Shown here: in pieces, positions 1 through 64,000 of the stretch | Position numbering within the stretch: the first letter of the stretch is position 1 | Layout of the letters: every line of letters starts with the position of its first letter | Source: Acidimicrobiales bacterium | GTDB lineage: Bacteria > Actinomycetota > Acidimicrobiia > Acidimicrobiales > Aldehydirespiratoraceae | Assembly: GCA_029263175.1 (NCBI GenBank) | Contig: JAJCXZ010000060.1 | Coordinates: 1-64,000, forward strand | DNA length: 64,000 nucleotides | Direction of reading: 5' to 3' | Position numbers and translations under genes: made by a program | The notes under the pieces: generated by a model | Databases searched by the model: none | The model's input: only the letters and a program-made list of their open reading frames with translations | What the model was told of the DNA's origin: nothing

Positions 1-287
1 TCGCGCACCTCGTCGAGGTCCGGATCGTCGAGTCCGTGCTCGGTGTACTCGGCGGCGTATCCCGCTGCCGCGAGCAGCAGGTTCTGATCGCGCAGGCCGA
101 GCTCGAGCACCCGTCCGAGATGAAGCACCATCTCTCGGCTCGGATGAGATCGGCCGGTTTCCAGGAACGACAGATGCCGCTGCGACACCTCGGCTTCCGC
201 CGCAAGCGCGAGCTGTGAATACCGGCGGGCGTCGCGCCACCGGCGGAGCTCCTCGCCGAACGTGATGGTTGCGATGTCGCTGGCCAT
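1..287 (-). CDS. XRE-family transcriptional regulator, 3' end cut by window edge
   Basis: Reading from the ATG at 287 leftwards, the frame stays open to base 1. The first 80 or so residues form a Cro/C1-type helix-turn-helix: TFGEELRRWRDARRYSQLAL, then the recognition helix EVSQRHLSFLETGRSHPSRE. The following stretch (LLLAAAGYAAEYTEHGLDDP) is the usual lead into an MmyB-like ligand-binding domain, which would lie outside the window. It is divergent from the small membrane protein at 376, with 88 bp between them, so it may regulate that gene. Family assignment is firm; the ligand is unknown. Confidence 0.85.
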   Translation of the reverse strand, partial: MASDIATITFGEELRRWRDARRYSQLALAAEAEVSQRHLSFLETGRSHPSREMVLHLGRVLELGLRDQNLLLAAAGYAAEYTEHGLDDPDLDEVR

Positions 288-375
288 TGCCGAGATCGTA
301 CGACAGCCAAGGTAACGACGACGATTACCTCTCGGGTCATCGCTTTGCCCACGACATGTCTGGCACGATGCCCGC

Positions 376-789
376 ATGACTCATGCAACCCTCAAACTCA
401 GACTCGTTCTTCGAGCCAATGCCGCCTTCTCCGCCGCGGCTGGACTCTTCGCCGTCGCGGCCGCATCCTTCGTCTCCGACAAGGGCGGCATCGGCCATGT
501 TGCCCTCACTCGCCTGGTGGGCGTCGGGCTGCTCATCTTCGCCATCGATGTCCTCATGACCTCACGGCTGCGGGGCCCAAGACTTCTTCAGGGCACGCTT
601 CTGATCTCGATGGCCGACATCACCTGGGTCATCGCCAGTCTGGTCGTCATCGCGTTCGTCGACCTCACCCCCGCAGGCATCGTCGTCGGTCTGGCCCAAG
701 CAGCGGCCGTCCTCGACTTCGGCGTCACACAGTACTGGCTCCGGTCGAAGAGCGTCTCGCCCGAGATCAGCGCGGCGGCCGCCGCCTAG
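376..789 (+). CDS. small four-helix integral membrane protein
   Basis: A 137-aa protein starting at ATG with four predicted transmembrane segments at about residues 14-33, 42-60, 72-92 and 98-118, separated by short loops. There is no signal peptide cleavage site and no catalytic motif. I do not recognise the family. It is divergent from the XRE regulator and is followed 43 bp later by the adenylate cyclase on the same strand. A different frame of the same DNA (345-890) is also open, but it is arginine-rich and lacks any protein character. Confidence 0.7.
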   Translation: MTHATLKLRLVLRANAAFSAAAGLFAVAAASFVSDKGGIGHVALTRLVGVGLLIFAIDVLMTSRLRGPRLLQGTLLISMADITWVIASLVVIAFVDLTPAGIVVGLAQAAAVLDFGVTQYWLRSKSVSPEISAAAAA

Positions 790-832
790 CCGGACGGCTA
801 GCCGATCGCCGCGCCAGGTGGGACCATGGCCC

Positions 833-1861
833 ATGGCCGATTCCCGTCTCCAGGAACATCTACGCGGCCTGGGGGCACCAGCATCGATGATCGAGGGGCT
901 TGACGACGGTGCGCTCATTGGCTTGGCCGGCGACCTGCGCATCAGTGCCGGACTCGATCTCAGCCTCGACGATCTGGCGCAGCGGTGCGGGGCCGAACCG
1001 AAACGGGTGGCGGAGCTCTACGGGTCACTGGGTCTCGACGTCGACCGCCTCGCCGGGTTCGGCGAAGACGATGTGGAACTGGTCTCGCTCACCATGAACG
1101 ATGGCGCCGCCCTGATCGACCAGATCGGTCCGGGAATGTTCCGGGTCACCGGTCGAGCCCTGCGCCGTATCGCGGAGGCGGCGGTTGCGGCCTATGTCCA
1201 GGACGTTGAAACCTCCCCCAGGGAGGAGGGGGCCGATCTCGTCGGCCTGGCCGAATTGAACCAGCTGGCATCGGGTGTCGCCGTCGAACTGGGCTCCGCC
1301 CTCGGCCCGATCTTTCGGCACCACATGTGGGTGACCGTCCGCGATCAGCGCGAAGGCCAGGCCATTGTGGGTCGGCCTGAACTCATCAGCATGGGTATCG
1401 GGTTCGTTGATCTGGTCGGGTTCACCTCGCGCTCCCGTGATCTCGCGCCGGACGAGCTCATGGAGCTGGTGGAGGATTTCGAACAGCAGGCCTTCGATGC
1501 GGCCACCGAGTTCGGTGGCCAAGTGGTGAAGAGCATCGGCGACGAGGTGATGATCGCCGGCCCAAGCCACGACACCGTGGCCCAGATCGCCATGCAGCTG
1601 GTGGCCGGGTTCGGTTCGGATCCCTCCACCCGACCTCGAGGGGGTGTGAGCGCGGGAGAGGTGGTCTTCCGCCTCGGCGACTTCTACGGCCCGATCGTGA
1701 ATACGGCGTCTCGACTGGTCGATGCCGCTGCGCCCGGAGAGGTCCTCACCGATGTGGGCTCCATCGAGTCGCCTGACTTGTCCCTGCGACCCGCGGGTAC
1801 CCGGTCGCTCAAGGGCTTCCCGAATCCGATCGAGGTGTGGTCGATCGGCGCGGTCGGGTAG
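833..1861 (+). CDS. class III adenylate cyclase with Rv1264-like regulatory domain
   Basis: A 342-aa protein. The N-terminal half (about 1-165) is helical and resembles the autoinhibitory, pH-sensing adenylate cyclase regulatory domain of mycobacterial Rv1264. The C-terminal half is a class III cyclase. Both metal-binding aspartates are visible (GFVDLVGFTS and KSIGDEVMI, the latter with the purine-binding Lys), and the transition-state pair Asn/Arg is intact in VNTASRL, so it should be active on ATP. An in-frame GTG at 818 is possible, but ATG 833 has AGGTGG eleven bases upstream and starts MADSRLQ. It lies close to two other proteins with cyclic-nucleotide domains. Confidence 0.85.
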   Translation: MADSRLQEHLRGLGAPASMIEGLDDGALIGLAGDLRISAGLDLSLDDLAQRCGAEPKRVAELYGSLGLDVDRLAGFGEDDVELVSLTMNDGAALIDQIGPGMFRVTGRALRRIAEAAVAAYVQDVETSPREEGADLVGLAELNQLASGVAVELGSALGPIFRHHMWVTVRDQREGQAIVGRPELISMGIGFVDLVGFTSRSRDLAPDELMELVEDFEQQAFDAATEFGGQVVKSIGDEVMIAGPSHDTVAQIAMQLVAGFGSDPSTRPRGGVSAGEVVFRLGDFYGPIVNTASRLVDAAAPGEVLTDVGSIESPDLSLRPAGTRSLKGFPNPIEVWSIGAVG

Positions 1862-1889
1862 CGCAGCAGGTCACCGCTACAGTCTCGGC

Positions 1890-2348
1890 GTGAGCGACAA
1901 CCCGAGTGACGACACCCTGATGGGATTGGCTCTCGAGGAAGCACGGGCTGCGATCGCACACGGCGACGTGCCCGTGGGAGCGATCGTCGTGATCGACGGC
2001 GAGGTGGTGGCGAGCCGGCACAACGAGCGCGAGCTCACCGGCGACCCGACGGCACACGCCGAACTCCTCGCCATCCGCGATGCGGCGCAAGCCACGGGCT
2101 CGTGGCGGCTGTCGAATGCAACGATCGTGGTCACGCTCGAACCGTGCCCGATGTGTGCCGGGGCCGTTCAGCAAGCACGGGCCCAGCGGGTGGTCTTCGG
2201 CGCCGCCGACATGAAGGCCGGTGCCTGCGGTTCGCTCTACCACCTGGGTGCCGACCCGCGCCTCAACCACGAGTTCGAGGTACAGCACGGCGTGCGCGCC
2301 GACGAATGCGCCGCCCTGCTATCGGACTTCTTCTCCGCCCGGCGCTGA
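1890..2348 (+). CDS. tadA: tRNA-specific adenosine deaminase
   Basis: A 152-aa zinc-dependent deaminase that converts A34 to inosine in tRNA-Arg(ACG). The zinc/catalytic signature is complete: HAELLA (His plus catalytic Glu) and PCPMCAGA (two Cys). Length is normal for bacterial TadA. The start chosen is GTG 1890 (VSDNPSDD), since the open frame upstream is an arginine-rich shadow of the cyclase gene. It lies 28 bp after the adenylate cyclase on the same strand and converges with the acyltransferase gene that ends at 2355. Confidence 0.92.
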   Translation: MSDNPSDDTLMGLALEEARAAIAHGDVPVGAIVVIDGEVVASRHNERELTGDPTAHAELLAIRDAAQATGSWRLSNATIVVTLEPCPMCAGAVQQARAQRVVFGAADMKAGACGSLYHLGADPRLNHEFEVQHGVRADECAALLSDFFSARR

Positions 2349-2354
2349 TCGGCC

Positions 2355-3461
2355 CTAGTTCGAGACAAGCAGACGGTGACAGAGCATCCGGGACAGGTTC
2401 AAGAGGAACTTGGCAGCGATGATCGGGTCGTCGTGAATCATCTTTCGCATCGTGCCTTCGCTGAGGCTGAGGAGTCGTACGCCATCGGTCACCGCCGCCA
2501 CATCGGCTGAGCGCGGTTGATCCAACAAGAACGCCGTCTCACCAATGGCATCGCCCGGAGAGAGCACCCCGACCACGGTCCCATTCTCATCCCTGGCCTC
2601 AAGCACCCCTTCGAGGACGACGAAGATGTTGCGTGCGGTGCCGCCGGCCTTCAAGATCACGTCACCCTTTTGGCACTCGATCGTGGTGCTGCGCGCCAGG
2701 CAGCGGGCGAGCTCCTCGGACGTGAAGTCGGCGAACGCGACCGTACGTTCGATGGCCGCGATCCGGAGTGCCTCTTCGATCGTGCCGCGGTAGTGGGTGC
2801 CTGTTTCGAGGACACTCGAGGTCACTGCACCGCCCTGATTGGAAACGAGCTTGGCCACCGATCTCGGCATGAGGGCGTTGCCTGCATCGTCGTGACTCTC
2901 GTACCCGGCGCCGAGGAGGGCGTCGGCATCGGTCTTGAAACGAACGATCGGAATGAGATAGCCGGCACCGGCGCTGTTGATGTTCTTGTCGGCGTAGGTG
3001 AGGTTGCCCTGGCCGACGTACAAGGAGAGAAGGTGCGGTTCACACGCCCCGAAGGACAGCCGCACGTCGTAGGCGTCGAGGGTCTCGGTCGCCCAGCCCA
3101 GCATCTCGACCAGCAGCGGCGTGCCACGAAACTCGGGCCGGACCATCAACCGTTCGCCGACGGCCATGAGCGATGCGGGCATGTCATCGAGGAACGGCTG
3201 CAGCCGGTACTGGTCGAGCTGGCGGTCGGAGAAGCCTTCGGGGTTGCCGCCCCATGTGAGGCGCCCCGCCGCGAGATAATTGTCGCCGTCCCGGGCGTAG
3301 ACCATCCAGCTGTAGCTGTCCTCGGGCTCTATGAGCAGGCGACGCTCATGGTCGGCTCGGTCGCCATAGCGGGCGAGCTCTTCCACATAGACGTCGTAGC
3401 GCAGGTTCTGCACGCCCGCGATCTCATCGGGCCTTTCTGCCAGTCCGAACTCGAAGCTCAT
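2355..3461 (-). CDS. GNAT-type N-acyltransferase fused to a cyclic nucleotide-binding domain
   Basis: A 368-aa protein from ATG 3461. Residues 1 to about 220 resemble the N-acyl amino acid synthase/acyl-homoserine-lactone synthase-like acyltransferases (LRYDVYVEELARYGDRAD near the N-terminus, GERLMVRPEFRG in the acyl-CoA/ACP-binding region). Residues from about 245 to the end are a CRP-type domain whose phosphate-binding cassette GDAIGETAFLL...QPRSADV keeps the Glu and Arg that contact cAMP or cGMP. The inferred role is acylation of an amine or amino acid under cyclic-nucleotide control. It is divergent from the kinase/cyclase gene and downstream of an adenylate cyclase. The substrate is unknown. 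Confidence 0.75.
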   Translation of the reverse strand: MSFEFGLAERPDEIAGVQNLRYDVYVEELARYGDRADHERRLLIEPEDSYSWMVYARDGDNYLAAGRLTWGGNPEGFSDRQLDQYRLQPFLDDMPASLMAVGERLMVRPEFRGTPLLVEMLGWATETLDAYDVRLSFGACEPHLLSLYVGQGNLTYADKNINSAGAGYLIPIVRFKTDADALLGAGYESHDDAGNALMPRSVAKLVSNQGGAVTSSVLETGTHYRGTIEEALRIAAIERTVAFADFTSEELARCLARSTTIECQKGDVILKAGGTARNIFVVLEGVLEARDENGTVVGVLSPGDAIGETAFLLDQPRSADVAAVTDGVRLLSLSEGTMRKMIHDDPIIAAKFLLNLSRMLCHRLLVSN

Positions 3462-3542
3462 GGCTGAATTGTGGCTCACGTCACTGACTCGTGCACTAGT
3501 GCCGATCTCGACGCGTGGACTACCTTTCCCCAGGGGGCAGCA

Positions 3543-6500
3543 GTGAATTGTCGGGAATGCGGAAACGAGACAGGCGAGAACGCTCGATTTTGCGCAGGTT
3601 GCGGCGCGCCGGTCGAGGCCGCAGCCCCCGCAGGACCCCCCATGCCGGCTCCTGTTGCCGACGGTCGCTATGTGGCCCGTGAACTCTTGGGTACCGGCGC
3701 TCGCAAGGAAGTCTGGCTCGCCACCGACACCCGCCTCGATCGCGACATCGCCCTGGCGATCGTGCCGGGAGCGATGCTCGATGACGCAGGCCGAAGCCGT
3801 CTCGACCGTGAAGCAAAGGTCATGGCTCGCCTCGGTGATCATCCCAACGTTGTCTCGGTGCTTGATGTGGGGAGCGAGGGAAGCTCGCATTTCATCGTCT
3901 CGCAGTACATGGGCGGCGGCACGTTGTCGGACCGTATCAACGCTGCATCCGATGGACGGATGCCGGTGGCCGATGCCCTGACTGTCGCGACCGATCTTGC
4001 GAGCGCGCTCGAACATGCACACGGCCTTGGCGTCATCCATCGAGATCTCAAGCCGGCCAACGTCTTCTACGGCGCAGACGGCCGTGCGCAACTCGGCGAT
4101 TTCGGACTCGCTGCGTCGGCCGAAGAAGTTCGCCTGACCGCGGAAGGCATGGTTGTCGGCACGGTGGCGTACATGCCACCGGAGCAAACCCTCGGGCAGG
4201 ATCTCGATCCCCGCTCTGATCTGTATTCGCTCGGCGCACTCATGTACGAGACGCTCACTGGTCGGCCGCCGTTTGTCGGCGACAACGCTGTGGCCGTGAT
4301 CTCTCAACATCTTCGGGCCGATCCGGTTGCTCCCCGGTGGCACAACGATGCGGTCTCGGTCGAACTCGAGGAATTGGTCCTCGGGCTGCTGGCGAAGGCA
4401 CCGGAGGATCGACCGCAATCCGCGGGCGACGTCCTCGCCCGGCTGGCAACCCTCTCGCCGGTCTCCGTTTCCGTCCGCCAAGCCGAGCCCGAGGCGCCGG
4501 TCACGACGGCCGCGCAGTGGGGAACGTATGTCGGCCGAGTCGACGAGCGGGACCGCCTGACCAAGGCACTCCAAACGGCGTTGGCCGGCCGAATGCGCAT
4601 GGTGATGATCGTGGGAGAGCCGGGCATCGGCAAAACCCGCACGGTCGAGGAGCTCGCTGCGGAAGCCGGCGTTCACGGGGCGCAGGTGCTGTGGGGCCAC
4701 GCGTACGAAGGCGACATCAATGCGCCGCACATGCCATTTGTGGACGCCCTTCGCGGATTCACGAGAGCCTTGACGCCGGACGCCTTGAGCGACGTCCTCG
4801 CCTCTGACGTCGCCGAGATTGCATCACTGATGCCCGAGATCCGTGATCGGTTCGCAGCTGTGCCCGACCTTCCGCGGCTCGAGGGTGAAGCCGATCGATA
4901 CCGGTTGTACGAAGCGGTGACGTCGTTCCTGCGCCGAGCCGCCCGGGATACGCCGCTGATGTTGGTGCTCGAGGATCTGCACTGGGCCGACAAGCCGTCG
5001 CTGATGTTGCTGCAGTACTTGGCCCGGAGCCTTGACGCCGACCGGATATTCATCGTCTGCACGTATCGCGATGTCGAACTCGAACGGACCCATCCACTAT
5101 CCGCAACCTTGACGGCTCTTCGCCGCGAGCAGCTTTATGAACGGGTGCTCTTGCAGGGCATGACGGTCGGGGAGGTGAACGCCTTGATCGACGCGGTTGG
5201 TGGTCAACCCGCGCCGGCTGAATTCGCGGCTCGGCTCCACACCGAGACACGGGGCAATCCGTTCTTCGTGGCTGAGATCCTGCAGCACTTGGCCGAATCT
5301 GGTGGCTTGAAGTTCCAAGCCGGCCAGTGGGTCGGCAGCTTGGAGTCGATCGAGATGGCGCTGCCGGAGGGTGTGCGCGATGTGATCGGACGTCGCCTCG
5401 ATCGGCTGTCGGAGGACTGCAACAAGATGTTGACCGTTGCCGCCGCGATGACCAGCGGGTTCCTGCTCGACACGGTGGCCGCGGTGGCAGGGTTCGATGA
5501 GGACACCGCTCTCGATGTGCTCGACGAGGCGCTGGCAGCTCGCATCGTGCAGGAGCGTCGAGAGCCGCGGGGCAGCTACGACTTCACTCATGCCCTGATC
5601 CGACAGACGCTCTACGCCGAGCTCTCGACGCCACGTCGGTCCCGGCTTCACCGTCAAATCCTGGAAGTGATCGAACCCCGTGGTGCCGATGTCGCCGAGC
5701 TGGCGCATCACGCGTTCCAGTCGATCTCGTCAGGCGATGTCGAGGCGGCCATGGGCTACGCGATGCGGGCCGGCCGGCGGGCGATGGGCTCGGTGGCCTT
5801 CGAGGATGCGACGCACCATTTCGACATGGCGTTGCAGGCGCTCGAGTTGGCGATGGATGCCGATCCGGCCACGCGGGCCGAGATCCTGCTTGAAATCGCC
5901 GAGGCCCACAAGTACGCCGCTGCCGCGCCCGCCGCGCTCGAAGCCGCAGATGAGGCGGCCGAGATCGGCGAGTCGCTGGGTCGATACGACCTCGTCGGCC
6001 GGGCCGCTCTCCATCGTGCGAGCCACAACTTCCTTGCACTGACGGTCACCGATCAAAAGCTCGTCGAGACCGCGACAATCGCCACCGACGGGCTCGCCGA
6101 CGACGATGAACATCGGGCGCTTCGCTCGCGGGTTCTCGGGACTCTCGCACTTCACGTTTCTTCTACCGAGCCTCCACTATCACGAACGCTGGCCGAGGAA
6201 TCGGTCGCCGAGTGGCGGCTCGCCCCCGACCCCGAGGCGTTGCACGACGCGCTGCGAGCAGTACTCTTCTTGGCCGGATCGGTATCGGATCCCGACCGGC
6301 TCCTGCAGGCGCCCGAGTTCGCCGGCCTGCTTCCGGGCGATGAGCCTCTCACTCTCGCCGGGGCGGAGCAGCTTCTTCTCGAGTTGCGCCCGAGGGACGA
6401 CTTGGGCTTCATGTTTGAGGCCGCGATGCGACAGTTCTACATCGCAATTCGCGATGGTGACGGCGTCGGCTACACCGAAACGATCGCGAGCATTCAGCAG

Positions 6501-7883
6501 ATCGCGGCGGAGTCACGCTCACCCGCTGTTCAGACCCAAGCGGGCTACTATTCGGGCGTCGCCGAGTTCATCCGCGGCGACTACGAGGCCGGATCGCTGT
6601 CGATGCGGACGTTCTCGAAGAACTGCCGCGCCTATGGATTCAATACCGACATGTTGAACAACGTCGGTATCGCCCTTGTCCCGATGTTGCGGGAGCAAGG
6701 TGGACTGCAAAGCCTGGTGGAGCCCACCCGAGAGGTCGTGGCCATTCTTGATCATGAGGCGTGGAGTGGCAGTTTGGCTCTCATGCTCGCGGAGGTCGGT
6801 CTCATTGACGAGGCTGCTGCCATGGTCGAAGAGGTGGTGATCGGCGCGCCCGAGCGTTTGGCGGGCGACGTCGTGATTGCCTTCGCTCGGGCGATGTATT
6901 CCGAGGTGGCGGCGGCGAGAAAGCATCGAGCCGCCTCGGAAGTACTGCTCGAGCTGATGGCCGGTGATGTTGCTGCTTCCGTCAGCGTTGGGCCGTACTC
7001 CTACTACGGCGCCATGGATCGCTATCGCGGGCGGTTGCTGACGGTCCTCGAACGTCATGACGAGGCGGTCGAGATGCAGCGTCGGGCGATCACGTTTGCG
7101 CAACGCATGTTCTCTCGCCCATGGGTCGCCCGGGGTCAGTTCGACCTGGCCCAAGCTCTGTTGGCCCGTGGCGAAACCGCCGATCAGGCCGCAGCGGTCT
7201 CACTCCTGAACAAGGCGCTCATTTCGGCGACGGAGATCGGAATGACCCGGCTCATGGAAGAGGTCACGCTCGAGAAGTTGCTGCTGCAAGGCGTTGATCC
7301 GAACGTGGAAGTCGGCAGTTCGATCGCAGTCGTTGCCAACTCCGTCAATCTCGATCACTTCGTCGAGGCCGGCGCCAACGATCGGGCGCTCACTCTTCTC
7401 TTCTCCGACATCGTCGGCTACACCCAGATGACCGAGCGCCTCGGAGACGAAGCCGTCCACCAGGTCCTGCGCCAACACAACGACGTTCTGCGCGCCGCGT
7501 TGCGTGCCCACAACGGCACGGAGGTCAAGAGCGAAGGTGATGGCTTCATGCTCGCCTTCGACGACGTCCCGGATGCCTGCCGCTTCGCCATTGACTTCAA
7601 CCGGCGGCTTGCTTCGCTTGAGCTCGAACCGGCAGTCGGACCGGTACGAGTGCGCATGGGCATCCATGCGGGCGACGTCATCCGAGACGACGACGACTTC
7701 TTTGGCCGAACTGTCATCGTGGCCGCGCGTATTGCTGCCATGGCCCAGGGCGACGAGGTACTGCTCAGCAGCATTGCCGGGCCGGCCGCAACAAAGGAAG
7801 GACTTTCCCTAGGAGAGTCACGGGTCCTCAGCTTGAAGGGGCTCTCGGGCGACCACGAGGTGTGGCCGCTGACACTCGATTAG
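3543..7883 (+). CDS. zinc ribbon / Ser-Thr kinase / AAA ATPase / class III cyclase signalling protein
   Basis: A 1446-aa protein starting at GTG 3543, with AGGGGG five bases upstream. A GTG at 3471 is in frame but lacks a ribosome site. Order: zinc ribbon (Cys 3, 6, 17, 20), protein kinase (about 43-300), AAA/STAND-like ATPase (Walker A GEPGIGKT near 358, Walker B LMLVLEDLHWAD), a long helical TPR-like region, then a class III cyclase from about 1279. The kinase has HRDLKPAN (Asp168) and DFG (Asp186), but the beta-3 lysine is Ala72 and a lysine sits in the glycine loop (GTGARKEV). The cyclase keeps both metal Asp (FSDIVGYT, KSEGDGFM), but the usual Asn is Ile in VIVAARI. A signalling hub whose stimulus is unknown. 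Confidence 0.85.
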   Translation: MNCRECGNETGENARFCAGCGAPVEAAAPAGPPMPAPVADGRYVARELLGTGARKEVWLATDTRLDRDIALAIVPGAMLDDAGRSRLDREAKVMARLGDHPNVVSVLDVGSEGSSHFIVSQYMGGGTLSDRINAASDGRMPVADALTVATDLASALEHAHGLGVIHRDLKPANVFYGADGRAQLGDFGLAASAEEVRLTAEGMVVGTVAYMPPEQTLGQDLDPRSDLYSLGALMYETLTGRPPFVGDNAVAVISQHLRADPVAPRWHNDAVSVELEELVLGLLAKAPEDRPQSAGDVLARLATLSPVSVSVRQAEPEAPVTTAAQWGTYVGRVDERDRLTKALQTALAGRMRMVMIVGEPGIGKTRTVEELAAEAGVHGAQVLWGHAYEGDINAPHMPFVDALRGFTRALTPDALSDVLASDVAEIASLMPEIRDRFAAVPDLPRLEGEADRYRLYEAVTSFLRRAARDTPLMLVLEDLHWADKPSLMLLQYLARSLDADRIFIVCTYRDVELERTHPLSATLTALRREQLYERVLLQGMTVGEVNALIDAVGGQPAPAEFAARLHTETRGNPFFVAEILQHLAESGGLKFQAGQWVGSLESIEMALPEGVRDVIGRRLDRLSEDCNKMLTVAAAMTSGFLLDTVAAVAGFDEDTALDVLDEALAARIVQERREPRGSYDFTHALIRQTLYAELSTPRRSRLHRQILEVIEPRGADVAELAHHAFQSISSGDVEAAMGYAMRAGRRAMGSVAFEDATHHFDMALQALELAMDADPATRAEILLEIAEAHKYAAAAPAALEAADEAAEIGESLGRYDLVGRAALHRASHNFLALTVTDQKLVETATIATDGLADDDEHRALRSRVLGTLALHVSSTEPPLSRTLAEESVAEWRLAPDPEALHDALRAVLFLAGSVSDPDRLLQAPEFAGLLPGDEPLTLAGAEQLLLELRPRDDLGFMFEAAMRQFYIAIRDGDGVGYTETIASIQQIAAESRSPAVQTQAGYYSGVAEFIRGDYEAGSLSMRTFSKNCRAYGFNTDMLNNVGIALVPMLREQGGLQSLVEPTREVVAILDHEAWSGSLALMLAEVGLIDEAAAMVEEVVIGAPERLAGDVVIAFARAMYSEVAAARKHRAASEVLLELMAGDVAASVSVGPYSYYGAMDRYRGRLLTVLERHDEAVEMQRRAITFAQRMFSRPWVARGQFDLAQALLARGETADQAAAVSLLNKALISATEIGMTRLMEEVTLEKLLLQGVDPNVEVGSSIAVVANSVNLDHFVEAGANDRALTLLFSDIVGYTQMTERLGDEAVHQVLRQHNDVLRAALRAHNGTEVKSEGDGFMLAFDDVPDACRFAIDFNRRLASLELEPAVGPVRVRMGIHAGDVIRDDDDFFGRTVIVAARIAAMAQGDEVLLSSIAGPAATKEGLSLGESRVLSLKGLSGDHEVWPLTLD

Positions 7884-7902
7884 GCCCGCTCGCGCCCGAC
7901 GC

Positions 7903-8325
7903 TCAATCTCCACCGGTCGAATTCACGACGAGCACATCACACGACGCATGACGCATTACGCCGATGGCGACGGACCCGAGCACCCGGGTGGCACCCTTGA
8001 CCCGCCGGTTGCCGACCACGATCCTTCGAGCACCGAGACGCTCGGCCTCGGCGCACAGAGTCTTTGCCGGGTCGTCGTAACTCACCGCCGACGTGATCTG
8101 GTCGTGAGGGAGCTCAAGAGCCACCGTGTCGAGAAATACTCGCGCTTCAGCGAGCGCATCCGACGAGAAGACCTCGCCACCAGCTTGCATTTTCATACCT
8201 GAGGACCGATCGACACAGGTCACCAGATGCAGATTGACCCCGAAGGCTGCAGCCAGTTCAGCTGCCTGGACCGCGGTTCGGCGGGCGGTCACACTCGGGT
8301 CGACTCCAACGACAACGTCATCCAT
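7903..8325 (-). CDS. universal stress protein, UspA family
   Basis: A 140-aa single Usp domain. The N-terminal strand DDVVVGVDPS and the C-terminal nucleotide-binding signature VGNRRVKGATRVLGSVA (G-2x-G-9x-G-S type, first part degenerate) are visible, which suggests an ATP-binding Usp. The start is ATG 8325, preceded by AGGAGA at good spacing. The gene converges with the kinase/cyclase gene, 19 bp apart. Usp proteins are usually induced by starvation or energy stress; nothing here shows the regulator. Confidence 0.85.
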   Translation of the reverse strand: MDDVVVGVDPSVTARRTAVQAAELAAAFGVNLHLVTCVDRSSGMKMQAGGEVFSSDALAEARVFLDTVALELPHDQITSAVSYDDPAKTLCAEAERLGARRIVVGNRRVKGATRVLGSVAIGVMRHASCDVLVVNSTGGD

Positions 8326-8460
8326 CGGTATCTCCTGTTCCTACGGTGCATCCGTCGGATTGTCGACACTACGACATCAGCGCTGACTTGTCCGCTGGGT
8401 CTCAACACGCTGCAGACGTTGCGGTGGGGTCGACGGCGGTCGACCGCTAGCCTCGTTGCC

Positions 8461-8548
8461 GGAAGGTTGCCTGAGCGGACGAAAGGGGCGGCCTCGAAAG
8501 CCGTTGTAGCACTTCGTGTTACCAAGGGTTCGAATCCCTTACCTTCCG
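8461..8548 (+). tRNA. tRNA-Ser (anticodon CGA)
   Basis: An 88-nt class II tRNA. The acceptor stem GGAAGGT (8461-8467) pairs with ACCTTCC (8541-8547), with discriminator G8548. The anticodon stem is GCGGC/GCCGT, with loop CTCGAAA placing anticodon CGA at 8495-8497 to read UCG. The variable arm is long, as expected for serine. The T arm is AAGGG-TTCGAAT-CCCTT. CCA is not encoded. A strong terminator follows within 10 bp. Confidence 0.97.
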
Positions 8549-8553
8549 CTGCG

Positions 8554-8583
8554 GACCCTGGCCCTCGTGGCCGGGGTCTTTCG
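8554..8583 (+). terminator. intrinsic terminator of tRNA-Ser
   Basis: GACCCTGGCC (8554-8563) pairs with GGCCGGGGTC (8569-8578) in a 10-bp stem with one G-U pair and a 5-nt loop, followed by TTTCG. This is a classic GC-rich intrinsic terminator just after the tRNA. Its 3' half and the next 18 bases are repeated at 9531-9560. Confidence 0.85.
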
Positions 8584-8596
8584 CGTCTGGCGGGGC
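8567..8596 (+). repeat. 30-bp direct repeat, copy 1 (29/30 identical)
   Basis: This copy covers the 3' arm of the tRNA-Ser terminator and the bases after it (GTGGCCGGGGTCTTTCGCGT, then CTGGCGGGGC). Copy 2 lies at 9531-9560 with one C/T difference. The two copies bracket the SDR gene. Confidence 0.8.
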
Positions 8597-8649
8597 TCGG
8601 CGACCACAGGTGGATTCGGGTAGCGTCGCTCTGAGGAAAGGGAGAGACG

Positions 8650-9519
8650 ATGGGCGTTGTCCTCGTTACGGGTTGTAGCAGCGGTATCGGTCTGGAGTCG
8701 GCGCTGGCGTTCGCTCGCGAGGGCGACACCACGGTGGCCACGATGCGAAACCTGGCGAAGGCCGACCAATTGCGTCGGCGCGCCGCCGATGAAGACTTGA
8801 ACCTCCACATCGAGCAGTTGGACGTGTGCGACGAAGCATCGGTCAACGACACGATTTCGGCGCTGGTTCGGACTCACGGCCGCTTGGATGTGCTGGTCAA
8901 CAATGCAGGTGTGAGTAGTTCGGGACCCATCGAGACCCAATCGCTCGACGTTGCTGTGCGGCTGATGGATACGAACTTCTGGGGGCCGATGCGGACCGTA
9001 CGGGCGGTACTGCCGGGGATGCGCGAACACGGTTCGGGTGTGATCATCAACGTGAGTTCGCTGGCCAGCCGGTTGCCGGCCACGCTGTACTCGGGAATGT
9101 ACGCAGCGTCAAAGCAGGCGCTCAACGCGCTCTCCGAAGCGTTGGCGGGCGAGGTCGCACCGTTTGGAATCCGGGTGGTCTTGATCGAGCCTGGGTTCTT
9201 CTCGACCGAAATCGTTGCGAACAACCTGAGCAGAGATGAGCCTCCGAGCGACGTCTACCGAGCCGATCAGGAATGGATCCGTTCGTTCATGGAAGGCAGC
9301 GCCGACGCTGGCGCAGAGGCCAGTGTTGTCGCCGCGGCGATTGTTGCCGCAGCTCGGAATCCGGTTACCCCATTGCATCGTCCCGTCGGCGATGACGCGG
9401 CCACCTATCTGAACCTCCTGAGTCAAGTCGACGGCTACGAGGGCTGGATGGAAGCGGTGATGCCCATTATCGAGGCTGCCGTCGGTCCCCGGCCCGCCAT
9501 CGCCGAGTGGCAGCCCTGA
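8650..9519 (+). CDS. short-chain dehydrogenase/reductase (SDR)
   Basis: A 289-aa classical SDR with a Rossmann fold and NAD(P) binding. TGCSSGIG is at residues 7-14, the structural NNAG follows near residue 86, catalytic Ser lies in INVSSLAS, and Tyr/Lys lie in YAASK. Downstream are the PGFF and TEI elements of the substrate loop. The start is ATG 8650 after a GGAGAG-like site. It stands alone between two copies of a 30-bp repeat. The substrate cannot be told. Confidence 0.88.
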   Translation: MGVVLVTGCSSGIGLESALAFAREGDTTVATMRNLAKADQLRRRAADEDLNLHIEQLDVCDEASVNDTISALVRTHGRLDVLVNNAGVSSSGPIETQSLDVAVRLMDTNFWGPMRTVRAVLPGMREHGSGVIINVSSLASRLPATLYSGMYAASKQALNALSEALAGEVAPFGIRVVLIEPGFFSTEIVANNLSRDEPPSDVYRADQEWIRSFMEGSADAGAEASVVAAAIVAAARNPVTPLHRPVGDDAATYLNLLSQVDGYEGWMEAVMPIIEAAVGPRPAIAEWQP

Positions 9520-9530
9520 CGCACCCCCTG

Positions 9531-9560
9531 GTGGCCGGGGTCTTTTGCGTCTGGCGGGGC
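9531..9560 (+). repeat. 30-bp direct repeat, copy 2, likely terminator of the SDR gene
   Basis: Nearly identical to 8567-8596. Here ACCCC (9523-9527) can pair with GGGGT (9537-9541), followed by TTTTGCGT, so it may act as a weaker terminator 12 bp after the SDR stop codon. Confidence 0.75.
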
Positions 9561-9683
9561 AACGACGACCGATCGAACTTGCACAGAGCCGCGATCTCGG
9601 GCGCGGTCAGCGTGGCTCTGGAGTGGGCGTCTGACAGCCTTTGAAGTGCCGCGCCGGCTTTCTCCAGTACCAACCTGCATGCG

Positions 9684-10559
9684 ATGTATCCTCTGCCTGT
9701 GCTTCGGATCTCTGAGCTCACGGGGCTGACGTATCTAGGCGACGTGACTGCGCTACTCCAGCGGGCCCGGCAGGAACACCCAACCGCCGGCGCGTGGGAG
9801 GCAGCGGATCTTCAGTGGTGGTGGCGGCTTCCCCGGAGCACCGACAATCAGCCCAAGGCGTTGTGGTACGACGAGTACGGCCCGGTGGCGGCGGCGGTGA
9901 CGACAGATTGGGGTTCTGCCACCTGGCTCGACCTGATCGTGCTCCCATCGGTCAGAGCCGGCCTGATTCGTCCCGTGTTCGACCGGGGTCTTGAACAATC
10001 GACGGCGGCTGCGAGTCCCGTCGAAATGCTCGTAGGGGACGAGGACGAGATCCTCATCGAGGTCCTCAGAGAAGCGGGTTTTCAACCGGAGCAAGCAGAC
10101 ACCACTGCGTGGATGGATGCCGCCTCGGCTCCCGACGTAACGGTCCTCGCTGACGGATACTCACTGCAGAGCCGAGCGGACAACAGCTCGCCAGATCATC
10201 CCTTCGATTTGATGACGCCAGAGGTCGAGCACCGCATCAATCAGACCTCCCTCTATCGCCCTGAACTCGACCTGACTGTGATTGACGACCAGGGCCAGGC
10301 TGCCGCTCATGCGATGTTCTGGTTTGACCCTTCGACCGGTGTCGGCCTTGTCGAACCGGTGGGTACCGCAGAGTCCCACAGAGGCAGAGGCCTCGCCCGC
10401 CATCTCATCACGGTGGGGATCCAAGCACTCGTCTCGGCTGGTAGCGAGCGCATCAAGGTCTCTTGGGAACTGGACAACGGATCAGCTGCCGCTCTCTATC
10501 TCGGAACGGGATTCGAGCCGGCAACGATCTCCTCATTTTGGGTCGCACCCCCGATCTGA
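9684..10559 (+). CDS. GNAT family N-acetyltransferase
   Basis: A 291-aa protein. The C-terminal half carries the GNAT acetyl-CoA site: the beta-4 strand GLVEPVGTAESHRGRGLARH contains the Q/RxxGxG/A-type pyrophosphate loop, followed by NGSAAALYLGTGFEPA, typical of the last helix and strand. The N-terminal half looks like a second, degenerate GNAT fold, as in tandem-GNAT proteins. The start is ATG 9684; GTG 9699 is an alternative. The substrate is unknown. Confidence 0.75.
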   Translation: MYPLPVLRISELTGLTYLGDVTALLQRARQEHPTAGAWEAADLQWWWRLPRSTDNQPKALWYDEYGPVAAAVTTDWGSATWLDLIVLPSVRAGLIRPVFDRGLEQSTAAASPVEMLVGDEDEILIEVLREAGFQPEQADTTAWMDAASAPDVTVLADGYSLQSRADNSSPDHPFDLMTPEVEHRINQTSLYRPELDLTVIDDQGQAAAHAMFWFDPSTGVGLVEPVGTAESHRGRGLARHLITVGIQALVSAGSERIKVSWELDNGSAAALYLGTGFEPATISSFWVAPPI

Positions 10560-10944
10560 CCAACCCAGAACCGGGAATGAGATCAGCGGGATGCGTACCC
10601 CTTCGCTCGTTGGGCCCGCTCGACATCGCGCCGCAGAGCGCCGGCACCGGGTGCGGCACGACCACTCGACTTCGACCCATACCGATCCACCCGATAGAAC
10701 GCTGGCTTCGTCGATTGCGCCAGCGGGCCAATATCGGGTGGATCGGCCACTGCATGACGCCGGTGATGCAGCGCGGGCCAGTCGGTTGATCAACGACAAT
10801 ATGAGCGGTTCCGACCCCGTTGGACTACCCGATCTCAAGTGCCGATCTCGGACACTCGGCGGAGCGGGCGTTCGTGTACCCGATTTGGTGATCGGCGCTG
10901 GCTGAGTCCCGTGGGGACTTCGCTCTGCGTGGCAAACTCGCCAG
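10560..10944. other. 385-bp gene-free region with palindromic structure
   Basis: No credible coding frame. It holds the nested palindrome at 10682-10746 and, just before the next gene, a short hairpin AGTCCC-GTG-GGGACT at 10905-10919. It presumably also carries the promoter of the lipoprotein at 10945. I see no tRNA or known RNA family here. Confidence 0.6.
10682..10746. repeat. nested 65-bp palindrome
   Basis: The outer arms CCGATCCACCCGATA (10682-10696) and TATCGGGTGGATCGG (10732-10746) are perfect 15-bp inverted repeats. Inside them, CGCTGGC (10700-10706) and GCCAGCG (10719-10725) form a second perfect 7-bp stem with a 12-nt loop. There is no T-tract, so a plain terminator is unlikely. 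A structured RNA, a protein-binding site or a mobile palindromic unit are the options. Confidence 0.8.
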
Positions 10945-11916
10945 ATGGCCGGTCGAGGAATGCGCTTCGTTGCTCTTGTGCTGTGTCTGGCTGCTGCGGT
11001 GGCCGCTTGCGGAGGCGGCGGCGCGAAGGGTGATCCCGCCGAAGGGCTCGAGGAGTTGGGGACGCTCAGATACCTCATCGCCACGCCGTTGAATGGCGAG
11101 TGCGAAGTGCTCGCGAGCCAGGACGACGAGACGCTCCTGCCTCTGGCCTCGGTGTTCAAGCTCTACGTATTGGGCGCCCTCGTCGAGGCAGTCAGCGCTG
11201 GCAGAATCACCTGGGACGAACCGGTCACCATCCGCGACGAGCTCGACTCGTTAGGTGGACCCACCGCCGAGGAAGAGCCTGGCACAACGCTCCCGGTCCG
11301 CCAGTTGGCGTTGTGGATGATCAGGGAATCAGACAACACTGCCACCGATCACCTGATGGACCTCGTCGGTCGGGATGCCGTCGAGCAGATTCAGCTCGAA
11401 ATGGGGCACTCTGAGCCAACGGTGAACGTGCCGGGGATAACAACACGGGAACTCACAATCCTGAAGTGGTCGGAGTCCGACGTCGGAGAGCGCTACAGCG
11501 CAGCGAGTCCCATCGAGCGGCGGGCAATCCTCGACGACGAACTCGCGAGCCTCGCCTTTCCGACAAGCGAACAGATCGAGTCCCCGGTAATTCGCTATCA
11601 GTATTCCATCGGGTGGTTCGGAACGGCAGGAGATGCATGTCGAGCTCTTGTCTGGCTGATGGACGACGATGAGGCGCGGGCCATCCTCACCAATCGCCCT
11701 CTCTCGCCGAACCCTGACCTCTGGCCCCTCCTGGGTTTCAAAGGGGGATCGGACGCCGGCATCGCAACGGCAGCCTGGTGGATGCAGGCCGGCGACGGGC
11801 AGACCTACGTGGCAGTCGTAAGCCTCGTGAACGAGACGAACCTACTGGACCTGGACAAGGTCATAGAACTGATGACAGTGCTGCGCGACGAGACGGCCAC
11901 CCTCAGCGCTGAATGA
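10945..11916 (+). CDS. lipoprotein with beta-lactamase-fold (class A-like) serine hydrolase domain
   Basis: A 323-aa protein with a lipobox signal peptide (LAAAVAACGG, acylated Cys near residue 22). The class A penicillin-recognising fold is shown by SxxK (ASVFK), SDN (RESDNTATD) and a K-T/S-G-like motif (GFKGGSD), in that order and spacing. I cannot find the omega-loop ExxLN that deacylates beta-lactams, so a D,D-peptidase-like or esterase role, as in Orf12-type proteins, is as likely as true beta-lactamase activity. It acts at the outer face of the membrane. It stands alone. Confidence 0.8.
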   Translation: MAGRGMRFVALVLCLAAAVAACGGGGAKGDPAEGLEELGTLRYLIATPLNGECEVLASQDDETLLPLASVFKLYVLGALVEAVSAGRITWDEPVTIRDELDSLGGPTAEEEPGTTLPVRQLALWMIRESDNTATDHLMDLVGRDAVEQIQLEMGHSEPTVNVPGITTRELTILKWSESDVGERYSAASPIERRAILDDELASLAFPTSEQIESPVIRYQYSIGWFGTAGDACRALVWLMDDDEARAILTNRPLSPNPDLWPLLGFKGGSDAGIATAAWWMQAGDGQTYVAVVSLVNETNLLDLDKVIELMTVLRDETATLSAE

Positions 11917-12197
11917 CCCCTCAGAGCGTCCCAAGACACCCGTCTCGGCGACGCTCCAGCCGTTTCAGTAGGTCGAGGACGGGGTCCTGCAACAGGACAA
12001 TCGATAGCGACAGCGCTGCCCGTTCGAGCGATCGCGCTACCTCTTCGCCGTCCGGAGCGATATCGCGCTCCCCTCAGCGCTCTGGAACCGGTCCCTTCCC
12101 GAGTGTCCGATATTCGCGTCTCAGACCGCTCGGAAACGCCGGTGGTGCGCACGTTGAGCACGCCGGACTGAGTGAAGTTGTGACCCGGAGCCCGCGC

Positions 12198-13631
12198 TTA
12201 GGCGGCGGGGCAGAGCTGAGCGACGGTGGCCACTTCGAAGGGGCGGAAGAACGTTGCAGTGACCGGCTCGATCGGGTCGTCGGCTACATCGGCCAGCGCC
12301 TCGCACCAGAGCTCTGTCTCCGCCCGTTCCGCCGCGAACCCGCCAAGCTCGCCATACGTTCTCAAGGCGTCGATGTCGCCGACGCTCGCGGCTTGGAGAA
12401 TGGACTTCCTCAGCTCCAAGAGCTCGGCGAAGTACGCGAGCAGGCGATCGTGACCATTGCGGAGCTCGTCTGGCGCTTCGAGCACCGCGACTGCGTCGAT
12501 GGCGTCCTCGGTGAGGTCGATCCCGGTCGGCATGACTGCCGCGATCACTGCCGCCAGGTTCTCGTCACTGATGATCGGGAACACGCCGGTGGTGAGTTGT
12601 TGGCGTAAGGCGAGCGTCCTGAAGCGCCCCAATGCTTGCCACAGATCCTCACCGAACTGACCGCCGGGCAGGCCGTCCGGGGCGACTAGGTCGGCCGGAT
12701 CGGAGATGACTGACACGAGCGACGGTGGGGCGTCCAGAGCGAACCGGGCCCCCGCCAGCGCCAAACCGTAGTTGGCGACCTCGAAGCCGACGACGTCGCC
12801 TTCCTCGGCTGATTCTGCAACAACGGAATCGAGCGCGACGGCTTCGTCGAGGTAGGCCAGGAGCCGCTCATGCCCGTCGACATAGGACGCCGGAGGATCG
12901 ATCTCGATGATGACCGCACGTGCGGCGGCGAAGGCCTCGCCAGCACCGGCGTTGAGGAGCGCTCGAAGGAGCAGCTCATCGCTGGAGTAGCTCTGTTGCA
13001 GCGCCCGACCGAAGTCGCGGTTACGTCGGGCGAACTCGTCCCAGCCTTGGGCCACCGCGTCGAGATACGCGGCTGAGTCGACCTCGAGGTCGCCGAATAG
13101 TTCAGCCGCTGCGATGCGGGAGTCCGGGGTGATGATGTACGGGGCGAACTCCGGCGAGACATCTGCAAGAGCGTTCCGCAGCAGGCTCTGCAGCTCAAGG
13201 TCGATCTGGGCCATGAGTTCGAGGTTGCCTTCGTCGGCCGCGACCTGTTGTCTGGTCCAGACCTCGACCTCGTTCTGGAGGAACTGGATGAGTCGATCGT
13301 GGTCGGCGACGAATGTCTCGGGAGGATCGAGCGCCTCGAACCGGGCGATGGCATCTTGGTTCGCCGAGATCGCAACGCCGAGAGCGACGGAATAGTCGGG
13401 TAGAAGCTGCTCGAAGGCCTGTCCCTCGGCTTGGGCGAAAACTGCTTCGAATGCGTCTTCGATGATCGAGCTCGTCTCGGCTCCGATTCTGCTCACCGAC
13501 TCGACGTAGCTGGAGTCCGAGGTCTCCACCTCGGCCGCACTGCCGTCCGTCGAGTCACCCGAGCATGCGCCAGCGACCATCGCGAACGCGACCAGCGAGA
13601 CAATAGCCAAACGCGCTCGAAATCTGCTCAC
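12198..13631 (-). CDS. lipoprotein with three internal repeats, function unknown
   Basis: A 477-aa protein. The start is GTG 13631 with GGGAGG seven bases upstream; the open frame continues further up but without a signal. The signal peptide ends in AFAMVAGACSG (lipid Cys at 23). Three repeats at about 97-140, 240-285 and 379-424 share the pattern LxxPxxxxxxHDRLLxYxxE followed by a helix and GD: ALDPPETFVADHDRLIQFL, EIDPPASYVDGHERLLAYL and VLEAPDELRNGHDRLLAYF. The His-Asp/Glu-Arg-Leu core is invariant. The protein is otherwise helical. I do not recognise it. Confidence 0.75.
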   Translation of the reverse strand: MSRFRARLAIVSLVAFAMVAGACSGDSTDGSAAEVETSDSSYVESVSRIGAETSSIIEDAFEAVFAQAEGQAFEQLLPDYSVALGVAISANQDAIARFEALDPPETFVADHDRLIQFLQNEVEVWTRQQVAADEGNLELMAQIDLELQSLLRNALADVSPEFAPYIITPDSRIAAAELFGDLEVDSAAYLDAVAQGWDEFARRNRDFGRALQQSYSSDELLLRALLNAGAGEAFAAARAVIIEIDPPASYVDGHERLLAYLDEAVALDSVVAESAEEGDVVGFEVANYGLALAGARFALDAPPSLVSVISDPADLVAPDGLPGGQFGEDLWQALGRFRTLALRQQLTTGVFPIISDENLAAVIAAVMPTGIDLTEDAIDAVAVLEAPDELRNGHDRLLAYFAELLELRKSILQAASVGDIDALRTYGELGGFAAERAETELWCEALADVADDPIEPVTATFFRPFEVATVAQLCPAA

Positions 13632-14344
13632 CAGAGAGCCTCCCCGTGCACCGGGAACCGACCCGCCGCCCTGGGCATTCCCACTCATCTCGCGAATGTT
13701 GGATTGGTCACCGTGCCGTCCCATCTGAGGGATGACCCGGTTCCCGTAGGCATCGCCCAGAGGACGAGCTCACTTGGCTCACCATGGCACCCGAGAATCA
13801 CTTCCCGACGCTGCTCCCCAATCATCTGAGCTCCGTAGCGACGGGCGACCGAACACGTATCCCACAGGTGCCAGTCGGGGATACCCGATATCGACGAGCG
13901 ATAACCCGCTATGAGGGTCACCCGGTCAGACGCAGATCGGCCCTTCCCGGGCGCTCGGTATTCGCGGCCGACCGGGCTCGGCTGCGCCGGATACCGGGTG
14001 CTCTCGATCGGGTACTTCGCCGACATTTCCGGTTGGGTCAGATCCAGACTGACCTGACGCATCGTTGCCTGCCCTCACGTGCCGCGCCGGGCGGGCGGAC
14101 CGGGGCGCTTGCACCGCCGCCAGGAGCGATCGCGATGCTGCCCGGTGAACGGGAGCGCGAGAGGTCTCGGAAGGCGATGGGTCGACATCGAGTAGTTCGA
14201 TCACCAACTCGGCTTCGCGCTGGTCATCCCGAGCATTGCGGTGATGGCCACGGCGTCTGTCCATCGAGCACCAGGCCTCTGGGATTCCCGACGGCCCAAG
14301 ATAACCGTCGACTCATGGTTCTGGGCAGGAGTACGATCCGGGAG
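13632..14344. other. 713-bp intergenic region without a recognisable gene
   Basis: It lies between two divergent lipoprotein genes. All open frames are arginine/serine-rich shadows. A short hairpin GGTCAG-N7-CTGACC is at 14036-14054. The stretch 13941-13966 matches 12093-12118 (another intergenic region) at 21 of 26 bases, all differences being transitions. It probably contains two promoters. I see no RNA family that I can name. Confidence 0.5.
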
Positions 14345-14860
14345 ATGTCGTTTGATTCTGGCGGCGTGACGCGGTGGCGACGTTCGTTGCTGGCGGTGGT
14401 CGCGCTAGCCGTCGCCTCGGGTTGCGGTGGTGGCGACCAGGGCACCAGCCCGGTCGGTGCCGACGGGTACATGGCCGTCATCGACGAATTCCTCCCACCC
14501 GCCCCCTTCGACAGCGACCGCCCGGTGGTGTACGTCGCTCGGCTGGGGGACAAGCCGTTCGCGCTCGAGGATCAGGTCGCGATGATCGAGGCCGTCGAGG
14601 AGAGCCACGACCTTCGGTTCGTCGACGAGATCGCCGCGGCGGTCGACACCGAGGATTCCGATGCGCCACCGCGCAGCGATGGTGTGCTGCTCGGCATCGG
14701 CACGATCTCGACAGTTGTTCCCCACGCCGTGCGGGTCGAGGTCTACACGGCTGCTGGAGTGGTCGACGCGCACAAGGTGACATTGACGGTTCGCGACGAT
14801 GTGTGGCGGGTGGAGTCGAGCGAGTCGGTGGAGCCGGAGGTGCTCATCGGTGACGAGTGA
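14345..14860 (+). CDS. small lipoprotein, function unknown
   Basis: A 171-aa protein from ATG 14345, with AGGAG 13 bases upstream. The signal peptide ends in VALAVASGCGG, so it is a membrane-anchored lipoprotein. The mature part is acidic, with a predicted alpha/beta segment (VYVARLGDKPFALEDQVAMI) and a C-terminal beta segment ending VEPEVLIGDE. No known domain. Its last codons overlap the start of the MFS permease by 11 bp, so the two are translationally coupled and may work together. Confidence 0.75.
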   Translation: MSFDSGGVTRWRRSLLAVVALAVASGCGGGDQGTSPVGADGYMAVIDEFLPPAPFDSDRPVVYVARLGDKPFALEDQVAMIEAVEESHDLRFVDEIAAAVDTEDSDAPPRSDGVLLGIGTISTVVPHAVRVEVYTAAGVVDAHKVTLTVRDDVWRVESSESVEPEVLIGDE

Positions 14861-16331
14861 CCAGGTGTCGTCCGGCGCAATGCGCCGTTGGTTGATCGGT
14901 CCTCCCCACGTCGACCGGCTGACGATCACCCACTGTGCTCACTCCGCCGCCGAGGCGTTCTTCACGGTGTCGATGGCAGGATCGATTTTCTTCAGCGTGT
15001 CGCCCGACGCCGCACGGCCGAGAGTGCTGCTGTTCCTGGTGCTGGCACTGGCACCGTTCCTGGTCATGGCACAACTGGTCGGCCCGGTGGTCGACCGGAT
15101 CCGTGGGGGCCTGGGGTCCACCATGGTGATGTCGTTTGTGCTTCGCGCCGTCCTCGCGGTGCTGCTGGCGGAAAACCTTCGATCTCTGCTCCTGTTCCCG
15201 TTGGTGTTCGGCATGCTCATCGTGGCGAAGACCTACTCCGTCGCCCGAAACGCACTTGTGCCGTCATTGGTCGAGGACGAGCAGGATCTGGTCGCGGCCA
15301 ATGCCCGACTGTCTCGCACTGCAACACTGGCCGGCGGAATGGCCGCCGCGATCGCGGTCGCCATCTACACCAACACCTCCGCGGCCTGGGCGTTGCGCGT
15401 CGGAGCGGTCGTCTATGCCCTGGGTTCCATGTTTGCGTGGCGGGTCCGATCGGTGGCGCCTCGCCTCGAACCGGTCGGCCGTGACGTGTTCGTCGAGCTT
15501 GTGCGCCCTGACGTGTCCAGCGCTGTCTGGGACATGCTTGTGCTCCGTGCCGCGCTCGGGTTCGCACTGTTCCAGTTCGCGTTCTCGCTACGCGCCGAGG
15601 GGGACCCAGCATGGGTTCTCGGGGGGCTGATCCTCGCGAATGGATTCGGCGGGTTCGCCGGCACCGTGATGTCGCCGTGGCTCCGACGTCGCACGAGCGA
15701 GCGATCCATGTTCACGGCGGCACTCGTGGGCTCAGCTGTTGTCGCGCTCGCCGCGGGCCTCGTTTTGAGCCGCGTCACGATCATCGTTGCGATCTTCGTG
15801 TTGGGCCTGGCTGTCAGCATCGGCCGTCGCGCATTGGATGCGACGATCCAAAGTCAAGCACCCAGCGCCCGGAGAGGTCAGGTCTACGCCGGCATCGAGG
15901 TGCGGCTCGAACTCGCGTGGGTGAGCGCGGCGTGCCTTGCGGTCGCGCTGCGCGTCGCCACCTGGGTCGGGATGTTGGCACTGGCGACCTTCCTTGCCAT
16001 GGTCGCGACCGTGCATCTCCGCCGGCGAGGCGGACTGCTGACGGTGCGTCCGCTCAGCGCGCTGCCACTCGCGGATCGGCTTCTGCTCAGAGCCGACACG
16101 CTCGCAGCTCACCACTTCTACGACGAGGCAATCGTCGTCGCCCTGTCGGCGCTCGAGGAGGCGCGGGGTGATACCGCCGATCCGCCGCTGACACGCGATG
16201 AGCGACTCGCTCTCGCCGACCCTGCTACCCCTGTGGCGCAGGAGTGGGCAATCGCGGTTGTCGAACATGTTCGCCGCCAGCTCCACGGTGGTTCTCCGCC
16301 TGATCCCTCGCCAGAGCGCCGGCGTGGGTAG
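14850..16331 (+). CDS. MFS-like permease with cytoplasmic C-terminal tail
   Basis: A 493-aa protein starting at GTG 14850, with GGAGG nine bases upstream inside the preceding gene. Ten to twelve transmembrane helices run from about residue 30 to 400. MFS-like features include a charged cytoplasmic loop after the second helix (VDRIRGG) and a mid-protein loop before the second bundle. The last 80 residues are soluble and helical (DRLLLRADTLAAHHFYDEAI), unusual for a simple permease. The substrate is unknown. It is coupled to the upstream lipoprotein. Confidence 0.75.
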   Translation: MTSDQVSSGAMRRWLIGPPHVDRLTITHCAHSAAEAFFTVSMAGSIFFSVSPDAARPRVLLFLVLALAPFLVMAQLVGPVVDRIRGGLGSTMVMSFVLRAVLAVLLAENLRSLLLFPLVFGMLIVAKTYSVARNALVPSLVEDEQDLVAANARLSRTATLAGGMAAAIAVAIYTNTSAAWALRVGAVVYALGSMFAWRVRSVAPRLEPVGRDVFVELVRPDVSSAVWDMLVLRAALGFALFQFAFSLRAEGDPAWVLGGLILANGFGGFAGTVMSPWLRRRTSERSMFTAALVGSAVVALAAGLVLSRVTIIVAIFVLGLAVSIGRRALDATIQSQAPSARRGQVYAGIEVRLELAWVSAACLAVALRVATWVGMLALATFLAMVATVHLRRRGGLLTVRPLSALPLADRLLLRADTLAAHHFYDEAIVVALSALEEARGDTADPPLTRDERLALADPATPVAQEWAIAVVEHVRRQLHGGSPPDPSPERRRG

Positions 16332-16414
16332 GGCCACGATGATCACACAGTGACCTAGGGCCCTTCCCGCTCGCCTCCGATTCCCCGAAGGTGGAGCAAC
16401 GGGAGGAGTCCGTC

Positions 16415-17581
16415 ATGACGATGACATCTCGTGAGCGAGTGCTGATGGCGATCGATCATCAGGAGCCTGATCGTGTGCCGATCATCCTCGGTGTGAGCAA
16501 TGCCACCGGCATCAAGATGCAGCCGTACCGCGAGCTCAAGGAGCTGCTCGGAATCGATGCCCCCGACGACTACCTGTACTCCTGGCCCGAACTCGGCACC
16601 GCCCAACTCGACGAGACGATGCTTGAACGGCTTCACGTCGACGTCCGGGGTGTGCTCGACCTCGAGCCGGCGGATGTTCTCGATCGCAACCGGCACCGAC
16701 CCGAGCACGCCGACTATGTCGACTCGTGGGGTTCGGGCGCCAAGGAGATCAAACCGGGCGAGTGGTTCCCGATGGTTCACCCGCTTGCGTCGGCCACCAC
16801 GATCGAGGAGATCGACGCTCATCCGTGGCCGGACATGGACGACCCGACCCGCATCGCCCACGTTGCCGCCCGGGCCAAGACTCTCGCCGAGGACGGACGC
16901 TTCGCCGTCATGGCGACGCCGTGGTTGCTGTTCCCACTCGAGCGAGCCTTCGCCATGCAGGGGATGGACACCTTCCTCATGAACATGGCGCTGTACCCGG
17001 AATTCACCGAGGCGCTGTTGTGGAAACTCCAGGACGTCTGCAAGCAGCTGATGGGCAACTTCCTTGCCGAGCTCGGCCCCAACGCCGACATCATCAAGAT
17101 CGGCGATGACCTCGGCACCCAGCAGAGCCTGCTCATGTCGCCGGACATGTATCGGAGGGTGCTGAAGCCGATCCACGCCGACTGGATCGAGTTCATCAAG
17201 GCCCGCACCGACGCCAAAGTCTTCTTCCACACCGATGGCGACGTGTTCCCCCTCATCGACGACTTCGTGGAGATGGGAATCGACATCCTCAACCCCATCC
17301 AGACGTCAGCTGGAAAGATGGCCGATCTCGAAGCGCTGCGGGACCGCTACGGGTCGAAGCTCACCCTTTGTGGAGGGATCGACACCCAGCGCATCCTGCC
17401 GCACGGCACTCCGGAAGAGGTCCGGTCAGAAGTGCGGCGAGTGATCGACATCCTCGGGCCCGGCGGTGGCTACATGGTGTCGTCGGTTCACACGGTGATG
17501 AACGACGTGTCGGCCGAGAACGTGCTGGCAATGGTCGACGCCGTCGAAGAATTCGGCAGAGCTCCGATTCGGGCTCGGTGA
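16415..17581 (+). CDS. uroporphyrinogen decarboxylase-family corrinoid methyltransferase (MtaA/CmuA type)
   Basis: A 388-aa protein in the URO-D fold, starting at ATG 16415 after GGGAGGAG. The N-terminus MTSRERVLMAIDHQEPDRVP is typical of the MtaA/MtbA branch rather than heme HemE. A metal site like that of the methyltransferases is suggested by FFHTDGD and, further on, LCGGID. It is followed seven bases later by a corrinoid protein, which is what defines the role: methyl transfer to or from a cobalamin-bound carrier. The methyl donor cannot be read from sequence. O- or N-demethylation of a small molecule is the likely class. Confidence 0.8.
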   Translation: MTMTSRERVLMAIDHQEPDRVPIILGVSNATGIKMQPYRELKELLGIDAPDDYLYSWPELGTAQLDETMLERLHVDVRGVLDLEPADVLDRNRHRPEHADYVDSWGSGAKEIKPGEWFPMVHPLASATTIEEIDAHPWPDMDDPTRIAHVAARAKTLAEDGRFAVMATPWLLFPLERAFAMQGMDTFLMNMALYPEFTEALLWKLQDVCKQLMGNFLAELGPNADIIKIGDDLGTQQSLLMSPDMYRRVLKPIHADWIEFIKARTDAKVFFHTDGDVFPLIDDFVEMGIDILNPIQTSAGKMADLEALRDRYGSKLTLCGGIDTQRILPHGTPEEVRSEVRRVIDILGPGGGYMVSSVHTVMNDVSAENVLAMVDAVEEFGRAPIRAR

Positions 17582-17588
17582 GGAAGCG

Positions 17589-18230
17589 ATGAGCGAACAG
17601 ATTCTCGACCAGCTGTACGACGCCGTGGTGGCCGGCGTCGCCGAGGACGCAGCTGCCGCTACCCATACCGGCCTCGACGCGGGCGTCGAGCCGCTTTCAC
17701 TGCTGTTCGACTCGATGATCCCCGCCCTCGAGGAAGTCGGGCGCCTGTTCGAGACGAACGAGATCTTCCTCCCCGAGATGCTGATCTCGGCCCGGGCGAT
17801 GCAGGCGAGCATGAATCTCCTACGCCCGATGCTTGCCGACGAAGCCGCCAGTCGGATCGGCACGTTCGTCATGGGCACTGTGGCCGGCGACATCCACGAC
17901 ATCGGGAAGAACCTCTGCAACGTGATGCTCGAAGGAGTGGGTTTCGAGGTGATCGACCTCGGGGTGAACGTTCCCCCCGAACAGTTCGTCGAAGCCATTC
18001 GAGCCCACAAGCCCGACGCTGTCGGGATCAGCGCGTTCCTGACGACGACGATGTCCGAGCTCGTCACCACGATCGACGCGATTGTCGACGCGGGCCTACG
18101 CGATGGTGTGAAGATCCTCGTCGGCGGAGCACCCGTGACGCAGGAGTACGCCGACCGGATCGGGGCTGACGGCTTCGCCGCTACCGCCGTGACCGCGGCT
18201 CAGCTGACGAAGGAACTGCTGGGGATCTGA
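17589..18230 (+). CDS. corrinoid (B12)-binding methyl carrier protein
   Basis: A 213-aa protein. Residues 1-90 form the helical cap domain, and from about 91 on is the Rossmann-like B12-binding domain with the base-off cobalamin motif DIHDIGKN (lower-ligand His) plus the downstream GISAFLTTTM and VGGAPVTQEYADRIGADGF. It matches MtbC/MtmC-type carriers in length and layout. It sits seven bases after the URO-D-family methyltransferase with its own AGGAAG, forming a two-gene operon. The methyl carrier role is inferred from this pairing. Confidence 0.9.
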   Translation: MSEQILDQLYDAVVAGVAEDAAAATHTGLDAGVEPLSLLFDSMIPALEEVGRLFETNEIFLPEMLISARAMQASMNLLRPMLADEAASRIGTFVMGTVAGDIHDIGKNLCNVMLEGVGFEVIDLGVNVPPEQFVEAIRAHKPDAVGISAFLTTTMSELVTTIDAIVDAGLRDGVKILVGGAPVTQEYADRIGADGFAATAVTAAQLTKELLGI

Positions 18231-18263
18231 CGCCTCGAGGGTCGATGGGATGTGTCGCCCCAC

Positions 18264-21200
18264 CTAGCCGGGCAACTCGGCGACCATCTCGCGGAGCTCA
18301 CGCTTGCGCCGCTCATATGGCGTTGGCTCGAGGGCCTCGAGTGCTTCCGTCGCCACCCGCCGAGCGAGCTCGACGTCGCCATCACGATCTCGAGCGCCGA
18401 GTAGCCGGACCAGGTGCCAAGCCGCGTAGGCCTCATCGAGGACGTATGCGATGGGTCGGCATTGCTCGATCGCCGCCAGGTGCATGTCGATTGCCTGGTC
18501 CGTGCGGCCCTGGAGTTCCAACAAGAGACCCAGGTGATAGTCGACGCCGACCACGTACTGGCCTCCCATCACCGGGCTGCCCAGGCCCGAACCTCGCTTC
18601 AACAGGTCGAAGATCTCAGCGCCCAGCTCGGCCAAGCCGGCCTCCCACGCCAACTCTGCCGCGATCAGAAACGAGATCATCGACGGGTGGGCGGACAGAC
18701 CGGCACGGATTGCCATCTCCGTCGGTTTCTCGGTGCGGGCATGAGGAACCATGGCGGTGATCGATCCCGGCCTGAAGAATCCCTCGCCGCCCTCACTTCC
18801 TTGCACGGGAAGATCCATCTCGTAGCGGGTCCAGGCTGTGCGCCATCTGGGGTACACCGCATCGATCACGTGCTCGAGCCGCGACATGATCGCCGCACTC
18901 TCCTCGACGCGCCCCTGACGGACGGCTTCCACCAACGGGAGGATCTGGAGCATACCCTCGCTCCGAGTGCGCCACCTGGTTGCAGGCTGCTCGGAGATGC
19001 CGGCTGATCGTTCCCACAGCATCCGGCTCGCCATCGCTTCCGCGAGGTCCGCCGACCGAAGCACCGCTGAAGTCCCATCACGCTTCGCGGCTCGCGACGC
19101 TGCGACTCGCCACCGTACGATCTCCTCGCGAGTTGGAATCGTGGAACCGAACGTCACGAGCGCACGATCGAGCGTCGGCGAGTCCATGTCGTCGAAGCTG
19201 TCGAGCAATCCGTCTGAGAAGGACGCGGCTCGGTTGCCATGGCGCTGCTCTACCAGGAGTGCCGCCCTCAAGCTCGGCGTCAATGCCGAGAGCTTCGGTA
19301 TTTGGAGGAGCTGAGCGAGGGTGGAGCCGTCTGCCCCGAGATAGCTTCCCGAGAATACACTCCTGCTGACCTCGACCGCCGCCCGCGCCACCGCCTCAGC
19401 CGAGGCCTCGCTCGCCAGCTCGACCATCGCCGGGAGCATCATGTCCGTGTCATCGAGCCGGTACAGCCGGATACGAGCGGCCGCACAGGCTCCCCGGAGC
19501 CTGATCTCGTCGTCAGGTGAAAGCAAGCCCTCCGTGACATCGACCGCATCCTCGATCAGCGCCAGCGCTTCTTCGAACGCGAACCGGTCAGCCGCCAACG
19601 TCGCCGCTTCGCGGGCCCATCGAGCGACTTCGGCCGGGTCGGCGGCGTGGGCGGCGGCGAGGTAGTGGTGAGCAATCGCGTTGACTGTCGCGTCGTCGTG
19701 GCGGCTGGTCGAAATCAGAGATTCGGCGATGCGGCGATGGAGCCGGAGCCGACGAGCGGTGCTGAACTCCCGGTACAGCGTCTGACGAATCAGAGCGTGA
19801 GAGAACTCGTAGTGATCTGGCTTGCGGGAGTCGACGAGCAGCCCTGCCTCGAGAGTCTCGTCGAGCAGGTCCAGGACTTCGTCCTCGCCGGCGTCACTCA
19901 GCGCCATCAGAAGCTCGCTGTCGATCTCGTCGGGAAACGCCGAGGCGGTGCGCAGGAGCTGATTGGCAGCGTCGGATATGTGGTCCAGCCGACGGCCGAC
20001 CACCTCGCGGACACCCTCGGGTACCGCCTGTTGAAGAGTGCCGGCGTCGGCGGCCGTCCAGCGTCCCTGTTGTCGAACCAGCGCACCCGACTCCATGAAA
20101 TGGCGCAGCATCTCCTGGAGGAAGAACGGATTGCCGGCCGCATCCAGACCCGCTTGCGCCGCCAGACCCCGGCCGGCGTCGGACAGCTCGTGACCGAGGA
20201 CCGCCTCCGTGAGGGCAATCGCTCCGGCCTCGTCGACGCCTCGAACGGCGATCCGTTCGACCCGTTCCTCTCGCCGCAAGTCGGCCAACACGCGTGAGAG
20301 TGGGTGTGCTCGGTCGACTTCCACATCGCGGTAGGTGGCCACGAAGAGGAGCCGACCGGAGGTCACATGCCGAACAAGGTGCAGCAGAAGATCGAGGCTC
20401 GCGCGGTCGGCCCAGTGAATGTCGTCGAGAACCACGACCAACGGCGACGACGACGCGACCTGAAGAAACGACGTCACCGCGTCAAAGATCGGAAGATGGC
20501 TTCCTTCCGCGCCGAGCGCCACGGGTTCGAGGTCCGCGAATCGCGTCGCCAACCCCGGCAGGACAACGGTGAGCATCTCTGCCTGTGCGCCCATCTCGGT
20601 GCGTAGCTCGGCGTCCGACCGAGCATCCGAATAGGTTCCCAGCGCTTCCGTCAGCGGTCGATACGGCGCCGGATGATCCTCCGCGCACCGTCCGTAGACG
20701 ACCGCGGCGCCGTCGTCCTCGTGTAACCGCCGAACGAACTCGGCCGACAGCCTCGTTTTCCCGACCCCAGGCTCGCCGGCAAGCAAGGCGAACGCCGGCC
20801 GGTTGTCGGACCGCACCCGTTCCCAGAGCGAGGTGAGCGAGCTGAGCTGCTCGTCTCTGCCGACGAGGGGGATCGACTTGGCATACTCGAGCTGAGGCGG
20901 AAAGTCCGGAAGGTCGTCGGTACCACGCTCGACGAGCGCGCGTAGCGGCGGGAACCTCCGAGGCAAGGCCGGATGGAGCACCTGGTGCACTCGCTCCGGT
21001 CTGCTCAAGCCGCGAAGGCTCGAGAGCCCGAGCTCCACGGTGGTCACCTCGCTGCTCACGCTGTTGTCGAGGCCCCCCGCTGCCGCACCACCCAGCAGGA
21101 TCTGGCCGCCATGAGCCGCATCGAGAAGACGGGCGGCGAGGTTGAGTGGTGGGCCGAACCAGTCGCCATCGCGCTGATCGGCCCGGCCGGTGCTGATGGC

Positions 21201-22193
21201 CATACGCACGGCAAGCTGCCGGCCGGAGACCACGACGTTCGACAGGTCGAGCTGGGCCGCAACTGCGGCCTGCACTGCGTAGGACGGCGTCGGGAACGTG
21301 GCGAGCATCCCGTCGCCAGTGTGCTTGAAAACCTCGCCTCCCTGGCGCTCGACCGCGGCCTTGATGATCCGGTCGTGTTCGGTGGTCGCCTTCGCCATCT
21401 CGTCGGTGTGGGCCGACCACAGCTGTGTTGAGGCCTCGATGTCGGTGAACAGGAACGACCGCCCCTCCACGGCGGCCAGAGCCTGCGAGGACACTGCCAG
21501 ACCCGCGAGTTCCGGGTCGTGGGCGAGAATCCTTCGTTCCAGCTTCTGCAATGCAGGTCCAGGCTCGATTCCGAGACCGTCGATCAGGTGCTCCCGGGCT
21601 TCTGAGAACGCTCGCAGCGCCTCGGCCTGACGGTCTGCCTGGTAAAGCGCCTGCATCAGCTGACCCCAGAGCGCTTCCCGAAGCGGGTTCTCGGCGACGA
21701 GCTGCCGGAGTGGGCCGATCGCGCCCGCACCGTCACCAGCCGCAATGTTTGCTTCGATTTGGCTCTCGACCGCCCCGAGGTAGCGTTCGGTGAGTCGGGA
21801 AATCGGCGGCGCAAAGCCGTCCGTGGGCACACCCTGAAGAGGCTCGCCCCGCCATATGTCGAGCGCTTCGGACGGTCGGCCCTCATCGAGCAGTCTTTCG
21901 AAGCGCACCAAGTCGACCAGTTCCGGTTCGATCGAGAGGCGATAGCCGTCACCGGACCGATCGATGCAGTCGGCCCCCGCCTTGCGAAGCCGGGTTACAT
22001 AACTCTGAAGCGTCTTGTCGGCCGTGCGAGGCGGATCGTCTCCCCACACCAGCTCGATGATCCTGGACACGGGCACCGTGGTCCCGGGACTGAGCGCCAG
22101 CGCGGCCAGCACCGCCCGGCTCTTCGCGGTGCCGAGATCAATCTCGCGTCCATCCACGAACGCTTCGACAGCTCCGCTCAGTCTGATCTCCAT
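18264..22193 (-). CDS. BTAD/SARP-type regulator fused to class III cyclase and AAA ATPase
   Basis: A 1309-aa protein from ATG 22193. Order: winged helix DNA-binding domain (about 1-90; LGTAKSRAVLAALALSPG), bacterial transcriptional activation domain (about 95-240), class III cyclase (about 250-420), AAA/STAND ATPase (Walker A AGEPGVGKT, Walker B LVVVLDDIHWAD), then helical repeats. The cyclase keeps both metal Asp (FLFTDIEAST, KHTGDGMLA), the Lys and the Asn/Arg pair in LNLAARL, so it may be active. It shares its ATPase and C-terminal half with the kinase-type protein at 3543. It probably binds DNA in response to a ligand. It converges with the corrinoid gene. Confidence 0.85.
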   Translation of the reverse strand: MEIRLSGAVEAFVDGREIDLGTAKSRAVLAALALSPGTTVPVSRIIELVWGDDPPRTADKTLQSYVTRLRKAGADCIDRSGDGYRLSIEPELVDLVRFERLLDEGRPSEALDIWRGEPLQGVPTDGFAPPISRLTERYLGAVESQIEANIAAGDGAGAIGPLRQLVAENPLREALWGQLMQALYQADRQAEALRAFSEAREHLIDGLGIEPGPALQKLERRILAHDPELAGLAVSSQALAAVEGRSFLFTDIEASTQLWSAHTDEMAKATTEHDRIIKAAVERQGGEVFKHTGDGMLATFPTPSYAVQAAVAAQLDLSNVVVSGRQLAVRMAISTGRADQRDGDWFGPPLNLAARLLDAAHGGQILLGGAAAGGLDNSVSSEVTTVELGLSSLRGLSRPERVHQVLHPALPRRFPPLRALVERGTDDLPDFPPQLEYAKSIPLVGRDEQLSSLTSLWERVRSDNRPAFALLAGEPGVGKTRLSAEFVRRLHEDDGAAVVYGRCAEDHPAPYRPLTEALGTYSDARSDAELRTEMGAQAEMLTVVLPGLATRFADLEPVALGAEGSHLPIFDAVTSFLQVASSSPLVVVLDDIHWADRASLDLLLHLVRHVTSGRLLFVATYRDVEVDRAHPLSRVLADLRREERVERIAVRGVDEAGAIALTEAVLGHELSDAGRGLAAQAGLDAAGNPFFLQEMLRHFMESGALVRQQGRWTAADAGTLQQAVPEGVREVVGRRLDHISDAANQLLRTASAFPDEIDSELLMALSDAGEDEVLDLLDETLEAGLLVDSRKPDHYEFSHALIRQTLYREFSTARRLRLHRRIAESLISTSRHDDATVNAIAHHYLAAAHAADPAEVARWAREAATLAADRFAFEEALALIEDAVDVTEGLLSPDDEIRLRGACAAARIRLYRLDDTDMMLPAMVELASEASAEAVARAAVEVSRSVFSGSYLGADGSTLAQLLQIPKLSALTPSLRAALLVEQRHGNRAASFSDGLLDSFDDMDSPTLDRALVTFGSTIPTREEIVRWRVAASRAAKRDGTSAVLRSADLAEAMASRMLWERSAGISEQPATRWRTRSEGMLQILPLVEAVRQGRVEESAAIMSRLEHVIDAVYPRWRTAWTRYEMDLPVQGSEGGEGFFRPGSITAMVPHARTEKPTEMAIRAGLSAHPSMISFLIAAELAWEAGLAELGAEIFDLLKRGSGLGSPVMGGQYVVGVDYHLGLLLELQGRTDQAIDMHLAAIEQCRPIAYVLDEAYAAWHLVRLLGARDRDGDVELARRVATEALEALEPTPYERRKRELREMVAELPG

Positions 22194-22283
22194 CACCTCG
22201 ACCCTAGTGAGCGGCTGGAACAGCGGCCGGTTCGTCCCGCTCAGCCTCTGCCGCGGCCAGCGGCTGCCAGCCATCGGAGCCGC

Positions 22284-22937
22284 TCATCGCAGAACCAACT
22301 CTCGGATCCGAGCGATCGCCGGCGCCGGATCTTCGTCGACCAGCACACCGGCCAGGCCGAGCGCTCTCGCTCCAGCGATGTTCTCAGGGAAGTCGTCAAC
22401 CATCAGGGCCCGCCCAGCATCCGACTGATCGCAACGATCGAGGGCCAGCTGGAAGGCCTCGGGCGAGGGCTTGCGTACTCCGACCTCGCTGGAGTCGATC
22501 ACCTGATCGAACAGCTCGTCCCACTCGGCCAACGAGCCCCAGGTGCTCCGCAGTTCCCGGGCGTTGTTGGTGAGAAGCCCCAAGGTGACGCCCTTCTGTC
22601 CGAGTTCGGCCACCAACTCGATCATCGCTTCCCGAACTGGCTCGGCCATAAGCGGTGCCATCACCTCCATGGGGTCGATCTCGATGCCGAAGCGGCGTTT
22701 GCTCTCGAGGCGGGCCCAGATCCGGCACTCCTCGAGCGCGAGCTCACCGCGCTCCACCCGTTGCCACGGATGCTCCGACTCATTCCCGTAGCCGCCGAGC
22801 ATCAACTCAACCAGAGCCGCCGGGTCGACCCCGGCCTCGCCGGCATGATGTCGGACATGAGCGAGTGGCGATGTGGTGAACACCCCGCCGAAGTCGAAGA
22901 TCACAGTTTCTATTGGAGAGGCGAGCGCTTTTTGCAT
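22284..22937 (-). CDS. HAD-superfamily hydrolase
   Basis: A 217-aa HAD phosphatase/dehalogenase-like protein. Motif I is FDFGGVFTTS with nucleophile Asp15 and Gly where the acid/base Asp usually sits, as in the YihX/epoxide-hydrolase N-terminal branch. Motif II is LTNN, motif III Lys is in RKPSPEAF, and motif IV is VDDFPENIAGA. The cap is of the helical type between motifs I and II. The start is ATG 22937. It lies upstream of the BTAD regulator on the same strand, 90 bp apart. The substrate is unknown. Confidence 0.85.
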   Translation of the reverse strand: MQKALASPIETVIFDFGGVFTTSPLAHVRHHAGEAGVDPAALVELMLGGYGNESEHPWQRVERGELALEECRIWARLESKRRFGIEIDPMEVMAPLMAEPVREAMIELVAELGQKGVTLGLLTNNARELRSTWGSLAEWDELFDQVIDSSEVGVRKPSPEAFQLALDRCDQSDAGRALMVDDFPENIAGARALGLAGVLVDEDPAPAIARIRELVLR

Positions 22938-23005
22938 GGCGACACCATCTCAGCGACGACTCGCACCCCGGTTGCAGCCGGGTTGAATCCGACTTGTGGG
23001 TGCGA

Positions 23006-23293
23006 TCAGGCCTCCACGGTGCAGGCACCGTCGCTGCAATCGATGTCCTTGGTCGCCGCTCGGATGTGTCGGAACCCGATGGCCAGCCCAATGGCGTAGA
23101 CCGCGCCGAAGGCCAGCCCGACTCCAAGGGTGTTTCGACTGACGAGGGCACCGAAGGCGGTGCCGCCGAACAAGAACCCGAGCGCGGCCATGCTGAACGG
23201 CAGGTGGCACGGGCAGAAGATGAACGACCACGCGAGCCACTTTCGGCCCTGCTTCTCGCGGTCAACATCCGAGGAGAGTTCGAGGACGGGCAT
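23006..23293 (-). CDS. MerE-like small membrane protein
   Basis: A 95-aa protein with two transmembrane helices. The first contains FCPCHLPF, followed by GGTAFGAL; the CPCHLP...GTxxGA pattern is that of the mercury transporter MerE and its relatives. The C-terminal tail has two further Cys (DCSDGACTVEA) that could also bind metal. No merA, merR or other mercury gene lies nearby, so a different soft-metal role is possible. The start ATG 23293 lacks a clear ribosome site. Confidence 0.7.
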   Translation of the reverse strand: MPVLELSSDVDREKQGRKWLAWSFIFCPCHLPFSMAALGFLFGGTAFGALVSRNTLGVGLAFGAVYAIGLAIGFRHIRAATKDIDCSDGACTVEA

Positions 23294-23368
23294 ACAGAGA
23301 AGATCGTCGATCGGTGACGGAGTCTTGAGTCCTCGTGACCCCCGGTCGCCGTTGACGTACGATCGGGT

Positions 23369-23965
23369 ATGCCGCGATCCCTTCTTTCGATCATCGGTCT
23401 GAGCGCTGCGCTCGTTTTGTTGGCAGGCGCTTGCGGTGGCGACGGCGATAGCCCCTTCGCTCCCGGTGCCACAGTGCCGACGGACGATGCCTCTGCCGGC
23501 TCCGCGGACTCCGACGACGGCAACAACGGTGACGACGCAACGATCGACGATGCTCCCGTTGGCGTCGACCGCAGTGCCGAGCTGGTTGGCCGATGGAACA
23601 TCACCAACTACGTGCTGCCCGACGGTGGTGGACTGACGAACTGGGTCGGCTCCGAGCAGCCCTACATCGAGTTCTCGGGCGACGGCTCGGTCACCTACCA
23701 CACCGGCTGCAATGGCGGTGGAGGGTCGTACTCCACCTCTGGCACGTACCTCGTGCCGGACTCTGCGCTCGATGACACACCCGAGGGACAACCGATCACG
23801 CTCGGCCCTGCATTCGAGCAGACCGAGATCGGGTGCGACGGATTTCTCGGCGATCAGGACCTCGAGCTACCGGCCAACTTCGGGGCCGCTACCCGGTTCA
23901 TCCTTCGGGACGGCGAGCTCCTCTTGCTCGATGAGTTCATCCTCGTCCTAGCCGAGGGTGTCTGA
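23369..23965 (+). CDS. lipoprotein with META/HslJ-like domain
   Basis: A 198-aa protein. The signal peptide ends in ALVLLAGACGG, then a low-complexity acidic linker (about 28-65), then a beta-rich domain beginning ELVGRWNITNY and continuing YIEFSGDGSVTYHTGCNGGG. The G-R/W...F..DG.v.G..GCN pattern is that of META/HslJ domains. It is probably an envelope stress or structural protein. Its last 18 bp overlap the convergent SRPBCC gene. A paralogue with two META domains is at 32870. Confidence 0.78.
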   Translation: MPRSLLSIIGLSAALVLLAGACGGDGDSPFAPGATVPTDDASAGSADSDDGNNGDDATIDDAPVGVDRSAELVGRWNITNYVLPDGGGLTNWVGSEQPYIEFSGDGSVTYHTGCNGGGGSYSTSGTYLVPDSALDDTPEGQPITLGPAFEQTEIGCDGFLGDQDLELPANFGAATRFILRDGELLLLDEFILVLAEGV

Positions 23966-24412
23966 TCCCCGAAGAGAATCGGCAGCTGCCTCCCACTCCT
24001 TCAAGAGCCCACCGTTGCCCTTTTTCAGGAGTGGCTTCAACACTGGACCGAGCAGGCGGCCGAACGGTCCGCCTTTGGGGGTGAAGTCGGTCTCCATCGT
24101 GATCGTGTGGCCCTTGGCGCTCTTGTCGATGCGAAAGGTGGACGTCGCTCGTTTGAGCGGGACCTTGGTGACCTCGTCGATGCTGATGGTGAGTGTGTGG
24201 CCCTCGTCCCACTCGCGGACCGTCTCCTCCAGCGTGCCTCCCGAGCTCAGGTCGCAGTGCCGCTGGGCACCTACTCCCGACGTTCTCTCGGAGGTCGCGT
24301 GGCTCGCAGTCAGACCGGCTGTCCAGTCGGCGATGTTGGGGAAGTCGGCGAGCACAGCCCAGAGTTCATCTCGACCCTGGGTGGTTTCTCGCGAGACGGT
24401 GAAGTTCGACAT
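23948..24412 (-). CDS. SRPBCC-family (START/Bet v1-like) ligand-binding protein
   Basis: A 154-aa protein. The N-terminal strand and helix SNFTVSRETTQGRDELWAVL, then ADFPNIADWTAGL, followed by alternating strands, is the polyketide cyclase/dehydrase-like helix-grip fold. It starts at ATG 24412 with AAGGAG seven bases upstream. It is divergent from a TetR repressor across a 60-bp AT-rich gap with a perfect inverted repeat, so it is very probably that repressor's target. The ligand is unknown. Confidence 0.82.
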   Translation of the reverse strand: MSNFTVSRETTQGRDELWAVLADFPNIADWTAGLTASHATSERTSGVGAQRHCDLSSGGTLEETVREWDEGHTLTISIDEVTKVPLKRATSTFRIDKSAKGHTITMETDFTPKGGPFGRLLGPVLKPLLKKGNGGLLKEWEAAADSLRGSDTLG

Positions 24413-24431
24413 CTCAGTACTCCTTGATATT

Positions 24432-24461
24432 TACATCAGTCGGTGCAATTAACTTGATGTA
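24432..24461. promoter_or_regulatory. candidate TetR operator in divergent promoter
   Basis: TACATCA (24432-24438) and TGATGTA (24455-24461) form a perfect 7-bp inverted repeat with a 16-bp spacer, in the only markedly AT-rich stretch nearby. It lies between the SRPBCC gene and its divergent TetR regulator. Size and position suit a TetR operator covering both promoters. Confidence 0.55.
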
Positions 24462-24472
24462 CTCTACACAGC

Positions 24473-25072
24473 ATGGTGCAAAAGACAACAGCCGGCCCCA
24501 AGGGACGCGGTAGACCGCCGAAGTTCGACCGCGAGGCGGTGATCGACGCGGCCATCGGCGCGTTTTGGGACGACGGCCTCGAAGGCACTTCTCTTCCCGC
24601 ACTCGAAGCCGCCACCGGCGTCGATCGATCCACGCTCTACAACAGCTTCGGCGGCAAGACCGGCCTGTACGAACTGGCCACGGCGAGGTATCTGGAGAAC
24701 GCACAAGAATGGCTGTTCCGTCCGATGCTCGAAGGATCCGATGATGGCTTCGCCGACGTTCTCGACTTCCTGACCCGACTGAAGACCGGCCTCACCGCGC
24801 CGGATGTTCAGCCCGGCTGTCTCATCATCAACGACATGGCAGCTGGTCCTGACAAAGGGCCGAGCGCTCGCTACCAGCGGCTGCTCGAATCCGGCCTCGG
24901 GGCTGCTTTCGGCCGAACCAACGCGCCGAAGAAGACCGTCGACCAGCGGACCGCGATCGTCGCGTCAGCCGTCATCGGCATCAACCTCATGAGCCGCGCC
25001 GGTCGCACCCGCGCTGAGCTCGCGCACATGATCGACTCGGTCACCCAACAGGTGCGCAGCTGGGCGAGCTGA
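24473..25072 (+). CDS. TetR-family transcriptional regulator
   Basis: A 199-aa protein. After a basic N-terminal arm (GPKGRGRPPKFD) comes the TetR helix-turn-helix: AVIDAAIGAFWDDGLEGTSL, then LEAATGVDRSTLYNSFGGK with the recognition helix and the Tyr/Phe pair. The C-terminal part is helical and would bind an effector. ATG 24473 has no ribosome site close by, so the mRNA may be leaderless. It probably represses itself and the divergent SRPBCC gene. Confidence 0.9.
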   Translation: MVQKTTAGPKGRGRPPKFDREAVIDAAIGAFWDDGLEGTSLPALEAATGVDRSTLYNSFGGKTGLYELATARYLENAQEWLFRPMLEGSDDGFADVLDFLTRLKTGLTAPDVQPGCLIINDMAAGPDKGPSARYQRLLESGLGAAFGRTNAPKKTVDQRTAIVASAVIGINLMSRAGRTRAELAHMIDSVTQQVRSWAS

Positions 25073-25105
25073 GCCAACCGAGAGCGGCCGCCTAAACTCC
25101 GGATC

Positions 25106-25684
25106 ATGCAGACTCCGCCTGTCCTCGAGGAACTCGTCGCCACCTGCAAGGCGGCGCTCGACGACGACTCACCGCACAACACGATCCACGCAGCAATGCG
25201 CGAGCTGTTCGTCGACCCAGTTGCTCTCGCCGCCCAGGTCCCTCGGTTCGCTGAGGACGAGATCGAAACGAGTCCCCGGGGGTTCCGGCTCGGCGGCGAA
25301 CACGTGGCCCATCGCGACGAGCACCTCACCGTCATGGTGCTCGACACGCTGCCCGGCACGATTCAGCCGCCGCACGAGCACAACATGAACGTGGTCATCG
25401 GGGTATTCGAGGGGGCCGAGGAGCAACGCTTCTGGGCCCGTACCGAGAACGGCATTGCCCCCGCCGCCGGCCGGACCCTCGAAACCGGCGATGTCATGCC
25501 CCTCGGTGTTCGCGGCATCCACGCGATCAGCGCTCCCGCGGGCCGGCCCGCCCGCGCGATACACGTCTACCTCGGCGACATCTACAGCGTCGAACGATCG
25601 GTCTTCGACCCTGAAACGCTCGAAGAACACTTGTTCACCGGCGAACGTTACGACGAGTTCTGCCAGGTGGCCGAAAGCGCCTAG
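25106..25684 (+). CDS. cupin-fold metal-dependent protein, cysteine dioxygenase-like
   Basis: A 192-aa protein. The C-terminal 120 residues form a cupin beta-barrel: PPHEHNMNVVIGVFEG supplies two His, and a third comes from GVRGIHAISAP; it ends in AIHVYLGDIY. This arrangement is seen in cysteine dioxygenase-like, COG5553-type proteins that bind Fe(II). The gene lies 33 bp after the TetR gene and overlaps the convergent oxidoreductase by 4 bp. The substrate is unknown. Confidence 0.7.
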   Translation: MQTPPVLEELVATCKAALDDDSPHNTIHAAMRELFVDPVALAAQVPRFAEDEIETSPRGFRLGGEHVAHRDEHLTVMVLDTLPGTIQPPHEHNMNVVIGVFEGAEEQRFWARTENGIAPAAGRTLETGDVMPLGVRGIHAISAPAGRPARAIHVYLGDIYSVERSVFDPETLEEHLFTGERYDEFCQVAESA

Positions 25685-26685
25685 ATCTCGACCGGGTAGT
25701 GAACCCCAAGCTGCGCTCGGACCCTGTCGCAGATGGCGAGGACCGAACGGCTTGCCGACCACGGATGGTCGACACACTGGCGCTCACCCGCTCGCAGGTC
25801 CCGGTTCACGGCGGCGACCTGATGATGAAGTGAGCCGGGCTCCGTTGTGATCGACTCTCGGAGCGTGCCATCCGGATCCGCGATCGTGATGCTCGACGCC
25901 GCATGAAACGGCGCCGCCAGGGTGAGGGTGCGATCGGTTCCGATGATCGTCGCGGTGATGGGCGCGGAATCGTTCAGACCACACGACAAGCGTGCCGACG
26001 CGTCCGCCCGTCCCGGTGCAGAGAAGCGCGCGTCGATAGTGCACTGCGTATCGACCCCGGCGTCGACCGTCCCGCTTGCCTCCCACTCCGTCGGCACTCC
26101 CATGATCCACGTCGCCAACGTGAGGGGATAGATCCCGAGGTCGAGCAGTGCACCGCCGCCCTTGGTCAGGGAGCGCAGCCGATGGTCGGGGTCATCGTCA
26201 ACCGAGATCGTGAAATCGATGTCGAGATGGACGACCGCTCCGATCTCGCCGGCGTGGATTCGGTGCACGGCCTGCACCGGGCCTGGATTGAACCTCATCC
26301 ACATCGCCTCCATCAGGAAACGATCGTTGGCCGCGGCGGCCGCTGTCATTCGGTCGACCTGGACCACCGACAGCGCCATCGGCTTCTCGACCAGCACATG
26401 CTTGCCGGCTTCGAGGAACATCACCGCGTCGTCGGCATGGCCCGGTTGCAGCGAGGCCACGTACACGGCATCGACACCCCGATCGGCTGCGAGGGCGGCG
26501 TAGCTCGGATGTGCGGTCTCGATCGCATGCGCCGCGGCGAACTCGGCAGCCGTCTCGGCCCGGCGAGATCCAACCGCGACGAGCGCCGAGTCGTCGTCGA
26601 GTTCGGCGAAGGCCCGAGCGAACTGGCCGGCGATCCTACCGGTCGCGGCGATGCCCCAGTTGATCGTTCCACGGTGTGGACGCAA
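25681..26685 (-). CDS. Gfo/Idh/MocA-family NAD(P)-dependent oxidoreductase
   Basis: A 334-aa protein. No ATG or GTG fits; TTG 26685 gives LRPHRGTINWGIAATGRIAG, with GGAG ten bases before it, lying over the stop codon of the upstream gene. The Rossmann domain starts at INWGIAATGRIA, the conserved EKPMA (catalytic Lys) is present, and the second domain has GGALLDLGIYPL, typical of the family. It probably oxidises or reduces a sugar-like or inositol-like alcohol. It is the last gene of a three-gene operon with the methyltransferase and PHP genes. Confidence 0.85.
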   Translation of the reverse strand: MRPHRGTINWGIAATGRIAGQFARAFAELDDDSALVAVGSRRAETAAEFAAAHAIETAHPSYAALAADRGVDAVYVASLQPGHADDAVMFLEAGKHVLVEKPMALSVVQVDRMTAAAAANDRFLMEAMWMRFNPGPVQAVHRIHAGEIGAVVHLDIDFTISVDDDPDHRLRSLTKGGGALLDLGIYPLTLATWIMGVPTEWEASGTVDAGVDTQCTIDARFSAPGRADASARLSCGLNDSAPITATIIGTDRTLTLAAPFHAASSITIADPDGTLRESITTEPGSLHHQVAAVNRDLRAGERQCVDHPWSASRSVLAICDRVRAQLGVHYPVEI

Positions 26686-26692
26686 GGCGCCG

Positions 26693-27517
26693 CTACTCCG
26701 GCTTCGTCGCCACGATCGACCACATGAACGGCACCTTGTCGCGTAAATGATCGGGGAAGAACCATTGGTCGCCCACTTGGACACTCTGAGTCGGGAACTG
26801 CGCCCAGTCGCATCCTGGGTGTTCCTCCACCCGGTCGAGGCGAAGGCCGGCACCGATCAGCGCATTGAGCACCTCGGAGACCGGGTGGACAAACTCATTG
26901 GCTCGCGGCGACTCCACTTCGCCGCTACCCAGGTATGACGTCTCATCTTCGATCACGAGGGGCTCGTCTCGGGGCCAGTACCAGTAGAGATTCACGACCT
27001 CGCCGTCGACCTCCTCGTAGGGCCAGGCGGCCGGGTGAATATCGCGGAACACGAGGCGACCGCCAGGGCGGAGCAAGGCGGCAACGTTGGCGGCCCATCG
27101 ATCCATGTCAGGGAACCAGCCGATCGTGCCCACCGAGGTGTAGACCACGTCGAACTCCCGGCCGACGGCTTCTGCCGCGTTGTAGACGTCGCTCAGCACG
27201 AACGTGGCGTTCGCCCCGACATCGGCGGCAAGCGAACGAGCCGCCTCGAGCGCCGGCGCCGAGAAGTCGACACCCACGACCTCAGACGGCCCGAGCCGAG
27301 CCAGAGACACCGTGTCGGTGCCGATGTGGCATTGGAGGTGCACGACCGACAACCCGGTGATGTCGCCGAGCAGTGGCTTGTCGAACGTGACGGTCTCGCT
27401 GACTCGCTGGGGATCCTGGTGATAGCGCTCGATCCGATAGCCGTTGGGGCCGAGGTGAACGGGGACCCGGGAGTCCCAGTTCGCCCGATTCTCTTCGAGG
27501 TGCGGGTCGAGATCCAT
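26693..27517 (-). CDS. class I SAM-dependent methyltransferase
   Basis: A 274-aa protein from ATG 27517, overlapping the stop of the PHP gene as TGATG, with AGGTGAG upstream. Motif I is SVVHLQCHIGTDTVSLARLG, the acidic motif II is VVGVDFSAPALE, and LLRPGGRLVFRDIHP is the post-motif III strand. Family and fold are clear; the acceptor is not. It is translationally coupled to the PHP phosphatase-like gene and followed by the oxidoreductase. Confidence 0.85.
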   Translation of the reverse strand: MDLDPHLEENRANWDSRVPVHLGPNGYRIERYHQDPQRVSETVTFDKPLLGDITGLSVVHLQCHIGTDTVSLARLGPSEVVGVDFSAPALEAARSLAADVGANATFVLSDVYNAAEAVGREFDVVYTSVGTIGWFPDMDRWAANVAALLRPGGRLVFRDIHPAAWPYEEVDGEVVNLYWYWPRDEPLVIEDETSYLGSGEVESPRANEFVHPVSEVLNALIGAGLRLDRVEEHPGCDWAQFPTQSVQVGDQWFFPDHLRDKVPFMWSIVATKPE

Positions 27518-28383
27518 CAGATGCTCACCTTTCGAGCCACACGACGATCGAAACTGGTCAGCTCGGTGACGCCACGGCAGTCGAGCTCGGCAGCGAGCCG
27601 GTCGTATCCCCACCCGAGATGCTCGAGGGTGTGGGCGTCCGATGCCGTGGTGAGCGGCACTCCGGCGGCCACCAGGCGATCGAGCAGAGTCGGCGACGGG
27701 TAGAACTCCTCGCAGGGCTTTCGCCATCCGGCCGACGAGACCTCGACGGCAAGACCTGACGCCGCGACGATCTCCGCGAGCCGATCCTCGTGGGGGGCAG
27801 CGTCATCGGGGCGATGACCGGCAACCTTCACAACGTCGAGGTGGGCCAGCACATCGACCGTGCCACTCATCGCCAGCTCGTCGATCGCCTCGACATATGC
27901 GCCCCACACGTCATCCACCGCTCGGATCTCCCACTCGTGGGCAAAGGTCGGGTTCCCGTAGTCGTCGAACAACCACGACCCGAGCCAATGCACCGACCCG
28001 AGCCTCACGTCGAATGGATAGTCGTCGAGCACACGGGCCATGGGCTCGATGGCGCCGGGGATCCGATCGACCTCGATGCCGATCAGCAGAGGAAGCCCGC
28101 GATCCTGAGCATCGACGAGCGCCGCGACATAGGCATCGAGGTCGCCGCCTGATTCGGCAACGATCGAGTTGGCCGCTGCCGCCCGCAGCGCCGAGTCACC
28201 GTCGTGCTCCCAGTGAGGAAGCACCTCGTCGATGATCCGACCGAAGCGGTGGCAGTGCTCGGTGATCGCGACCTCGGACACCCCGGCATCCGTGGCGGTC
28301 TCGCAGATACGGGCGAGCTGGTCATAGGTAGGGGTCGGCGTGCCGGTCGCATGGGGCCAGACGTGGGTGTGCATGTCGAGCAT
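27517..28383 (-). CDS. PHP-domain phosphoesterase, histidinol-phosphatase type
   Basis: A 288-aa protein with the polymerase-and-histidinol-phosphatase metal sites in order: DMHTHVW, ITEHCHRF, GIEVD, LGSVHWLG, LAHLDVVK and TASDAHTLE. The trinuclear metal centre is therefore complete. It may be HisK-type histidinol phosphatase, but no other histidine genes are near, so it could hydrolyse another phosphate ester. It is first in the operon and divergent from the isocitrate-lyase-family gene. Confidence 0.8.
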   Translation of the reverse strand: MLDMHTHVWPHATGTPTPTYDQLARICETATDAGVSEVAITEHCHRFGRIIDEVLPHWEHDGDSALRAAAANSIVAESGGDLDAYVAALVDAQDRGLPLLIGIEVDRIPGAIEPMARVLDDYPFDVRLGSVHWLGSWLFDDYGNPTFAHEWEIRAVDDVWGAYVEAIDELAMSGTVDVLAHLDVVKVAGHRPDDAAPHEDRLAEIVAASGLAVEVSSAGWRKPCEEFYPSPTLLDRLVAAGVPLTTASDAHTLEHLGWGYDRLAAELDCRGVTELTSFDRRVARKVSI

Positions 28384-28418
28384 TGGGGGCGATCCTCCGT
28401 CGGGCTAGGTTCGCACAC

Positions 28419-29270
28419 GTGGATGCAGCACAGAAACGCATTGCCCTGGCCAAGCGAATGCGGGCCCGAGAGCTCACGGTTGTCCCCGGAGTCTTCGACA
28501 TGTTGTCCGCACGCCTGGCCGAACAAACAGGGTTCGACGCCCTCTATATGACCGGCTACGGCATCTCCGCCTCGCACCTCGGTGTGCCCGACGCCGGTAT
28601 CGCCACGTACGACGACATGGTCAGCCGTGTGGCGACGATCGCCGGTGGCACCGAACTTCCCCTCATCGCCGATGGCGACACCGGCTTCGGTGGACTGCCG
28701 GAGATCGCCACCACAGTCGCCGGCTACAACGCCGCCGGCGCGTGCGCCATCCAGCTCGAAGACCAGGAATGGCCCAAGAAGTGTGGCCACGCCGAGGGGC
28801 GCACGGTCGTGCCCACCACAGACATGGTCACCAAGATCGAGACCGCTCTCGGGGCACGGGCTGACGATGACTTCCTGATCATCGCCCGCACCGATGCGCG
28901 CTCATCTCTCGGGATCGACGAGGCGATCGCCCGCGGCCAGGCCTACGCCGCCGCTGGGGCCGACATCGTGTTCATCGAATCCCCCGAGAACGAGGATGAG
29001 TTCGCGCGCATCGGCCAAGAAGTCGACGCCCCCCTCGTGGCCAACATGGTCGAAGGCGGATTCTCACCCATCATGTCCGCCGATCGGCTGCGAGAGCTCG
29101 GGTTCACGATCGCTCTCTATCCGACCACCGGCCTGCTCGCCGCCACATCGGTGCTGCGATCGGCCTACGCGCACCTGCGGGCAACAGGTTCAAGCGAAGG
29201 TGTCGAGCTCACGCCGATCAGTGAGATGCACGAGATCATGGGTCTGCACGCCCATCTGGACCAGCAGTGA
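28419..29270 (+). CDS. isocitrate lyase/PEP mutase superfamily enzyme
   Basis: A 283-aa protein. The start taken is GTG 28419 (VDAAQKRIALAKRM); TTG 28383 would overlap the divergent start. Superfamily marks are MTGYGISASHLG, the metal-binding DGDTGFGG, QLEDQEWPKKCGH (the K-K/R-C-G-H catalytic loop) and ARTDARS. The KCGH loop points to C-C lyases (2-methylisocitrate lyase, dimethylmalate lyase, oxaloacetase-like) rather than PEP mutase. It is coupled by a GTGA overlap to the dimethylformamidase-like gene. Confidence 0.82.
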   Translation: MDAAQKRIALAKRMRARELTVVPGVFDMLSARLAEQTGFDALYMTGYGISASHLGVPDAGIATYDDMVSRVATIAGGTELPLIADGDTGFGGLPEIATTVAGYNAAGACAIQLEDQEWPKKCGHAEGRTVVPTTDMVTKIETALGARADDDFLIIARTDARSSLGIDEAIARGQAYAAAGADIVFIESPENEDEFARIGQEVDAPLVANMVEGGFSPIMSADRLRELGFTIALYPTTGLLAATSVLRSAYAHLRATGSSEGVELTPISEMHEIMGLHAHLDQQ

Positions 29271-30823
29271 ACGCCCGACCCACCACCGACGATCAGACGT
29301 TCTGGGACGACATCGAGGGCTACTGCGGTGGCCTGAGCTACGCGCCCGGCGAGGTTGCCGAGCTCCACATCTCCACGCGGGTCGATCGCTACGACATCAC
29401 CATCGAACGCTGGGGCGCCGAGCGCGAGATCGTCTGGACAGCGAGCGATCAAACCGGCGAGTTCCACGCTCCACCGGACGACGCTGACTCGGAGGGCTGC
29501 GGCTGGCCCGTCTCTGTCGAAGCGACCATCGACCCCACGTGGCGCTCCGGCTTCTACCTCGTCACCCTCACCGCCCAGGGAGCCGCGCCTGACCGCGCCA
29601 CCGCCCACGCAGGCTTCGTCGTCCGCGGTGACGCATCCAACTCCGAGCTGCTGGTGCTCGATACCAACACCTGGCACGCCTACAACACATGGGGCGGATG
29701 CAGCCTTTACACGGGCGGCACCAAGGTCTCGCACGCACGGCCCTTCTGCCGCGGGATTCTGAGCCGCCCCGAGGTCGAGCGCGACGACCGCAAGGCCCGG
29801 CCCGTCTACTCCCACGAAGAACCCGACGCCGACGGGGCGATCTTCCAGGCCTACCGGATGGAGCGGGGCTATCCGTCGGCCATCGGATCGGCCGGCTGGT
29901 TCACCCACGGCCGCCGGTTCGTCGAGTGGGCGGAGGCCCGCGGGTACGAGTTCGACTACGCCGTCTCGTCCGATCTCGAAGACGACCCGTCGATCGCCGA
30001 GGGGTACGAGCTCATCGTCAGCGTCGGCCATGACGAGTACTGGTCAGCCGGTCAGCGCAACACCGTCGAACGTCATGTCGAGAACGGCGGCAACTTCGCG
30101 TCCTTCTCGGGCAACACCATGTTCTGGCAGGTTCGCCTCGAACAGGGTCGGCGAGGTCGCAGCATGGTCGGCTTCAAATACGCCGCCCACCGTTCTGACC
30201 CGGTCATCGCGGCCGGCCGCCCGCAGGAGATGAGCGGCATGTGGGGCGACCCGGTCGTCGGTCGCCCGGAGTGGAGCTTCCTCGGCGCCGGTTCGGCGTT
30301 CGGGCTCTACCACCGCTTCGGGCAGGCCACCGCTCGCGGCGTCGGGGGCTTCATCGTCTACCGATCGAGCCACTGGCTCTTCGAGAAGACCGGGCTCGGC
30401 TACGGCGATGTGCTCGGGTCCGACGACGGCGTGGTCGGCTACGAAACCGTCGGCTGTCCGATCACGTTCGACGAATTCCAGCTTCCTGTGCCGGTCGATC
30501 GAGTGGACCTGCCGGAAGCTCTGGAGATCCTCGCGTTCGTGCCGTCGAGCAACCTCGGCGTTGGCGAATATCCGGCTTCGATCGCGGCTCTCAACGACCA
30601 GGGCGATCTCGAGTTCATCGCCGAACGGATCTATGGAAGTACGAGCGACGACAACCTTGCTCGCGCCCGCCACGGCAATGCGGTCGTGGCAACATGTCGG
30701 CCCTTCGGGGCGACAGGCGGCGAGGTCGTCACCATCGGCACCACCGACTGGGTATGGGGACTCGCCGGCGACGCCGCTGTCGGTCAGGTGACCGCCAACG
30801 TGCTCGACCGCTACTCGACATGA
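29267..30823 (+). CDS. N,N-dimethylformamidase large-subunit-like protein
   Basis: A 518-aa protein from GTG 29267, overlapping the previous stop by 4 bp. After an N-terminal beta domain comes a long region typical of the C-terminal domain of the dimethylformamidase beta/large subunit (DTNTWHAYNTWGG, VGHDEYWSAGQRN, GGNFASFSGNTMFWQVR). In known enzymes this subunit holds a mononuclear iron bound by two Tyr and a Glu; I cannot place those residues with certainty. No small subunit gene is adjacent. It may be an amidohydrolase for another amide. Confidence 0.75.
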   Translation: MNARPTTDDQTFWDDIEGYCGGLSYAPGEVAELHISTRVDRYDITIERWGAEREIVWTASDQTGEFHAPPDDADSEGCGWPVSVEATIDPTWRSGFYLVTLTAQGAAPDRATAHAGFVVRGDASNSELLVLDTNTWHAYNTWGGCSLYTGGTKVSHARPFCRGILSRPEVERDDRKARPVYSHEEPDADGAIFQAYRMERGYPSAIGSAGWFTHGRRFVEWAEARGYEFDYAVSSDLEDDPSIAEGYELIVSVGHDEYWSAGQRNTVERHVENGGNFASFSGNTMFWQVRLEQGRRGRSMVGFKYAAHRSDPVIAAGRPQEMSGMWGDPVVGRPEWSFLGAGSAFGLYHRFGQATARGVGGFIVYRSSHWLFEKTGLGYGDVLGSDDGVVGYETVGCPITFDEFQLPVPVDRVDLPEALEILAFVPSSNLGVGEYPASIAALNDQGDLEFIAERIYGSTSDDNLARARHGNAVVATCRPFGATGGEVVTIGTTDWVWGLAGDAAVGQVTANVLDRYST

Positions 30824-31449
30824 TCCACCACGGCCATCGGGTCGAGCTTGGCGCCGTCGGGTGCGGCAATTTCCACGATCGGGTCCTCGACGTTGTCGTA
30901 CTCGAGGCGGAGCGCCTTGCTCATCGTGGCGTGCATGTCGTAGGTGCACGTGATGTAGGTGAACTCGAGGATCTCCTCATCGCTCAGCCCTTCCCGCAAC
31001 GCATCCCACACCTCGTCGGGCACACGGCCACCCTGCAGCACCAAAGCGTCGGTGTAGGCGAGGACGGCTCGCTCGATCGGCGAGAAGCAGTCGGCAACGG
31101 ACCAGGCTCGGATCGCCTCGGCTTTGTCGGGGTCCATGCCGTTCTCTCGGCACGCCTTCATGTGCTGCGAGTAGACGAACTGGCTGCCGCGCACATAGCC
31201 GGCGCGGGTTTGGCCGAGCTCCCGCAGTAGTGGGTCGAGCTTGCGGTTTGGGCTGCGGTAGAAGTTGAAGCCATCGACGATGTGATCGAACATGTCGGGC
31301 ACCGCGGCGGTGACCGTCCACCAGTCCCCCGGCGTGCCGGTCGACGTCCCTGGCTCCTCGACCGGGTTCCGGTCCCCGAACAGCAGCTTGTAGAGCGCCC
31401 GGGCGTGCCCGTGAGCTTCCTCCGGGCCGACTTCTCTCGTGCGCGGCAT
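30811..31449 (-). CDS. carboxymuconolactone decarboxylase-family protein
   Basis: A 212-aa all-helical protein of the CMD/AhpD fold. The conserved middle reads LGQTRAGYVRGSQFVYSQHM, with SPIERAVLAYTDAL later on. There is no CxxC, so peroxidase activity of the AhpD type is unlikely. It is coupled by TGATG overlap to the VOC gene before it and overlaps the dimethylformamidase-like gene by 13 bp at its end. The reaction is unknown. Confidence 0.78.
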   Translation of the reverse strand: MPRTREVGPEEAHGHARALYKLLFGDRNPVEEPGTSTGTPGDWWTVTAAVPDMFDHIVDGFNFYRSPNRKLDPLLRELGQTRAGYVRGSQFVYSQHMKACRENGMDPDKAEAIRAWSVADCFSPIERAVLAYTDALVLQGGRVPDEVWDALREGLSDEEILEFTYITCTYDMHATMSKALRLEYDNVEDPIVEIAAPDGAKLDPMAVVDHVE

Positions 31450-31979
31450 CAGGCCTCGCTCCCGGCTCGATGCATCCTCATGGGTGGCGTTGTTTCGTCG
31501 AGTTCGGGATCCATGACCCGCAGCAACTCCAATGCCTCGGCGGCATCCTCATCGGTGAAGGTCTCGGTCATCACCGCGAACTCCACGGTGATGCCGTCCG
31601 GGTCGGCGATGTAGATCGACTGAACCCAGCCGTGGTCGATCTGGAGGACGTCGTAGCCGAGATCGTTCCAGTGCTGCCGTTTGGCATCGAGGTCCTCGAT
31701 GCTCTCGGCACTGAACGCGATGTGGTTGGTGTAGGCGTCATGCCCGAGGTCGAGGCTGATATTGGTGCGGATGTCTTCGCAGCCCGGCACCTGCGACAGA
31801 TCCCAGAACGCGATGAGTTGATCGAGGTCTGACCCGGTCGAGTAGAAGACGTGGCGAGCGAACCCGCCGTCTTTGGGGACGAGGACGGCCTTGACGAGCT
31901 TGAAACCCATCGCCTCGGTGTAGAAGCGATGGGTGGCCTCCATGTCCTTCACGGCAATGGCGATGTGGCTGTATCCCAT
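31449..31979 (-). CDS. VOC-family (glyoxalase/dioxygenase fold) protein
   Basis: A 176-aa protein. The first beta-alpha-beta module starts MGYSHIAIAVKDMEATHRFY with a metal-ligand His, the second has NHIAFSAESIEDLD, and YIADPDGITVEFAVM supplies the terminal Glu. Three metal ligands (His, His, Glu) fit a vicinal oxygen chelate enzyme such as an extradiol dioxygenase or lyase. It is the first gene of a coupled pair with the CMD-family protein, which suggests breakdown of an organic compound. Confidence 0.82.
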   Translation of the reverse strand: MGYSHIAIAVKDMEATHRFYTEAMGFKLVKAVLVPKDGGFARHVFYSTGSDLDQLIAFWDLSQVPGCEDIRTNISLDLGHDAYTNHIAFSAESIEDLDAKRQHWNDLGYDVLQIDHGWVQSIYIADPDGITVEFAVMTETFTDEDAAEALELLRVMDPELDETTPPMRMHRAGSEA

Positions 31980-32116
31980 GTTCGGAAGCTAGTTGAACCA
32001 GGGCGCCCCCACCCTCCTGGCCGTATGTAGTGGATCCACCGACGCGGCCCGACCGTTTCTCGCGTCTCTCCCACCGGATCTCGCCGGGCTCTCCGTCGAC
32101 AAGATCGTCCTGGCGC

Positions 32117-32770
32117 TCAGCCCGTAAGCCAATCCCAGGGCTCTGGAGCATCAAGATTCCACCGGTGGTCATCGTGAGGGCTGGCCTGCGCCGTGACTCC
32201 GAGCGTGGCGGCGTAGGCGTCGATGCCAACCGTTGACCCGCCTTCGCAGGTCCAGTCGATACTGCCGCAGTCCGTGCCGGCCGGCGCGGCGGCAGCGAGG
32301 GCCCCGGTCCAGTAGAGCGCCAGCTCGACGCCATCCGCAGGCGAGCATCCAGCGCCACTGGCATCGGTCACCGGGTCATCGACGACCACGCCGCGAAGCC
32401 GGCCGCCGAGGTCCTCGCCGCTACAAACGAGTTTGGCCGCGAAAGACGCCCCGTTGGAGAAGCCGTGAACCGATGCCGCTGAGCAGCCGACGGTGTCGAT
32501 GGCCGCCGTCACAATCGCTATCGCCTCGGACAGAGCATCCGGCGACGCGTACTCCCACTGGTGATCACCCCATGCCTCACCGTTGCCGGTCGGCGACACA
32601 ATCGCGATTTCCCTGACCAACTCGGTCGAAGCACCGGAGTCGCCCTTGCCGTGGAGGCGCACGATGCAGTCATCGGCGGTGACGGACGCCGCGCTTCGGG
32701 CGGCGTCTGCGTCGCCGGCACAGCTCGCGGCGAGTAGGACTATGGCAACGAGCAGAATGGAGCGGCGCAC
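32117..32770 (-). CDS. lipoprotein with alpha/beta-hydrolase fold
   Basis: A 217-aa protein from GTG 32770. The signal peptide ends AIVLLAASCAGD, so it is lipid-anchored. The mature part has the oxyanion-type motif RLHGKGDSG, the nucleophile elbow HGFSNGASF (G-x-S-x-G) and a late His in SPHDDHRWN, giving a plausible Ser/Asp/His triad. The small size suggests an esterase or depolymerase-like enzyme. Its promoter region is shared with the divergent META lipoprotein at 32870. Confidence 0.72.
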   Translation of the reverse strand: MRRSILLVAIVLLAASCAGDADAARSAASVTADDCIVRLHGKGDSGASTELVREIAIVSPTGNGEAWGDHQWEYASPDALSEAIAIVTAAIDTVGCSAASVHGFSNGASFAAKLVCSGEDLGGRLRGVVVDDPVTDASGAGCSPADGVELALYWTGALAAAAPAGTDCGSIDWTCEGGSTVGIDAYAATLGVTAQASPHDDHRWNLDAPEPWDWLTG

Positions 32771-32869
32771 GACCCCAGTCTGGACCACGCCCACCCGACG
32801 ACGGGCGCGTGCAACCGCATGTCGATTTGAGTCCGGGAACCAGACAGGCGCCAGGCTCGTCCAAGAATC

Positions 32870-33691
32870 ATGCGCAGACTCCCCCTTCTTCTCGTTTCTC
32901 TCCTGGCCGGCCTGGCGCTGGTGGCTGCGGCCTGCGGAGAGGAAACGTCGACCGAGGCTGGCGACACCGGCACTGACGACACCGCCAGCGAGGAGCCCGA
33001 TGGCGTCTCGCTCGACGGCGCCTGGATCCTTGTCCAGTCGTCGGTCGATGGCACGCCGCTGGCGCTGCTCGAGGACTACGCGGTCACGATGAACATCGAG
33101 GGCACCGACCTCGGAGGCCGGGCCGCGTGCAACAGCTATGGCGGCAACCTCGTGTTGACCGATACCGGGTTCAGCTCGGGTGATTTGTTCCAGACGGAGA
33201 TGGGATGCGAGGAGCCGGCGATGTCGCTGGAGTTCGCCTACCTGTCGTCGCTCGCACGGGTTGAGACGTGGACCCGCACCGGCAACAGTGCCGAGCTGAC
33301 CGGTGACGGCGTGTCCCTCACCTTTGAGCTCGTGCCTCCCCCACCAACGGCCGATCTCGTCGACACGGCGTGGGTTCTCGACACAATCATTCAGGGCGAC
33401 GCCGCATCGTCCACGATCGCCGGCGCCGCCGACGCTCGCCTCCTGCTCGATGCCGATGGCTCGCTCACCGGCTCCACGGGCTGCCGCACGTTCATCGGCG
33501 AGTTCGTCGAGACCGGCTCGACGATCACCATCACCAACCTCACCATGGACGGCGACTGCGACGCAGACTTCGTCTGGCAGGACAACGCCGTGGTCTCCGT
33601 GATCGAAGGTGAAGTCACTGTCGCCATCGATGGACCGCACCTCACCTTGATGGCGGCAGGGGGCGAGGGTCTCCGCTATACCGCCGGCTGA
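32870..33691 (+). CDS. lipoprotein with two META/HslJ domains
   Basis: A 273-aa protein with signal peptide ending LALVAAACGEE. Two tandem META-type domains follow an acidic linker: the first starts LDGAWILVQS and has GRAACNSYGGN, the second starts DTAWVLDTI and has GSTGCRTFIGEF. The paired domains and lipid anchor place it on the outer face of the membrane. It is related in layout to the single-domain protein at 23369. The role is unknown, perhaps envelope stress as for E. coli HslJ. Confidence 0.8.
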   Translation: MRRLPLLLVSLLAGLALVAAACGEETSTEAGDTGTDDTASEEPDGVSLDGAWILVQSSVDGTPLALLEDYAVTMNIEGTDLGGRAACNSYGGNLVLTDTGFSSGDLFQTEMGCEEPAMSLEFAYLSSLARVETWTRTGNSAELTGDGVSLTFELVPPPPTADLVDTAWVLDTIIQGDAASSTIAGAADARLLLDADGSLTGSTGCRTFIGEFVETGSTITITNLTMDGDCDADFVWQDNAVVSVIEGEVTVAIDGPHLTLMAAGGEGLRYTAG

Positions 33692-33698
33692 TCGGCCC

Positions 33699-34898
33699 TC
33701 ACCCCAACTCCCCGAAATTGCTGTCCGTTTTCCCCCGTGAAGGTGGACTGGCGGCAGCAATTTCGGTTTGGTAGGCGGCGAGCACGAGGCCGTGGAAGTG
33801 GTGGAGGCCGTGTTCGCTCAGACCACCCCCGTCGGGGTCGGTGACGAGCCGACCCTGGGTGAACGCGGGAGTGCCCATGCCTCGCTGCACGCTCTCGACC
33901 AGACCGATGTCCTCCACCTGCAGGACCTCGTCGAGGTAGTTGATCGATTCGAGTTCGGCATCGTTGGGTTCTGGGGTTTCGAGGAAGAAGTCGTACGTCT
34001 CGCGAGTACGGCCCGCACCGTCGGGGATGACGTTCAGCACGATGATGTTGCCGCGACCGGGGTATCGCATCAGGCAGGTCGTCGGCCACAGCCACCAGAC
34101 CGCGTGGTCTCTCACGGTCGCTTCCGACACGTCGTAGGCCGTGTTGGCGGTCGTGCCGGCCTCGGCCATGTGGCTCGAGTAGATGTCGTGCGTGGTGACT
34201 TCGTACGTGTCCATGTCGACCAACGACACGAAGTCCTTGTGGGCGACATGGCAGTGGTAGCACTCGAGGAAGTTGTCGATGACGTTCTTCCAGTTGCTCT
34301 CGATCGTGTAGTTGAGGCGGTGGGCAAACGTGAGCTGCTCCACGTCAGGTGCCCAGTGGGCGATCTCCGTAGCGAGACCCGACGCCTCCTCCGCGAGCGC
34401 CACCGCACTCGGGTCGAGATTCACGTAGACGAACCCACCGAACTCCTCGACCGGGATCTCGTCGAGGCAGATCTCGCTCTTGTCGAAGTCCGGAAGGTGT
34501 GATGTGTGACGAGCCGCGATGAGTACGCCGCCGAGGTCGTAGGTCCAGGCGTGATACGGGCAGACGATCGAACGGGTGGTGCCATCACCCTCCAGCAACT
34601 CGTGGGCCCGATGCTTGCAGACGTTGTAGAACGCCTTGAGTTCACCGTCGCTCGATCGCACGACCAGGATCGGCATCCCCGCGATGGTCGCAGTGGTGTA
34701 GGCACCGGGCTCACGCACTTTCTCGACATGACAGATCCATCGCCACGTCCGGGCGAATACCGCGCCCATCTCGAGGTCGAACCACTCCGGCTTCACGTAG
34801 GCGTCCGCGTGAAGGGATTGCGAGTTCAGCGGGTCCGGCGATCGGCCCACCGAAACAGCGGACAACTCCGCGAGACCCGGTCGATCGTCCACACCCAT
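33699..34898 (-). CDS. Rieske non-heme iron oxygenase, alpha subunit
   Basis: A 399-aa protein. The Rieske [2Fe-2S] ligands are complete (NVCKHRAHELL and CPYHAWTYDL, C-x-H and C-x2-H). The catalytic iron site shows ENWKNVIDN-like and FLECYHCHVAHK residues, two His being ligands. Size and layout fit ring-hydroxylating or N/O-demethylating oxygenases acting with a separate reductase, which is not encoded next to it. The start ATG 34898 lacks a strong ribosome site. It is divergent from the CO dehydrogenase maturation operon but not obviously part of it. Confidence 0.88.
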   Translation of the reverse strand: MGVDDRPGLAELSAVSVGRSPDPLNSQSLHADAYVKPEWFDLEMGAVFARTWRWICHVEKVREPGAYTTATIAGMPILVVRSSDGELKAFYNVCKHRAHELLEGDGTTRSIVCPYHAWTYDLGGVLIAARHTSHLPDFDKSEICLDEIPVEEFGGFVYVNLDPSAVALAEEASGLATEIAHWAPDVEQLTFAHRLNYTIESNWKNVIDNFLECYHCHVAHKDFVSLVDMDTYEVTTHDIYSSHMAEAGTTANTAYDVSEATVRDHAVWWLWPTTCLMRYPGRGNIIVLNVIPDGAGRTRETYDFFLETPEPNDAELESINYLDEVLQVEDIGLVESVQRGMGTPAFTQGRLVTDPDGGGLSEHGLHHFHGLVLAAYQTEIAAASPPSRGKTDSNFGELG

Positions 34899-34949
34899 GC
34901 GGAGAAGGTAGCGCGGGAGTCTGGCCAGTCGCAGACCTACACTCGGGGG

Positions 34950-35573
34950 ATGAGCGATCTCGTGGGCGTGGTTTTGGGGGCTGGCTCGTCGCGTCGGCTT
35001 GGCCGGCCGAAACAAACGCTGACGTTCGGTGACCAGACGCTGCTGTCTCACGTGATGGGCGATATCGAAGGCACCCAGTCGCTTGCTCGGATCTATCTGG
35101 TGCTTGGCGGCGGCAGTGCCGAGGCCGAGGCGTCTCTTTCGCTCGAGCGAGCACACATCGTTCGTAACGAGACCTACGGCTCGGGCTGTGCGTCATCGCT
35201 GTTGGCCGGCCTTGACGCTGCCGGCGAGTGCGACGCGATCGTGATGCTTCTCGGCGACATGCCGGGCGTCTCCCCCGCCATAGTTGACGAGGTGATGGCC
35301 GAGTGGCGCCGGAATCCCACGTGGGCAGCAGTAACCGACTACCGCGGCGAGCTCGGCCATCCGTTCATCTTCAGCGCCGCCGCGTTCGATGATCTTCGCC
35401 AACTCCACGGCGATAAGGCAGTCTGGAAAATCGTGGACCGTGAGCCGATGACCCGTGTTGCCAGGATTGCCGTCGACGAGGCCCTTCCACGCGACATCGA
35501 CACCTGGGACGACTACCGCGCCGTCTGCGAGAGTTTCGGCTTTGCCGTCATCGAAGATGAACCCGGCGGCTGA
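34950..35573 (+). CDS. MocA/MobA-like molybdopterin nucleotidyltransferase
   Basis: A 207-aa protein. VLGAGSSRRLGRPKQTL is the nucleotide-binding signature of the MobA/MocA family, with the LLGDMPG metal motif and TDYRGELGHPFIF downstream. In MocA proteins this domain adds CMP to molybdopterin to make the cytosine dinucleotide cofactor used by CO dehydrogenase. It is first in the plus-strand operon of the CO dehydrogenase island, three bases ahead of xdhC, which supports that role. GGGG lies just ahead of the ATG. Confidence 0.85.
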   Translation: MSDLVGVVLGAGSSRRLGRPKQTLTFGDQTLLSHVMGDIEGTQSLARIYLVLGGGSAEAEASLSLERAHIVRNETYGSGCASSLLAGLDAAGECDAIVMLLGDMPGVSPAIVDEVMAEWRRNPTWAAVTDYRGELGHPFIFSAAAFDDLRQLHGDKAVWKIVDREPMTRVARIAVDEALPRDIDTWDDYRAVCESFGFAVIEDEPGG

Positions 35574-35576
35574 CGC

Positions 35577-36497
35577 ATGTTCGCCATCGCGCTGAGTGTC
35601 GGGGCATGTCTCCGCGCGGGAACCCGTGCCGACGTGGCCTGGCTCGTCGATCGACCCGACGGCCAACGGTTCGATCCGGCCGAGGCGGTCGCGATCACGC
35701 CCGGGGGTGGACGAATCGGGCAACTGGTCTCGGGTGCCCTCGACGGCCAGCTCATCGAGTTGGCCGGCGTTGGGGGTGCGCAAGGCAGACTTCGTCGACT
35801 CGACATCGGCCCCGCCGATGCTGCCGTTTCCGGCGTTGCGACGGCCTCCGGTCTTGCCTGCATCCTGGTACCAGCGACGGAGCTGCCCAGCGGCTTGTGG
35901 GACAACCTCCTGGGCCGCGAGCCCGTCTGCTTGATCAGCGAACTCGAGGGCGACACCATCGTTGCGACGTCGCTTTTCACATCGACATCGATCGCTGAGG
36001 CCAATGACCGGGCGCAACAGCTTTTTGCCAAGGGATCGAGCGCGGTAGAAGTCACCGAGCACACGGTCACCACCGTGCTCTGGCCCAGGTCAACACTCTT
36101 GATCGTGGGGGGCGGCGAGGTCGCCGAATCGCTCGAGAAGATCTCCCAGTTGCTCGGTTGGAACGCTGTGGTCACGCGAAACGCGGGAGAGGCCACCGGG
36201 CTCATCGCCGGGTTCGCCGCGCTCGACAGCGTGGTGGCGCTGGGGCACGATCTCGAGCTCACCGGCAGAGCCTTGGCCGCTGCCCTGGCGGGCGACGCCG
36301 GTTACATCGGCGCTGTCGGACCCAGGCACTTACACGAGAGTCGAGCCGACTGGCTGGCGTACAACGGAACAACCGACCTGAGTCGGCTTCGCGGGCCGGC
36401 GGGGCTCGATATCGGGGCCCGGTCCCCGCAAGAGATCGCGCTCTCGATCGCGGCCGAGATCGTGGCAACGCAGACCGCTGCAGAGGCCACGGCCTGA
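35577..36497 (+). CDS. XdhC/CoxI-family molybdenum cofactor insertion protein
   Basis: A 306-aa protein. The N-terminal part carries ITPGGGRIGQLVSGALDG, and the C-terminal Rossmann domain starts TLLIVGGGEVAESL and ends with YIGAVGPRHLH and GLDIGARSPQEIALSIAAEI, the XdhC hallmark. These proteins hold the finished cofactor and insert it into molybdenum hydroxylases. It lies in an operon with the MocA-like transferase and CoxD/CoxE. A second, diverged XdhC is at 43188. Confidence 0.87.
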   Translation: MFAIALSVGACLRAGTRADVAWLVDRPDGQRFDPAEAVAITPGGGRIGQLVSGALDGQLIELAGVGGAQGRLRRLDIGPADAAVSGVATASGLACILVPATELPSGLWDNLLGREPVCLISELEGDTIVATSLFTSTSIAEANDRAQQLFAKGSSAVEVTEHTVTTVLWPRSTLLIVGGGEVAESLEKISQLLGWNAVVTRNAGEATGLIAGFAALDSVVALGHDLELTGRALAAALAGDAGYIGAVGPRHLHESRADWLAYNGTTDLSRLRGPAGLDIGARSPQEIALSIAAEIVATQTAAEATA

Positions 36498-36574
36498 CCA
36501 GACCGGAACTCGCCCCGCCCGGACCGATAGAATGATCTTCCGCAGCGCTCTAGGCCCGATGAGGGAGTTCAGCA

Positions 36575-36838
36575 ATGACCCAAGGACTCGAAGAACCCGA
36601 CGATCTGGTGCGATCGGTGTGGACAACCGACGAGGTTGTCGGCGCAGAAACGTTCGATGAGGACTGCAGCCCGACTCGCGTTTGTCGCAACGCTCGTGAG
36701 TTCAGCTTCGACGGCATCGCCGCGGAGGGGAGCGACCTTCAGAGTGCGTGGCGCGACACCCTCGCCCGAGAGGGCAAGCTCAGGCCATCATCTGACTCCA
36801 TTCGCGACCTGGTCCTCGGCCAGCCCGCGTCCGACTGA
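36575..36838 (+). CDS. small hypothetical protein of the CO dehydrogenase maturation operon
   Basis: An 87-aa acidic, soluble protein from ATG 36575, with GAGGGAG ahead of it. No transmembrane helix or Cys pair motif; two Cys lie in DEDCSPTRVCRN. The C-terminal half reads like an ordered helical segment (LQSAWRDTLAREGKLRPS). I do not recognise it. Its place between xdhC and coxD, on the same strand, suggests a part in enzyme maturation or regulation. Confidence 0.7.
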   Translation: MTQGLEEPDDLVRSVWTTDEVVGAETFDEDCSPTRVCRNAREFSFDGIAAEGSDLQSAWRDTLAREGKLRPSSDSIRDLVLGQPASD

Positions 36839-36858
36839 TCGCCGCGAAGCAACCCATC

Positions 36859-37746
36859 GTGGGCGACGCAAGCCGGCCCCCGCACGGCGTCGCCGAACTC
36901 TCTGAGCTCCTCCTCGACCGCGCGTACCTGGCCGATCGCGGTCTCGCGACCGCTCTTCTCATCGCCCTCGAACTCGGGCGACCCCTGCTCCTGGAGGGCG
37001 AAGTCGGCGTCGGCAAGACCGAACTTGCCAAGGTGCTCTCGGCAGTCTTCGGCCGCCGACTGATCCGACTTCAGTGCTATGAAGGAATCGACACCAACCA
37101 GGCGCTCTACGAGTGGGACTACGCCCGTCAGATGTTGCAGATCCGGGCCCTGTCGGAGCGGCAGGTCCAGGATGAGTCCGCGGTGGGCCGCCTCTTCAGC
37201 TCCGATTTCCTCCTTGAGCGCCCCCTCCTCGAGGCAGTGCGAGCGGGCGATCAATGCGTGCTCCTGATCGATGAGATCGATCGCGCCGACGACGAGTTCG
37301 AGGCGTTCCTGCTTGAGGTCCTTTCCGACTTCCAGATCACCATCCCCGAGATTGGCACGGTCACCGCAGACTCCCCGCCGCTCGTCATCCTCACATCGAA
37401 TCGCACGCGCGAACTGCACGACGCGCTGAAGCGACGCTGCCTCTATCACTGGATCGGCTATCCGAGTGTCGAGCAGGAGGTGGCGATCATCGCGCTCCGC
37501 GCGCCCGACGTACCCGAAGCGTTGGCTCGAAAGGTGGTGGCCGCGGTCAACCGCCTCCGGGGGATGGAGTTGTCGAAGCCTCCCGGTGTGGCGGAGACTC
37601 TCGATTGGGTCGCCGCGCTCGGTGTGATCGACGCCGGCGAACTCGATGCGGAGAGCGCCGCCGACACACTCGGTTCGGTGATCAAGGACCGCGACGACCT
37701 GCTTGAGGTCTCGGGCGTTCTGGCGGCGATCGTCGCTGATGACTGA
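36859..37746 (+). CDS. coxD: MoxR-type AAA ATPase, CoxD-like
   Basis: A 295-aa AAA+ protein. Walker A is LLLEGEVGVGKTELAK, Walker B is QCVLLIDEIDRADDEF, and sensor 1 lies in VILTSNRTRELHDAL. CoxD acts as a chaperone-like ATPase that helps build the [CuSMoO2] active site of aerobic CO dehydrogenase. Its gene overlaps coxE by 8 bp, the usual MoxR/VWA pairing. The start is GTG 36859, without a strong ribosome site. Confidence 0.88.
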   Translation: MGDASRPPHGVAELSELLLDRAYLADRGLATALLIALELGRPLLLEGEVGVGKTELAKVLSAVFGRRLIRLQCYEGIDTNQALYEWDYARQMLQIRALSERQVQDESAVGRLFSSDFLLERPLLEAVRAGDQCVLLIDEIDRADDEFEAFLLEVLSDFQITIPEIGTVTADSPPLVILTSNRTRELHDALKRRCLYHWIGYPSVEQEVAIIALRAPDVPEALARKVVAAVNRLRGMELSKPPGVAETLDWVAALGVIDAGELDAESAADTLGSVIKDRDDLLEVSGVLAAIVADD

Positions 37747-38872
37747 CGACGTTGGCCTTGTCGAGCGCTTCGTCGAGTTCGGCCATGAACTGCGCGCCGA
37801 GGGCCTCACGATCGGCTCCGGCGACCTCCTCACCTATTGTGCGGCGATCGCAGTGCTCAACCCCGGCGACCTGCAGGACGTCTACTGGGGCGGCCGCACA
37901 ACACTGGTCACCCGCCGCGATCAGATTCCCGTCTACAACCGGGTCTTTCGCCGATTTTTCCTCGGCCATTCCGACACCACCGCCGATGCTGATCCCGAAG
38001 TCGCCGAGGCAGCAGTCGGCACCAGGGCGGTGCTGGAGATTCCGGACTCCGAACCGGGTGACGCCAACGCCGACGACGAGGACGAGACGACGCTGGGGTT
38101 CATGGCTTCCAACGCCGAGATCTGGCGAAACAAGTCCTTCGCAGCATGCACCGCCGAGGAACTCACCGAGCTCCGCCGGATCATGGCGCAGGTCCGTCTC
38201 ACTCCACCGCGCCGACGGAGCCGCCGCCGCCGCCCGAGCACGACAACCGGCCAGCCCGACATGCGGCGAATGGCGCAGCAGGCGATGCGCACAAAGAGTG
38301 ACTCACCCGTCCTGTTGCGATCGAGCAGAAAGATGCGTCCCCGTCCTTTGGTCTTCCTGTTGGATGTGTCGGGTTCGATGTCGGACTATTCGCGCAATCT
38401 CCTGCAGTTCGCGTACTCGACCAAACGCGCCGCCGGACGCGTGGAGGTCTTCTGCTTCGGCACCCGCCTCACGCGAATCACGCGTGAGCTCGACCGTCGC
38501 CGTCCCGACGAAGCCATGAAGCTCGCAGCCACGCGAGTCACGGACTGGGACGGCGGCACCCGAATCGGCAGCGCACTCGATGAGTTCATACGGCGGTTTG
38601 GGCGCCGGGGGATGAGCCGAGGGTCGATCGTGGTCATCTGTTCGGATGGGCTCGATCGCGGCGACCCGGCGACACTCAACCACGCGATGGAACGGCTCGC
38701 GCGCCTCTGCCATCGCATCGTCTGGATGAACCCACACAAAGGCAACGATCTCGACTATCGCCCCAACACCCTCGGCATGATGGTGGCAGCGCCGTTTGTC
38801 GACTCGATCGTCTCGGGTCACAATCTCCAGAGCCTCGGCGAGTTCGCCGAAAGCCTTCCCGAGTGGCGATAG
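37739..38872 (+). CDS. coxE: VWA-domain protein, CoxE-like
   Basis: A 377-aa protein from ATG 37739, starting inside coxD. The N-terminal 170 residues are helical, followed by an arginine-rich stretch (about 160-175). The VWA domain starts PLVFLLDVSGSMSDYS, whose DxSxS forms the MIDAS metal site, with the third ligands in GGTRIG and ICSDGLDRGD. It works with CoxD in active-site maturation. Overlap with coxD means translational coupling. Confidence 0.88.
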   Translation: MTDDVGLVERFVEFGHELRAEGLTIGSGDLLTYCAAIAVLNPGDLQDVYWGGRTTLVTRRDQIPVYNRVFRRFFLGHSDTTADADPEVAEAAVGTRAVLEIPDSEPGDANADDEDETTLGFMASNAEIWRNKSFAACTAEELTELRRIMAQVRLTPPRRRSRRRRPSTTTGQPDMRRMAQQAMRTKSDSPVLLRSSRKMRPRPLVFLLDVSGSMSDYSRNLLQFAYSTKRAAGRVEVFCFGTRLTRITRELDRRRPDEAMKLAATRVTDWDGGTRIGSALDEFIRRFGRRGMSRGSIVVICSDGLDRGDPATLNHAMERLARLCHRIVWMNPHKGNDLDYRPNTLGMMVAAPFVDSIVSGHNLQSLGEFAESLPEWR

Positions 38873-38880
38873 GTGATTCT

Positions 38881-39165
38881 GTGAAGTGGAGCGTCTCGAT
38901 CCAGGCCGAGGGCGACCGAATCCTCGAGATTCAGGAGATCGTCGCGCTCGCAGATGCCGTGGCCACGATGGATGGAATTGCGTCGGGGATCGGCACCATG
39001 ACCTACGGCGCCCAAATCGTGATCGAAGCCGAGTCATCCGATGATGCGGCGAACCTCGCAGTGCCGTTGTTCATCGCCGCAGCCGCAGACGCCAAACTCC
39101 CCGACTGGCCCGTGGTTCGGGCTGAAGTCATTGGCTTCGAAGACGAGTTCGAGTACGACGAGTGA
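38881..39165 (+). CDS. small hypothetical protein of the CO dehydrogenase maturation operon
   Basis: A 94-aa protein. GTG 38881 (VKWSVSIQAEGD) has AGGTGA at good spacing, better than the GTG at 38863, which would overlap coxE. Predicted alternating strands and helices (SVSIQAEGDRILEI, YGAQIVIEAESSDDAA) look like a ferredoxin-like/ACT-sized sensor fold. No Cys. Unrecognised. It is coupled by GTGA overlap to the GIY-YIG-like gene after it. Confidence 0.72.
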   Translation: MKWSVSIQAEGDRILEIQEIVALADAVATMDGIASGIGTMTYGAQIVIEAESSDDAANLAVPLFIAAAADAKLPDWPVVRAEVIGFEDEFEYDE

Positions 39166-39602
39166 TCCGCCTCGGTTCGCTTGCCGGGTACCCCTTCGAG
39201 GGCCCGCGCGTGCTCGCAGGCTGGACCCCGCCGGCGGTCGCCGCCGTCTACGCGATCATGTACCGACCGCAGCCGGAGAAGACCGCTCCTGAGTACGCCG
39301 TGATCTATGTCGATCACTCCGACGACCTCTCGCTCGAGCGGCTCCCGTTCAAACATCCGCGAGCGGCCTGCTGGACCCGACGCGCCGGCGATCGATTCAA
39401 TCTCCGCGTGTGCACCTACGAGGTGCCGGGCGGCATGCGCTCTCACCGCGAGCAGATCGCCCACGAGCTCATCGCGGTCTACAAACCGGGCTGCAACCTG
39501 GAGCAGTTCGACCACGCGTGGAACGATGAATGGATCGGCGCCTACGAGGCACCGACCACCGGGCCGCTCACCACGAATCGAGACCCCTCAGGCGGCAGCT
39601 AA
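39162..39602 (+). CDS. GIY-YIG-like protein at end of CO dehydrogenase maturation operon
   Basis: A 146-aa protein from GTG 39162. The layout VYAIMYRPQ...YAVIYVDHSDDLS, then a Trp/Arg region, then EQIAHELIAVYKPGCN resembles the GIY-YIG nuclease fold: two tyrosine strands, and a Glu on a helix ending in a P-x-CN turn. The usual GIY is changed to VYAI, so activity is uncertain. It overlaps the gene ahead by 4 bp and the convergent 527-aa membrane protein gene by 15 bp. Assignment is by eye only. Confidence 0.6.
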   Translation: MIRLGSLAGYPFEGPRVLAGWTPPAVAAVYAIMYRPQPEKTAPEYAVIYVDHSDDLSLERLPFKHPRAACWTRRAGDRFNLRVCTYEVPGGMRSHREQIAHELIAVYKPGCNLEQFDHAWNDEWIGAYEAPTTGPLTTNRDPSGGS

Positions 39603-41171
39603 TTCTCGGCCGGGGGCCGGGCTCGGCGCGCTGACGCGCGCCAATGTGACCATCGCACCGCCGTAGATGATCACCAGAATCCCGACCAACAGGAGGAGCG
39701 GCGGAAATACATCGACGGGCGGAGCAGTCGTGTCGAGGGTGCGATAGTCATCGGTTACCGCCCGCACTGCCGGCACCACTTCGTCGGCGAAGTAGTCGAC
39801 GACTTCGGGCACTGACCGAACCGGAGTGCCATCGAATCCCGTCAGGTCTTCGGTGCCCGGGACCGCTCGGAAACCATCGGTGACAACGATGAGATTGGTG
39901 ATGGCCTGGGCCAAACGAGGCGTGTTCTCGGCAATCGCGGCCAGAACCGCATCGCCGTCAGCCAGCGCGGAGTTGTCGGCGACGAAGGTCAGCAACCCGG
40001 GGATTTCTGCACTGACTGCGTCGAGCGGCAGCGCCAAGAGGAGATTCAGGGTGTGCGGGAAGTTGGCGGCCAGCGCAGCCACCACTTCGTCGGGGGTGAG
40101 GCCGGTTGCTCCCGCGACGAGCTCCACCAGGGCGCCCACTTCTGCGGCGGCTCCACCCTGCGCGTCGGCGATGGGGTCGGCCATGTCGCCGATGTTGCTG
40201 ACAATGGCGACACCCGCCTCCATGCCGGCGACGCGTTCCTCGACGAACGCCGGACGTAGGTCGTCGATGACTTGTTGCCCGCCATCGAGCCGAGGGAAGA
40301 GTCCGACGGCCAGCACACCGATACTGACAAGAGCGCCGACAACGATCACCACCGACCATCCGAGGGTGTGGACGCCGCGACTGTAGGCATCGGTTCGGGT
40401 GACCGCGAGCATCAGGAGCCCAAAGACCACAACGACGATCCCGATGACGGTCAGGATCGTCGAAATGAAGCCGACCTCCGGCCACGGCTCGTCGAGATCG
40501 CGGAAATCAGGCGCCACATTCTCGACCGCGGTCACCACGTCGGATTCGAAAAGGTCACGTAGCTCAGGCACCGAGTCGACCGTCGTGACGCCGTCGAATC
40601 TCGTCACACCCTCGGTCCCCTCGACATCTCGCCAGTTGGCAGTCACGGGAAGCAGGTTGGTCACGGCCTGGGCGATTTGTGGAGTAGTCGCGGCAATGGC
40701 AGCCAACACCGCGTCCGCGTCGGCCAGTTCTGAGTTGTCAGCCACAAAGGTCAACAAGCCAGGAACCTCCGCGCTGACGTCTTCGAGCGGCAGCGTGAGG
40801 AGCAGATGATAGGTGTGCGGGAAGTTGGCTTCGAGCGCGGCGAGAACGTCAGCGGCAGGCAGGCCCGTTGCGCCCGCAACCAGGTCAACCAGCGAGCCGA
40901 CCTCTCCGGCCGCTCCACCCTCGGCATCGACAATCGGGTCGAGCATGTCGGACACGTTGCCGATCATCGTGATCGCAGGCCGGTCGCCCGCTACCCGTTC
41001 CTCGGTGAACGCCGGTCGGGCGCCGTCGAGCACGGCTTGGCCGGCGTCGAGGCGGCCCGAGAGTTCGAGTCCCCACACGATCAGCAACACCACCGCGCCG
41101 GCGACGACCACCACCAGCCAGGCGAGTGAGTTGGCGTTTCGCACCGCCGGTGAGGACCGACCGCCACTCAT
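39588..41171 (-). CDS. 527-aa membrane protein made of two homologous halves, cox-linked
   Basis: Four transmembrane helices at about 15-36, 230-252, 268-290 and 485-508 border two extracytoplasmic domains. The domains are clear duplicates: ARPAFTEERVAG/LRPAFVEERVAG, DLVAGATGLPAADVLAAL/ELVAGATGLTPDEVVAAL, NFPHTYHLLLTLPL/NFPHTLNLLLALPL and VPGLLTFVADNSELAD/IPGLLTFVADNSALAD. No heme, Cys or metal motif. It is the last gene of the coxG-linked string, overlapping the gene before it by 4 bp. I do not recognise the family. Confidence 0.8.
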   Translation of the reverse strand: MSGGRSSPAVRNANSLAWLVVVVAGAVVLLIVWGLELSGRLDAGQAVLDGARPAFTEERVAGDRPAITMIGNVSDMLDPIVDAEGGAAGEVGSLVDLVAGATGLPAADVLAALEANFPHTYHLLLTLPLEDVSAEVPGLLTFVADNSELADADAVLAAIAATTPQIAQAVTNLLPVTANWRDVEGTEGVTRFDGVTTVDSVPELRDLFESDVVTAVENVAPDFRDLDEPWPEVGFISTILTVIGIVVVVFGLLMLAVTRTDAYSRGVHTLGWSVVIVVGALVSIGVLAVGLFPRLDGGQQVIDDLRPAFVEERVAGMEAGVAIVSNIGDMADPIADAQGGAAAEVGALVELVAGATGLTPDEVVAALAANFPHTLNLLLALPLDAVSAEIPGLLTFVADNSALADGDAVLAAIAENTPRLAQAITNLIVVTDGFRAVPGTEDLTGFDGTPVRSVPEVVDYFADEVVPAVRAVTDDYRTLDTTAPPVDVFPPLLLLVGILVIIYGGAMVTLARVSAPSPAPGRELAAA

Positions 41172-41536
41172 GACGTGCCGCCCGGCGTATAGCCGACCGC
41201 TTCTGCCAGACGGGTACGGCGCCGTTTCATGGCCGGCGTGGCCGGTGGCCGTTCGGTATCAGGGTCGGGCTCGTAGGTCGCACCAACGATGATCCCCTCG
41301 GCCATGCCATAGAGCAGCGGCAGCGCGCCGGCGATCACCCTGCCGGTGTTGTTGATCCGCTCGACGCCGGATTCGATCGGCTCCGCGTTTCGCTTGATGG
41401 CCCAGACCACTTCTGCGCTGCTTTCCAACTTCGTGGCGATGCGAGTGAGCTGCGACCCGACGATGTAGAGGTAGATGGCGAGCTCGGCGATGAGCAGTGC
41501 GATCGCAAGCACGGTCAGCACGACCAAGAGCGTCAT
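41168..41536 (-). CDS. small single-TM protein of cox-linked membrane array (fifth)
   Basis: A 122-aa protein. One N-terminal transmembrane helix (about 3-27, LLVVLTVLAIALLIAELAIY) is followed by an amphipathic helical region (RIATKLESSAEVVWAIKRNA) and a basic tail. It begins with AAGGTG at good spacing and overlaps its neighbours by 4 bp on both sides. No known domain. It shares layout with the four preceding small proteins. Confidence 0.75.
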   Translation of the reverse strand: MTLLVVLTVLAIALLIAELAIYLYIVGSQLTRIATKLESSAEVVWAIKRNAEPIESGVERINNTGRVIAGALPLLYGMAEGIIVGATYEPDPDTERPPATPAMKRRRTRLAEAVGYTPGGTS

Positions 41537-41823
41537 GATCGCACCTTGTCCAGAACTCGGCCGAGGAAGAGATGGTGCTCCAGGCCTTCAGCCAGCACCC
41601 CGTCAACGCGGTCACCGGTTTCCGCGATCAACGCCGTATCCGAGGTGTTCGCCTCGGCTTGGTCAAGCGTTGCTCCGATGAGGTCGACGCGCTCCTCGAT
41701 CGTCCTCACCAGGATCACCAGGATGGTCAAGAACGCGGCAACGGCAACCAGAACGATCAGTCCCAGTCCAAGCGTGACCCACCAAAGGCTCTCTTGCGTC
41801 GGGGTCAGGGCCAGTAGATTCAT
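41533..41823 (-). CDS. small single-TM protein of cox-linked membrane array (fourth)
   Basis: A 96-aa protein from ATG 41821-41823, with GGAGG six bases upstream. One transmembrane helix (about 15-40, VTLGLGLIVLVAVAAFLTIL), then a helical coiled-coil-like region rich in Glu, Asp and Leu (VRTIEERVDLIGATLDQAEA) and ending in LEHHLFLGRVLDKVRS. No known domain; the two adjacent His are the only unusual residues. Confidence 0.75.
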   Translation of the reverse strand: MNLLALTPTQESLWWVTLGLGLIVLVAVAAFLTILVILVRTIEERVDLIGATLDQAEANTSDTALIAETGDRVDGVLAEGLEHHLFLGRVLDKVRS

Positions 41824-41825
41824 CG

Positions 41826-42086
41826 TCAGCCTCCAAGCCGGCTACGACCGCGAGCGAGCCCAGCGACAATCGCTTCGGCCGCCTCGTTCGTGACATTGAG
41901 TTCGTTCAGTGCTGCGGTGTTGTCGACCGATTTCAGCAGGGATTCGTTGATGGCTGCGGCCTGGGTGGCGATTCGGTGGGCCAGGAGCAAGATCGGCACA
42001 ACCAGGGCCACTACGGCGAACACGACCGCAAGGCCGATGGACCAGCCGATCGTCCAGCCGGCAGTCGATGCGAGAAGGGCAGACAT
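41826..42086 (-). CDS. small single-TM protein of cox-linked membrane array (third)
   Basis: An 86-aa protein. ATG 42086 is chosen over GTG 42092 because AAGGA lies seven bases ahead of it, while it would be too close to the GTG. One transmembrane helix (about 9-34, WTIGWSIGLAVVFAVVALVV), then an amphipathic helix (HRIATQAAAINESLLKSVDN) and a short basic tail. Two bases separate it from the next gene. No known domain. Confidence 0.75.
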   Translation of the reverse strand: MSALLASTAGWTIGWSIGLAVVFAVVALVVPILLLAHRIATQAAAINESLLKSVDNTAALNELNVTNEAAEAIVAGLARGRSRLGG

Positions 42087-42101
42087 ATTCACGTCCTTTG
42101 A

Positions 42102-42329
42102 TCAGACCGTGTCGCAGAACTCGCGGACGGGCCGCAAGCTCTCGTTCACGGACGGGACTACAGATGGGACAGTGCTCGTCTTGTCCGCCACCGCTTCGAC
42201 TCCGCCGAAGACGCTGCCCAATGTTTTCTGGACGGCGAACAAGTGAAGGATCACCCGCGTCAGACCGAGGGCCGCCGTCGCGATGATCAGCCCTGCGATA
42301 ACGACAGTGAACCATGCAGCAGTTTCCAT
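42102..42329 (-). CDS. small single-TM protein of cox-linked membrane array (second)
   Basis: A 75-aa protein. The start has GAGGAGAAG about ten bases ahead. One transmembrane helix (about 5-30, AWFTVVIAGLIIATAALGLT), then a soluble helical tail with several Val-Pro-Ser steps (STVPSVVPSVNESLRPV) and one Cys near the end. No known domain. Nine to fourteen bases separate it from its neighbours. Confidence 0.72.
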   Translation of the reverse strand: METAAWFTVVIAGLIIATAALGLTRVILHLFAVQKTLGSVFGGVEAVADKTSTVPSVVPSVNESLRPVREFCDTV

Positions 42330-42343
42330 GAGTGTTCTTCTCC

Positions 42344-42592
42344 TCAGTCCAGAAGTTTTCCGACAGAGCCGGCGTAGCGAACAGCGCCATCCGCCACCTC
42401 GGCGATCACGCGGTCGGTGGTGGCCAACAGTTCGGGCGTGGTGTCCAACTCACCGACCAAAGCGACGCCACCAGCCAAGATGTCGTCTGCCGCGGCACGA
42501 ATCCGTTCCAGCGCCGCCAGCACCCGGTTCAGGAGCGCGATGAGGATCGGAATCACCGCCACCACGAGAATCACGTTTCCAAGCATCCACAT
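42344..42592 (-). CDS. small single-TM protein of cox-linked membrane array (first)
   Basis: An 82-aa protein that begins 14 bases after coxG with GGAGG ahead of its ATG. One transmembrane helix (about 3-25, MLGNVILVVAVIPILIALLN), then a continuous amphipathic helix (RVLAALERIRAAADDILAGG) and an acidic/hydrophobic tail. It resembles DUF948-sized single-pass proteins in layout only. Position straight after coxG ties the array to CO dehydrogenase. Confidence 0.75.
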   Translation of the reverse strand: MWMLGNVILVVAVIPILIALLNRVLAALERIRAAADDILAGGVALVGELDTTPELLATTDRVIAEVADGAVRYAGSVGKLLD

Positions 42593-42606
42593 AGAGGTCC
42601 TCCGGG

Positions 42607-43191
42607 TCAGCCGGTTGCGGGTCGGTAGGGCAGGAAGAAACGGCGGAACACCCGAGCGAGCGCCATTCTGAGCGCTCGTAGTCCGATGACGAATCCGCTC
42701 GCCGGCTTCACAACCGCGACTTGGCTTGGGTCGAGCCCCGCTCGCACGGCCGTGAGCCTGTTCTGCAAGTTCGTGGCGAAGTCGTCCAGCAGCACCGACG
42801 TGACATCGGCGATCATGCCCCGCCCGTATTGCGCTGCCGCGCCGGAAAGCTGCAGGTCGAGATCGACGGCGACGTTTGTGCCTTTGGCAGTGGCGGCGAG
42901 GCTTGCGTTGAGTTGGAGCGCTGCTTGTCCTCGACCCTTCTTGTCGGCGCCGGCTGCGTCGACAACGATCGTCTTGTCGTCATCGCGACGTTCGAGAATG
43001 TCGGCCGTGCCATCGAATTCGAGCTTGACGGGGCCAAGGGCGATCACGACCGTGCCCTTGTAGCTGTCATCGTCGACCTTGTCGGTCAGCTCTGCGCCGG
43101 GCAGGCACGCCGCCACTTGCGGAATGTCGCCGAAGAACTCCCACACCGCCTCAACGGACTCGGACACCTCGAATTCGTTCTTGATCATCAT
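42607..43191 (-). CDS. coxG: CoxG, SRPBCC-family CO dehydrogenase membrane/quinone partner
   Basis: A 194-aa protein. Residues 1-145 are the CoxG/SRPBCC helix-grip domain (VSESVEAVWEFFGDIPQVAACLPGAEL is typical; LQLSGAAAQYGRGMIADV near its end). The C-terminal tail (GLRALRMALARVFRRFFLPYR) is a basic amphipathic helix suited to membrane anchoring. In mycobacteria CoxG has been reported to tether CO dehydrogenase to the membrane and carry menaquinone. Its ATG overlaps the XdhC-YHS stop as ATGA. Confidence 0.88.
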   Translation of the reverse strand: MMIKNEFEVSESVEAVWEFFGDIPQVAACLPGAELTDKVDDDSYKGTVVIALGPVKLEFDGTADILERRDDDKTIVVDAAGADKKGRGQAALQLNASLAATAKGTNVAVDLDLQLSGAAAQYGRGMIADVTSVLLDDFATNLQNRLTAVRAGLDPSQVAVVKPASGFVIGLRALRMALARVFRRFFLPYRPATG

Positions 43192-44135
43192 GGGTTGTCA
43201 CCTGCGAGTCGTGACTCGGCTTCTCGTTCGAACTGATTCCTGCACCCGACGCAGCAGAAATGATGGGTGACCGCGCCGACAACGAGCGGGTGACTCGTGT
43301 CGTCGGCAGTGACCGCCATTCCGCAAACCGGGTCGATCGCCTCGGCGACCGGTGCGGTGCGTGGCAGGTGTGTCCCTCTGAGCCCGCCCGCCGCACGGAG
43401 GGCGACAAGCTCGGCGAGCACCGCCACGGCGACCTCACGATGCGGCGTTGGCCCGAGATCGAGTCCGACCGGCACGCGAATGGCATCGAGCGGCTCGGCC
43501 GCGTGACCCCGATCGGCGAGATAGCCGCGTAGAGCCTCGCCTCGCCGAGTTGACGCAACGACGCCGATGTAGGTCGGTGCAACCGCAAGAGCCGTCTCCA
43601 ACACGTCCTCGTCGCCGTGGCCCTGCGTCGCGACGATGACCGCCGAGTGGGCGGCAATGGAAGCTGTGGTGAAGTCGCTGCTGTCGACGAGTTCGGCTTC
43701 CCAATCGAGATCGAGGGCCAGGCGACACAATGTGTGCGCCATCGGAGACCGACCGACGATGACCAGGTGAGGAACGGGGATGACGGGTTCGATGAAGATC
43801 TGCATGGCACCTTCGCTCTGACAGGAGATCGCAATCGCGGTCATGCCCTGAGGCACGTCGCCGAACTGGTCCGAGGCTCCAAGGGCCAGTAAGTGCGACT
43901 CGCCTCTTTCCAGGGCCCGATGAGCCTCACGTATGAGCACCGGCTCGGCGCACGCACCGCCGATCCATCCGATGACGTCACCCTCACGAGTGACGATTGC
44001 CCGCGAGCCGTGCTGGCTCGAGGATGGCCCCTCGCGCCACACCACGGTGGCCATCGCAAAAGTTTCGCCGCGGCGCGCCAGGTCAACGGCGTGCTGGAGC
44101 ACGCCCCACCCGTCGAGCGATGCGCCGTCGGTCAT
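43188..44135 (-). CDS. XdhC-family protein with C-terminal YHS domain
   Basis: A 315-aa protein. Residues 1-265 are XdhC-like: ATVVWREGPSSSQHGSRAIV and GWIGGACAEPVLIREA at the front, then a Rossmann half (HLVIVGRSPMAHTL) and GLDLGPTPHREVAVAVLAEL. The C-terminal 45 residues form a YHS metal-binding domain (DPVCGMAVTADD...HHFCCVGC). YHS domains are often copper or heavy-metal linked, and CO dehydrogenase needs copper, so delivery or sensing of copper is a fair guess. It is coupled to coxL by ATGA overlap. Confidence 0.82.
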   Translation of the reverse strand: MTDGASLDGWGVLQHAVDLARRGETFAMATVVWREGPSSSQHGSRAIVTREGDVIGWIGGACAEPVLIREAHRALERGESHLLALGASDQFGDVPQGMTAIAISCQSEGAMQIFIEPVIPVPHLVIVGRSPMAHTLCRLALDLDWEAELVDSSDFTTASIAAHSAVIVATQGHGDEDVLETALAVAPTYIGVVASTRRGEALRGYLADRGHAAEPLDAIRVPVGLDLGPTPHREVAVAVLAELVALRAAGGLRGTHLPRTAPVAEAIDPVCGMAVTADDTSHPLVVGAVTHHFCCVGCRNQFEREAESRLAGDNP

Positions 44136-46513
44136 GCGTCGGTCCGGATCGGGGGTGCCCCCGAGACATCGCGGCCCTCGGTCAGCCCTTCGTACACACG
44201 GTCGGGGAGGAGGGGCATGTCGATGTTGCGGACACCCGCGCCCTGCAACGCATCCATCACCGCGTTGACGAACGCGGCCGGGCCGCCGACGGTTGCGCAC
44301 TCGCCGATGCCCTTGGCGCCGATCGGATGATGCGGACACGGCGTGACCACTTCGTGGAGCTCGAATCCGGGGGTCTCCCATGCCGTCGGCAGGAGGTAGT
44401 CCATGTAGTTCGAACCGACACAGTTGCCTTCGCTGTCGAAGGTGATGAATTGCATGCTGGCCATGGCGTAGGCCTCGGTGAGACCACCCATGATCTGACC
44501 CTCGACGATCATCGGGTTGATCCGCACCCCGCAGTCGTCGACAGCCACCATGTTGAGCACGTCCCAGACTCCGGTGAGGGGATCGATCTCGACGGTGGCG
44601 ATGTAACAGGCGAACGGCCAGGTGAGGTTCGGCGGGTCGTAGTATGCGTTGTTCTCGAGGCCCGGCTCCATCCCGTCGGGGATGTTGCTGTAGGCCGCGT
44701 TGGCGCATTCCTGAATCGTTACCCCGAGATCGGGAGCGCTGCGAACAAAGAACCGGCCGAGCTCCCACTCGACGTCTTCCTCGGACACCTCGAGTAGATG
44801 GGCCGCGATCTTCCTGGCCTTGGCGCGGATCTTGCGCGACACCATGGAGACGGCGGCGCCGGCCACCGGGGTACTGCGAGATGCGTAGGTGCCCATACCA
44901 AACGGGGCTGTGTCGGTGTCGCCCTCTTCGACCACGATGTCTTCGGCCGGAATCCCCAGCTCATGGGCGACGATCTGTGCCCACGTGGTCTCGTGGCCTT
45001 GGCCCTGACTCTTCGCTCCTGTGCGCAAGATGGCCTTGCCGGTCATGTGAACCCGCAGTTCGGCGGAGTCGAACATCTTGATGCCGAGGATGTCGTACTC
45101 GCGGCTGTTGCCGGCACCCAGGGGTTCGGTCATCGTCGAGATACCGATGCCGAGGAGGCGTCCGTTCTTCTTCGCCTCCTCCTTCTGCTTCAAGAAGTCC
45201 TCGTAGCCGATCGCTTCGAGACCCATCTCCAAGCACTTCCCGTATTGACCGGAGTCGGTGAGGAAGCCGAATGGCGTGCGGTGCGGGAAGTCGTCGTCAC
45301 GAACGAAGTTGAGCCGGCGAATCTCGGCCTGATCGATTCCGAGGTCGTCGGCCGCCGCCTGCACCATTCGTTCCTGGAAGAACATGGCTTCCGTGACGCG
45401 GAACGAGCAGCGATAGGCCACGCCTCCAGGCGCCTTGTTCGTATAGAAGCCCCGCGACGTGAGGTGTGCGGTCGGCACGTCGTAGCAGGCGAATGCTGAG
45501 TGCATCAGGCCGATCTTGAACTTGCTCGGCTGCGCATCGGAGAAGAACGCGCCGTGATCAGACTCCGTCTGCATACGAACGCCGAGGATCTTGCCGTCCT
45601 TGCGAAGTGCCAACTGGCCTTTCAAGTACACGTCTCGGCCAAAGCCGGTGGAGATCAGATTGCCAGTCTTGTCTTCAATCCACTTGACGGGGCGTTCGAG
45701 CAGAATGCTCGCCAGGATCGACACGACGTAGCCGGGGTAGACAGGGACCTTGTTGCCGAAGCCGCCGCCGAGATCCGGGGAAACGATCCGGATCATGTGT
45801 TCGGGCAGCTCGGCCACCAATGCCACGGCGGCCCGGATGATGTGGGGTGCCTGGGTGGTCATGTAGACGGTGAGCTTCGAGGTGGACCGATCGAAGTCGG
45901 CGATTGAACCGCAGGTCTCGATTGGTGACGGGTGCGACCTCGGATAGTGGAGCTCGAGCTCAGAGACGACGTCGGCGGCTGCGAACGCCCGGTCGGTGCC
46001 GTCCTTGTCTCCTACATCCCAGTCGAAGATGACGTTGTCCGGTTGGTTCTCCTTGTCGTCACGAATGACGGGTGCGCCTGCAGCCATGGCCTGCGTGGGG
46101 TTGACGATCGCAGGCAGCGGCTCGTAGTCGACGATGATGGCTTCGCACGCGTCCTTGGCGATATAGGGATCATCGGCGATCACCGCCGCGACCTCTTGAC
46201 CCTGGAACCGCACCTTGTCGGTGGCGAGCACCGCCTGGGTGTCGTAGGAAAGCGTTGGCATCCAGGCAAGGTTGCGGGCCGCCATCATCTCGCCGGTGAG
46301 AACGAGCCTGACCCCAGGAATCGCCCAGGCCGCAGTCACGTCGATCGACTTGATCCGGGCGTGCGCGAGCGGGCTCCGCACGATCTCCATGTGCAGCATG
46401 CCGGGCAGGACGATGTCGTCGACGTAGTTGCCTGCACCCCGGATGAACCGGTTGTCTTCCACACGGCGACGACTCGCCCCGAGTCCGCCGATCTTGATCT
46501 CGTCGATGGTCAT
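44132..46513 (-). CDS. coxL: aerobic carbon monoxide dehydrogenase, large (molybdenum) subunit, form I
   Basis: A 793-aa subunit that binds molybdopterin cytosine dinucleotide and the Mo-S-Cu site and oxidises CO to CO2. The form I signature AYRCSFR is present with the copper-ligand Cys at 369, which separates true CO dehydrogenases from form II relatives. The MPT-binding GGGFGNK and the C-terminal GAKGIGECATVGG (catalytic Glu) are intact. The start is ATG 46513, overlapping coxS by ATGA. It works as a dimer of CoxLMS trimers. Confidence 0.96.
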   Translation of the reverse strand: MTIDEIKIGGLGASRRRVEDNRFIRGAGNYVDDIVLPGMLHMEIVRSPLAHARIKSIDVTAAWAIPGVRLVLTGEMMAARNLAWMPTLSYDTQAVLATDKVRFQGQEVAAVIADDPYIAKDACEAIIVDYEPLPAIVNPTQAMAAGAPVIRDDKENQPDNVIFDWDVGDKDGTDRAFAAADVVSELELHYPRSHPSPIETCGSIADFDRSTSKLTVYMTTQAPHIIRAAVALVAELPEHMIRIVSPDLGGGFGNKVPVYPGYVVSILASILLERPVKWIEDKTGNLISTGFGRDVYLKGQLALRKDGKILGVRMQTESDHGAFFSDAQPSKFKIGLMHSAFACYDVPTAHLTSRGFYTNKAPGGVAYRCSFRVTEAMFFQERMVQAAADDLGIDQAEIRRLNFVRDDDFPHRTPFGFLTDSGQYGKCLEMGLEAIGYEDFLKQKEEAKKNGRLLGIGISTMTEPLGAGNSREYDILGIKMFDSAELRVHMTGKAILRTGAKSQGQGHETTWAQIVAHELGIPAEDIVVEEGDTDTAPFGMGTYASRSTPVAGAAVSMVSRKIRAKARKIAAHLLEVSEEDVEWELGRFFVRSAPDLGVTIQECANAAYSNIPDGMEPGLENNAYYDPPNLTWPFACYIATVEIDPLTGVWDVLNMVAVDDCGVRINPMIVEGQIMGGLTEAYAMASMQFITFDSEGNCVGSNYMDYLLPTAWETPGFELHEVVTPCPHHPIGAKGIGECATVGGPAAFVNAVMDALQGAGVRNIDMPLLPDRVYEGLTEGRDVSGAPPIRTDA

Positions 46514-47043
46514 GATGCCCCGTTCTGTTCGCGGAGCTTGGCTGCAGCCCCGAGCACCGCCTTCACGATGTTTTGATACCCGGTGCAGCGACAGAGATTG
46601 CCCGACAGCGCCCACCGGACCTCGTCTTCTGTGGGGTCGGGGTTTTCATCGAGCAGCGCCTTCGCCGTGAGCATCATGCCGGGGGTGCAAAAACCGCACT
46701 GCAAGCCATGCTCATCCTTGAATCCCTCTTGGACAGGATGAAGCTCGCTCGCCGATGCGAGCCCCTCCACGGTGGTGACCTCGTGGCCGTTGGCCTGTAC
46801 CGCGAGCACCGTGCAACTCTTGGCGGGGACCCCATCAAACAACACGGTGCAGGCGCCGCAGTTGGTTGTGTCGCAGCCAGTGTGGGTGCCCGTGAGCTTG
46901 AAGCCCTGCCGAATCAAGTGCGCCAGCAACAACCGTGGCTCGACGTCCACCGTTCTCTTGTTGCCGTTGATGCCTACCGTGATCCGCTTGACGGCGACCT
47001 CGTTGGCCGCTTCGGGAGTGACCTCCGAGAACAAACTCGTCAT
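46510..47043 (-). CDS. coxS: carbon monoxide dehydrogenase, small (iron-sulfur) subunit
   Basis: A 177-aa subunit. The plant-type [2Fe-2S] ligands are [17 protein letters not shown] with a fourth Cys in KSCTVL; the second cluster has [10 protein letters not shown] and [10 protein letters not shown]. It has a 20-residue N-terminal extension, and the start ATG 47043 has AGGAGG nine bases upstream. One base separates it from the coxM stop. It passes electrons from CoxL to the FAD of CoxM. Confidence 0.96.
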
Positions 47044-47044
47044 G

Positions 47045-47920
47045 TCATGCCACCTCCTGGGTGGAGAGCTGCAGGCTGGTGAGGATCCGACTGACGAACG
47101 TCGCAACGATGTGCCGCTTGTACGACTCGCTTCCCCGATGATCAGATCTCGGCCGTGAGGCCGCGGCAGCCAACTCGGCGGCGGCCGCGATGTCCGTCTC
47201 GCTCAGCGAACCACCGACGAGCGCGGCGGCTGCCTCAGCCGCATTGATCGTCGAGCTGCCGACGCCGGTGAGACCAATTCCGGCGCGGGCGACGGAGCTT
47301 CCGGAGAACTCGACCGAAACAGCCACGCCGGCCGTGGCGAAGTCACCGACGCGTCGTTCGAGTTTCAGATATCCACCGGCCCGAACTCCGACGGGAGCGG
47401 GCACAACCGCTTCGACGGCCAGTTCGTCGCTGGCGAGAACCGTCTGGAACGGCCCGCTCACGAAGTCGGCGACAGCGACCGACCGAACTCCGGTCGGCCC
47501 CTTCGCCACAACCGAAGCGCCGAGGCTGATCATCACCGATGCCCAATCACCCTGCGGATCGGCGTGGCAGATTGATCCGACGAGCGTGCCTCGATTGCGC
47601 ACGATCGGGTCGGCCACAGTGTGTGCCGCGGCCGCCATTGTCGGCTGGCTCGCCGCGAGGTCCGGCGACTTCTCGAGCTGAGCGTGTCGGCAGAGCGCAC
47701 CGATCCGATAGGTGCCATCGGAGTCGGCTCTGTGGTAGTCCAGGCCAGGGATGTTGTTGATGTCGATCAACGTGCCGGGTGAGGCGAACCGGAGCTTCAT
47801 CATGGGGAGCAGGCTCTGACCACCTGCCAAGACCTTGGCTTCGCCCTGCCCACGGCGAAGCAGCTCAATTGCCTCCTCGACCGTGTCGGGCGCTTCATAG
47901 CTGAATCGTGACGGGTACAT
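47045..47920 (-). CDS. coxM: carbon monoxide dehydrogenase, medium (FAD) subunit
   Basis: A 291-aa flavoprotein of the PCMH-type/CO dehydrogenase flavoprotein family. The FAD-binding signature AGGQSLLPMMKLRF is at residues 32-45, followed by NRGTLVGSICHADPQGD. It takes electrons from CoxS and hands them on, probably to quinone through CoxG. Order coxM-coxS-coxL is the normal one. It is preceded 24 bp upstream by an 81-aa gene on the same strand. Confidence 0.95.
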   Translation of the reverse strand: MYPSRFSYEAPDTVEEAIELLRRGQGEAKVLAGGQSLLPMMKLRFASPGTLIDINNIPGLDYHRADSDGTYRIGALCRHAQLEKSPDLAASQPTMAAAAHTVADPIVRNRGTLVGSICHADPQGDWASVMISLGASVVAKGPTGVRSVAVADFVSGPFQTVLASDELAVEAVVPAPVGVRAGGYLKLERRVGDFATAGVAVSVEFSGSSVARAGIGLTGVGSSTINAAEAAAALVGGSLSETDIAAAAELAAAASRPRSDHRGSESYKRHIVATFVSRILTSLQLSTQEVA

Positions 47921-47944
47921 GCGGTGGCGGGTCCTTTGGGCGCT

Positions 47945-48190
47945 CTACGACTCGGCGTCGGGTGGATGCGGGTCGGCGATGGCGACGGGCAGTGATTCCG
48001 CGTCCGGCTCCGGACGGGGCTCCTGGTGGGGGGGCCACGGACCGCGCACCGGCTGCGATGCGACCTTCAGATGGTCGATTATCTGTGGCCACGCCCAGAT
48101 TGTCGGACTCGAGCCGGTCTTCGGCGCGTCCTTGATCAGCTCGTACAGCCGTGGATTGCGCTGACCATCGCCAGCAGCTTCTGTGTCCAC
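47945..48190 (-). CDS. 81-aa hypothetical protein heading the cox operon
   Basis: Starts at GTG 48190 with a strong GGGGGG site five bases upstream. The first half is ordered (NPRLYELIKDAPKTGSSPTI, WAWPQIIDHLKVASQPVRG) and the second is proline/glutamate-rich (WPPHQEPRPEPDAESLPVA). No transmembrane helix and no Cys. It lies 24 bp ahead of coxM, with no terminator between. I do not recognise it. The Trp/Pro content and operon-first position suggest a small assembly or regulatory partner of CO dehydrogenase. Confidence 0.65.
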   Translation of the reverse strand: MDTEAAGDGQRNPRLYELIKDAPKTGSSPTIWAWPQIIDHLKVASQPVRGPWPPHQEPRPEPDAESLPVAIADPHPPDAES

Positions 48191-48211
48191 TCGGTCCCCC
48201 CTCGTGGGGCT

Positions 48212-48224
48212 GCATCGTCGATGC
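48212..48224. promoter_or_regulatory. palindrome upstream of the cox operon
   Basis: GCATCG-T-CGATGC, a perfect 6-bp inverted repeat with one central base, lies 22 bp ahead of the first gene of the cox operon. A looser AGTAC-N8-GTACT pair is further up at 48275-48292. Either could be an operator in the 124-bp gap after the sulfatase gene. There is no proof of binding. Confidence 0.3.
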
Positions 48225-48314
48225 TCCGAGGTGGGAAGCCGACACAGCTGACACGAAGCTACATCACTCGGGGCAGTACAACCAGCGGTACTCCCGCCCT
48301 TGTGCGTGCGACAT

Positions 48315-49823
48315 TCAGTCCAGGCGGCTCCGAGGTCCAGCGGTGGTCCAGTCCATGTGGTTGCGGACGTAGATGTTGCCGACGTCGCGGGGCGGGTCGT
48401 AGTCCCAGGTGTGCTGAGGGCCGACGTCCATGGCGGCGCGCAGAGCGTGCCGGGCTCGCTGCGACGCGAGCACTTGCTCGCGGATGCCGACTCGGTCCCA
48501 ACCGGCATCGACCTCGGCCGCAAAGGCCGCAGCCAAATCTGCATGCTCAGACTCCGTAGCCAAGTTCGTCCGCTCGAGCGGATCGGCTTCGATGTCGTAG
48601 AGCTGGGCTGGGTCGGTGTCGCAATGGATGTACTTGTAACGCCCCCGGCGGATCATGAACATCGGGTGCGACGTCATCTCACCCATGTACTCCCCCGTTG
48701 TCTCATCGACCTCGTCGGCGCCACCGGTGGCCGACTCCCAGAGCGATCGGCCCGCGAGATCGACACCGAGCTCGGGCCACTCACCGCCGTCGGTGGCGAT
48801 GTCGAGCAGCGTCGGCAGCAGGTCGAGGTGCGAGCTCACATTCCCGATCGTCGTAGTGGCAATGCCGGGGCCGGCCATGATCAGCGGTACGCGAGCCGAA
48901 CGCTCATGGAACGACATCTTGAACCATGCCCCACGGTCGCCCAGCATGTCGCCGTGGTCGCTCGTGACGATCACGATCGTGTCGTCGATCTGATTCGTCT
49001 CCTCCAGTACACCGACGAGGCGGCCTATCCACGAGTCGAAGTAGGTCGTGTTGGCGTAGTAGCCGTGGCGCGAGTTGCGCACCTGGTCGTCGGTGTAACC
49101 CAGCTCCTCCGCCTGGATGCCCTGGCGGATCCGGACCGTGTGGGGGTCGCGTGACGAGGCATCCCACGCATCGGGCATGTCGATGTCGTCGTGATCGTAG
49201 AGGTCCCACCACTCGGGTCGCGCCACGTAGGGGTCGTGGGGATGTATGAACGAGGCGCACATGAACCATGGTCGCTCGTCGGGATCACGGGCCAGGTCGT
49301 AGAGGCGCCGGGTGGCTTGGTAGCCGACCTCTTCGTCGTAGTCGATCTGGTACGTGACCTTGGCCTGGCCGGCCTCCCGGAGCGTGTCCATTCCGTGGTA
49401 CCACTTGCCGATTCGCTCGCCGGCGTTGCCCCACTGTGGCGTCCACGCGAAGTCAGCGGGATAGATGTCGGTAGTGAGCCGCTCATCGAACCCGTGCAAC
49501 TGATCGGGGCCGACGAAGTGCATCTTCCCGGAGAGGGTCGTTCGGTATCCGGCGAGGCGGAGGTAGTGCGCAACGGTCGGTACCGCCGCGGGGAACTCCG
49601 CTGCGTTGTCCCATGCGCCGATCTTGTGAACGGGCTGACCCGCAAGCATCGCGAATCGGGCCGGCGCACACAGTGGCGAATGGCAGTACGTCGCGTCGAA
49701 CCGGGCACCCCGTTCGACCAACGCGCTCATCGTGGGCGTCTTGACCAGCGGATGGTCATAGGCCCCGGTGAAGTGTGGCGCGAGTTGATCCGCCATGACG
49801 AAAAGAACGTTGGGACGCGACAT
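48315..49823 (-). CDS. betC: choline-sulfatase
   Basis: A 502-aa type I sulfatase. SPLCAPARFAMLAG holds the formylglycine Cys in C-x-A-x-R, metal residues appear in NVLFVMADQ and SDHGDMLGDRG, and KMHF carries catalytic His/Lys. The C-terminus VLASQRARHALRAAM, then YVRNHMD, is the distinctive choline-sulfatase tail. It frees choline from choline-O-sulfate. It is upstream of the cox operon on the same strand. No betA/betB/betT genes are in view. Confidence 0.87.
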   Translation of the reverse strand: MSRPNVLFVMADQLAPHFTGAYDHPLVKTPTMSALVERGARFDATYCHSPLCAPARFAMLAGQPVHKIGAWDNAAEFPAAVPTVAHYLRLAGYRTTLSGKMHFVGPDQLHGFDERLTTDIYPADFAWTPQWGNAGERIGKWYHGMDTLREAGQAKVTYQIDYDEEVGYQATRRLYDLARDPDERPWFMCASFIHPHDPYVARPEWWDLYDHDDIDMPDAWDASSRDPHTVRIRQGIQAEELGYTDDQVRNSRHGYYANTTYFDSWIGRLVGVLEETNQIDDTIVIVTSDHGDMLGDRGAWFKMSFHERSARVPLIMAGPGIATTTIGNVSSHLDLLPTLLDIATDGGEWPELGVDLAGRSLWESATGGADEVDETTGEYMGEMTSHPMFMIRRGRYKYIHCDTDPAQLYDIEADPLERTNLATESEHADLAAAFAAEVDAGWDRVGIREQVLASQRARHALRAAMDVGPQHTWDYDPPRDVGNIYVRNHMDWTTAGPRSRLD

Positions 49824-49944
49824 GCGCGGACACTAGCTTTTTGGGTTCACCAGCACGGAACCCTTTGGTAGGCAACAATTGCCCCGACATCCCACCATGA
49901 TCTGATCCGGGGAACCGGGCGGCGGCGGGCGGCGTTCATGTGAC

Positions 49945-50685
49945 GTGAGCCGTCGCCTTCTTCCTGCCCTGCTCGGCGCCGGCGCGCTCGGACTCCTCGG
50001 GCTTGCCGCGCCCGAAATCTTCTCCGGCACGTTCAGCGATGCGGGCACTTTTGCCCGCGTCGCCACCCTCGTGGCTTTTCTTGTGGCCTGGACGTTTGCC
50101 GTTCGCCGTTGGGTCGCTTCTCGCCTCGCTGGGCGGGTGCTGGCCGTGGTTCCTGTACTCGTGGTTTCCTGGGTGGTCCTGTGGCCGTACCTCCGCCCGG
50201 CAACCGAGGTCGATGAAGCATTCCCCGTCGCCACGACCACAACGACCACCACTTCGACCATCAGCACGTCAACATCGACGACCGTCGCGGCGACCACCAT
50301 GGAACCCGTCACGACCAGCACGACCACCACCACAACGACCACGGTTCCGCCCGAGCCGGTCGAGTTGCGCCGCGCCCCGTTTCAGGGTCTGACCGGGCAT
50401 CGCGGTGCCGGCGATGTAGCTCTCTATCGTCTCGACGACCAGTCGCTGTTGCTGCGGTTCGAGGACGTCGACATCGGCAGTGGGCCTGACCTCGAGGTTT
50501 ATCTGGTGCCTGGAGAGGACCGGCGCTCGCTCGCCGACGCCATCCACGTGGCCGGGCTCACCGCTGAACGGGGCAACCAGAACTACACACTCCCCGAGGG
50601 CGTCGATTTCCTCGAGGGAACGTGGACTGTGCTGGTCTGGTGCGAGACGTTCAAGGTCGAGGTCGCCAACGCCACACTCGCCTAG
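49945..50685 (+). CDS. membrane-anchored DM13-domain protein with Thr-rich linker
   Basis: A 246-aa protein from GTG 49945. Three hydrophobic segments occupy about residues 5-85. A linker of almost pure threonine with Ser and Val follows (about 96-137; encoded by ACC/ACG/ACA repeats), then a DM13 domain (SLLLRFEDVDIGSGPDLEVY, with GNQNYTLPEG and TVLVWCETFKVEV, the last with its single Cys). DM13 domains are thought to take part in surface redox chemistry. It is divergent from betC, with 121 bp between. Confidence 0.82.
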   Translation: MSRRLLPALLGAGALGLLGLAAPEIFSGTFSDAGTFARVATLVAFLVAWTFAVRRWVASRLAGRVLAVVPVLVVSWVVLWPYLRPATEVDEAFPVATTTTTTTSTISTSTSTTVAATTMEPVTTSTTTTTTTTVPPEPVELRRAPFQGLTGHRGAGDVALYRLDDQSLLLRFEDVDIGSGPDLEVYLVPGEDRRSLADAIHVAGLTAERGNQNYTLPEGVDFLEGTWTVLVWCETFKVEVANATLA

Positions 50686-50694
50686 CGTGCAGCC

Positions 50695-51150
50695 ATGACC
50701 GGTATCACCGTCGACGACTTCCTCCTGTTTTCGGATCGGACGATCGATGGGTTCATCGAAACCATCGGCCGCTTGGACGATGAAACGGTGAACCAACCGC
50801 CGTTCGACGGGGCGAGTTCAGCGGCAGCACTGACCACCCATGCGATGGCCGCTGCCACCTTCTGGTGTGACCACGTGATCGCCGGCAACCCGACCAGTCG
50901 CGATCGCGACAGTGAATTCGTGGCCACCGCCACCGTGGCCGAGGTCGCCGAGCGTTGTGACGAGACGAAAACCCTGTTGCACTCGCTCGACTCTGCGATC
51001 GCCGCCGCCACCAGTCTCCACATCGAGCCCACGGTTCAGACCGCGCTCGGCCGGCCGTGGACCGTGGGTGCCGCTCTGATTCACGCGTATGAGGAGCTGG
51101 CCCAGCACCTCGGCCATGTGGAGATGACTGCCGACATCCTGCTCAGCTGA
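50695..51150 (+). CDS. DinB/MDMPI-family metalloprotein
   Basis: A 151-aa four-helix protein of the DinB/mycothiol-dependent maleylpyruvate isomerase superfamily. The three metal His are likely in [12 protein letters not shown] and in [16 protein letters not shown]. In actinobacteria such proteins often use mycothiol. It starts nine bases after the DM13 gene stop, so the two probably share an mRNA. The reaction is unknown. Confidence 0.82.
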
Positions 51151-51205
51151 AGGCGCCGACACACAATCGCCAGCTGGGCACCAGTCAGCGACCTACGCTG
51201 ACGCC

Positions 51206-51646
51206 ATGGCGTTTCAGATCCTGGTCCTCAACGGCCCCAACCTCAACATGCTCGGCACTCGCGAGCCCGAGGTCTATGGCACCGACACGCTCGATGACAT
51301 CCTCGCCGATCTGCGCGCGGTGGCTGCAGAACGCGGCGCCGAACTCCGCGACACCCAATCCAACAGTGAGGGATCGCTGATCGATTCGTTGCAGCACGCC
51401 CGCGGCTGGGCCGACGGCGTGATCTTCAACCCGGGCGCATACACCCACACTTCGATCGCGCTTCGGGATGCGATCAGCGCCAGTGGCCTGCCGGTCGTCG
51501 AAACGCACCTCTCCAACGTGCATGCCCGCGAAGAGTTTCGCCACACGTCCGTCCTGAGCGCCGTCTGCCTCGGTGTTGTCGGCGGATTCGGTCGCCACAG
51601 CTACTTCGCGGCCCTCGATGCGCTTGTCCGACATCTCGAGGGCTGA
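51206..51646 (+). CDS. aroQ: 3-dehydroquinate dehydratase, type II
   Basis: A 146-aa enzyme of the shikimate pathway. It has [20 protein letters not shown] (with catalytic Arg and Tyr), [28 protein letters not shown] and [15 protein letters not shown] (catalytic His), all matching type II enzymes in order. No ribosome site is obvious ahead of ATG 51206. Other aro genes are not nearby. Confidence 0.96.
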
Positions 51647-51674
51647 ATCCTGGCCAACATCCAAGGACACCGTC

Positions 51675-52457
51675 ATGACCGATGAACGCCGCTCGCTGAG
51701 CTTCGAGATCGAGGTGATGGGCTCACCTGAAGAGGTGTGGCAGGCCATCGCCACCGGACCGGGAATCTCATCGTGGTACGTCCCCCACGAGGTGGAAGAA
51801 CGAGCTGGCGGTGCCGCAGTCGCTCGGTTCGGCGCAGGACCCGAAATGGAAATGCACGGACGGGTCGCGGCGTGGGAGCCACCCAAGCGAATCGTCTTCG
51901 ATGGTGGCGACGCCGACGAAGGCCTGGCTTTCGAATGGCTTGTCGAGGCTCGCCACGGCGGCACCTGCATCGTGCGACTCGTCAACTCAGGCTTCGCCGC
52001 TGGCGAAAACTGGGACGACCACTACAACGGAATGGCCGAGGGTTGGCTCATCTTCTTGTTGAACCTCAGGCTCCACCTCGAATACTTCGGCGGTCAGACC
52101 GCCACTGCATCACTCCCGATGGTGATGCTGCCCGGTGATCGAGACGCCATCTGGCGGCAGGTCACCGACTCGCTGGGCGCGCCTCGCGACGCAGTCGTAG
52201 GTCAGCGAGTCGAGCTCGCCGGCGACGACCTCTCCCTGGCGGGCGAAGTAGTCGAGGTCACGTCTCACCGACTGTCACTCCTGGTCGACGAGCCCGCTCC
52301 CGGCGTCGCCTTTGTGACCGCGGAGGGAATGGGCGACCAGATCAGCGTCTCGATCTGGTCGTACCTCTACGGCGAAGTCGGCGCCGCGGCCGTCGAGCGA
52401 GACGGACCTCGTTGGCAGTCATGGCTCGAAAAGGTGGCTCCTCCGGGGCCCGAATAG
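51675..52457 (+). CDS. SRPBCC/AHSA1-type protein with C-terminal extension
   Basis: A 260-aa protein from ATG 51675, with AAGGA seven bases upstream. Residues 1-140 are an activator-of-Hsp90-like SRPBCC domain (MGSPEEVWQAIATGPGISSW, then WEPPKRIVFDGG and GWLIFLLNLRLHLEY). The last 110 residues form a further alpha/beta part of unclear type. It follows aroQ by 28 bp. The ligand is unknown. Confidence 0.8.
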   Translation: MTDERRSLSFEIEVMGSPEEVWQAIATGPGISSWYVPHEVEERAGGAAVARFGAGPEMEMHGRVAAWEPPKRIVFDGGDADEGLAFEWLVEARHGGTCIVRLVNSGFAAGENWDDHYNGMAEGWLIFLLNLRLHLEYFGGQTATASLPMVMLPGDRDAIWRQVTDSLGAPRDAVVGQRVELAGDDLSLAGEVVEVTSHRLSLLVDEPAPGVAFVTAEGMGDQISVSIWSYLYGEVGAAAVERDGPRWQSWLEKVAPPGPE

Positions 52458-52544
52458 GCCGAATGGCCCTGCTGTAGTCAATTCGACCACTTCTGGTGCC
52501 AATGAGTTCAAAATGCCTGTCGTTGAGCCGAATATCGGTAGGCA

Positions 52545-53246
52545 ATGGCGATCTCGACGAGTTCCCTTTCACCACGGACGGTTTCACGCCGAACGATGGT
52601 CAAGACCAGTGCCGTGGCCGGCGCTGGTCTTTGGGTCGCCCCGTCGGTATTCACCTTCGATCGAGCAGCCGCCGCGGTCGGTTCGTGCGGCACGAAGCCA
52701 CGGCAGGTCGACATGTCCGACTGGGCAGGAAACCTCCTGCCGACATCACCGAGCAGCTTCTTCGCCGCCGACGGCACCGAAGTCTGGATGTCGATCGATG
52801 ACAGCGACGGCGTGCAGGACGGCTACTGGCGTATGCGGGCCTACAACGGCACGCTCAACGGGCGCGACGATCCGGCGGTCACCGGCATGTCCAACGCGAC
52901 AAACGGCGACGCCGTGACCGTCACCTTCACCTTCTCGACACCGGTTCAGTTGAGCTTCCATCTCGTCGACGTCGACGCCAGTGGCGGTTGGGAAGACAAG
53001 GTCACCGTTGTCGGACGGCTGAGCCCCAGCGGCACCAATATCGATCCCGATTCAATGACAACCGGCTCGGCGAACACTCAGATCACGCCGAACACAGTCC
53101 GCGGCGACTTCTCCTCCGGCTCTTCGAACAGCAACGTCGAGGTCGACTTCCAGACCCCGATCGACTCGGTGATCATCAGTCACTTCGACGACACCAGCCG
53201 CACGGCGTTCCAATGGATCGGGATCCACGACTTCCACTGGTGCTAG
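52545..53246 (+). CDS. Tat-exported protein, function unknown
   Basis: A 233-aa protein. The N-terminus SRRTMVKTSAVAGAGLWVAP is a twin-arginine signal, and cleavage is likely after FDRAAAA. The mature part is beta-rich (VTVTFTFSTPVQLSFHLVDV, NSNVEVDFQTPIDSVIISHF) with Cys near both ends (GSCGT and FHWC), perhaps a disulfide-closed jelly-roll. I do not recognise it. Its stop codon abuts the stop of the convergent membrane protein inside GCTAGCTAGC. Confidence 0.75.
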   Translation: MAISTSSLSPRTVSRRTMVKTSAVAGAGLWVAPSVFTFDRAAAAVGSCGTKPRQVDMSDWAGNLLPTSPSSFFAADGTEVWMSIDDSDGVQDGYWRMRAYNGTLNGRDDPAVTGMSNATNGDAVTVTFTFSTPVQLSFHLVDVDASGGWEDKVTVVGRLSPSGTNIDPDSMTTGSANTQITPNTVRGDFSSGSSNSNVEVDFQTPIDSVIISHFDDTSRTAFQWIGIHDFHWC

Positions 53247-53816
53247 CTAGCGGGTGAGGCCCCAACATTCGAGCGCCCGAACGACCTGAAGACCAGTACT
53301 TCGCTCGTCGGCCGATGCCTGCAGTCGACGCAGCCGGGTGCGACCCGGCCGAACATCCCACAGGGCGGCAAGCGCTATCACCGCGCCGACGTAGTAGACG
53401 AGCGGCGCACCGCTGACGACGAACAGCGCAAAACTCCCGAGCGCGGCGACTTCCGCGGCACCGACGCGGACGAAGAAGCAGCGCTGGAACGACGGCACAA
53501 ACGTGGTCTCACCAGCGAGATCCGGTTCGCGGACGAATCGCGCGGCCAAGAGTTGGGCAACGACTCCTCCACCGGCCGCGACCGCCAACGCGGTGCCCTG
53601 ACTCATCACGCCGTCGAGCCCTTCGCCAGAGGACACCAGGGCCGCCATGACGCCCATCATGATGATGGCGCCGACGAACAGCATCCACAGCGAGCGCACG
53701 ACGATCAACGAGTTCGCAGACTTGACGGCACGAGACATGCCGACGAACGGCACGATCATCACCGGCAGGGTTCGCAGCGCAGGGCCCCAGCCGGGATCGG
53801 CGTCTTCGTCGCTCAC
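53247..53816 (-). CDS. four-helix membrane protein, function unknown
   Basis: A 189-aa protein with four transmembrane helices at about 44-63, 75-96, 118-138 and 140-158. The N-terminal 35 residues are soluble and acidic, with PVMIVPFVGMSRAVKSANSL before the first helix. The start is GTG 53816, overlapping the pncA stop by GTGA, so it is coupled to the NAD-salvage genes. No transporter motif that I can name. Confidence 0.72.
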   Translation of the reverse strand: MSDEDADPGWGPALRTLPVMIVPFVGMSRAVKSANSLIVVRSLWMLFVGAIIMMGVMAALVSSGEGLDGVMSQGTALAVAAGGGVVAQLLAARFVREPDLAGETTFVPSFQRCFFVRVGAAEVAALGSFALFVVSGAPLVYYVGAVIALAALWDVRPGRTRLRRLQASADERSTGLQVVRALECWGLTR

Positions 53817-54382
53817 TCGACAATCACGCCCACTGCCACCATTTCGACAATGGCAGCCTCAGTGGTGTCGGCGGCAACACCGGCACAGTGACCGAGCAGC
53901 ACACGAGTCGCGAACCCCGCCTCGTGAGCGTCGAGCGCCGTGGCTCGTACGCAGTGATCGGTGGCGATGCCGACGACATCGACTTCGGTCACGTCACGAG
54001 CCGCGAGCCATTCGCCGAGCAGGATCGATTCGTCCGCCGCCGCGCCGCCGTCGAAGCCGGTGTAGCTGGCCGTGGTGCGGCCCTTCAGGAACACTTCGTC
54101 GACAGCGACGGTGAGCGAGTCGTGGAATCTGGCACCGTCGGTATCGGCGACGCAATGAGGGGGCCAGGTGTTGACGAAGTCGGGCCCGACCTCGGGGTCG
54201 GCGAAGTGATCGCCCGGATCGACGTGCCAGTCCTTGGTGGCGACCACGACGTCGTACTCACCACGGCCATGGCCGACGAGGTCGGTGATCGACTGTGCCA
54301 CGGCGGCGCCACCGTCGACACCCATCGAACCGCCTTCACAGAAATCGTTCTGGACATCGACGACGATCAGGGCTCGGGTCAT
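53813..54382 (-). CDS. pncA: nicotinamidase
   Basis: A 189-aa cysteine hydrolase that converts nicotinamide to nicotinic acid. The triad is visible: Asp9 in LIVVDVQNDF, Lys in VFLKGRTTASY, and Cys in GIATDHCVRATALDA. The metal site D-x-H...H is in TKDWHVDPGDHF. The start is ATG 54382, with AGGAG seven bases upstream. It lies just after pncB on the same strand, so the two make NAMN from nicotinamide. Confidence 0.95.
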   Translation of the reverse strand: MTRALIVVDVQNDFCEGGSMGVDGGAAVAQSITDLVGHGRGEYDVVVATKDWHVDPGDHFADPEVGPDFVNTWPPHCVADTDGARFHDSLTVAVDEVFLKGRTTASYTGFDGGAAADESILLGEWLAARDVTEVDVVGIATDHCVRATALDAHEAGFATRVLLGHCAGVAADTTEAAIVEMVAVGVIVE

Positions 54383-54413
54383 GAGAGGGCTCCTCTTCGT
54401 TCTTGAGCAGGGC

Positions 54414-55781
54414 TCAGGCGGCCCCACCACCAGCTTGGGCGATGGGGACCGACAGTGGTTCCTCTACACCTTCCCAGATTGTGGGGATGGCAGGGGCGTG
54501 TGACGGCCAGGGGGTGCGATCGAGGTCGTCGAGGCGGCTGCGACGTTCGGCGCAGCGGGCTCGAGCCTCAGCCGGTTTCGTGAGGTCGGCAACGATCTCG
54601 CCGTCACGAACGAGGGCAACCTGGGGGCTCATCGAATCGTCGGGCAACTCGACGGGCAGGACCGACAGGACCTCGCCGGTGAATCGACCATCGAGGTCAA
54701 CGGTGCGGTGCACGTCTTTGCGGCCCCCGATCGTTCGCTTGCCGGGCGACAGCTTGCCGACCGCACGGAGTTCGCTGCCCCGATCGGCATCGGGGGCGAT
54801 GGCGACCAGCTTGTAAACCATCGAGGCGGTCGGGTGACCAGATCCGGTGACGAGGCTGGTGCCGACGAGGTAGGCATCGATCGGTGCGCCGGCAGCCTCG
54901 AGCTCGGCAACACGGAACTCGTCGAGATCGCTCGACACGACGATGCGGCAATCCGTGGCACCGAGACTGTCGAGCAGCTCTCGCGCGGCTACCGAGTCGC
55001 CGAGCAGGTCGCCGGAATCGATGCGTACAGCACCGATGTCAGGGCCGACGGTGGCAACGGCGGTGCGGATGCCGTCCATCACGTCGTACGTGTCGACCAG
55101 ATAGGTGGAGCCGACGCCGAGCGTCTCGCGCTGGGCGGCGAAGGCAGCCGCTTCGGATTCGTGGGCGAGGACGAAGGCGTGGGCGGTGGTGCCGCCGGTG
55201 GGGATGCCGTGGCGACGCCCGGCCTCGAGGTTCGAGGTGGTGTCGAAGCCACCGACGTAGCCGGCCCGAGCCGCCGCGACCGCCGACTCGGGGTCGGTGC
55301 GTCGTGACCCGCCCTCGATCAACAGACGACCGCCGGCGGCGTCGGCCATGCGGGAGGCGGCGGAAGCGACGGCGCAGTCATGGTTCAGCACTGACAGCAG
55401 AACCGTCTCGAGCACAACGCACTCGGCGAAGGTGCCCGTGACCGTGATGACCGGGCTGTACGGGAAGAACAGTTCGCCTTCCGCGTAGCCGGTGACGTCG
55501 CCGCTGAATCGGTAGGCCCGCAACCAGTCGGTCATCTCGCCCTCTTGCACGACGCCACTGGAGACGAGGTGCGCGACGGTGGCGTCGTCGAACCGGAACC
55601 GGCCGATCGCATCGAGCACACGGTCGATGCCCGCCATCACGCCATACGCACGACCAGCAGGCAAACGCCGGGCGAAGACCTCGAACACGGCACGGTGATG
55701 AGCGATCCCCGACTTGAGCGCAGACGCGACCATGGTGAGCTCGTAGTGATCCGTATGAAGGGCGGACGTAGTACGTTCCAC
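54414..55781 (-). CDS. pncB: nicotinate phosphoribosyltransferase
   Basis: A 455-aa enzyme making nicotinate mononucleotide from nicotinate and PRPP. It shows LHTDHYELTMVASAL near the start, the active-site region IPTGGTTAHAFVLAHE, and the phosphate-binding VRIDSGDLLGD followed by RIVVSSDLDEF and VGTSLVTG. Start GTG 55781. It is first in the operon with pncA and the membrane protein, and divergent from the methyltransferase. Confidence 0.94.
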   Translation of the reverse strand: MERTTSALHTDHYELTMVASALKSGIAHHRAVFEVFARRLPAGRAYGVMAGIDRVLDAIGRFRFDDATVAHLVSSGVVQEGEMTDWLRAYRFSGDVTGYAEGELFFPYSPVITVTGTFAECVVLETVLLSVLNHDCAVASAASRMADAAGGRLLIEGGSRRTDPESAVAAARAGYVGGFDTTSNLEAGRRHGIPTGGTTAHAFVLAHESEAAAFAAQRETLGVGSTYLVDTYDVMDGIRTAVATVGPDIGAVRIDSGDLLGDSVAARELLDSLGATDCRIVVSSDLDEFRVAELEAAGAPIDAYLVGTSLVTGSGHPTASMVYKLVAIAPDADRGSELRAVGKLSPGKRTIGGRKDVHRTVDLDGRFTGEVLSVLPVELPDDSMSPQVALVRDGEIVADLTKPAEARARCAERRSRLDDLDRTPWPSHAPAIPTIWEGVEEPLSVPIAQAGGGAA

Positions 55782-55838
55782 GAAGACACGCTAGCGGCGA
55801 GTGGGCGGGGTCCCGGTAGCAGGCCTACCGTGGCAGGC

Positions 55839-56471
55839 ATGGCTGATTCGGGATTCAAAGCAACAGGATTCAAAGCAACAGTGTGGGACGAGCGCTATTC
55901 GGCGAGCGAGCTGGTGTGGTCCGCCGGGCCGAACATGTTCGTGGAGCAACACGGGCGAGATCTCGAACCGGGACGCATGGTCGACCTGGGGGCCGGCGAG
56001 GCGCGCAACGCGCTCTGGTTCGCCGAAAAGGGCTGGGACGCCACCGCAGTCGACTACTCCGCCGTCGGCATCGACAAGGCAAGCCAAATCGCCGACAAAC
56101 GCGACGTCGACCTCACCACGATCGTCGCCGACCTGACGAGCTTTGTGCCGGAGGCCGAGCGCTACGACCTCGTGTTGCTCGCCTACATCCACTTGCCTCC
56201 CGAAGATCGGGCGACGGTCCTGGCCAATGCGGCATCCGCCGTTGCTCCTGGCGGGCATCTCCTCCTGGTCGGCCACGACGCCACCAACCTCGAGCACGGC
56301 TACGGCGGCCCCCAGTCGGCCGACGTGTTGACGTCTCCGGACGAAGTCGTGGCGGGACTCGGCGACAGCTTCGAGATCATCCGAGCCGAGGTGGCCGACC
56401 GAGAGGTCGCCACCGACGACGGACCAGCTGTCGCCAAAGACACCGTGGTCTTTGCCCACCGCGTCGCCTGA
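55839..56471 (+). CDS. SAM-dependent methyltransferase (class I, TehB-like)
   Basis: A 210-aa protein. VWDERYSASELVWSAGPNMF is the typical N-terminus of small TehB/UbiE-like methyltransferases; motif I is RMVDLGAGEARNALW, the acidic residue is in ATAVDYSAVGI, and APGGHLLLVGHD is the post-motif strand. Codons 5-14 are a perfect 15-bp tandem duplication giving GFKATGFKAT. The substrate is unknown. Confidence 0.87.
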   Translation: MADSGFKATGFKATVWDERYSASELVWSAGPNMFVEQHGRDLEPGRMVDLGAGEARNALWFAEKGWDATAVDYSAVGIDKASQIADKRDVDLTTIVADLTSFVPEAERYDLVLLAYIHLPPEDRATVLANAASAVAPGGHLLLVGHDATNLEHGYGGPQSADVLTSPDEVVAGLGDSFEIIRAEVADREVATDDGPAVAKDTVVFAHRVA

Positions 56472-56472
56472 C

Positions 56473-56492
56473 CACGTCCCCGCGGGGACGTG
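56473..56492. promoter_or_regulatory. 20-bp perfect palindrome ahead of ABC exporter
   Basis: CACGTCCCCGCGGGGACGTG begins two bases after the methyltransferase stop codon and ends 21 bases before the ABC exporter ATG. There is no T-run, so it is more likely an operator than a terminator, though the stem would be very stable. Confidence 0.45.
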
Positions 56493-56513
56493 TCGCTCAT
56501 AGGCTCGATCGCA

Positions 56514-58382
56514 ATGACTAGTCCGTTCCAGATCATGCATTCCATGACCGCTGATCGCAGTGGTCTCAAGGGCAAGCAGATCAACGCCGCCACCCGTCGC
56601 CGGGTCGCCGCGTTCGCCACGCCCTACCGAGCGTCGATCATCGGGTTCGTCGCCGCCACCATCGCGGCCACGTTCCTCGGCCTGCTGCCGCCGCTGCTGA
56701 TTCGCGAGGTGTTCGATGTCGCCATCATCGGCGAGGGTGACGGCGGCTACCTCAACAAACTCTTCATCATCATGGTCGTCGCCGCCCTCGGTGAGGCCGG
56801 GCTGGGACTGGTCGAGCGCTACCTGTCGAGCCGGATCGGTGAAGGGCTGATCTTCGACCTTCGCGTGCGCTTGTTCGATCACGTGCAGCGCATGCCGCTG
56901 GCCTTCTTCACCCGCACCCAGACCGGCACCCTGATCTCCCGCCTCAACAACGATGTGATCGGTGCTCAGCGAGCGTTCACCGGCACACTCGGCACGGTCG
57001 TGGGCAACGTCATCACGCTTGGCGCCACGCTCATCACCATGCTGTTGCTCGAGTGGAAACTCACCCTGCTCGCCATTGTGATCCTCCCGATTTTCGTTCT
57101 GCCCGCTCGTCGGGTCGGCGCCGGCCTCCAGGAGATCACCCGCGAGGGCATGAACGTCAACGCCTCGATGAACAACACGATGACCGAGCGCTTCAACGTT
57201 TCGGGCGCTCTGCTCGTGAAGCTGTTCGGCCGCCACAACACCGAGGCCAGCGACTTCTCCGGTCGCGCCGGACGGGTGCGCGACATCGGTATCCGGTCGG
57301 CCATGTACAGCCGCATCTTCCTGATGGCGCTCACCCTCGTCGGCGCCATCGGCACCGCTCTTGTCTACTGGTGGGGCGGCCATCAGGTCATCGACGGCTC
57401 GATCACACCCGGAACGCTCGTCGCGCTCGGCCTCTACACCGTGCGCATCTACATGCCATTGACGTCACTCTCGAACGCTCGGGTCGACATCATGACGGCG
57501 TTCGTGTCGTTCGAGCGGGTGTTCGAGGTGCTCGACACCCCCAACGCAATCGAAGACGCCGACGATGCCACCGAACTCACCGCCGCCTCCGGCGCGTTGC
57601 GGTTCAACGACGTCTCCTTCCAGTACCCCAACCCGCCGGAGGGCACACCCGAGTCGCTGGGCGGCGGCGAACAGACCGGCTCCCCTGCCGAGGTCCTCAC
57701 CGGTATCAATCTGGCAATCGAGCCCGGCCAGATGGTGGCCGTCGTCGGCCCGTCCGGCGCGGGGAAGACCACGCTCACCTCGCTCGTCCCACGGTTGTAC
57801 GACGTCACCACCGGCAGCATCGAACTCGATGGCCACGATGTCCGTACCGTCACCCAGGACTCTCTACGCCAGGCGATCGGTGTCGTCAGCCAGGACCCGC
57901 ACCTCTTCCACGACTCCGTGGGCGACAACCTCCGCTATGCCCGCCCCGCGGCAACGGCTGAAGAGCTCATCGAAGCCTGCAAGGCGGCTCGCATCCACGA
58001 CGTGATCGCCGCGCTTCCCGAGGGCTACGACACGGTCGTCGGCGAACGCGGCTACCGCCTGTCCGGTGGCGAGAAGCAGCGCCTGGCAATCGCTCGAATG
58101 TTGCTGAAGAACCCGGCCATCGTCGTACTCGACGAGGCCACCTCGCATCTCGACACCGAGAACGAAGCCCACGTGCAGGAAGCTCTGGCCCACGCACTCA
58201 AGGGCCGCACCTCGATGGTGATCGCCCACCGCCTGTCGACGATCACCGACGCCGACGTCATCATCGTGCTCGACGACGGCCGCATCGTCGAGCAGGGAAC
58301 CCACGACGAACTCCGCCACGCCGGCGGCGTCTACGAAGATCTCTACGAGACGCTGGTTCGAGCCGAAACCGCCGGCGCATAA
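56514..58382 (+). CDS. ABC-type exporter, fused permease and ATPase
   Basis: A 622-aa half-transporter. Six transmembrane helices (about 40-320), with the coupling region NNDVIGAQRAFTGTLGTVVG, precede the ATPase (from about 360): Walker A VGPSGAGKTTL, Q-loop VVSQDPHLF, signature LSGGEKQRLAIARML, Walker B IVVLDEATSHLD and H-loop AHRLSTI. It acts as a dimer, probably exporting a lipid or drug-like compound. The start is ATG 56514. Its TAA stop lies in the left arm of the hairpin at 58382. Confidence 0.93.
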   Translation: MTSPFQIMHSMTADRSGLKGKQINAATRRRVAAFATPYRASIIGFVAATIAATFLGLLPPLLIREVFDVAIIGEGDGGYLNKLFIIMVVAALGEAGLGLVERYLSSRIGEGLIFDLRVRLFDHVQRMPLAFFTRTQTGTLISRLNNDVIGAQRAFTGTLGTVVGNVITLGATLITMLLLEWKLTLLAIVILPIFVLPARRVGAGLQEITREGMNVNASMNNTMTERFNVSGALLVKLFGRHNTEASDFSGRAGRVRDIGIRSAMYSRIFLMALTLVGAIGTALVYWWGGHQVIDGSITPGTLVALGLYTVRIYMPLTSLSNARVDIMTAFVSFERVFEVLDTPNAIEDADDATELTAASGALRFNDVSFQYPNPPEGTPESLGGGEQTGSPAEVLTGINLAIEPGQMVAVVGPSGAGKTTLTSLVPRLYDVTTGSIELDGHDVRTVTQDSLRQAIGVVSQDPHLFHDSVGDNLRYARPAATAEELIEACKAARIHDVIAALPEGYDTVVGERGYRLSGGEKQRLAIARMLLKNPAIVVLDEATSHLDTENEAHVQEALAHALKGRTSMVIAHRLSTITDADVIIVLDDGRIVEQGTHDELRHAGGVYEDLYETLVRAETAGA

Positions 58383-58416
58383 GTTGAAACGCTGGGGTCA
58401 GACCCCCGTTTCAACT
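58382..58416. repeat. conserved-core hairpin element, copy 1 (bidirectional terminator candidate)
   Basis: Perfect 10-bp arms AGTTGAAACG (58382-58391) and CGTTTCAACT (58407-58416) enclose CTGGGGTCAGACCCC (58392-58406), itself a GGGGT/ACCCC stem with a CAG loop. The ABC exporter stop ends in the left arm, and the convergent PASTA gene's TGA lies in the right arm. The same core with unrelated arms occurs at 63258-63294. Confidence 0.85.
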
Positions 58417-59031
58417 GGCGACAGTGGTCGTGGTGGTCTCAGCCGTGGCCTCACCAATGATGATGGTGATCGGTGAACGCAGATCAACTTCTTCGAATGC
58501 GACGGGCGACTGCTGGATCACGCGGCCGACCTGCGGTGACCAAATGGATACGGGCTCGAAGATCGGAATCGGATCGAGGCCCGCGTTTCGCACTGTGAGG
58601 ATCGCTACATCGGCGAAGAGGCCATCGAGCTGGGGGACCACAACCTGCGCCTCCCCGGTCGATGTGACGATCTTCAGCCCGCTACCCATCGGCACGAGCG
58701 TGTTCGCGCTCGGCTCGGTCCGAATGACGTGCCCTTCGGGGATGGTGTCTGACGGTTCCTCGAGCAACACGGTGAACACCGAGAGACCCTTCTCTGCCAA
58801 GATGTTGATGGCCTGCCTCACCGTAAGACCTTCGACGTCGGGGACAGCCACGAACACGGGACCAGCGGATACCGACAACCGAACGACGAACGGCGGACCA
58901 CCCGGTTCGACCAGCTGCTCGACAACGGTGCCACTGGGTGCGAGGTCCGCAACGAGTACGACGGTGTATTCCGCAATCTCCGGCGAAGCATCGAACATCA
59001 GCTCGACCTCATCGATCTGCAGTCCCACCAC
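58411..59031 (-). CDS. PASTA-domain part of a frameshifted membrane protein
   Basis: A frame of about 206 aa, holding three PASTA-like units: PDVVGLQIDEVELMFD, VPDVEGLTVRQAINILAEKG and VPQLDGLFADVAILTVRNAG, each followed by a beta segment ending in a V/I-rich strand, then a Thr-rich end. PASTA domains bind peptidoglycan fragments. The natural start is missing: GTG 59031 is internal to the first unit, and the transmembrane N-terminus lies in another frame (59009-59311). One base change within the GC-rich run at about 59032-59045 would join the two. Confidence 0.7.
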   Translation of the reverse strand: MVGLQIDEVELMFDASPEIAEYTVVLVADLAPSGTVVEQLVEPGGPPFVVRLSVSAGPVFVAVPDVEGLTVRQAINILAEKGLSVFTVLLEEPSDTIPEGHVIRTEPSANTLVPMGSGLKIVTSTGEAQVVVPQLDGLFADVAILTVRNAGLDPIPIFEPVSIWSPQVGRVIQQSPVAFEEVDLRSPITIIIGEATAETTTTTVAS

Positions 59032-59311
59032 ATCCGGGGCCCGATGCGATCGCAATGGTTGTTGTCGATGGCGGGGCCGGCGTCGTTGTGGCACCGCCGT
59101 CGGCCACCACATCCGGTTGATCGATGACGTCAACAGTCGCCGGCCGCGAGAGCCACCAAAGGGCAAGGCCGGCCACGAGCACGAGCATCGCAGCGCCGGC
59201 CATGACAGGAAAGCGTCCCCGCGGGGACATCTCGGAGTTGCGACTCAGGGGCTCAACCGCGGCCCCCACCGCATCGGCGTACCGGCGCAGCTGGCCTTCG
59301 ATCTCAGCCAT
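59009..59311 (-). CDS. N-terminal (cytoplasmic plus TM) part of the frameshifted PASTA protein
   Basis: A 100-aa frame from ATG 59311. Residues 1-35 are cytoplasmic (AEIEGQLRRYADAVGAAVEP), followed by one transmembrane helix (FPVMAGAAMLVLVAGLALWW) and a Thr/Pro-rich linker. It then runs out of frame just where the PASTA units begin. Layout and overlap (8 bp) with the sigma-factor gene upstream suggest an anti-sigma-like membrane partner. Together with 58411-59031 it would give about 300 aa. Confidence 0.7.
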   Translation of the reverse strand: MAEIEGQLRRYADAVGAAVEPLSRNSEMSPRGRFPVMAGAAMLVLVAGLALWWLSRPATVDVIDQPDVVADGGATTTPAPPSTTTIAIASGPGCGGTADR

Positions 59312-59694
59312 GGTCTGCCTCCCCGATCAGGTTCGCGCGGAGCCGGGTCATCGCCCTTGTGAGGTGCGTACCGACGGCTGAGGCCGAGATGTCGAGCGCT
59401 GTCGCCGTCTCGGCGTAGGTCCACGCGCAGGCGTGCACGAGCCACACCACCTGGCTCGACCGCGGGCAGGTCAGGGATCTTTGGGCGTCGCCGACCCGCG
59501 TGGACTGCGATCCGGTAGTGGTAGCCGTGAGGGTTCGCCATGTCGTCCAGTCGCTCCCGGTGTTCCCAGGCCCAGGCGAGCGCGTCGCCGATGGCATCCG
59601 GAGTGGCCTCGACGCCGATCGTGGCGGGCAGGGCACGGCGAAGGCGGGCTGTCATGTCTTCTGCAAAGGTTTCGAAGTCGAGATCCACCGTCAT
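59304..59694 (-). pseudogene. ECF-like sigma factor gene with internal frameshift
   Basis: The N-terminal frame (from ATG 59694) reads DLDFETFAEDMTARLRRALP, then ALAWAWEHRERLDDMANPHG, like sigma region 2, up to KIPDLPAVEP. The rest of the protein is in another frame: QVVWLVHACAWTYAETATAL, then SASAVGTHLTRAMTRLRANL, which is region 4 with its helix-turn-helix. The switch falls near 59465-59480. It overlaps the PASTA-type gene. Either the gene is broken or the assembly has a one-base error here. Confidence 0.7.
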
Positions 59695-59746
59695 CACCCG
59701 TTAGAGCATCGAGCACGGCCGTCGCGCCACAGCCGTGCGTGGGTTT

Positions 59747-60922
59747 CTAGACGCCGACGTTCTCGGACTCGGTGCGCCGTCCCTGAATGAACGGCAACCC
59801 GAGCCAAACTCCCGCTGCGGTCAGCACCACCATGATCCCGGCTGCTGCGGCATAGGCAGCCGCTCGTCCCGAGCCTTCGTAGATCGCCCCGATCACGATC
59901 GCGGAGATGCCGGCACCCAGTGCCTGGCCGGCGCCCAGAAGGCCCTGCGCGCCCGCCTGGCGTTCGGGCGGCACCGCCATGGCAATCGCCACCCCCGAGG
60001 CCGCAAGGGTGATGCCATCGGCGAGCGCGTGGAACATCATGAAGCCGAAGATCCAGCCGCCCGATGGCAGTTGGCCGTACAAGAACATGAAGACAGAGGC
60101 GATGCAGAGCCCGGCTGCTGCCATGCGGAACGGCCCGATGTTCTGAGCGAGCCGGCCCCCGATAGGGCCCAGCACAATGAGCGGCACCGCAAATAGTGTG
60201 ATGCCGAGGTTCGCGAGCCAGGTGTCAGTGCCGAGATCCTCGTGAACGATGTCCCACAGCACATCGAACGCACCGATCATCACGAACACCGCGGTCCCCA
60301 GAACCACCCCGCCGGCGACGACCCTCGACTTCAGAAGGTCAACCGCGAGTCGCTGACGTACTTCAGATCGTTCGCCCTCGTCCACGGTGACCCCGATCAA
60401 GCCCACAAGAGCGATCATCGAGCCGGCGGCCACAACCAGGAACGGTGCTTCGAGGCCGAACGGGCCCACGAGCAGAGCAGAAACCGCAGGTCCCAGGGCG
60501 AAGCCGAAGACATCCGCGGAGATGAGCCGACCGAGGTTTCGGCCGAGGTTGCCCGGATCCGACAGCACCACGATCCGTTGCACGGCAGGTCGAGACGCAC
60601 CAGCCCCGATCCCGGAGATCAGTCGACCGATCAGAATCGGCGTGAACGATTCGCCGAACCCCATCAGGACAAGCCCGACGGCTGACGCGACAACGCTGGC
60701 AATGACAGTTCTCCGGGCATAGCCCCGGTCGGCCAAGGGGGCGAGTACGACCTGCGCCAGGAACCCGGCAAGAAAACCGATTCCGATCAGCACGCCGATT
60801 CGGGTTTCGCTGATTCCGTACTCATCACGGAAGTCACCGACCACGGTGAACAGCACGCCGTAGCCCATGGCGAGCGTGGCGGAAAGCACGCTGAAGATCC
60901 ACACACCGGTCGGACGTGACAT
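59747..60922 (-). CDS. MFS transporter
   Basis: A 391-aa permease with twelve predicted helices. The loop between helices 2 and 3 has the family A motif-like APLADRGYARRTVI, and helix 5 carries a GxxxGPxxG-like FGFALGPAVSAL, which points to an exporter of the drug:H+ antiporter type. ATG 60922 is preferred to the adjacent GTG. It is divergent from the secreted hydrolase gene; the substrate is unknown. Confidence 0.87.
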   Translation of the reverse strand: MSRPTGVWIFSVLSATLAMGYGVLFTVVGDFRDEYGISETRIGVLIGIGFLAGFLAQVVLAPLADRGYARRTVIASVVASAVGLVLMGFGESFTPILIGRLISGIGAGASRPAVQRIVVLSDPGNLGRNLGRLISADVFGFALGPAVSALLVGPFGLEAPFLVVAAGSMIALVGLIGVTVDEGERSEVRQRLAVDLLKSRVVAGGVVLGTAVFVMIGAFDVLWDIVHEDLGTDTWLANLGITLFAVPLIVLGPIGGRLAQNIGPFRMAAAGLCIASVFMFLYGQLPSGGWIFGFMMFHALADGITLAASGVAIAMAVPPERQAGAQGLLGAGQALGAGISAIVIGAIYEGSGRAAAYAAAAGIMVVLTAAGVWLGLPFIQGRRTESENVGV

Positions 60923-60981
60923 CACGGGAGCGTACGGACCGTGGCGCTGATGCGCCCCATCGATTCGCCTACGCTCGCCAA

Positions 60982-63261
60982 ATGCGTCTCCCCCTCGCTC
61001 CTGCTCTCCTTCTGCTCGCCCTCTTCGCCGCCGCGTGCAGCAGCGATACGGCCGCGCCGGTGGACGACACCACGCCGATCGACAACGCCACGGTCGATGA
61101 TGAACCGGGGGTGGCGGACGAACCAGTCGACGACGAACCCTCGATCGCCTCAGCCCAGTTCAAGGTTCGCACCTCGGCGGGGCAGGTCACGATCATGGGG
61201 GCAACCCCCGGCGTCGACGCTGAACTCACCAACGGCCGCGACAGCTACACCGGCGTGGTCGACGACCTCGGCAACCTGATTTTCCGCTCGGTTGAACCGG
61301 GCGACGGCTATGTCGTCACGACCATCGATGTGCCCGACGTGGTGAGCGACGAGTTCGCGGTGCCCACCCTCGGCGACCACCCAGACATCGACTTCTACGC
61401 CAGTCAGACGCTCGAAGAGGGCTTCAACTACATCGAGATGCGCGATGGCACCCTGCTGTCGGCGATGGTTCGCTTCCCCGACTTGGCGGGCGACGGACCC
61501 TTCCCGACCGTGGTCGAGTATTCGGGCTACGACCCCTCCAGCCCTGTCGAAGAAGAACCAACCATCGGGATCTATCGGGCCCTGGGCTACGCCACCGTCG
61601 GCGTCAACATGCGCGGCTCGGGTTGCTCGGGCGGCGCGTTCGACTACTTCGAACCACTCCAGTCGATCGACGGCTACGACATGATCGAAGTCATCGCCGG
61701 CCAGGAGTGGGTGCAGCACAACCACGTCGGCATGGTCGGTATCTCGTACTCGGGTATTTCACAGCTCTACGTCGCCTCGACCCGGCCTCCGTCGCTCGCT
61801 GCCATCACACCGATCTCGGTGATCGACGACAGCTATCGCTCGACCATCTACCCGGGTGGCATCTACAACAATGGATTCGCCAAGTCATGGGGCGACGCCC
61901 GCCAGGACAGCAACAAGGCCTACGGCGAGCAATGGGTGTCCCAGCGAGCCGAGTTCGGCGACGAGGTCTGCGACGCCAACCAACTGCTGCGCAGCCAGAA
62001 CCGCGACCTCGGCGCGGAAGCCGAAAACCAGGAGTTCTACGACCCCACCGTCGGCGATGTGCTCTCGCCTCGCACCTTCGTCGACCAGATCACCGTCCCG
62101 ACCTTTGTCGCCGGTGCGTGGCAAGACGAGCAGACGGGTGGGCGTTTCGCCACCATGCTCGACAACTTCACCGGCACCGATGTCTTGAAGATCCACCTTT
62201 ACAACGGCGCTCATGCAGACTCGCTCGGCCCGGAGAACCTTCAGCGTGCGTCTGAGTTCATGGACGTCTATGTCGCCCGGAAGACGCCCGCCATCAGCGC
62301 CTTCGTTCGAGCGGCCGCATCGATCCTCTACCAACAGTCATTCGGTGTCACCGGTGTAGTCGTGCCTGACGATCGGTTCACCTCGCTCGACGAAGCTCGG
62401 ACGACCATCGAATCCGAGCCCGCGGTCACCCTCTTCCTCGAGATGGGATCAACGGATTTCGCTCCCGGCGCGCCCCAGTCGCGGAGCCAGGTCACGTTCG
62501 AGTCGTGGCCACCCTCCGCCGCGGAGATGATGTCGTGGTCGCTCGATTCCGGCGGCGGACTCGACCCTGGTCCGGCTCCCGACTCCTCGGTCGAGTCGTT
62601 CGTGGTCGACGTCGATCGGTCCCAAGAGCTGACCAAGACACTCGACGGTGACGACGACCCCAACGAATTCGACAACCTCGGGTGGGCGCCGCTCGACCCG
62701 GGCGGTGCGCTCATCTACGACACGTCTCCGCTCAGCAACGACTACCTGCTTGCCGGCAGTGGCGCGGTTCGTCTTTGGATTTCGGCCGATGAAGACGATG
62801 CCGACCTTCAGGTCACGATCAGCGAGGCCCGGCCCGACGGCCAGGAGATGTACGTCCAGTCCGGGTGGCTGAGAGCCTCACATCGACAGCTCGTGGGCTC
62901 CGGCGATGACCCCGACATGATCCATACTCACCTTGAGGAAGACGTCGTCGCGTTGCCTCCAGGTGAGTACACCGAGGTCATCGTCGACATTCTCCCTGCT
63001 GGTCATGTGTTCCGGGCCGGCTCTCGGATCCGGCTCACCATCAGCAGTCCCGGTGGCGATCGCAACCTGTGGGCCTTCGATGTGCTCCCCTACGACGGCA
63101 CCAACGTCCACATCAGCCTCGGCGGCGACACCGACTCGATCATGCAGCTGCCATTGATGCCGGCCCCCGCTGGCATCGCCGATGAGCTTCCCGTTTGCGG
63201 CGCCCAGCGCAGCCAGCCCTGCCGCCCGGTAGTCGCCTGGACCAACACAGCTGCCGGCTAA
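60982..63261 (+). CDS. secreted lipoprotein hydrolase, CocE/X-Pro dipeptidyl-peptidase (S15) family
   Basis: A 759-aa protein. The lipobox signal peptide ends LLALFAAACSS, followed by an acidic linker, then the S15 alpha/beta-hydrolase from about 150. The nucleophile elbow is VGISYSGISQ, preceded by NMRGSGCSGG. A likely catalytic His is in NGAHADSL. The C-terminal jelly-roll (about 500-730) has PLSNDYLLAGSGAVRLWISA and AGSRIRLTISSPGGDRN, typical of CocE/NonD. It hydrolyses an ester or peptide outside the cell. TAA lies in a hairpin arm. Confidence 0.87.
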   Translation: MRLPLAPALLLLALFAAACSSDTAAPVDDTTPIDNATVDDEPGVADEPVDDEPSIASAQFKVRTSAGQVTIMGATPGVDAELTNGRDSYTGVVDDLGNLIFRSVEPGDGYVVTTIDVPDVVSDEFAVPTLGDHPDIDFYASQTLEEGFNYIEMRDGTLLSAMVRFPDLAGDGPFPTVVEYSGYDPSSPVEEEPTIGIYRALGYATVGVNMRGSGCSGGAFDYFEPLQSIDGYDMIEVIAGQEWVQHNHVGMVGISYSGISQLYVASTRPPSLAAITPISVIDDSYRSTIYPGGIYNNGFAKSWGDARQDSNKAYGEQWVSQRAEFGDEVCDANQLLRSQNRDLGAEAENQEFYDPTVGDVLSPRTFVDQITVPTFVAGAWQDEQTGGRFATMLDNFTGTDVLKIHLYNGAHADSLGPENLQRASEFMDVYVARKTPAISAFVRAAASILYQQSFGVTGVVVPDDRFTSLDEARTTIESEPAVTLFLEMGSTDFAPGAPQSRSQVTFESWPPSAAEMMSWSLDSGGGLDPGPAPDSSVESFVVDVDRSQELTKTLDGDDDPNEFDNLGWAPLDPGGALIYDTSPLSNDYLLAGSGAVRLWISADEDDADLQVTISEARPDGQEMYVQSGWLRASHRQLVGSGDDPDMIHTHLEEDVVALPPGEYTEVIVDILPAGHVFRAGSRIRLTISSPGGDRNLWAFDVLPYDGTNVHISLGGDTDSIMQLPLMPAPAGIADELPVCGAQRSQPCRPVVAWTNTAAG

Positions 63262-63294
63262 CGCACACTGGGGACAGACCCCACTGTGCGTTAG
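63258..63294. repeat. conserved-core hairpin element, copy 2
   Basis: Perfect 10-bp arms CTAACGCACA (63258-63267) and TGTGCGTTAG (63285-63294) enclose CTGGGGACAGACCCC (63268-63282), the same core as at 58392-58406 with one T/A change. The hydrolase stop codon TAA is inside the left arm. There is no T-tract on either side. Confidence 0.85.
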
Positions 63295-63320
63295 GTAGTG
63301 GCGGGGGATAGACAAACTGC

Positions 63321-63980
63321 GTGGGATTCGCCGGTCGGTCAGCCAACTCGATGCACGTCCCCCGCGCCTACGCGGTTGCGGGTTGGATCTTCCGCCTCTT
63401 CGCTCGCTGGATGAGCAGGCCCGGCTCTGACCCGCTTCCCGATCTCGGTGATCGACCGACCGTGCTGGTCGCCAACCACAGCAGCATGTCCGACGTCTTC
63501 TACGCCATCGCCGTGCTGTCGGACTGGGGCTACCCCGCTCGCTGCCTGGTCCGCTACAGCTACTTCAAGAATCCCGTGATGGGCGCGTTCCTTCGGTCGG
63601 TCGACTGCATCCCTGCCGGAGGCGGTGGAAGCGACGCCGCCGCCATCGCCCTCGAGACGCTCAACACCGGACGACCCGTGGCGGTCATGCCCGAGGGTCG
63701 CGTCACCCCTCGCGATCAACTCGAGACAGACGGCATGGGCCCGTTCCGCCCTGGGTTCATCGACATCGCTCGGCAGGCCGACGCCCAGATCCTGCCCGTC
63801 GCCCTGATCAACGCTGACAAGGTGTGGGGAAGCCGCTCAAAGCTTCCCCGACTGCTGCCGTTCAGGCGACCAAGGGTCACTCTCGGCACCGGCACTCCGG
63901 TCCCACTCGATGGCCGCGACGACGCCACGATCGAGGCCGAGGTACGGGCCCAGATGGCATCGATTCTCGCTCGGCCCTAG
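63321..63980 (+). CDS. 1-acyl-sn-glycerol-3-phosphate acyltransferase (PlsC) family protein
   Basis: A 219-aa membrane-associated acyltransferase. The catalytic NHSSMSD (H-x4-D) is followed by the glycerol-phosphate-binding region around FLRSVDCIPAGGGGSDA and by VMPEGRVTPRD, which gives the E-G-R/T block III. It acylates lysophosphatidic acid or a related acceptor in phospholipid synthesis. GTG 63321 has a distant GGGGG; ATG 63351 (MHVPRAYAV) is an alternative start. Confidence 0.85.
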   Translation: MGFAGRSANSMHVPRAYAVAGWIFRLFARWMSRPGSDPLPDLGDRPTVLVANHSSMSDVFYAIAVLSDWGYPARCLVRYSYFKNPVMGAFLRSVDCIPAGGGGSDAAAIALETLNTGRPVAVMPEGRVTPRDQLETDGMGPFRPGFIDIARQADAQILPVALINADKVWGSRSKLPRLLPFRRPRVTLGTGTPVPLDGRDDATIEAEVRAQMASILARP

Positions 63981-64000
63981 CTTCACCGGATGGCATCAAT

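Follow-up and report, generated by a model that had tools for sequence, protein, structure and literature searches.

A five-gene array of small membrane proteins shared by carbon monoxide dehydrogenase and [NiFe]-hydrogenase loci of Actinomycetota

Biological uptake of CO and H2 from the atmosphere is mainly the work of carbon monoxide dehydrogenases (CODHs) and high-affinity hydrogenases. How electrons leave these cytosolic enzymes for the respiratory chain is recognised as a gap in knowledge; the electron input step of CODH has been called unclear (PMC6794299), and no membrane-anchor genes were found in the huc and hhy operons (PMC6883350). A 64,000-nucleotide stretch of an Acidimicrobiales bacterium genome (contig JAJCXZ010000060.1; hereafter the window) carries a CODH gene run that continues directly into six genes for membrane proteins, and the question raised by this locus is whether such genes could provide part of that route.

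Six membrane-protein genes behind coxG

All genes of the run lie on the minus strand. It is headed by coxM (47045..47920), encoding the medium (FAD) subunit of CODH, followed by coxS (46510..47043), whose product, the small (2Fe-2S) subunit, is 72-83% identical across array loci, coxL for the large subunit (44132..46513), a gene for an XdhC-family maturation factor (43188..44135), and coxG (42607..43191). CoxL is of form I, scoring 1091 bits with TIGR02416 against a cut-off of 991 and containing the form I signature AYRCSFR in its translation, and CoxG is a member of PF06240 (62.4 bits against a cut-off of 22.2, E 4.9e-17). A longer ORF in the same frame as xdhC (43188-44768) has sub-threshold matches to NF045664 (E 4.1e-29) and TIGR02964 (E 5.6e-8), and the gene is conserved in its place between coxL and coxG. 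The order coxM-coxS-coxL-xdhC-coxG-s1 to s5 is kept across homologous array loci.

The six ORFs downstream of coxG form a run as tight as the first-pass annotation had described, with intergenic gaps of 14, 14, 9, 2, -4 and -4 bp from coxG through s1, s2, s3, s4 and s5 to the sixth gene, big. ORF calls and transmembrane (TM) prediction likewise bear out its description of five proteins of 75-122 aa with one N-terminal TM segment each: s1 (42344..42592, 82 aa), s2 (42102..42329, 75 aa), s3 (41826..42092, 88 aa, or 86 aa if an internal ATG is used), s4 (41533..41823, 96 aa), which is the most recognisable of the five and served as search probe, and s5 (41168..41536, 122 aa), which has an additional moderately hydrophobic stretch near residue 67. 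Relatives keep all five in the same order after coxG at ~50-85% identity, and chance ORFs are thereby excluded. The annotation had seen no recognisable domain in these proteins, and indeed neither s1-s5 nor big reaches a Pfam or NCBIfam cut-off; its remark that they show little similarity to one another holds only in part, as profile comparison identifies s3 and s4 (E 3e-7 within the window) and s2 and s5 as paralogous pairs. Searched by sequence against PDB chains, s4 has a best E of 0.33, to unrelated proteins, and its weak match to ATP-synthase b (E 0.0044, below cut-off) was read as shared helix composition and set aside.

The distribution of charge is strongly asymmetric. With 46-61 homologues per family, the mean number of positive charges is 0.02-0.33 before the TM segment and 2.1-3.4 after it; s1-s5 are therefore predicted to be N-out/C-in, and their tails should be cytoplasmic, in the same compartment as CODH.

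Distribution across two types of enzyme

Profiles built from CODH-linked copies only identify one-to-one homologues of s1-s5 at loci of high-affinity-type [NiFe]-hydrogenases, with E values down to 1e-20. Chance similarity between hydrophobic segments is ruled out by the controls, in which reversed sequences gave a best value of 0.008 and 23 control loci, including array-less cox and hydrogenase loci and with raw small TM ORFs added, a best value of 0.012. A survey of 395 genomes from the class places s4 in 27 of the 28 that have either the array-linked coxL clade (at least 75% identity) or the array-linked hydrogenase clade (at least 55% identity) and in two of the 367 others (Fisher p 2e-38, uncorrected for phylogeny). 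These two, which have array genes and neither enzyme clade, look like locus remnants: one (G343) retains coxG and s1-s5 next to a truncated coxL, and the other (G395) retains s4, s5 and a partial s3.

Every intact locus examined within the coxL clade of the window has s1-s5 after coxG, and seven other form I coxL loci examined lack the array; the window's own genome has no hydrogenase of the array-linked clade. A link to coxL is thus supported for this clade and is not exclusive in the phylum, where, in an unselected sample, 23 of 34 array loci lie beside [NiFe]-hydrogenases and seven beside coxL (coxL/coxG or [NiFe]-hydrogenase genes adjoin 30 of the 34). An array specific to CODH is ruled out by these common hydrogenase-linked homologues. 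The first-pass annotation had held that homologues widespread without coxL would tell against its proposal and, taken to the letter, that is what the counts give; the hydrogenase-linked copies nevertheless widen the claim to a module of two enzymes and do not kill it. A tree of the array contains only two changes between CODH and hydrogenase partners, which indicates that the module has rarely passed from one enzyme to the other, and then as a unit.

When CODH-linked copies are compared with hydrogenase-linked ones, identity relative to that within each group is 0.63-0.78 for the TM part and 0.42-0.58 for the tail. The length of s5 also follows the enzyme, being 118-125 aa in all 21 of the clade-mates listed at CODH loci and mostly 83-110 aa at hydrogenases, and CODH-linked copies alone have a conserved C-terminal motif of the type PA[MS]..RR[ST]R..(x)VGY.P. 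The module thereby separates a common part, the TM helices, from an enzyme-specific part, the tails and the C-terminus of s5, and, as a sequence marker, its presence or absence divides form I coxL loci into two kinds.

No small TM genes are present among the annotated genes (from an incomplete table) of the classic group 1h hydrogenase operons of M. intracellulare, C. necator pHG1 and Kitasatospora plasmids, and profiles run on every small TM ORF of those classic group 1h plasmid operons, called or raw, likewise found none. As most form I CODHs and the classic group 1h hydrogenases work without the array, it is dispensable for these chemistries as such.

Relation to described systems

The membrane genes near coxMSL in Oligotropha encode CoxB, CoxC, CoxH and CoxK, which are large multi-pass or sensor proteins, and nothing similar to them was found in s1-s5 or big by Pfam or NCBIfam. 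CoxG, encoded next to the array, is membrane-associated in other systems (PMC6794299, PMC11962113) and binds menaquinone on behalf of CODH (Kropp 2025, cited in PMC13240472); it has a soluble START-like fold with no sequence relation to s1-s5.

The closest likeness is to HylTM1-5 of the group 1l [NiFe]-hydrogenases, which one paper, crediting an earlier study, describes as five short single-TM proteins encoded between the hydrogenase small and large subunit genes (PMC9561532). The window has the same number of short proteins with one predicted TM segment each, and they are homologous by profile to genes at loci whose layout agrees with the published order for 1l: CODH-only profiles match genes of five loci (L189, L190, L192, L195 and L200) at 1e-13 to 1e-6, and combined profiles recover the five families in order at 1l-like loci, where the array genes lie between both hydrogenase structural subunits. 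The window genes differ from HylTM1-5 in following coxG rather than being interposed between hydrogenase subunit genes, in their order (s1-s2-s3-s4-s5, as opposed to s3-s4-s5-s1-s2 at 1l-like loci), in the CODH-only motif of s5, and in the addition of big. To our knowledge, no biochemical role is known for any HylTM protein. The HylTM genes themselves are already known; a search of open literature gave no report of their homology to the CODH array.

Group 1m [NiFe]-hydrogenase clusters have been reported to encode two small TM proteins of 82-92 aa (PMC9561532). At loci of this type (L033/L034, L132 and L140-L142) s1 and s2 lie beside a DUF1059-like small gene and genes for a CooC-type ATPase, a TPR protein and a BirA-like protein, and s3-s5 are also present, apart from them and next to the gene for the small subunit; for these loci the published number, two, is thus too low.

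A candidate membrane platform and its alternatives

The presence of one array at two unrelated enzymes points to a reusable component that holds cytoplasmic trace-gas enzymes at the membrane, and we consider it probable, judging from sequence, that s1-s5 constitute a swappable membrane platform on which cytosolic trace-gas oxidases dock, probably for access to quinone. The paralogous single-span proteins would have co-evolved to assemble into one heteromeric complex, with their cytoplasmic helical tails holding form I Mo-CO dehydrogenase and CoxG against the cytoplasmic side of the membrane, where CODH electrons would be handed to menaquinone. Unrelated high-affinity [NiFe]-hydrogenases, including those with the group 1l HylTM1-5 genes, would use the same platform, the TM part being common to all and the tails fitted to each enzyme, and in one subclade big would be added to it. 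The membrane complex put forward in the first-pass annotation, docking CODH or passing its electrons or quinone, may well stand in this form, fitting both the predicted topology and the phylogenetic pattern, although its restriction to CODH and its inclusion of big do not. Three loci count against the platform, L172, L174 and L180, in which s3-s5 lie beside a gene for a DsbH-type protein and no oxidoreductase was recognised. A module of two enzymes whose gene order and tails track the enzyme directs attention to five specific genes in the search for the electron route. A broader version is possible, if doubtful, in which the array is a general, exchangeable adaptor of the Actinomycetota, a five-TM platform for quinone access that has taken on cytosolic redox enzymes of separate descent in turn, Mo-CODH and [NiFe]-hydrogenases of several groups; each swap would have remade the tails that face the enzyme, and big would have passed between the CODH and hydrogenase forms.

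The neighbouring genes could be read otherwise. Arrays at hydrogenase loci have maturation genes nearby (hypC, hypF, and genes for CooC- and CbiA-type ATPases, a HycI protease and a NifU-type protein), and those at cox loci have xdhC, coxD and coxE, as would be expected if s1-s5 recruited the enzyme only during cofactor insertion and took no part in electron transfer. The cofactors of the two enzymes, a Mo-Cu pyranopterin and Ni-Fe, are unrelated, however, close relatives of both enzymes mature without the array, and at group 1l-like loci the genes lie between the two structural subunits, so that we regard an assembly platform of this kind as unlikely. About equally improbable in our judgement is a narrower role as quinone conduit, in which a bundle of five TM segments would itself take menaquinone from the bilayer to the enzyme, together with CoxG for CODH and without it for the hydrogenases; the better conservation of the TM parts across enzymes, the binding of menaquinone by CoxG and the lack of any CoxG homologue seen at array-bearing hydrogenase loci would suit such a role, but no quinone-site residues can be named, and CoxG alone suffices for CODH elsewhere.

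One genome (L197) has a weak s1-s5-like set (E 1e-4 to 6e-6) ahead of a large Mrp/MbhD-MbhE-type antiporter gene, and an ion-translocating or regulatory module, merely co-expressed with trace-gas enzymes, might be imagined from it. This single case is long-branched, sequence inspection found no conserved charged residues that would mark an ion path inside the TM segments of the small proteins, and the link of the array to two enzyme types is near-exclusive; we think this reading very improbable.

The docking platform, as we favour it, would have s1-s5 at its core and big (39588..41171, 527 aa) as an optional partner. The duplication reported earlier in big is real: its two halves are 56% identical over 252 aa, in a tandem arrangement of a unit consisting of a TM segment, a helical domain of ~190 aa and a second TM segment, giving four TM segments in all, and the two helical domains probably face outward. 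Most loci of the class that have the array lack big, which rules it out as a fixed or core member of a complex; it is an optional extra of one subclade, with 17 loci in a scan of 84,980 genomes, and a scan of viral contigs showed no relatives. Structure modelling, which covered big only, yielded a low-confidence AlphaFold2 model (pLDDT 59, pTM 0.45) with no Foldseek match in the PDB below E 0.06, and a relation to a known fold was discounted as evidence. In one genome with hydrogenase loci (G022), contigs break within big and share an exact overlap of 141 bp.

The cox genes and their array of small membrane proteins

The window carries a run of CO dehydrogenase (CODH) genes on the minus strand: coxM (47045-47920), coxS (46510-47043), coxL (44132-46513), an XdhC-type maturation gene (43188-44135) and coxG (42607-43191), a member of PF06240. 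The coxL product is of form I, scoring 1091 bits against TIGR02416 (cut-off 991), and its translation contains the AYRCSFR motif. Five genes for small single-TM proteins, s1 to s5, follow coxG on the same strand and lead to the gene for a 527-aa membrane protein, here called big (39588-41171, minus strand). The gaps from coxG through s1-s5 to big are 14, 14, 9, 2, -4 and -4 bp, the spacing of -4 to 14 bp described in the first-pass annotation, and the five small proteins and the duplicated larger one are likewise present as it described. Its finding of no recognizable domain also stands, as none of the six reaches any Pfam or NCBIfam cut-off, but the remark that the small proteins share little similarity needs amending for s3/s4 and s2/s5, which are paralogue pairs.

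The array is kept in two genomes of the same genus, with 76-81% identity for s1-s5 and 74% for big. In nine more cox loci of the class Acidimicrobiia that are complete or nearly so (coxL at least 85% identical), s1-s5 follow coxG and big is missing, and genome G078 has the same coxG-s1-s5 array with a fragment of big on a separate contig. A profile rescue search recovered all five families in each of the 30 cox loci included in the array tree; none of the five was found at the seven array-less form I coxL loci examined (coxL 62-66% identity). We note that three small soluble ORFs lie around coxD and coxE on the plus strand (36575-36838, 38863-39165 and 39162-39602, encoding 87, 100 and 146 aa); they are present at most array-type cox loci, including L169 and L170 from genomes outside the class, and none was found at the array-less coxL loci. 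The 100- and 146-aa proteins have no Pfam family.

Homologues at [NiFe]-hydrogenase loci

In G022, a relative outside the genus, s1 and s2 adjoin genes for a CooC-type ATPase and hypF, and divergent s3-s5 adjoin the gene for a [NiFe]-hydrogenase small subunit; the closest relative of this hydrogenase with a solved structure is 5aa5, from C. necator. Profiles built from CODH-linked copies alone (22-23 sequences each) and run against 728 proteins of hydrogenase loci match the small TM proteins there one-to-one by position, s1 to s1 and so on, at E values of 1e-20 to 1e-6. The best match in a reversed-sequence control was E 0.008, and control loci (array-less cox, array-less hydrogenase and classic group 1h operons) gave no match better than E 0.012. 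Loci of the G022 type, with adjacent S and L genes, HycI protease, NifU-type protein, TPR, BirA-like, CooC and a small DUF1059-like gene, agree with the published content of group 1m, and another set of array-bearing loci fits the description of group 1l with its five short single-TM genes HylTM1-5 (PMC9561532), both labels being assigned from gene content rather than HydDB. The array is a CODH-linked variant of this known, uncharacterized hydrogenase-linked set; no paper linking HylTM-type genes to CODH was found in the open literature searched.

The exclusivity of the enzyme link was examined by searching coxL, hydrogenase and s4 in one set of 395 genomes of the class, with thresholds of at least 75% identity for array-clade coxL (16 genomes) and at least 55% for hydrogenase (12 genomes). 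A copy of s4 occurs in 27 of the 28 genomes carrying either enzyme, the sole exception being G256, whose contig stops right after s1, and in 2 of the other 367. Among genomes with other form I-like coxL, 4/65 have s4, and all four contain the hydrogenase. Fisher p values for co-occurrence are 2e-38 and 7e-12, ignoring shared ancestry. In a phylum-wide sample 41/376 genomes have s4, and the 34 loci fetched lie at hydrogenase genes (23), cox genes (7) or neither (4). The earlier proposal that the array docks CODH points in the right direction but is too narrow: co-occurrence extends beyond array-clade coxL, and most fetched loci are hydrogenase-linked.

The two s4 loci among the other 367 genomes, that of G343, with a truncated coxL beside an intact coxG-s1-s5, and that of G395, with s4, s5 and a partial s3 and no partner genes, look like locus remnants (L207 6167-6484 and L206 8462-9286). 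At three loci (L172, L174, L180) s3-s4-s5 occur without s1-s2 and adjoin the gene for a ∼1,600-aa protein that matches a DsbH-type thioredoxin protein (7tkv) over its first 600 residues; at L174 a penicillin amidase gene comes next. No oxidoreductase partner was recognized at these loci. L197 (8014-9300) has five small TM genes that match s1-s5 weakly and in canonical order, immediately before a large Mrp/MbhDE-type antiporter gene.

An optional duplicated companion

The first-pass annotation placed big in the same complex, but its absence from nine array-bearing cox loci marks it as an optional companion of the array. Its residues 11-262 are 56% identical to residues 265-516, making it an internal duplication, and its charge distribution suggests that the termini and middle loop should be inside and its two helical domains outside; a predicted structure model was of poor quality. 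When 84,980 prokaryote species genomes were scanned, big turned up at 17 loci. Nearly all come from metagenome assemblies of Acidimicrobiia or Actinomycetota, two others bearing the labels Acidobacteria and Poseidoniales, and every annotated locus adjoins coxMSL or [NiFe]-hydrogenase genes. CODH- and hydrogenase-linked copies are 61-77% identical, about level with CODH-linked copies among themselves (71-78%), although s1-s5 have diverged much more between the two systems, which hints that big was exchanged later between them; the unit tree is weakly supported. In one assembly two contigs (L008 1-141 and the end of L009) both stop inside big, where they overlap exactly over 141 bp, suggesting an exact internal repeat and thus a recent or homogenized duplication. 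Away from cox and hydrogenase genes, L036, L037, L038 and L039 encode ∼325-355-aa proteins with four TM segments and a TM-domain-TM pattern occurring twice; their similarity to big's TM region is weak (E 1e-4 to 3e-5).

Anatomy and a possible membrane platform

Across 46-61 homologues per family, s1-s5 carry 2.1-3.4 positive charges after the TM segment and almost none ahead of it, which predicts an N-out/C-in topology with cytoplasmic tails of 50-80 residues. Between CODH and hydrogenase copies the TM part retains 0.63-0.78 of within-group identity and the tails 0.42-0.58. At CODH loci s5 is 118-125 aa long, with a conserved C-terminal arginine-rich stretch and VGY-type motif in 21/21 clade-mates listed; hydrogenase-locus s5 mostly lacks this end. 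The blocks s1-s2 and s3-s4-s5 are constant in internal order and swap positions between loci. A tree of the five joined proteins requires two changes of partner between CODH and hydrogenase; when it is rooted at its midpoint, rather than by an inferred root, the CODH copies nest within those of hydrogenase loci.

The simplest account is that five related single-span proteins would make one membrane platform, whose cytoplasmic tails would hold a cytosolic oxidoreductase. The analysis demonstrates homology, gene order, co-occurrence, sequence-based topology and paralogy; that s1-s5 form a complex, dock the enzyme and give it access to quinone is what we infer. M. smegmatis CODH is mainly cytosolic and its electron input step has been termed unclear (PMC6794299), and the huc and hhy operons showed no membrane-anchor genes in PMC6883350; a module common to CODH and hydrogenase loci suits this gap. 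CoxG reportedly binds menaquinone (Kropp 2025, as cited in PMC13240472), and in an archaeon it is the membrane anchor of a different enzyme (PMC11962113).

Additional single-TM proteins of ∼200-260 aa (one of 323 aa) lie near arrays at L123, L173, L175, L177, L185 and L194; several begin with an s-like N-terminus and belong to none of the Pfam families scanned, and they are possibly extended versions of the s proteins.
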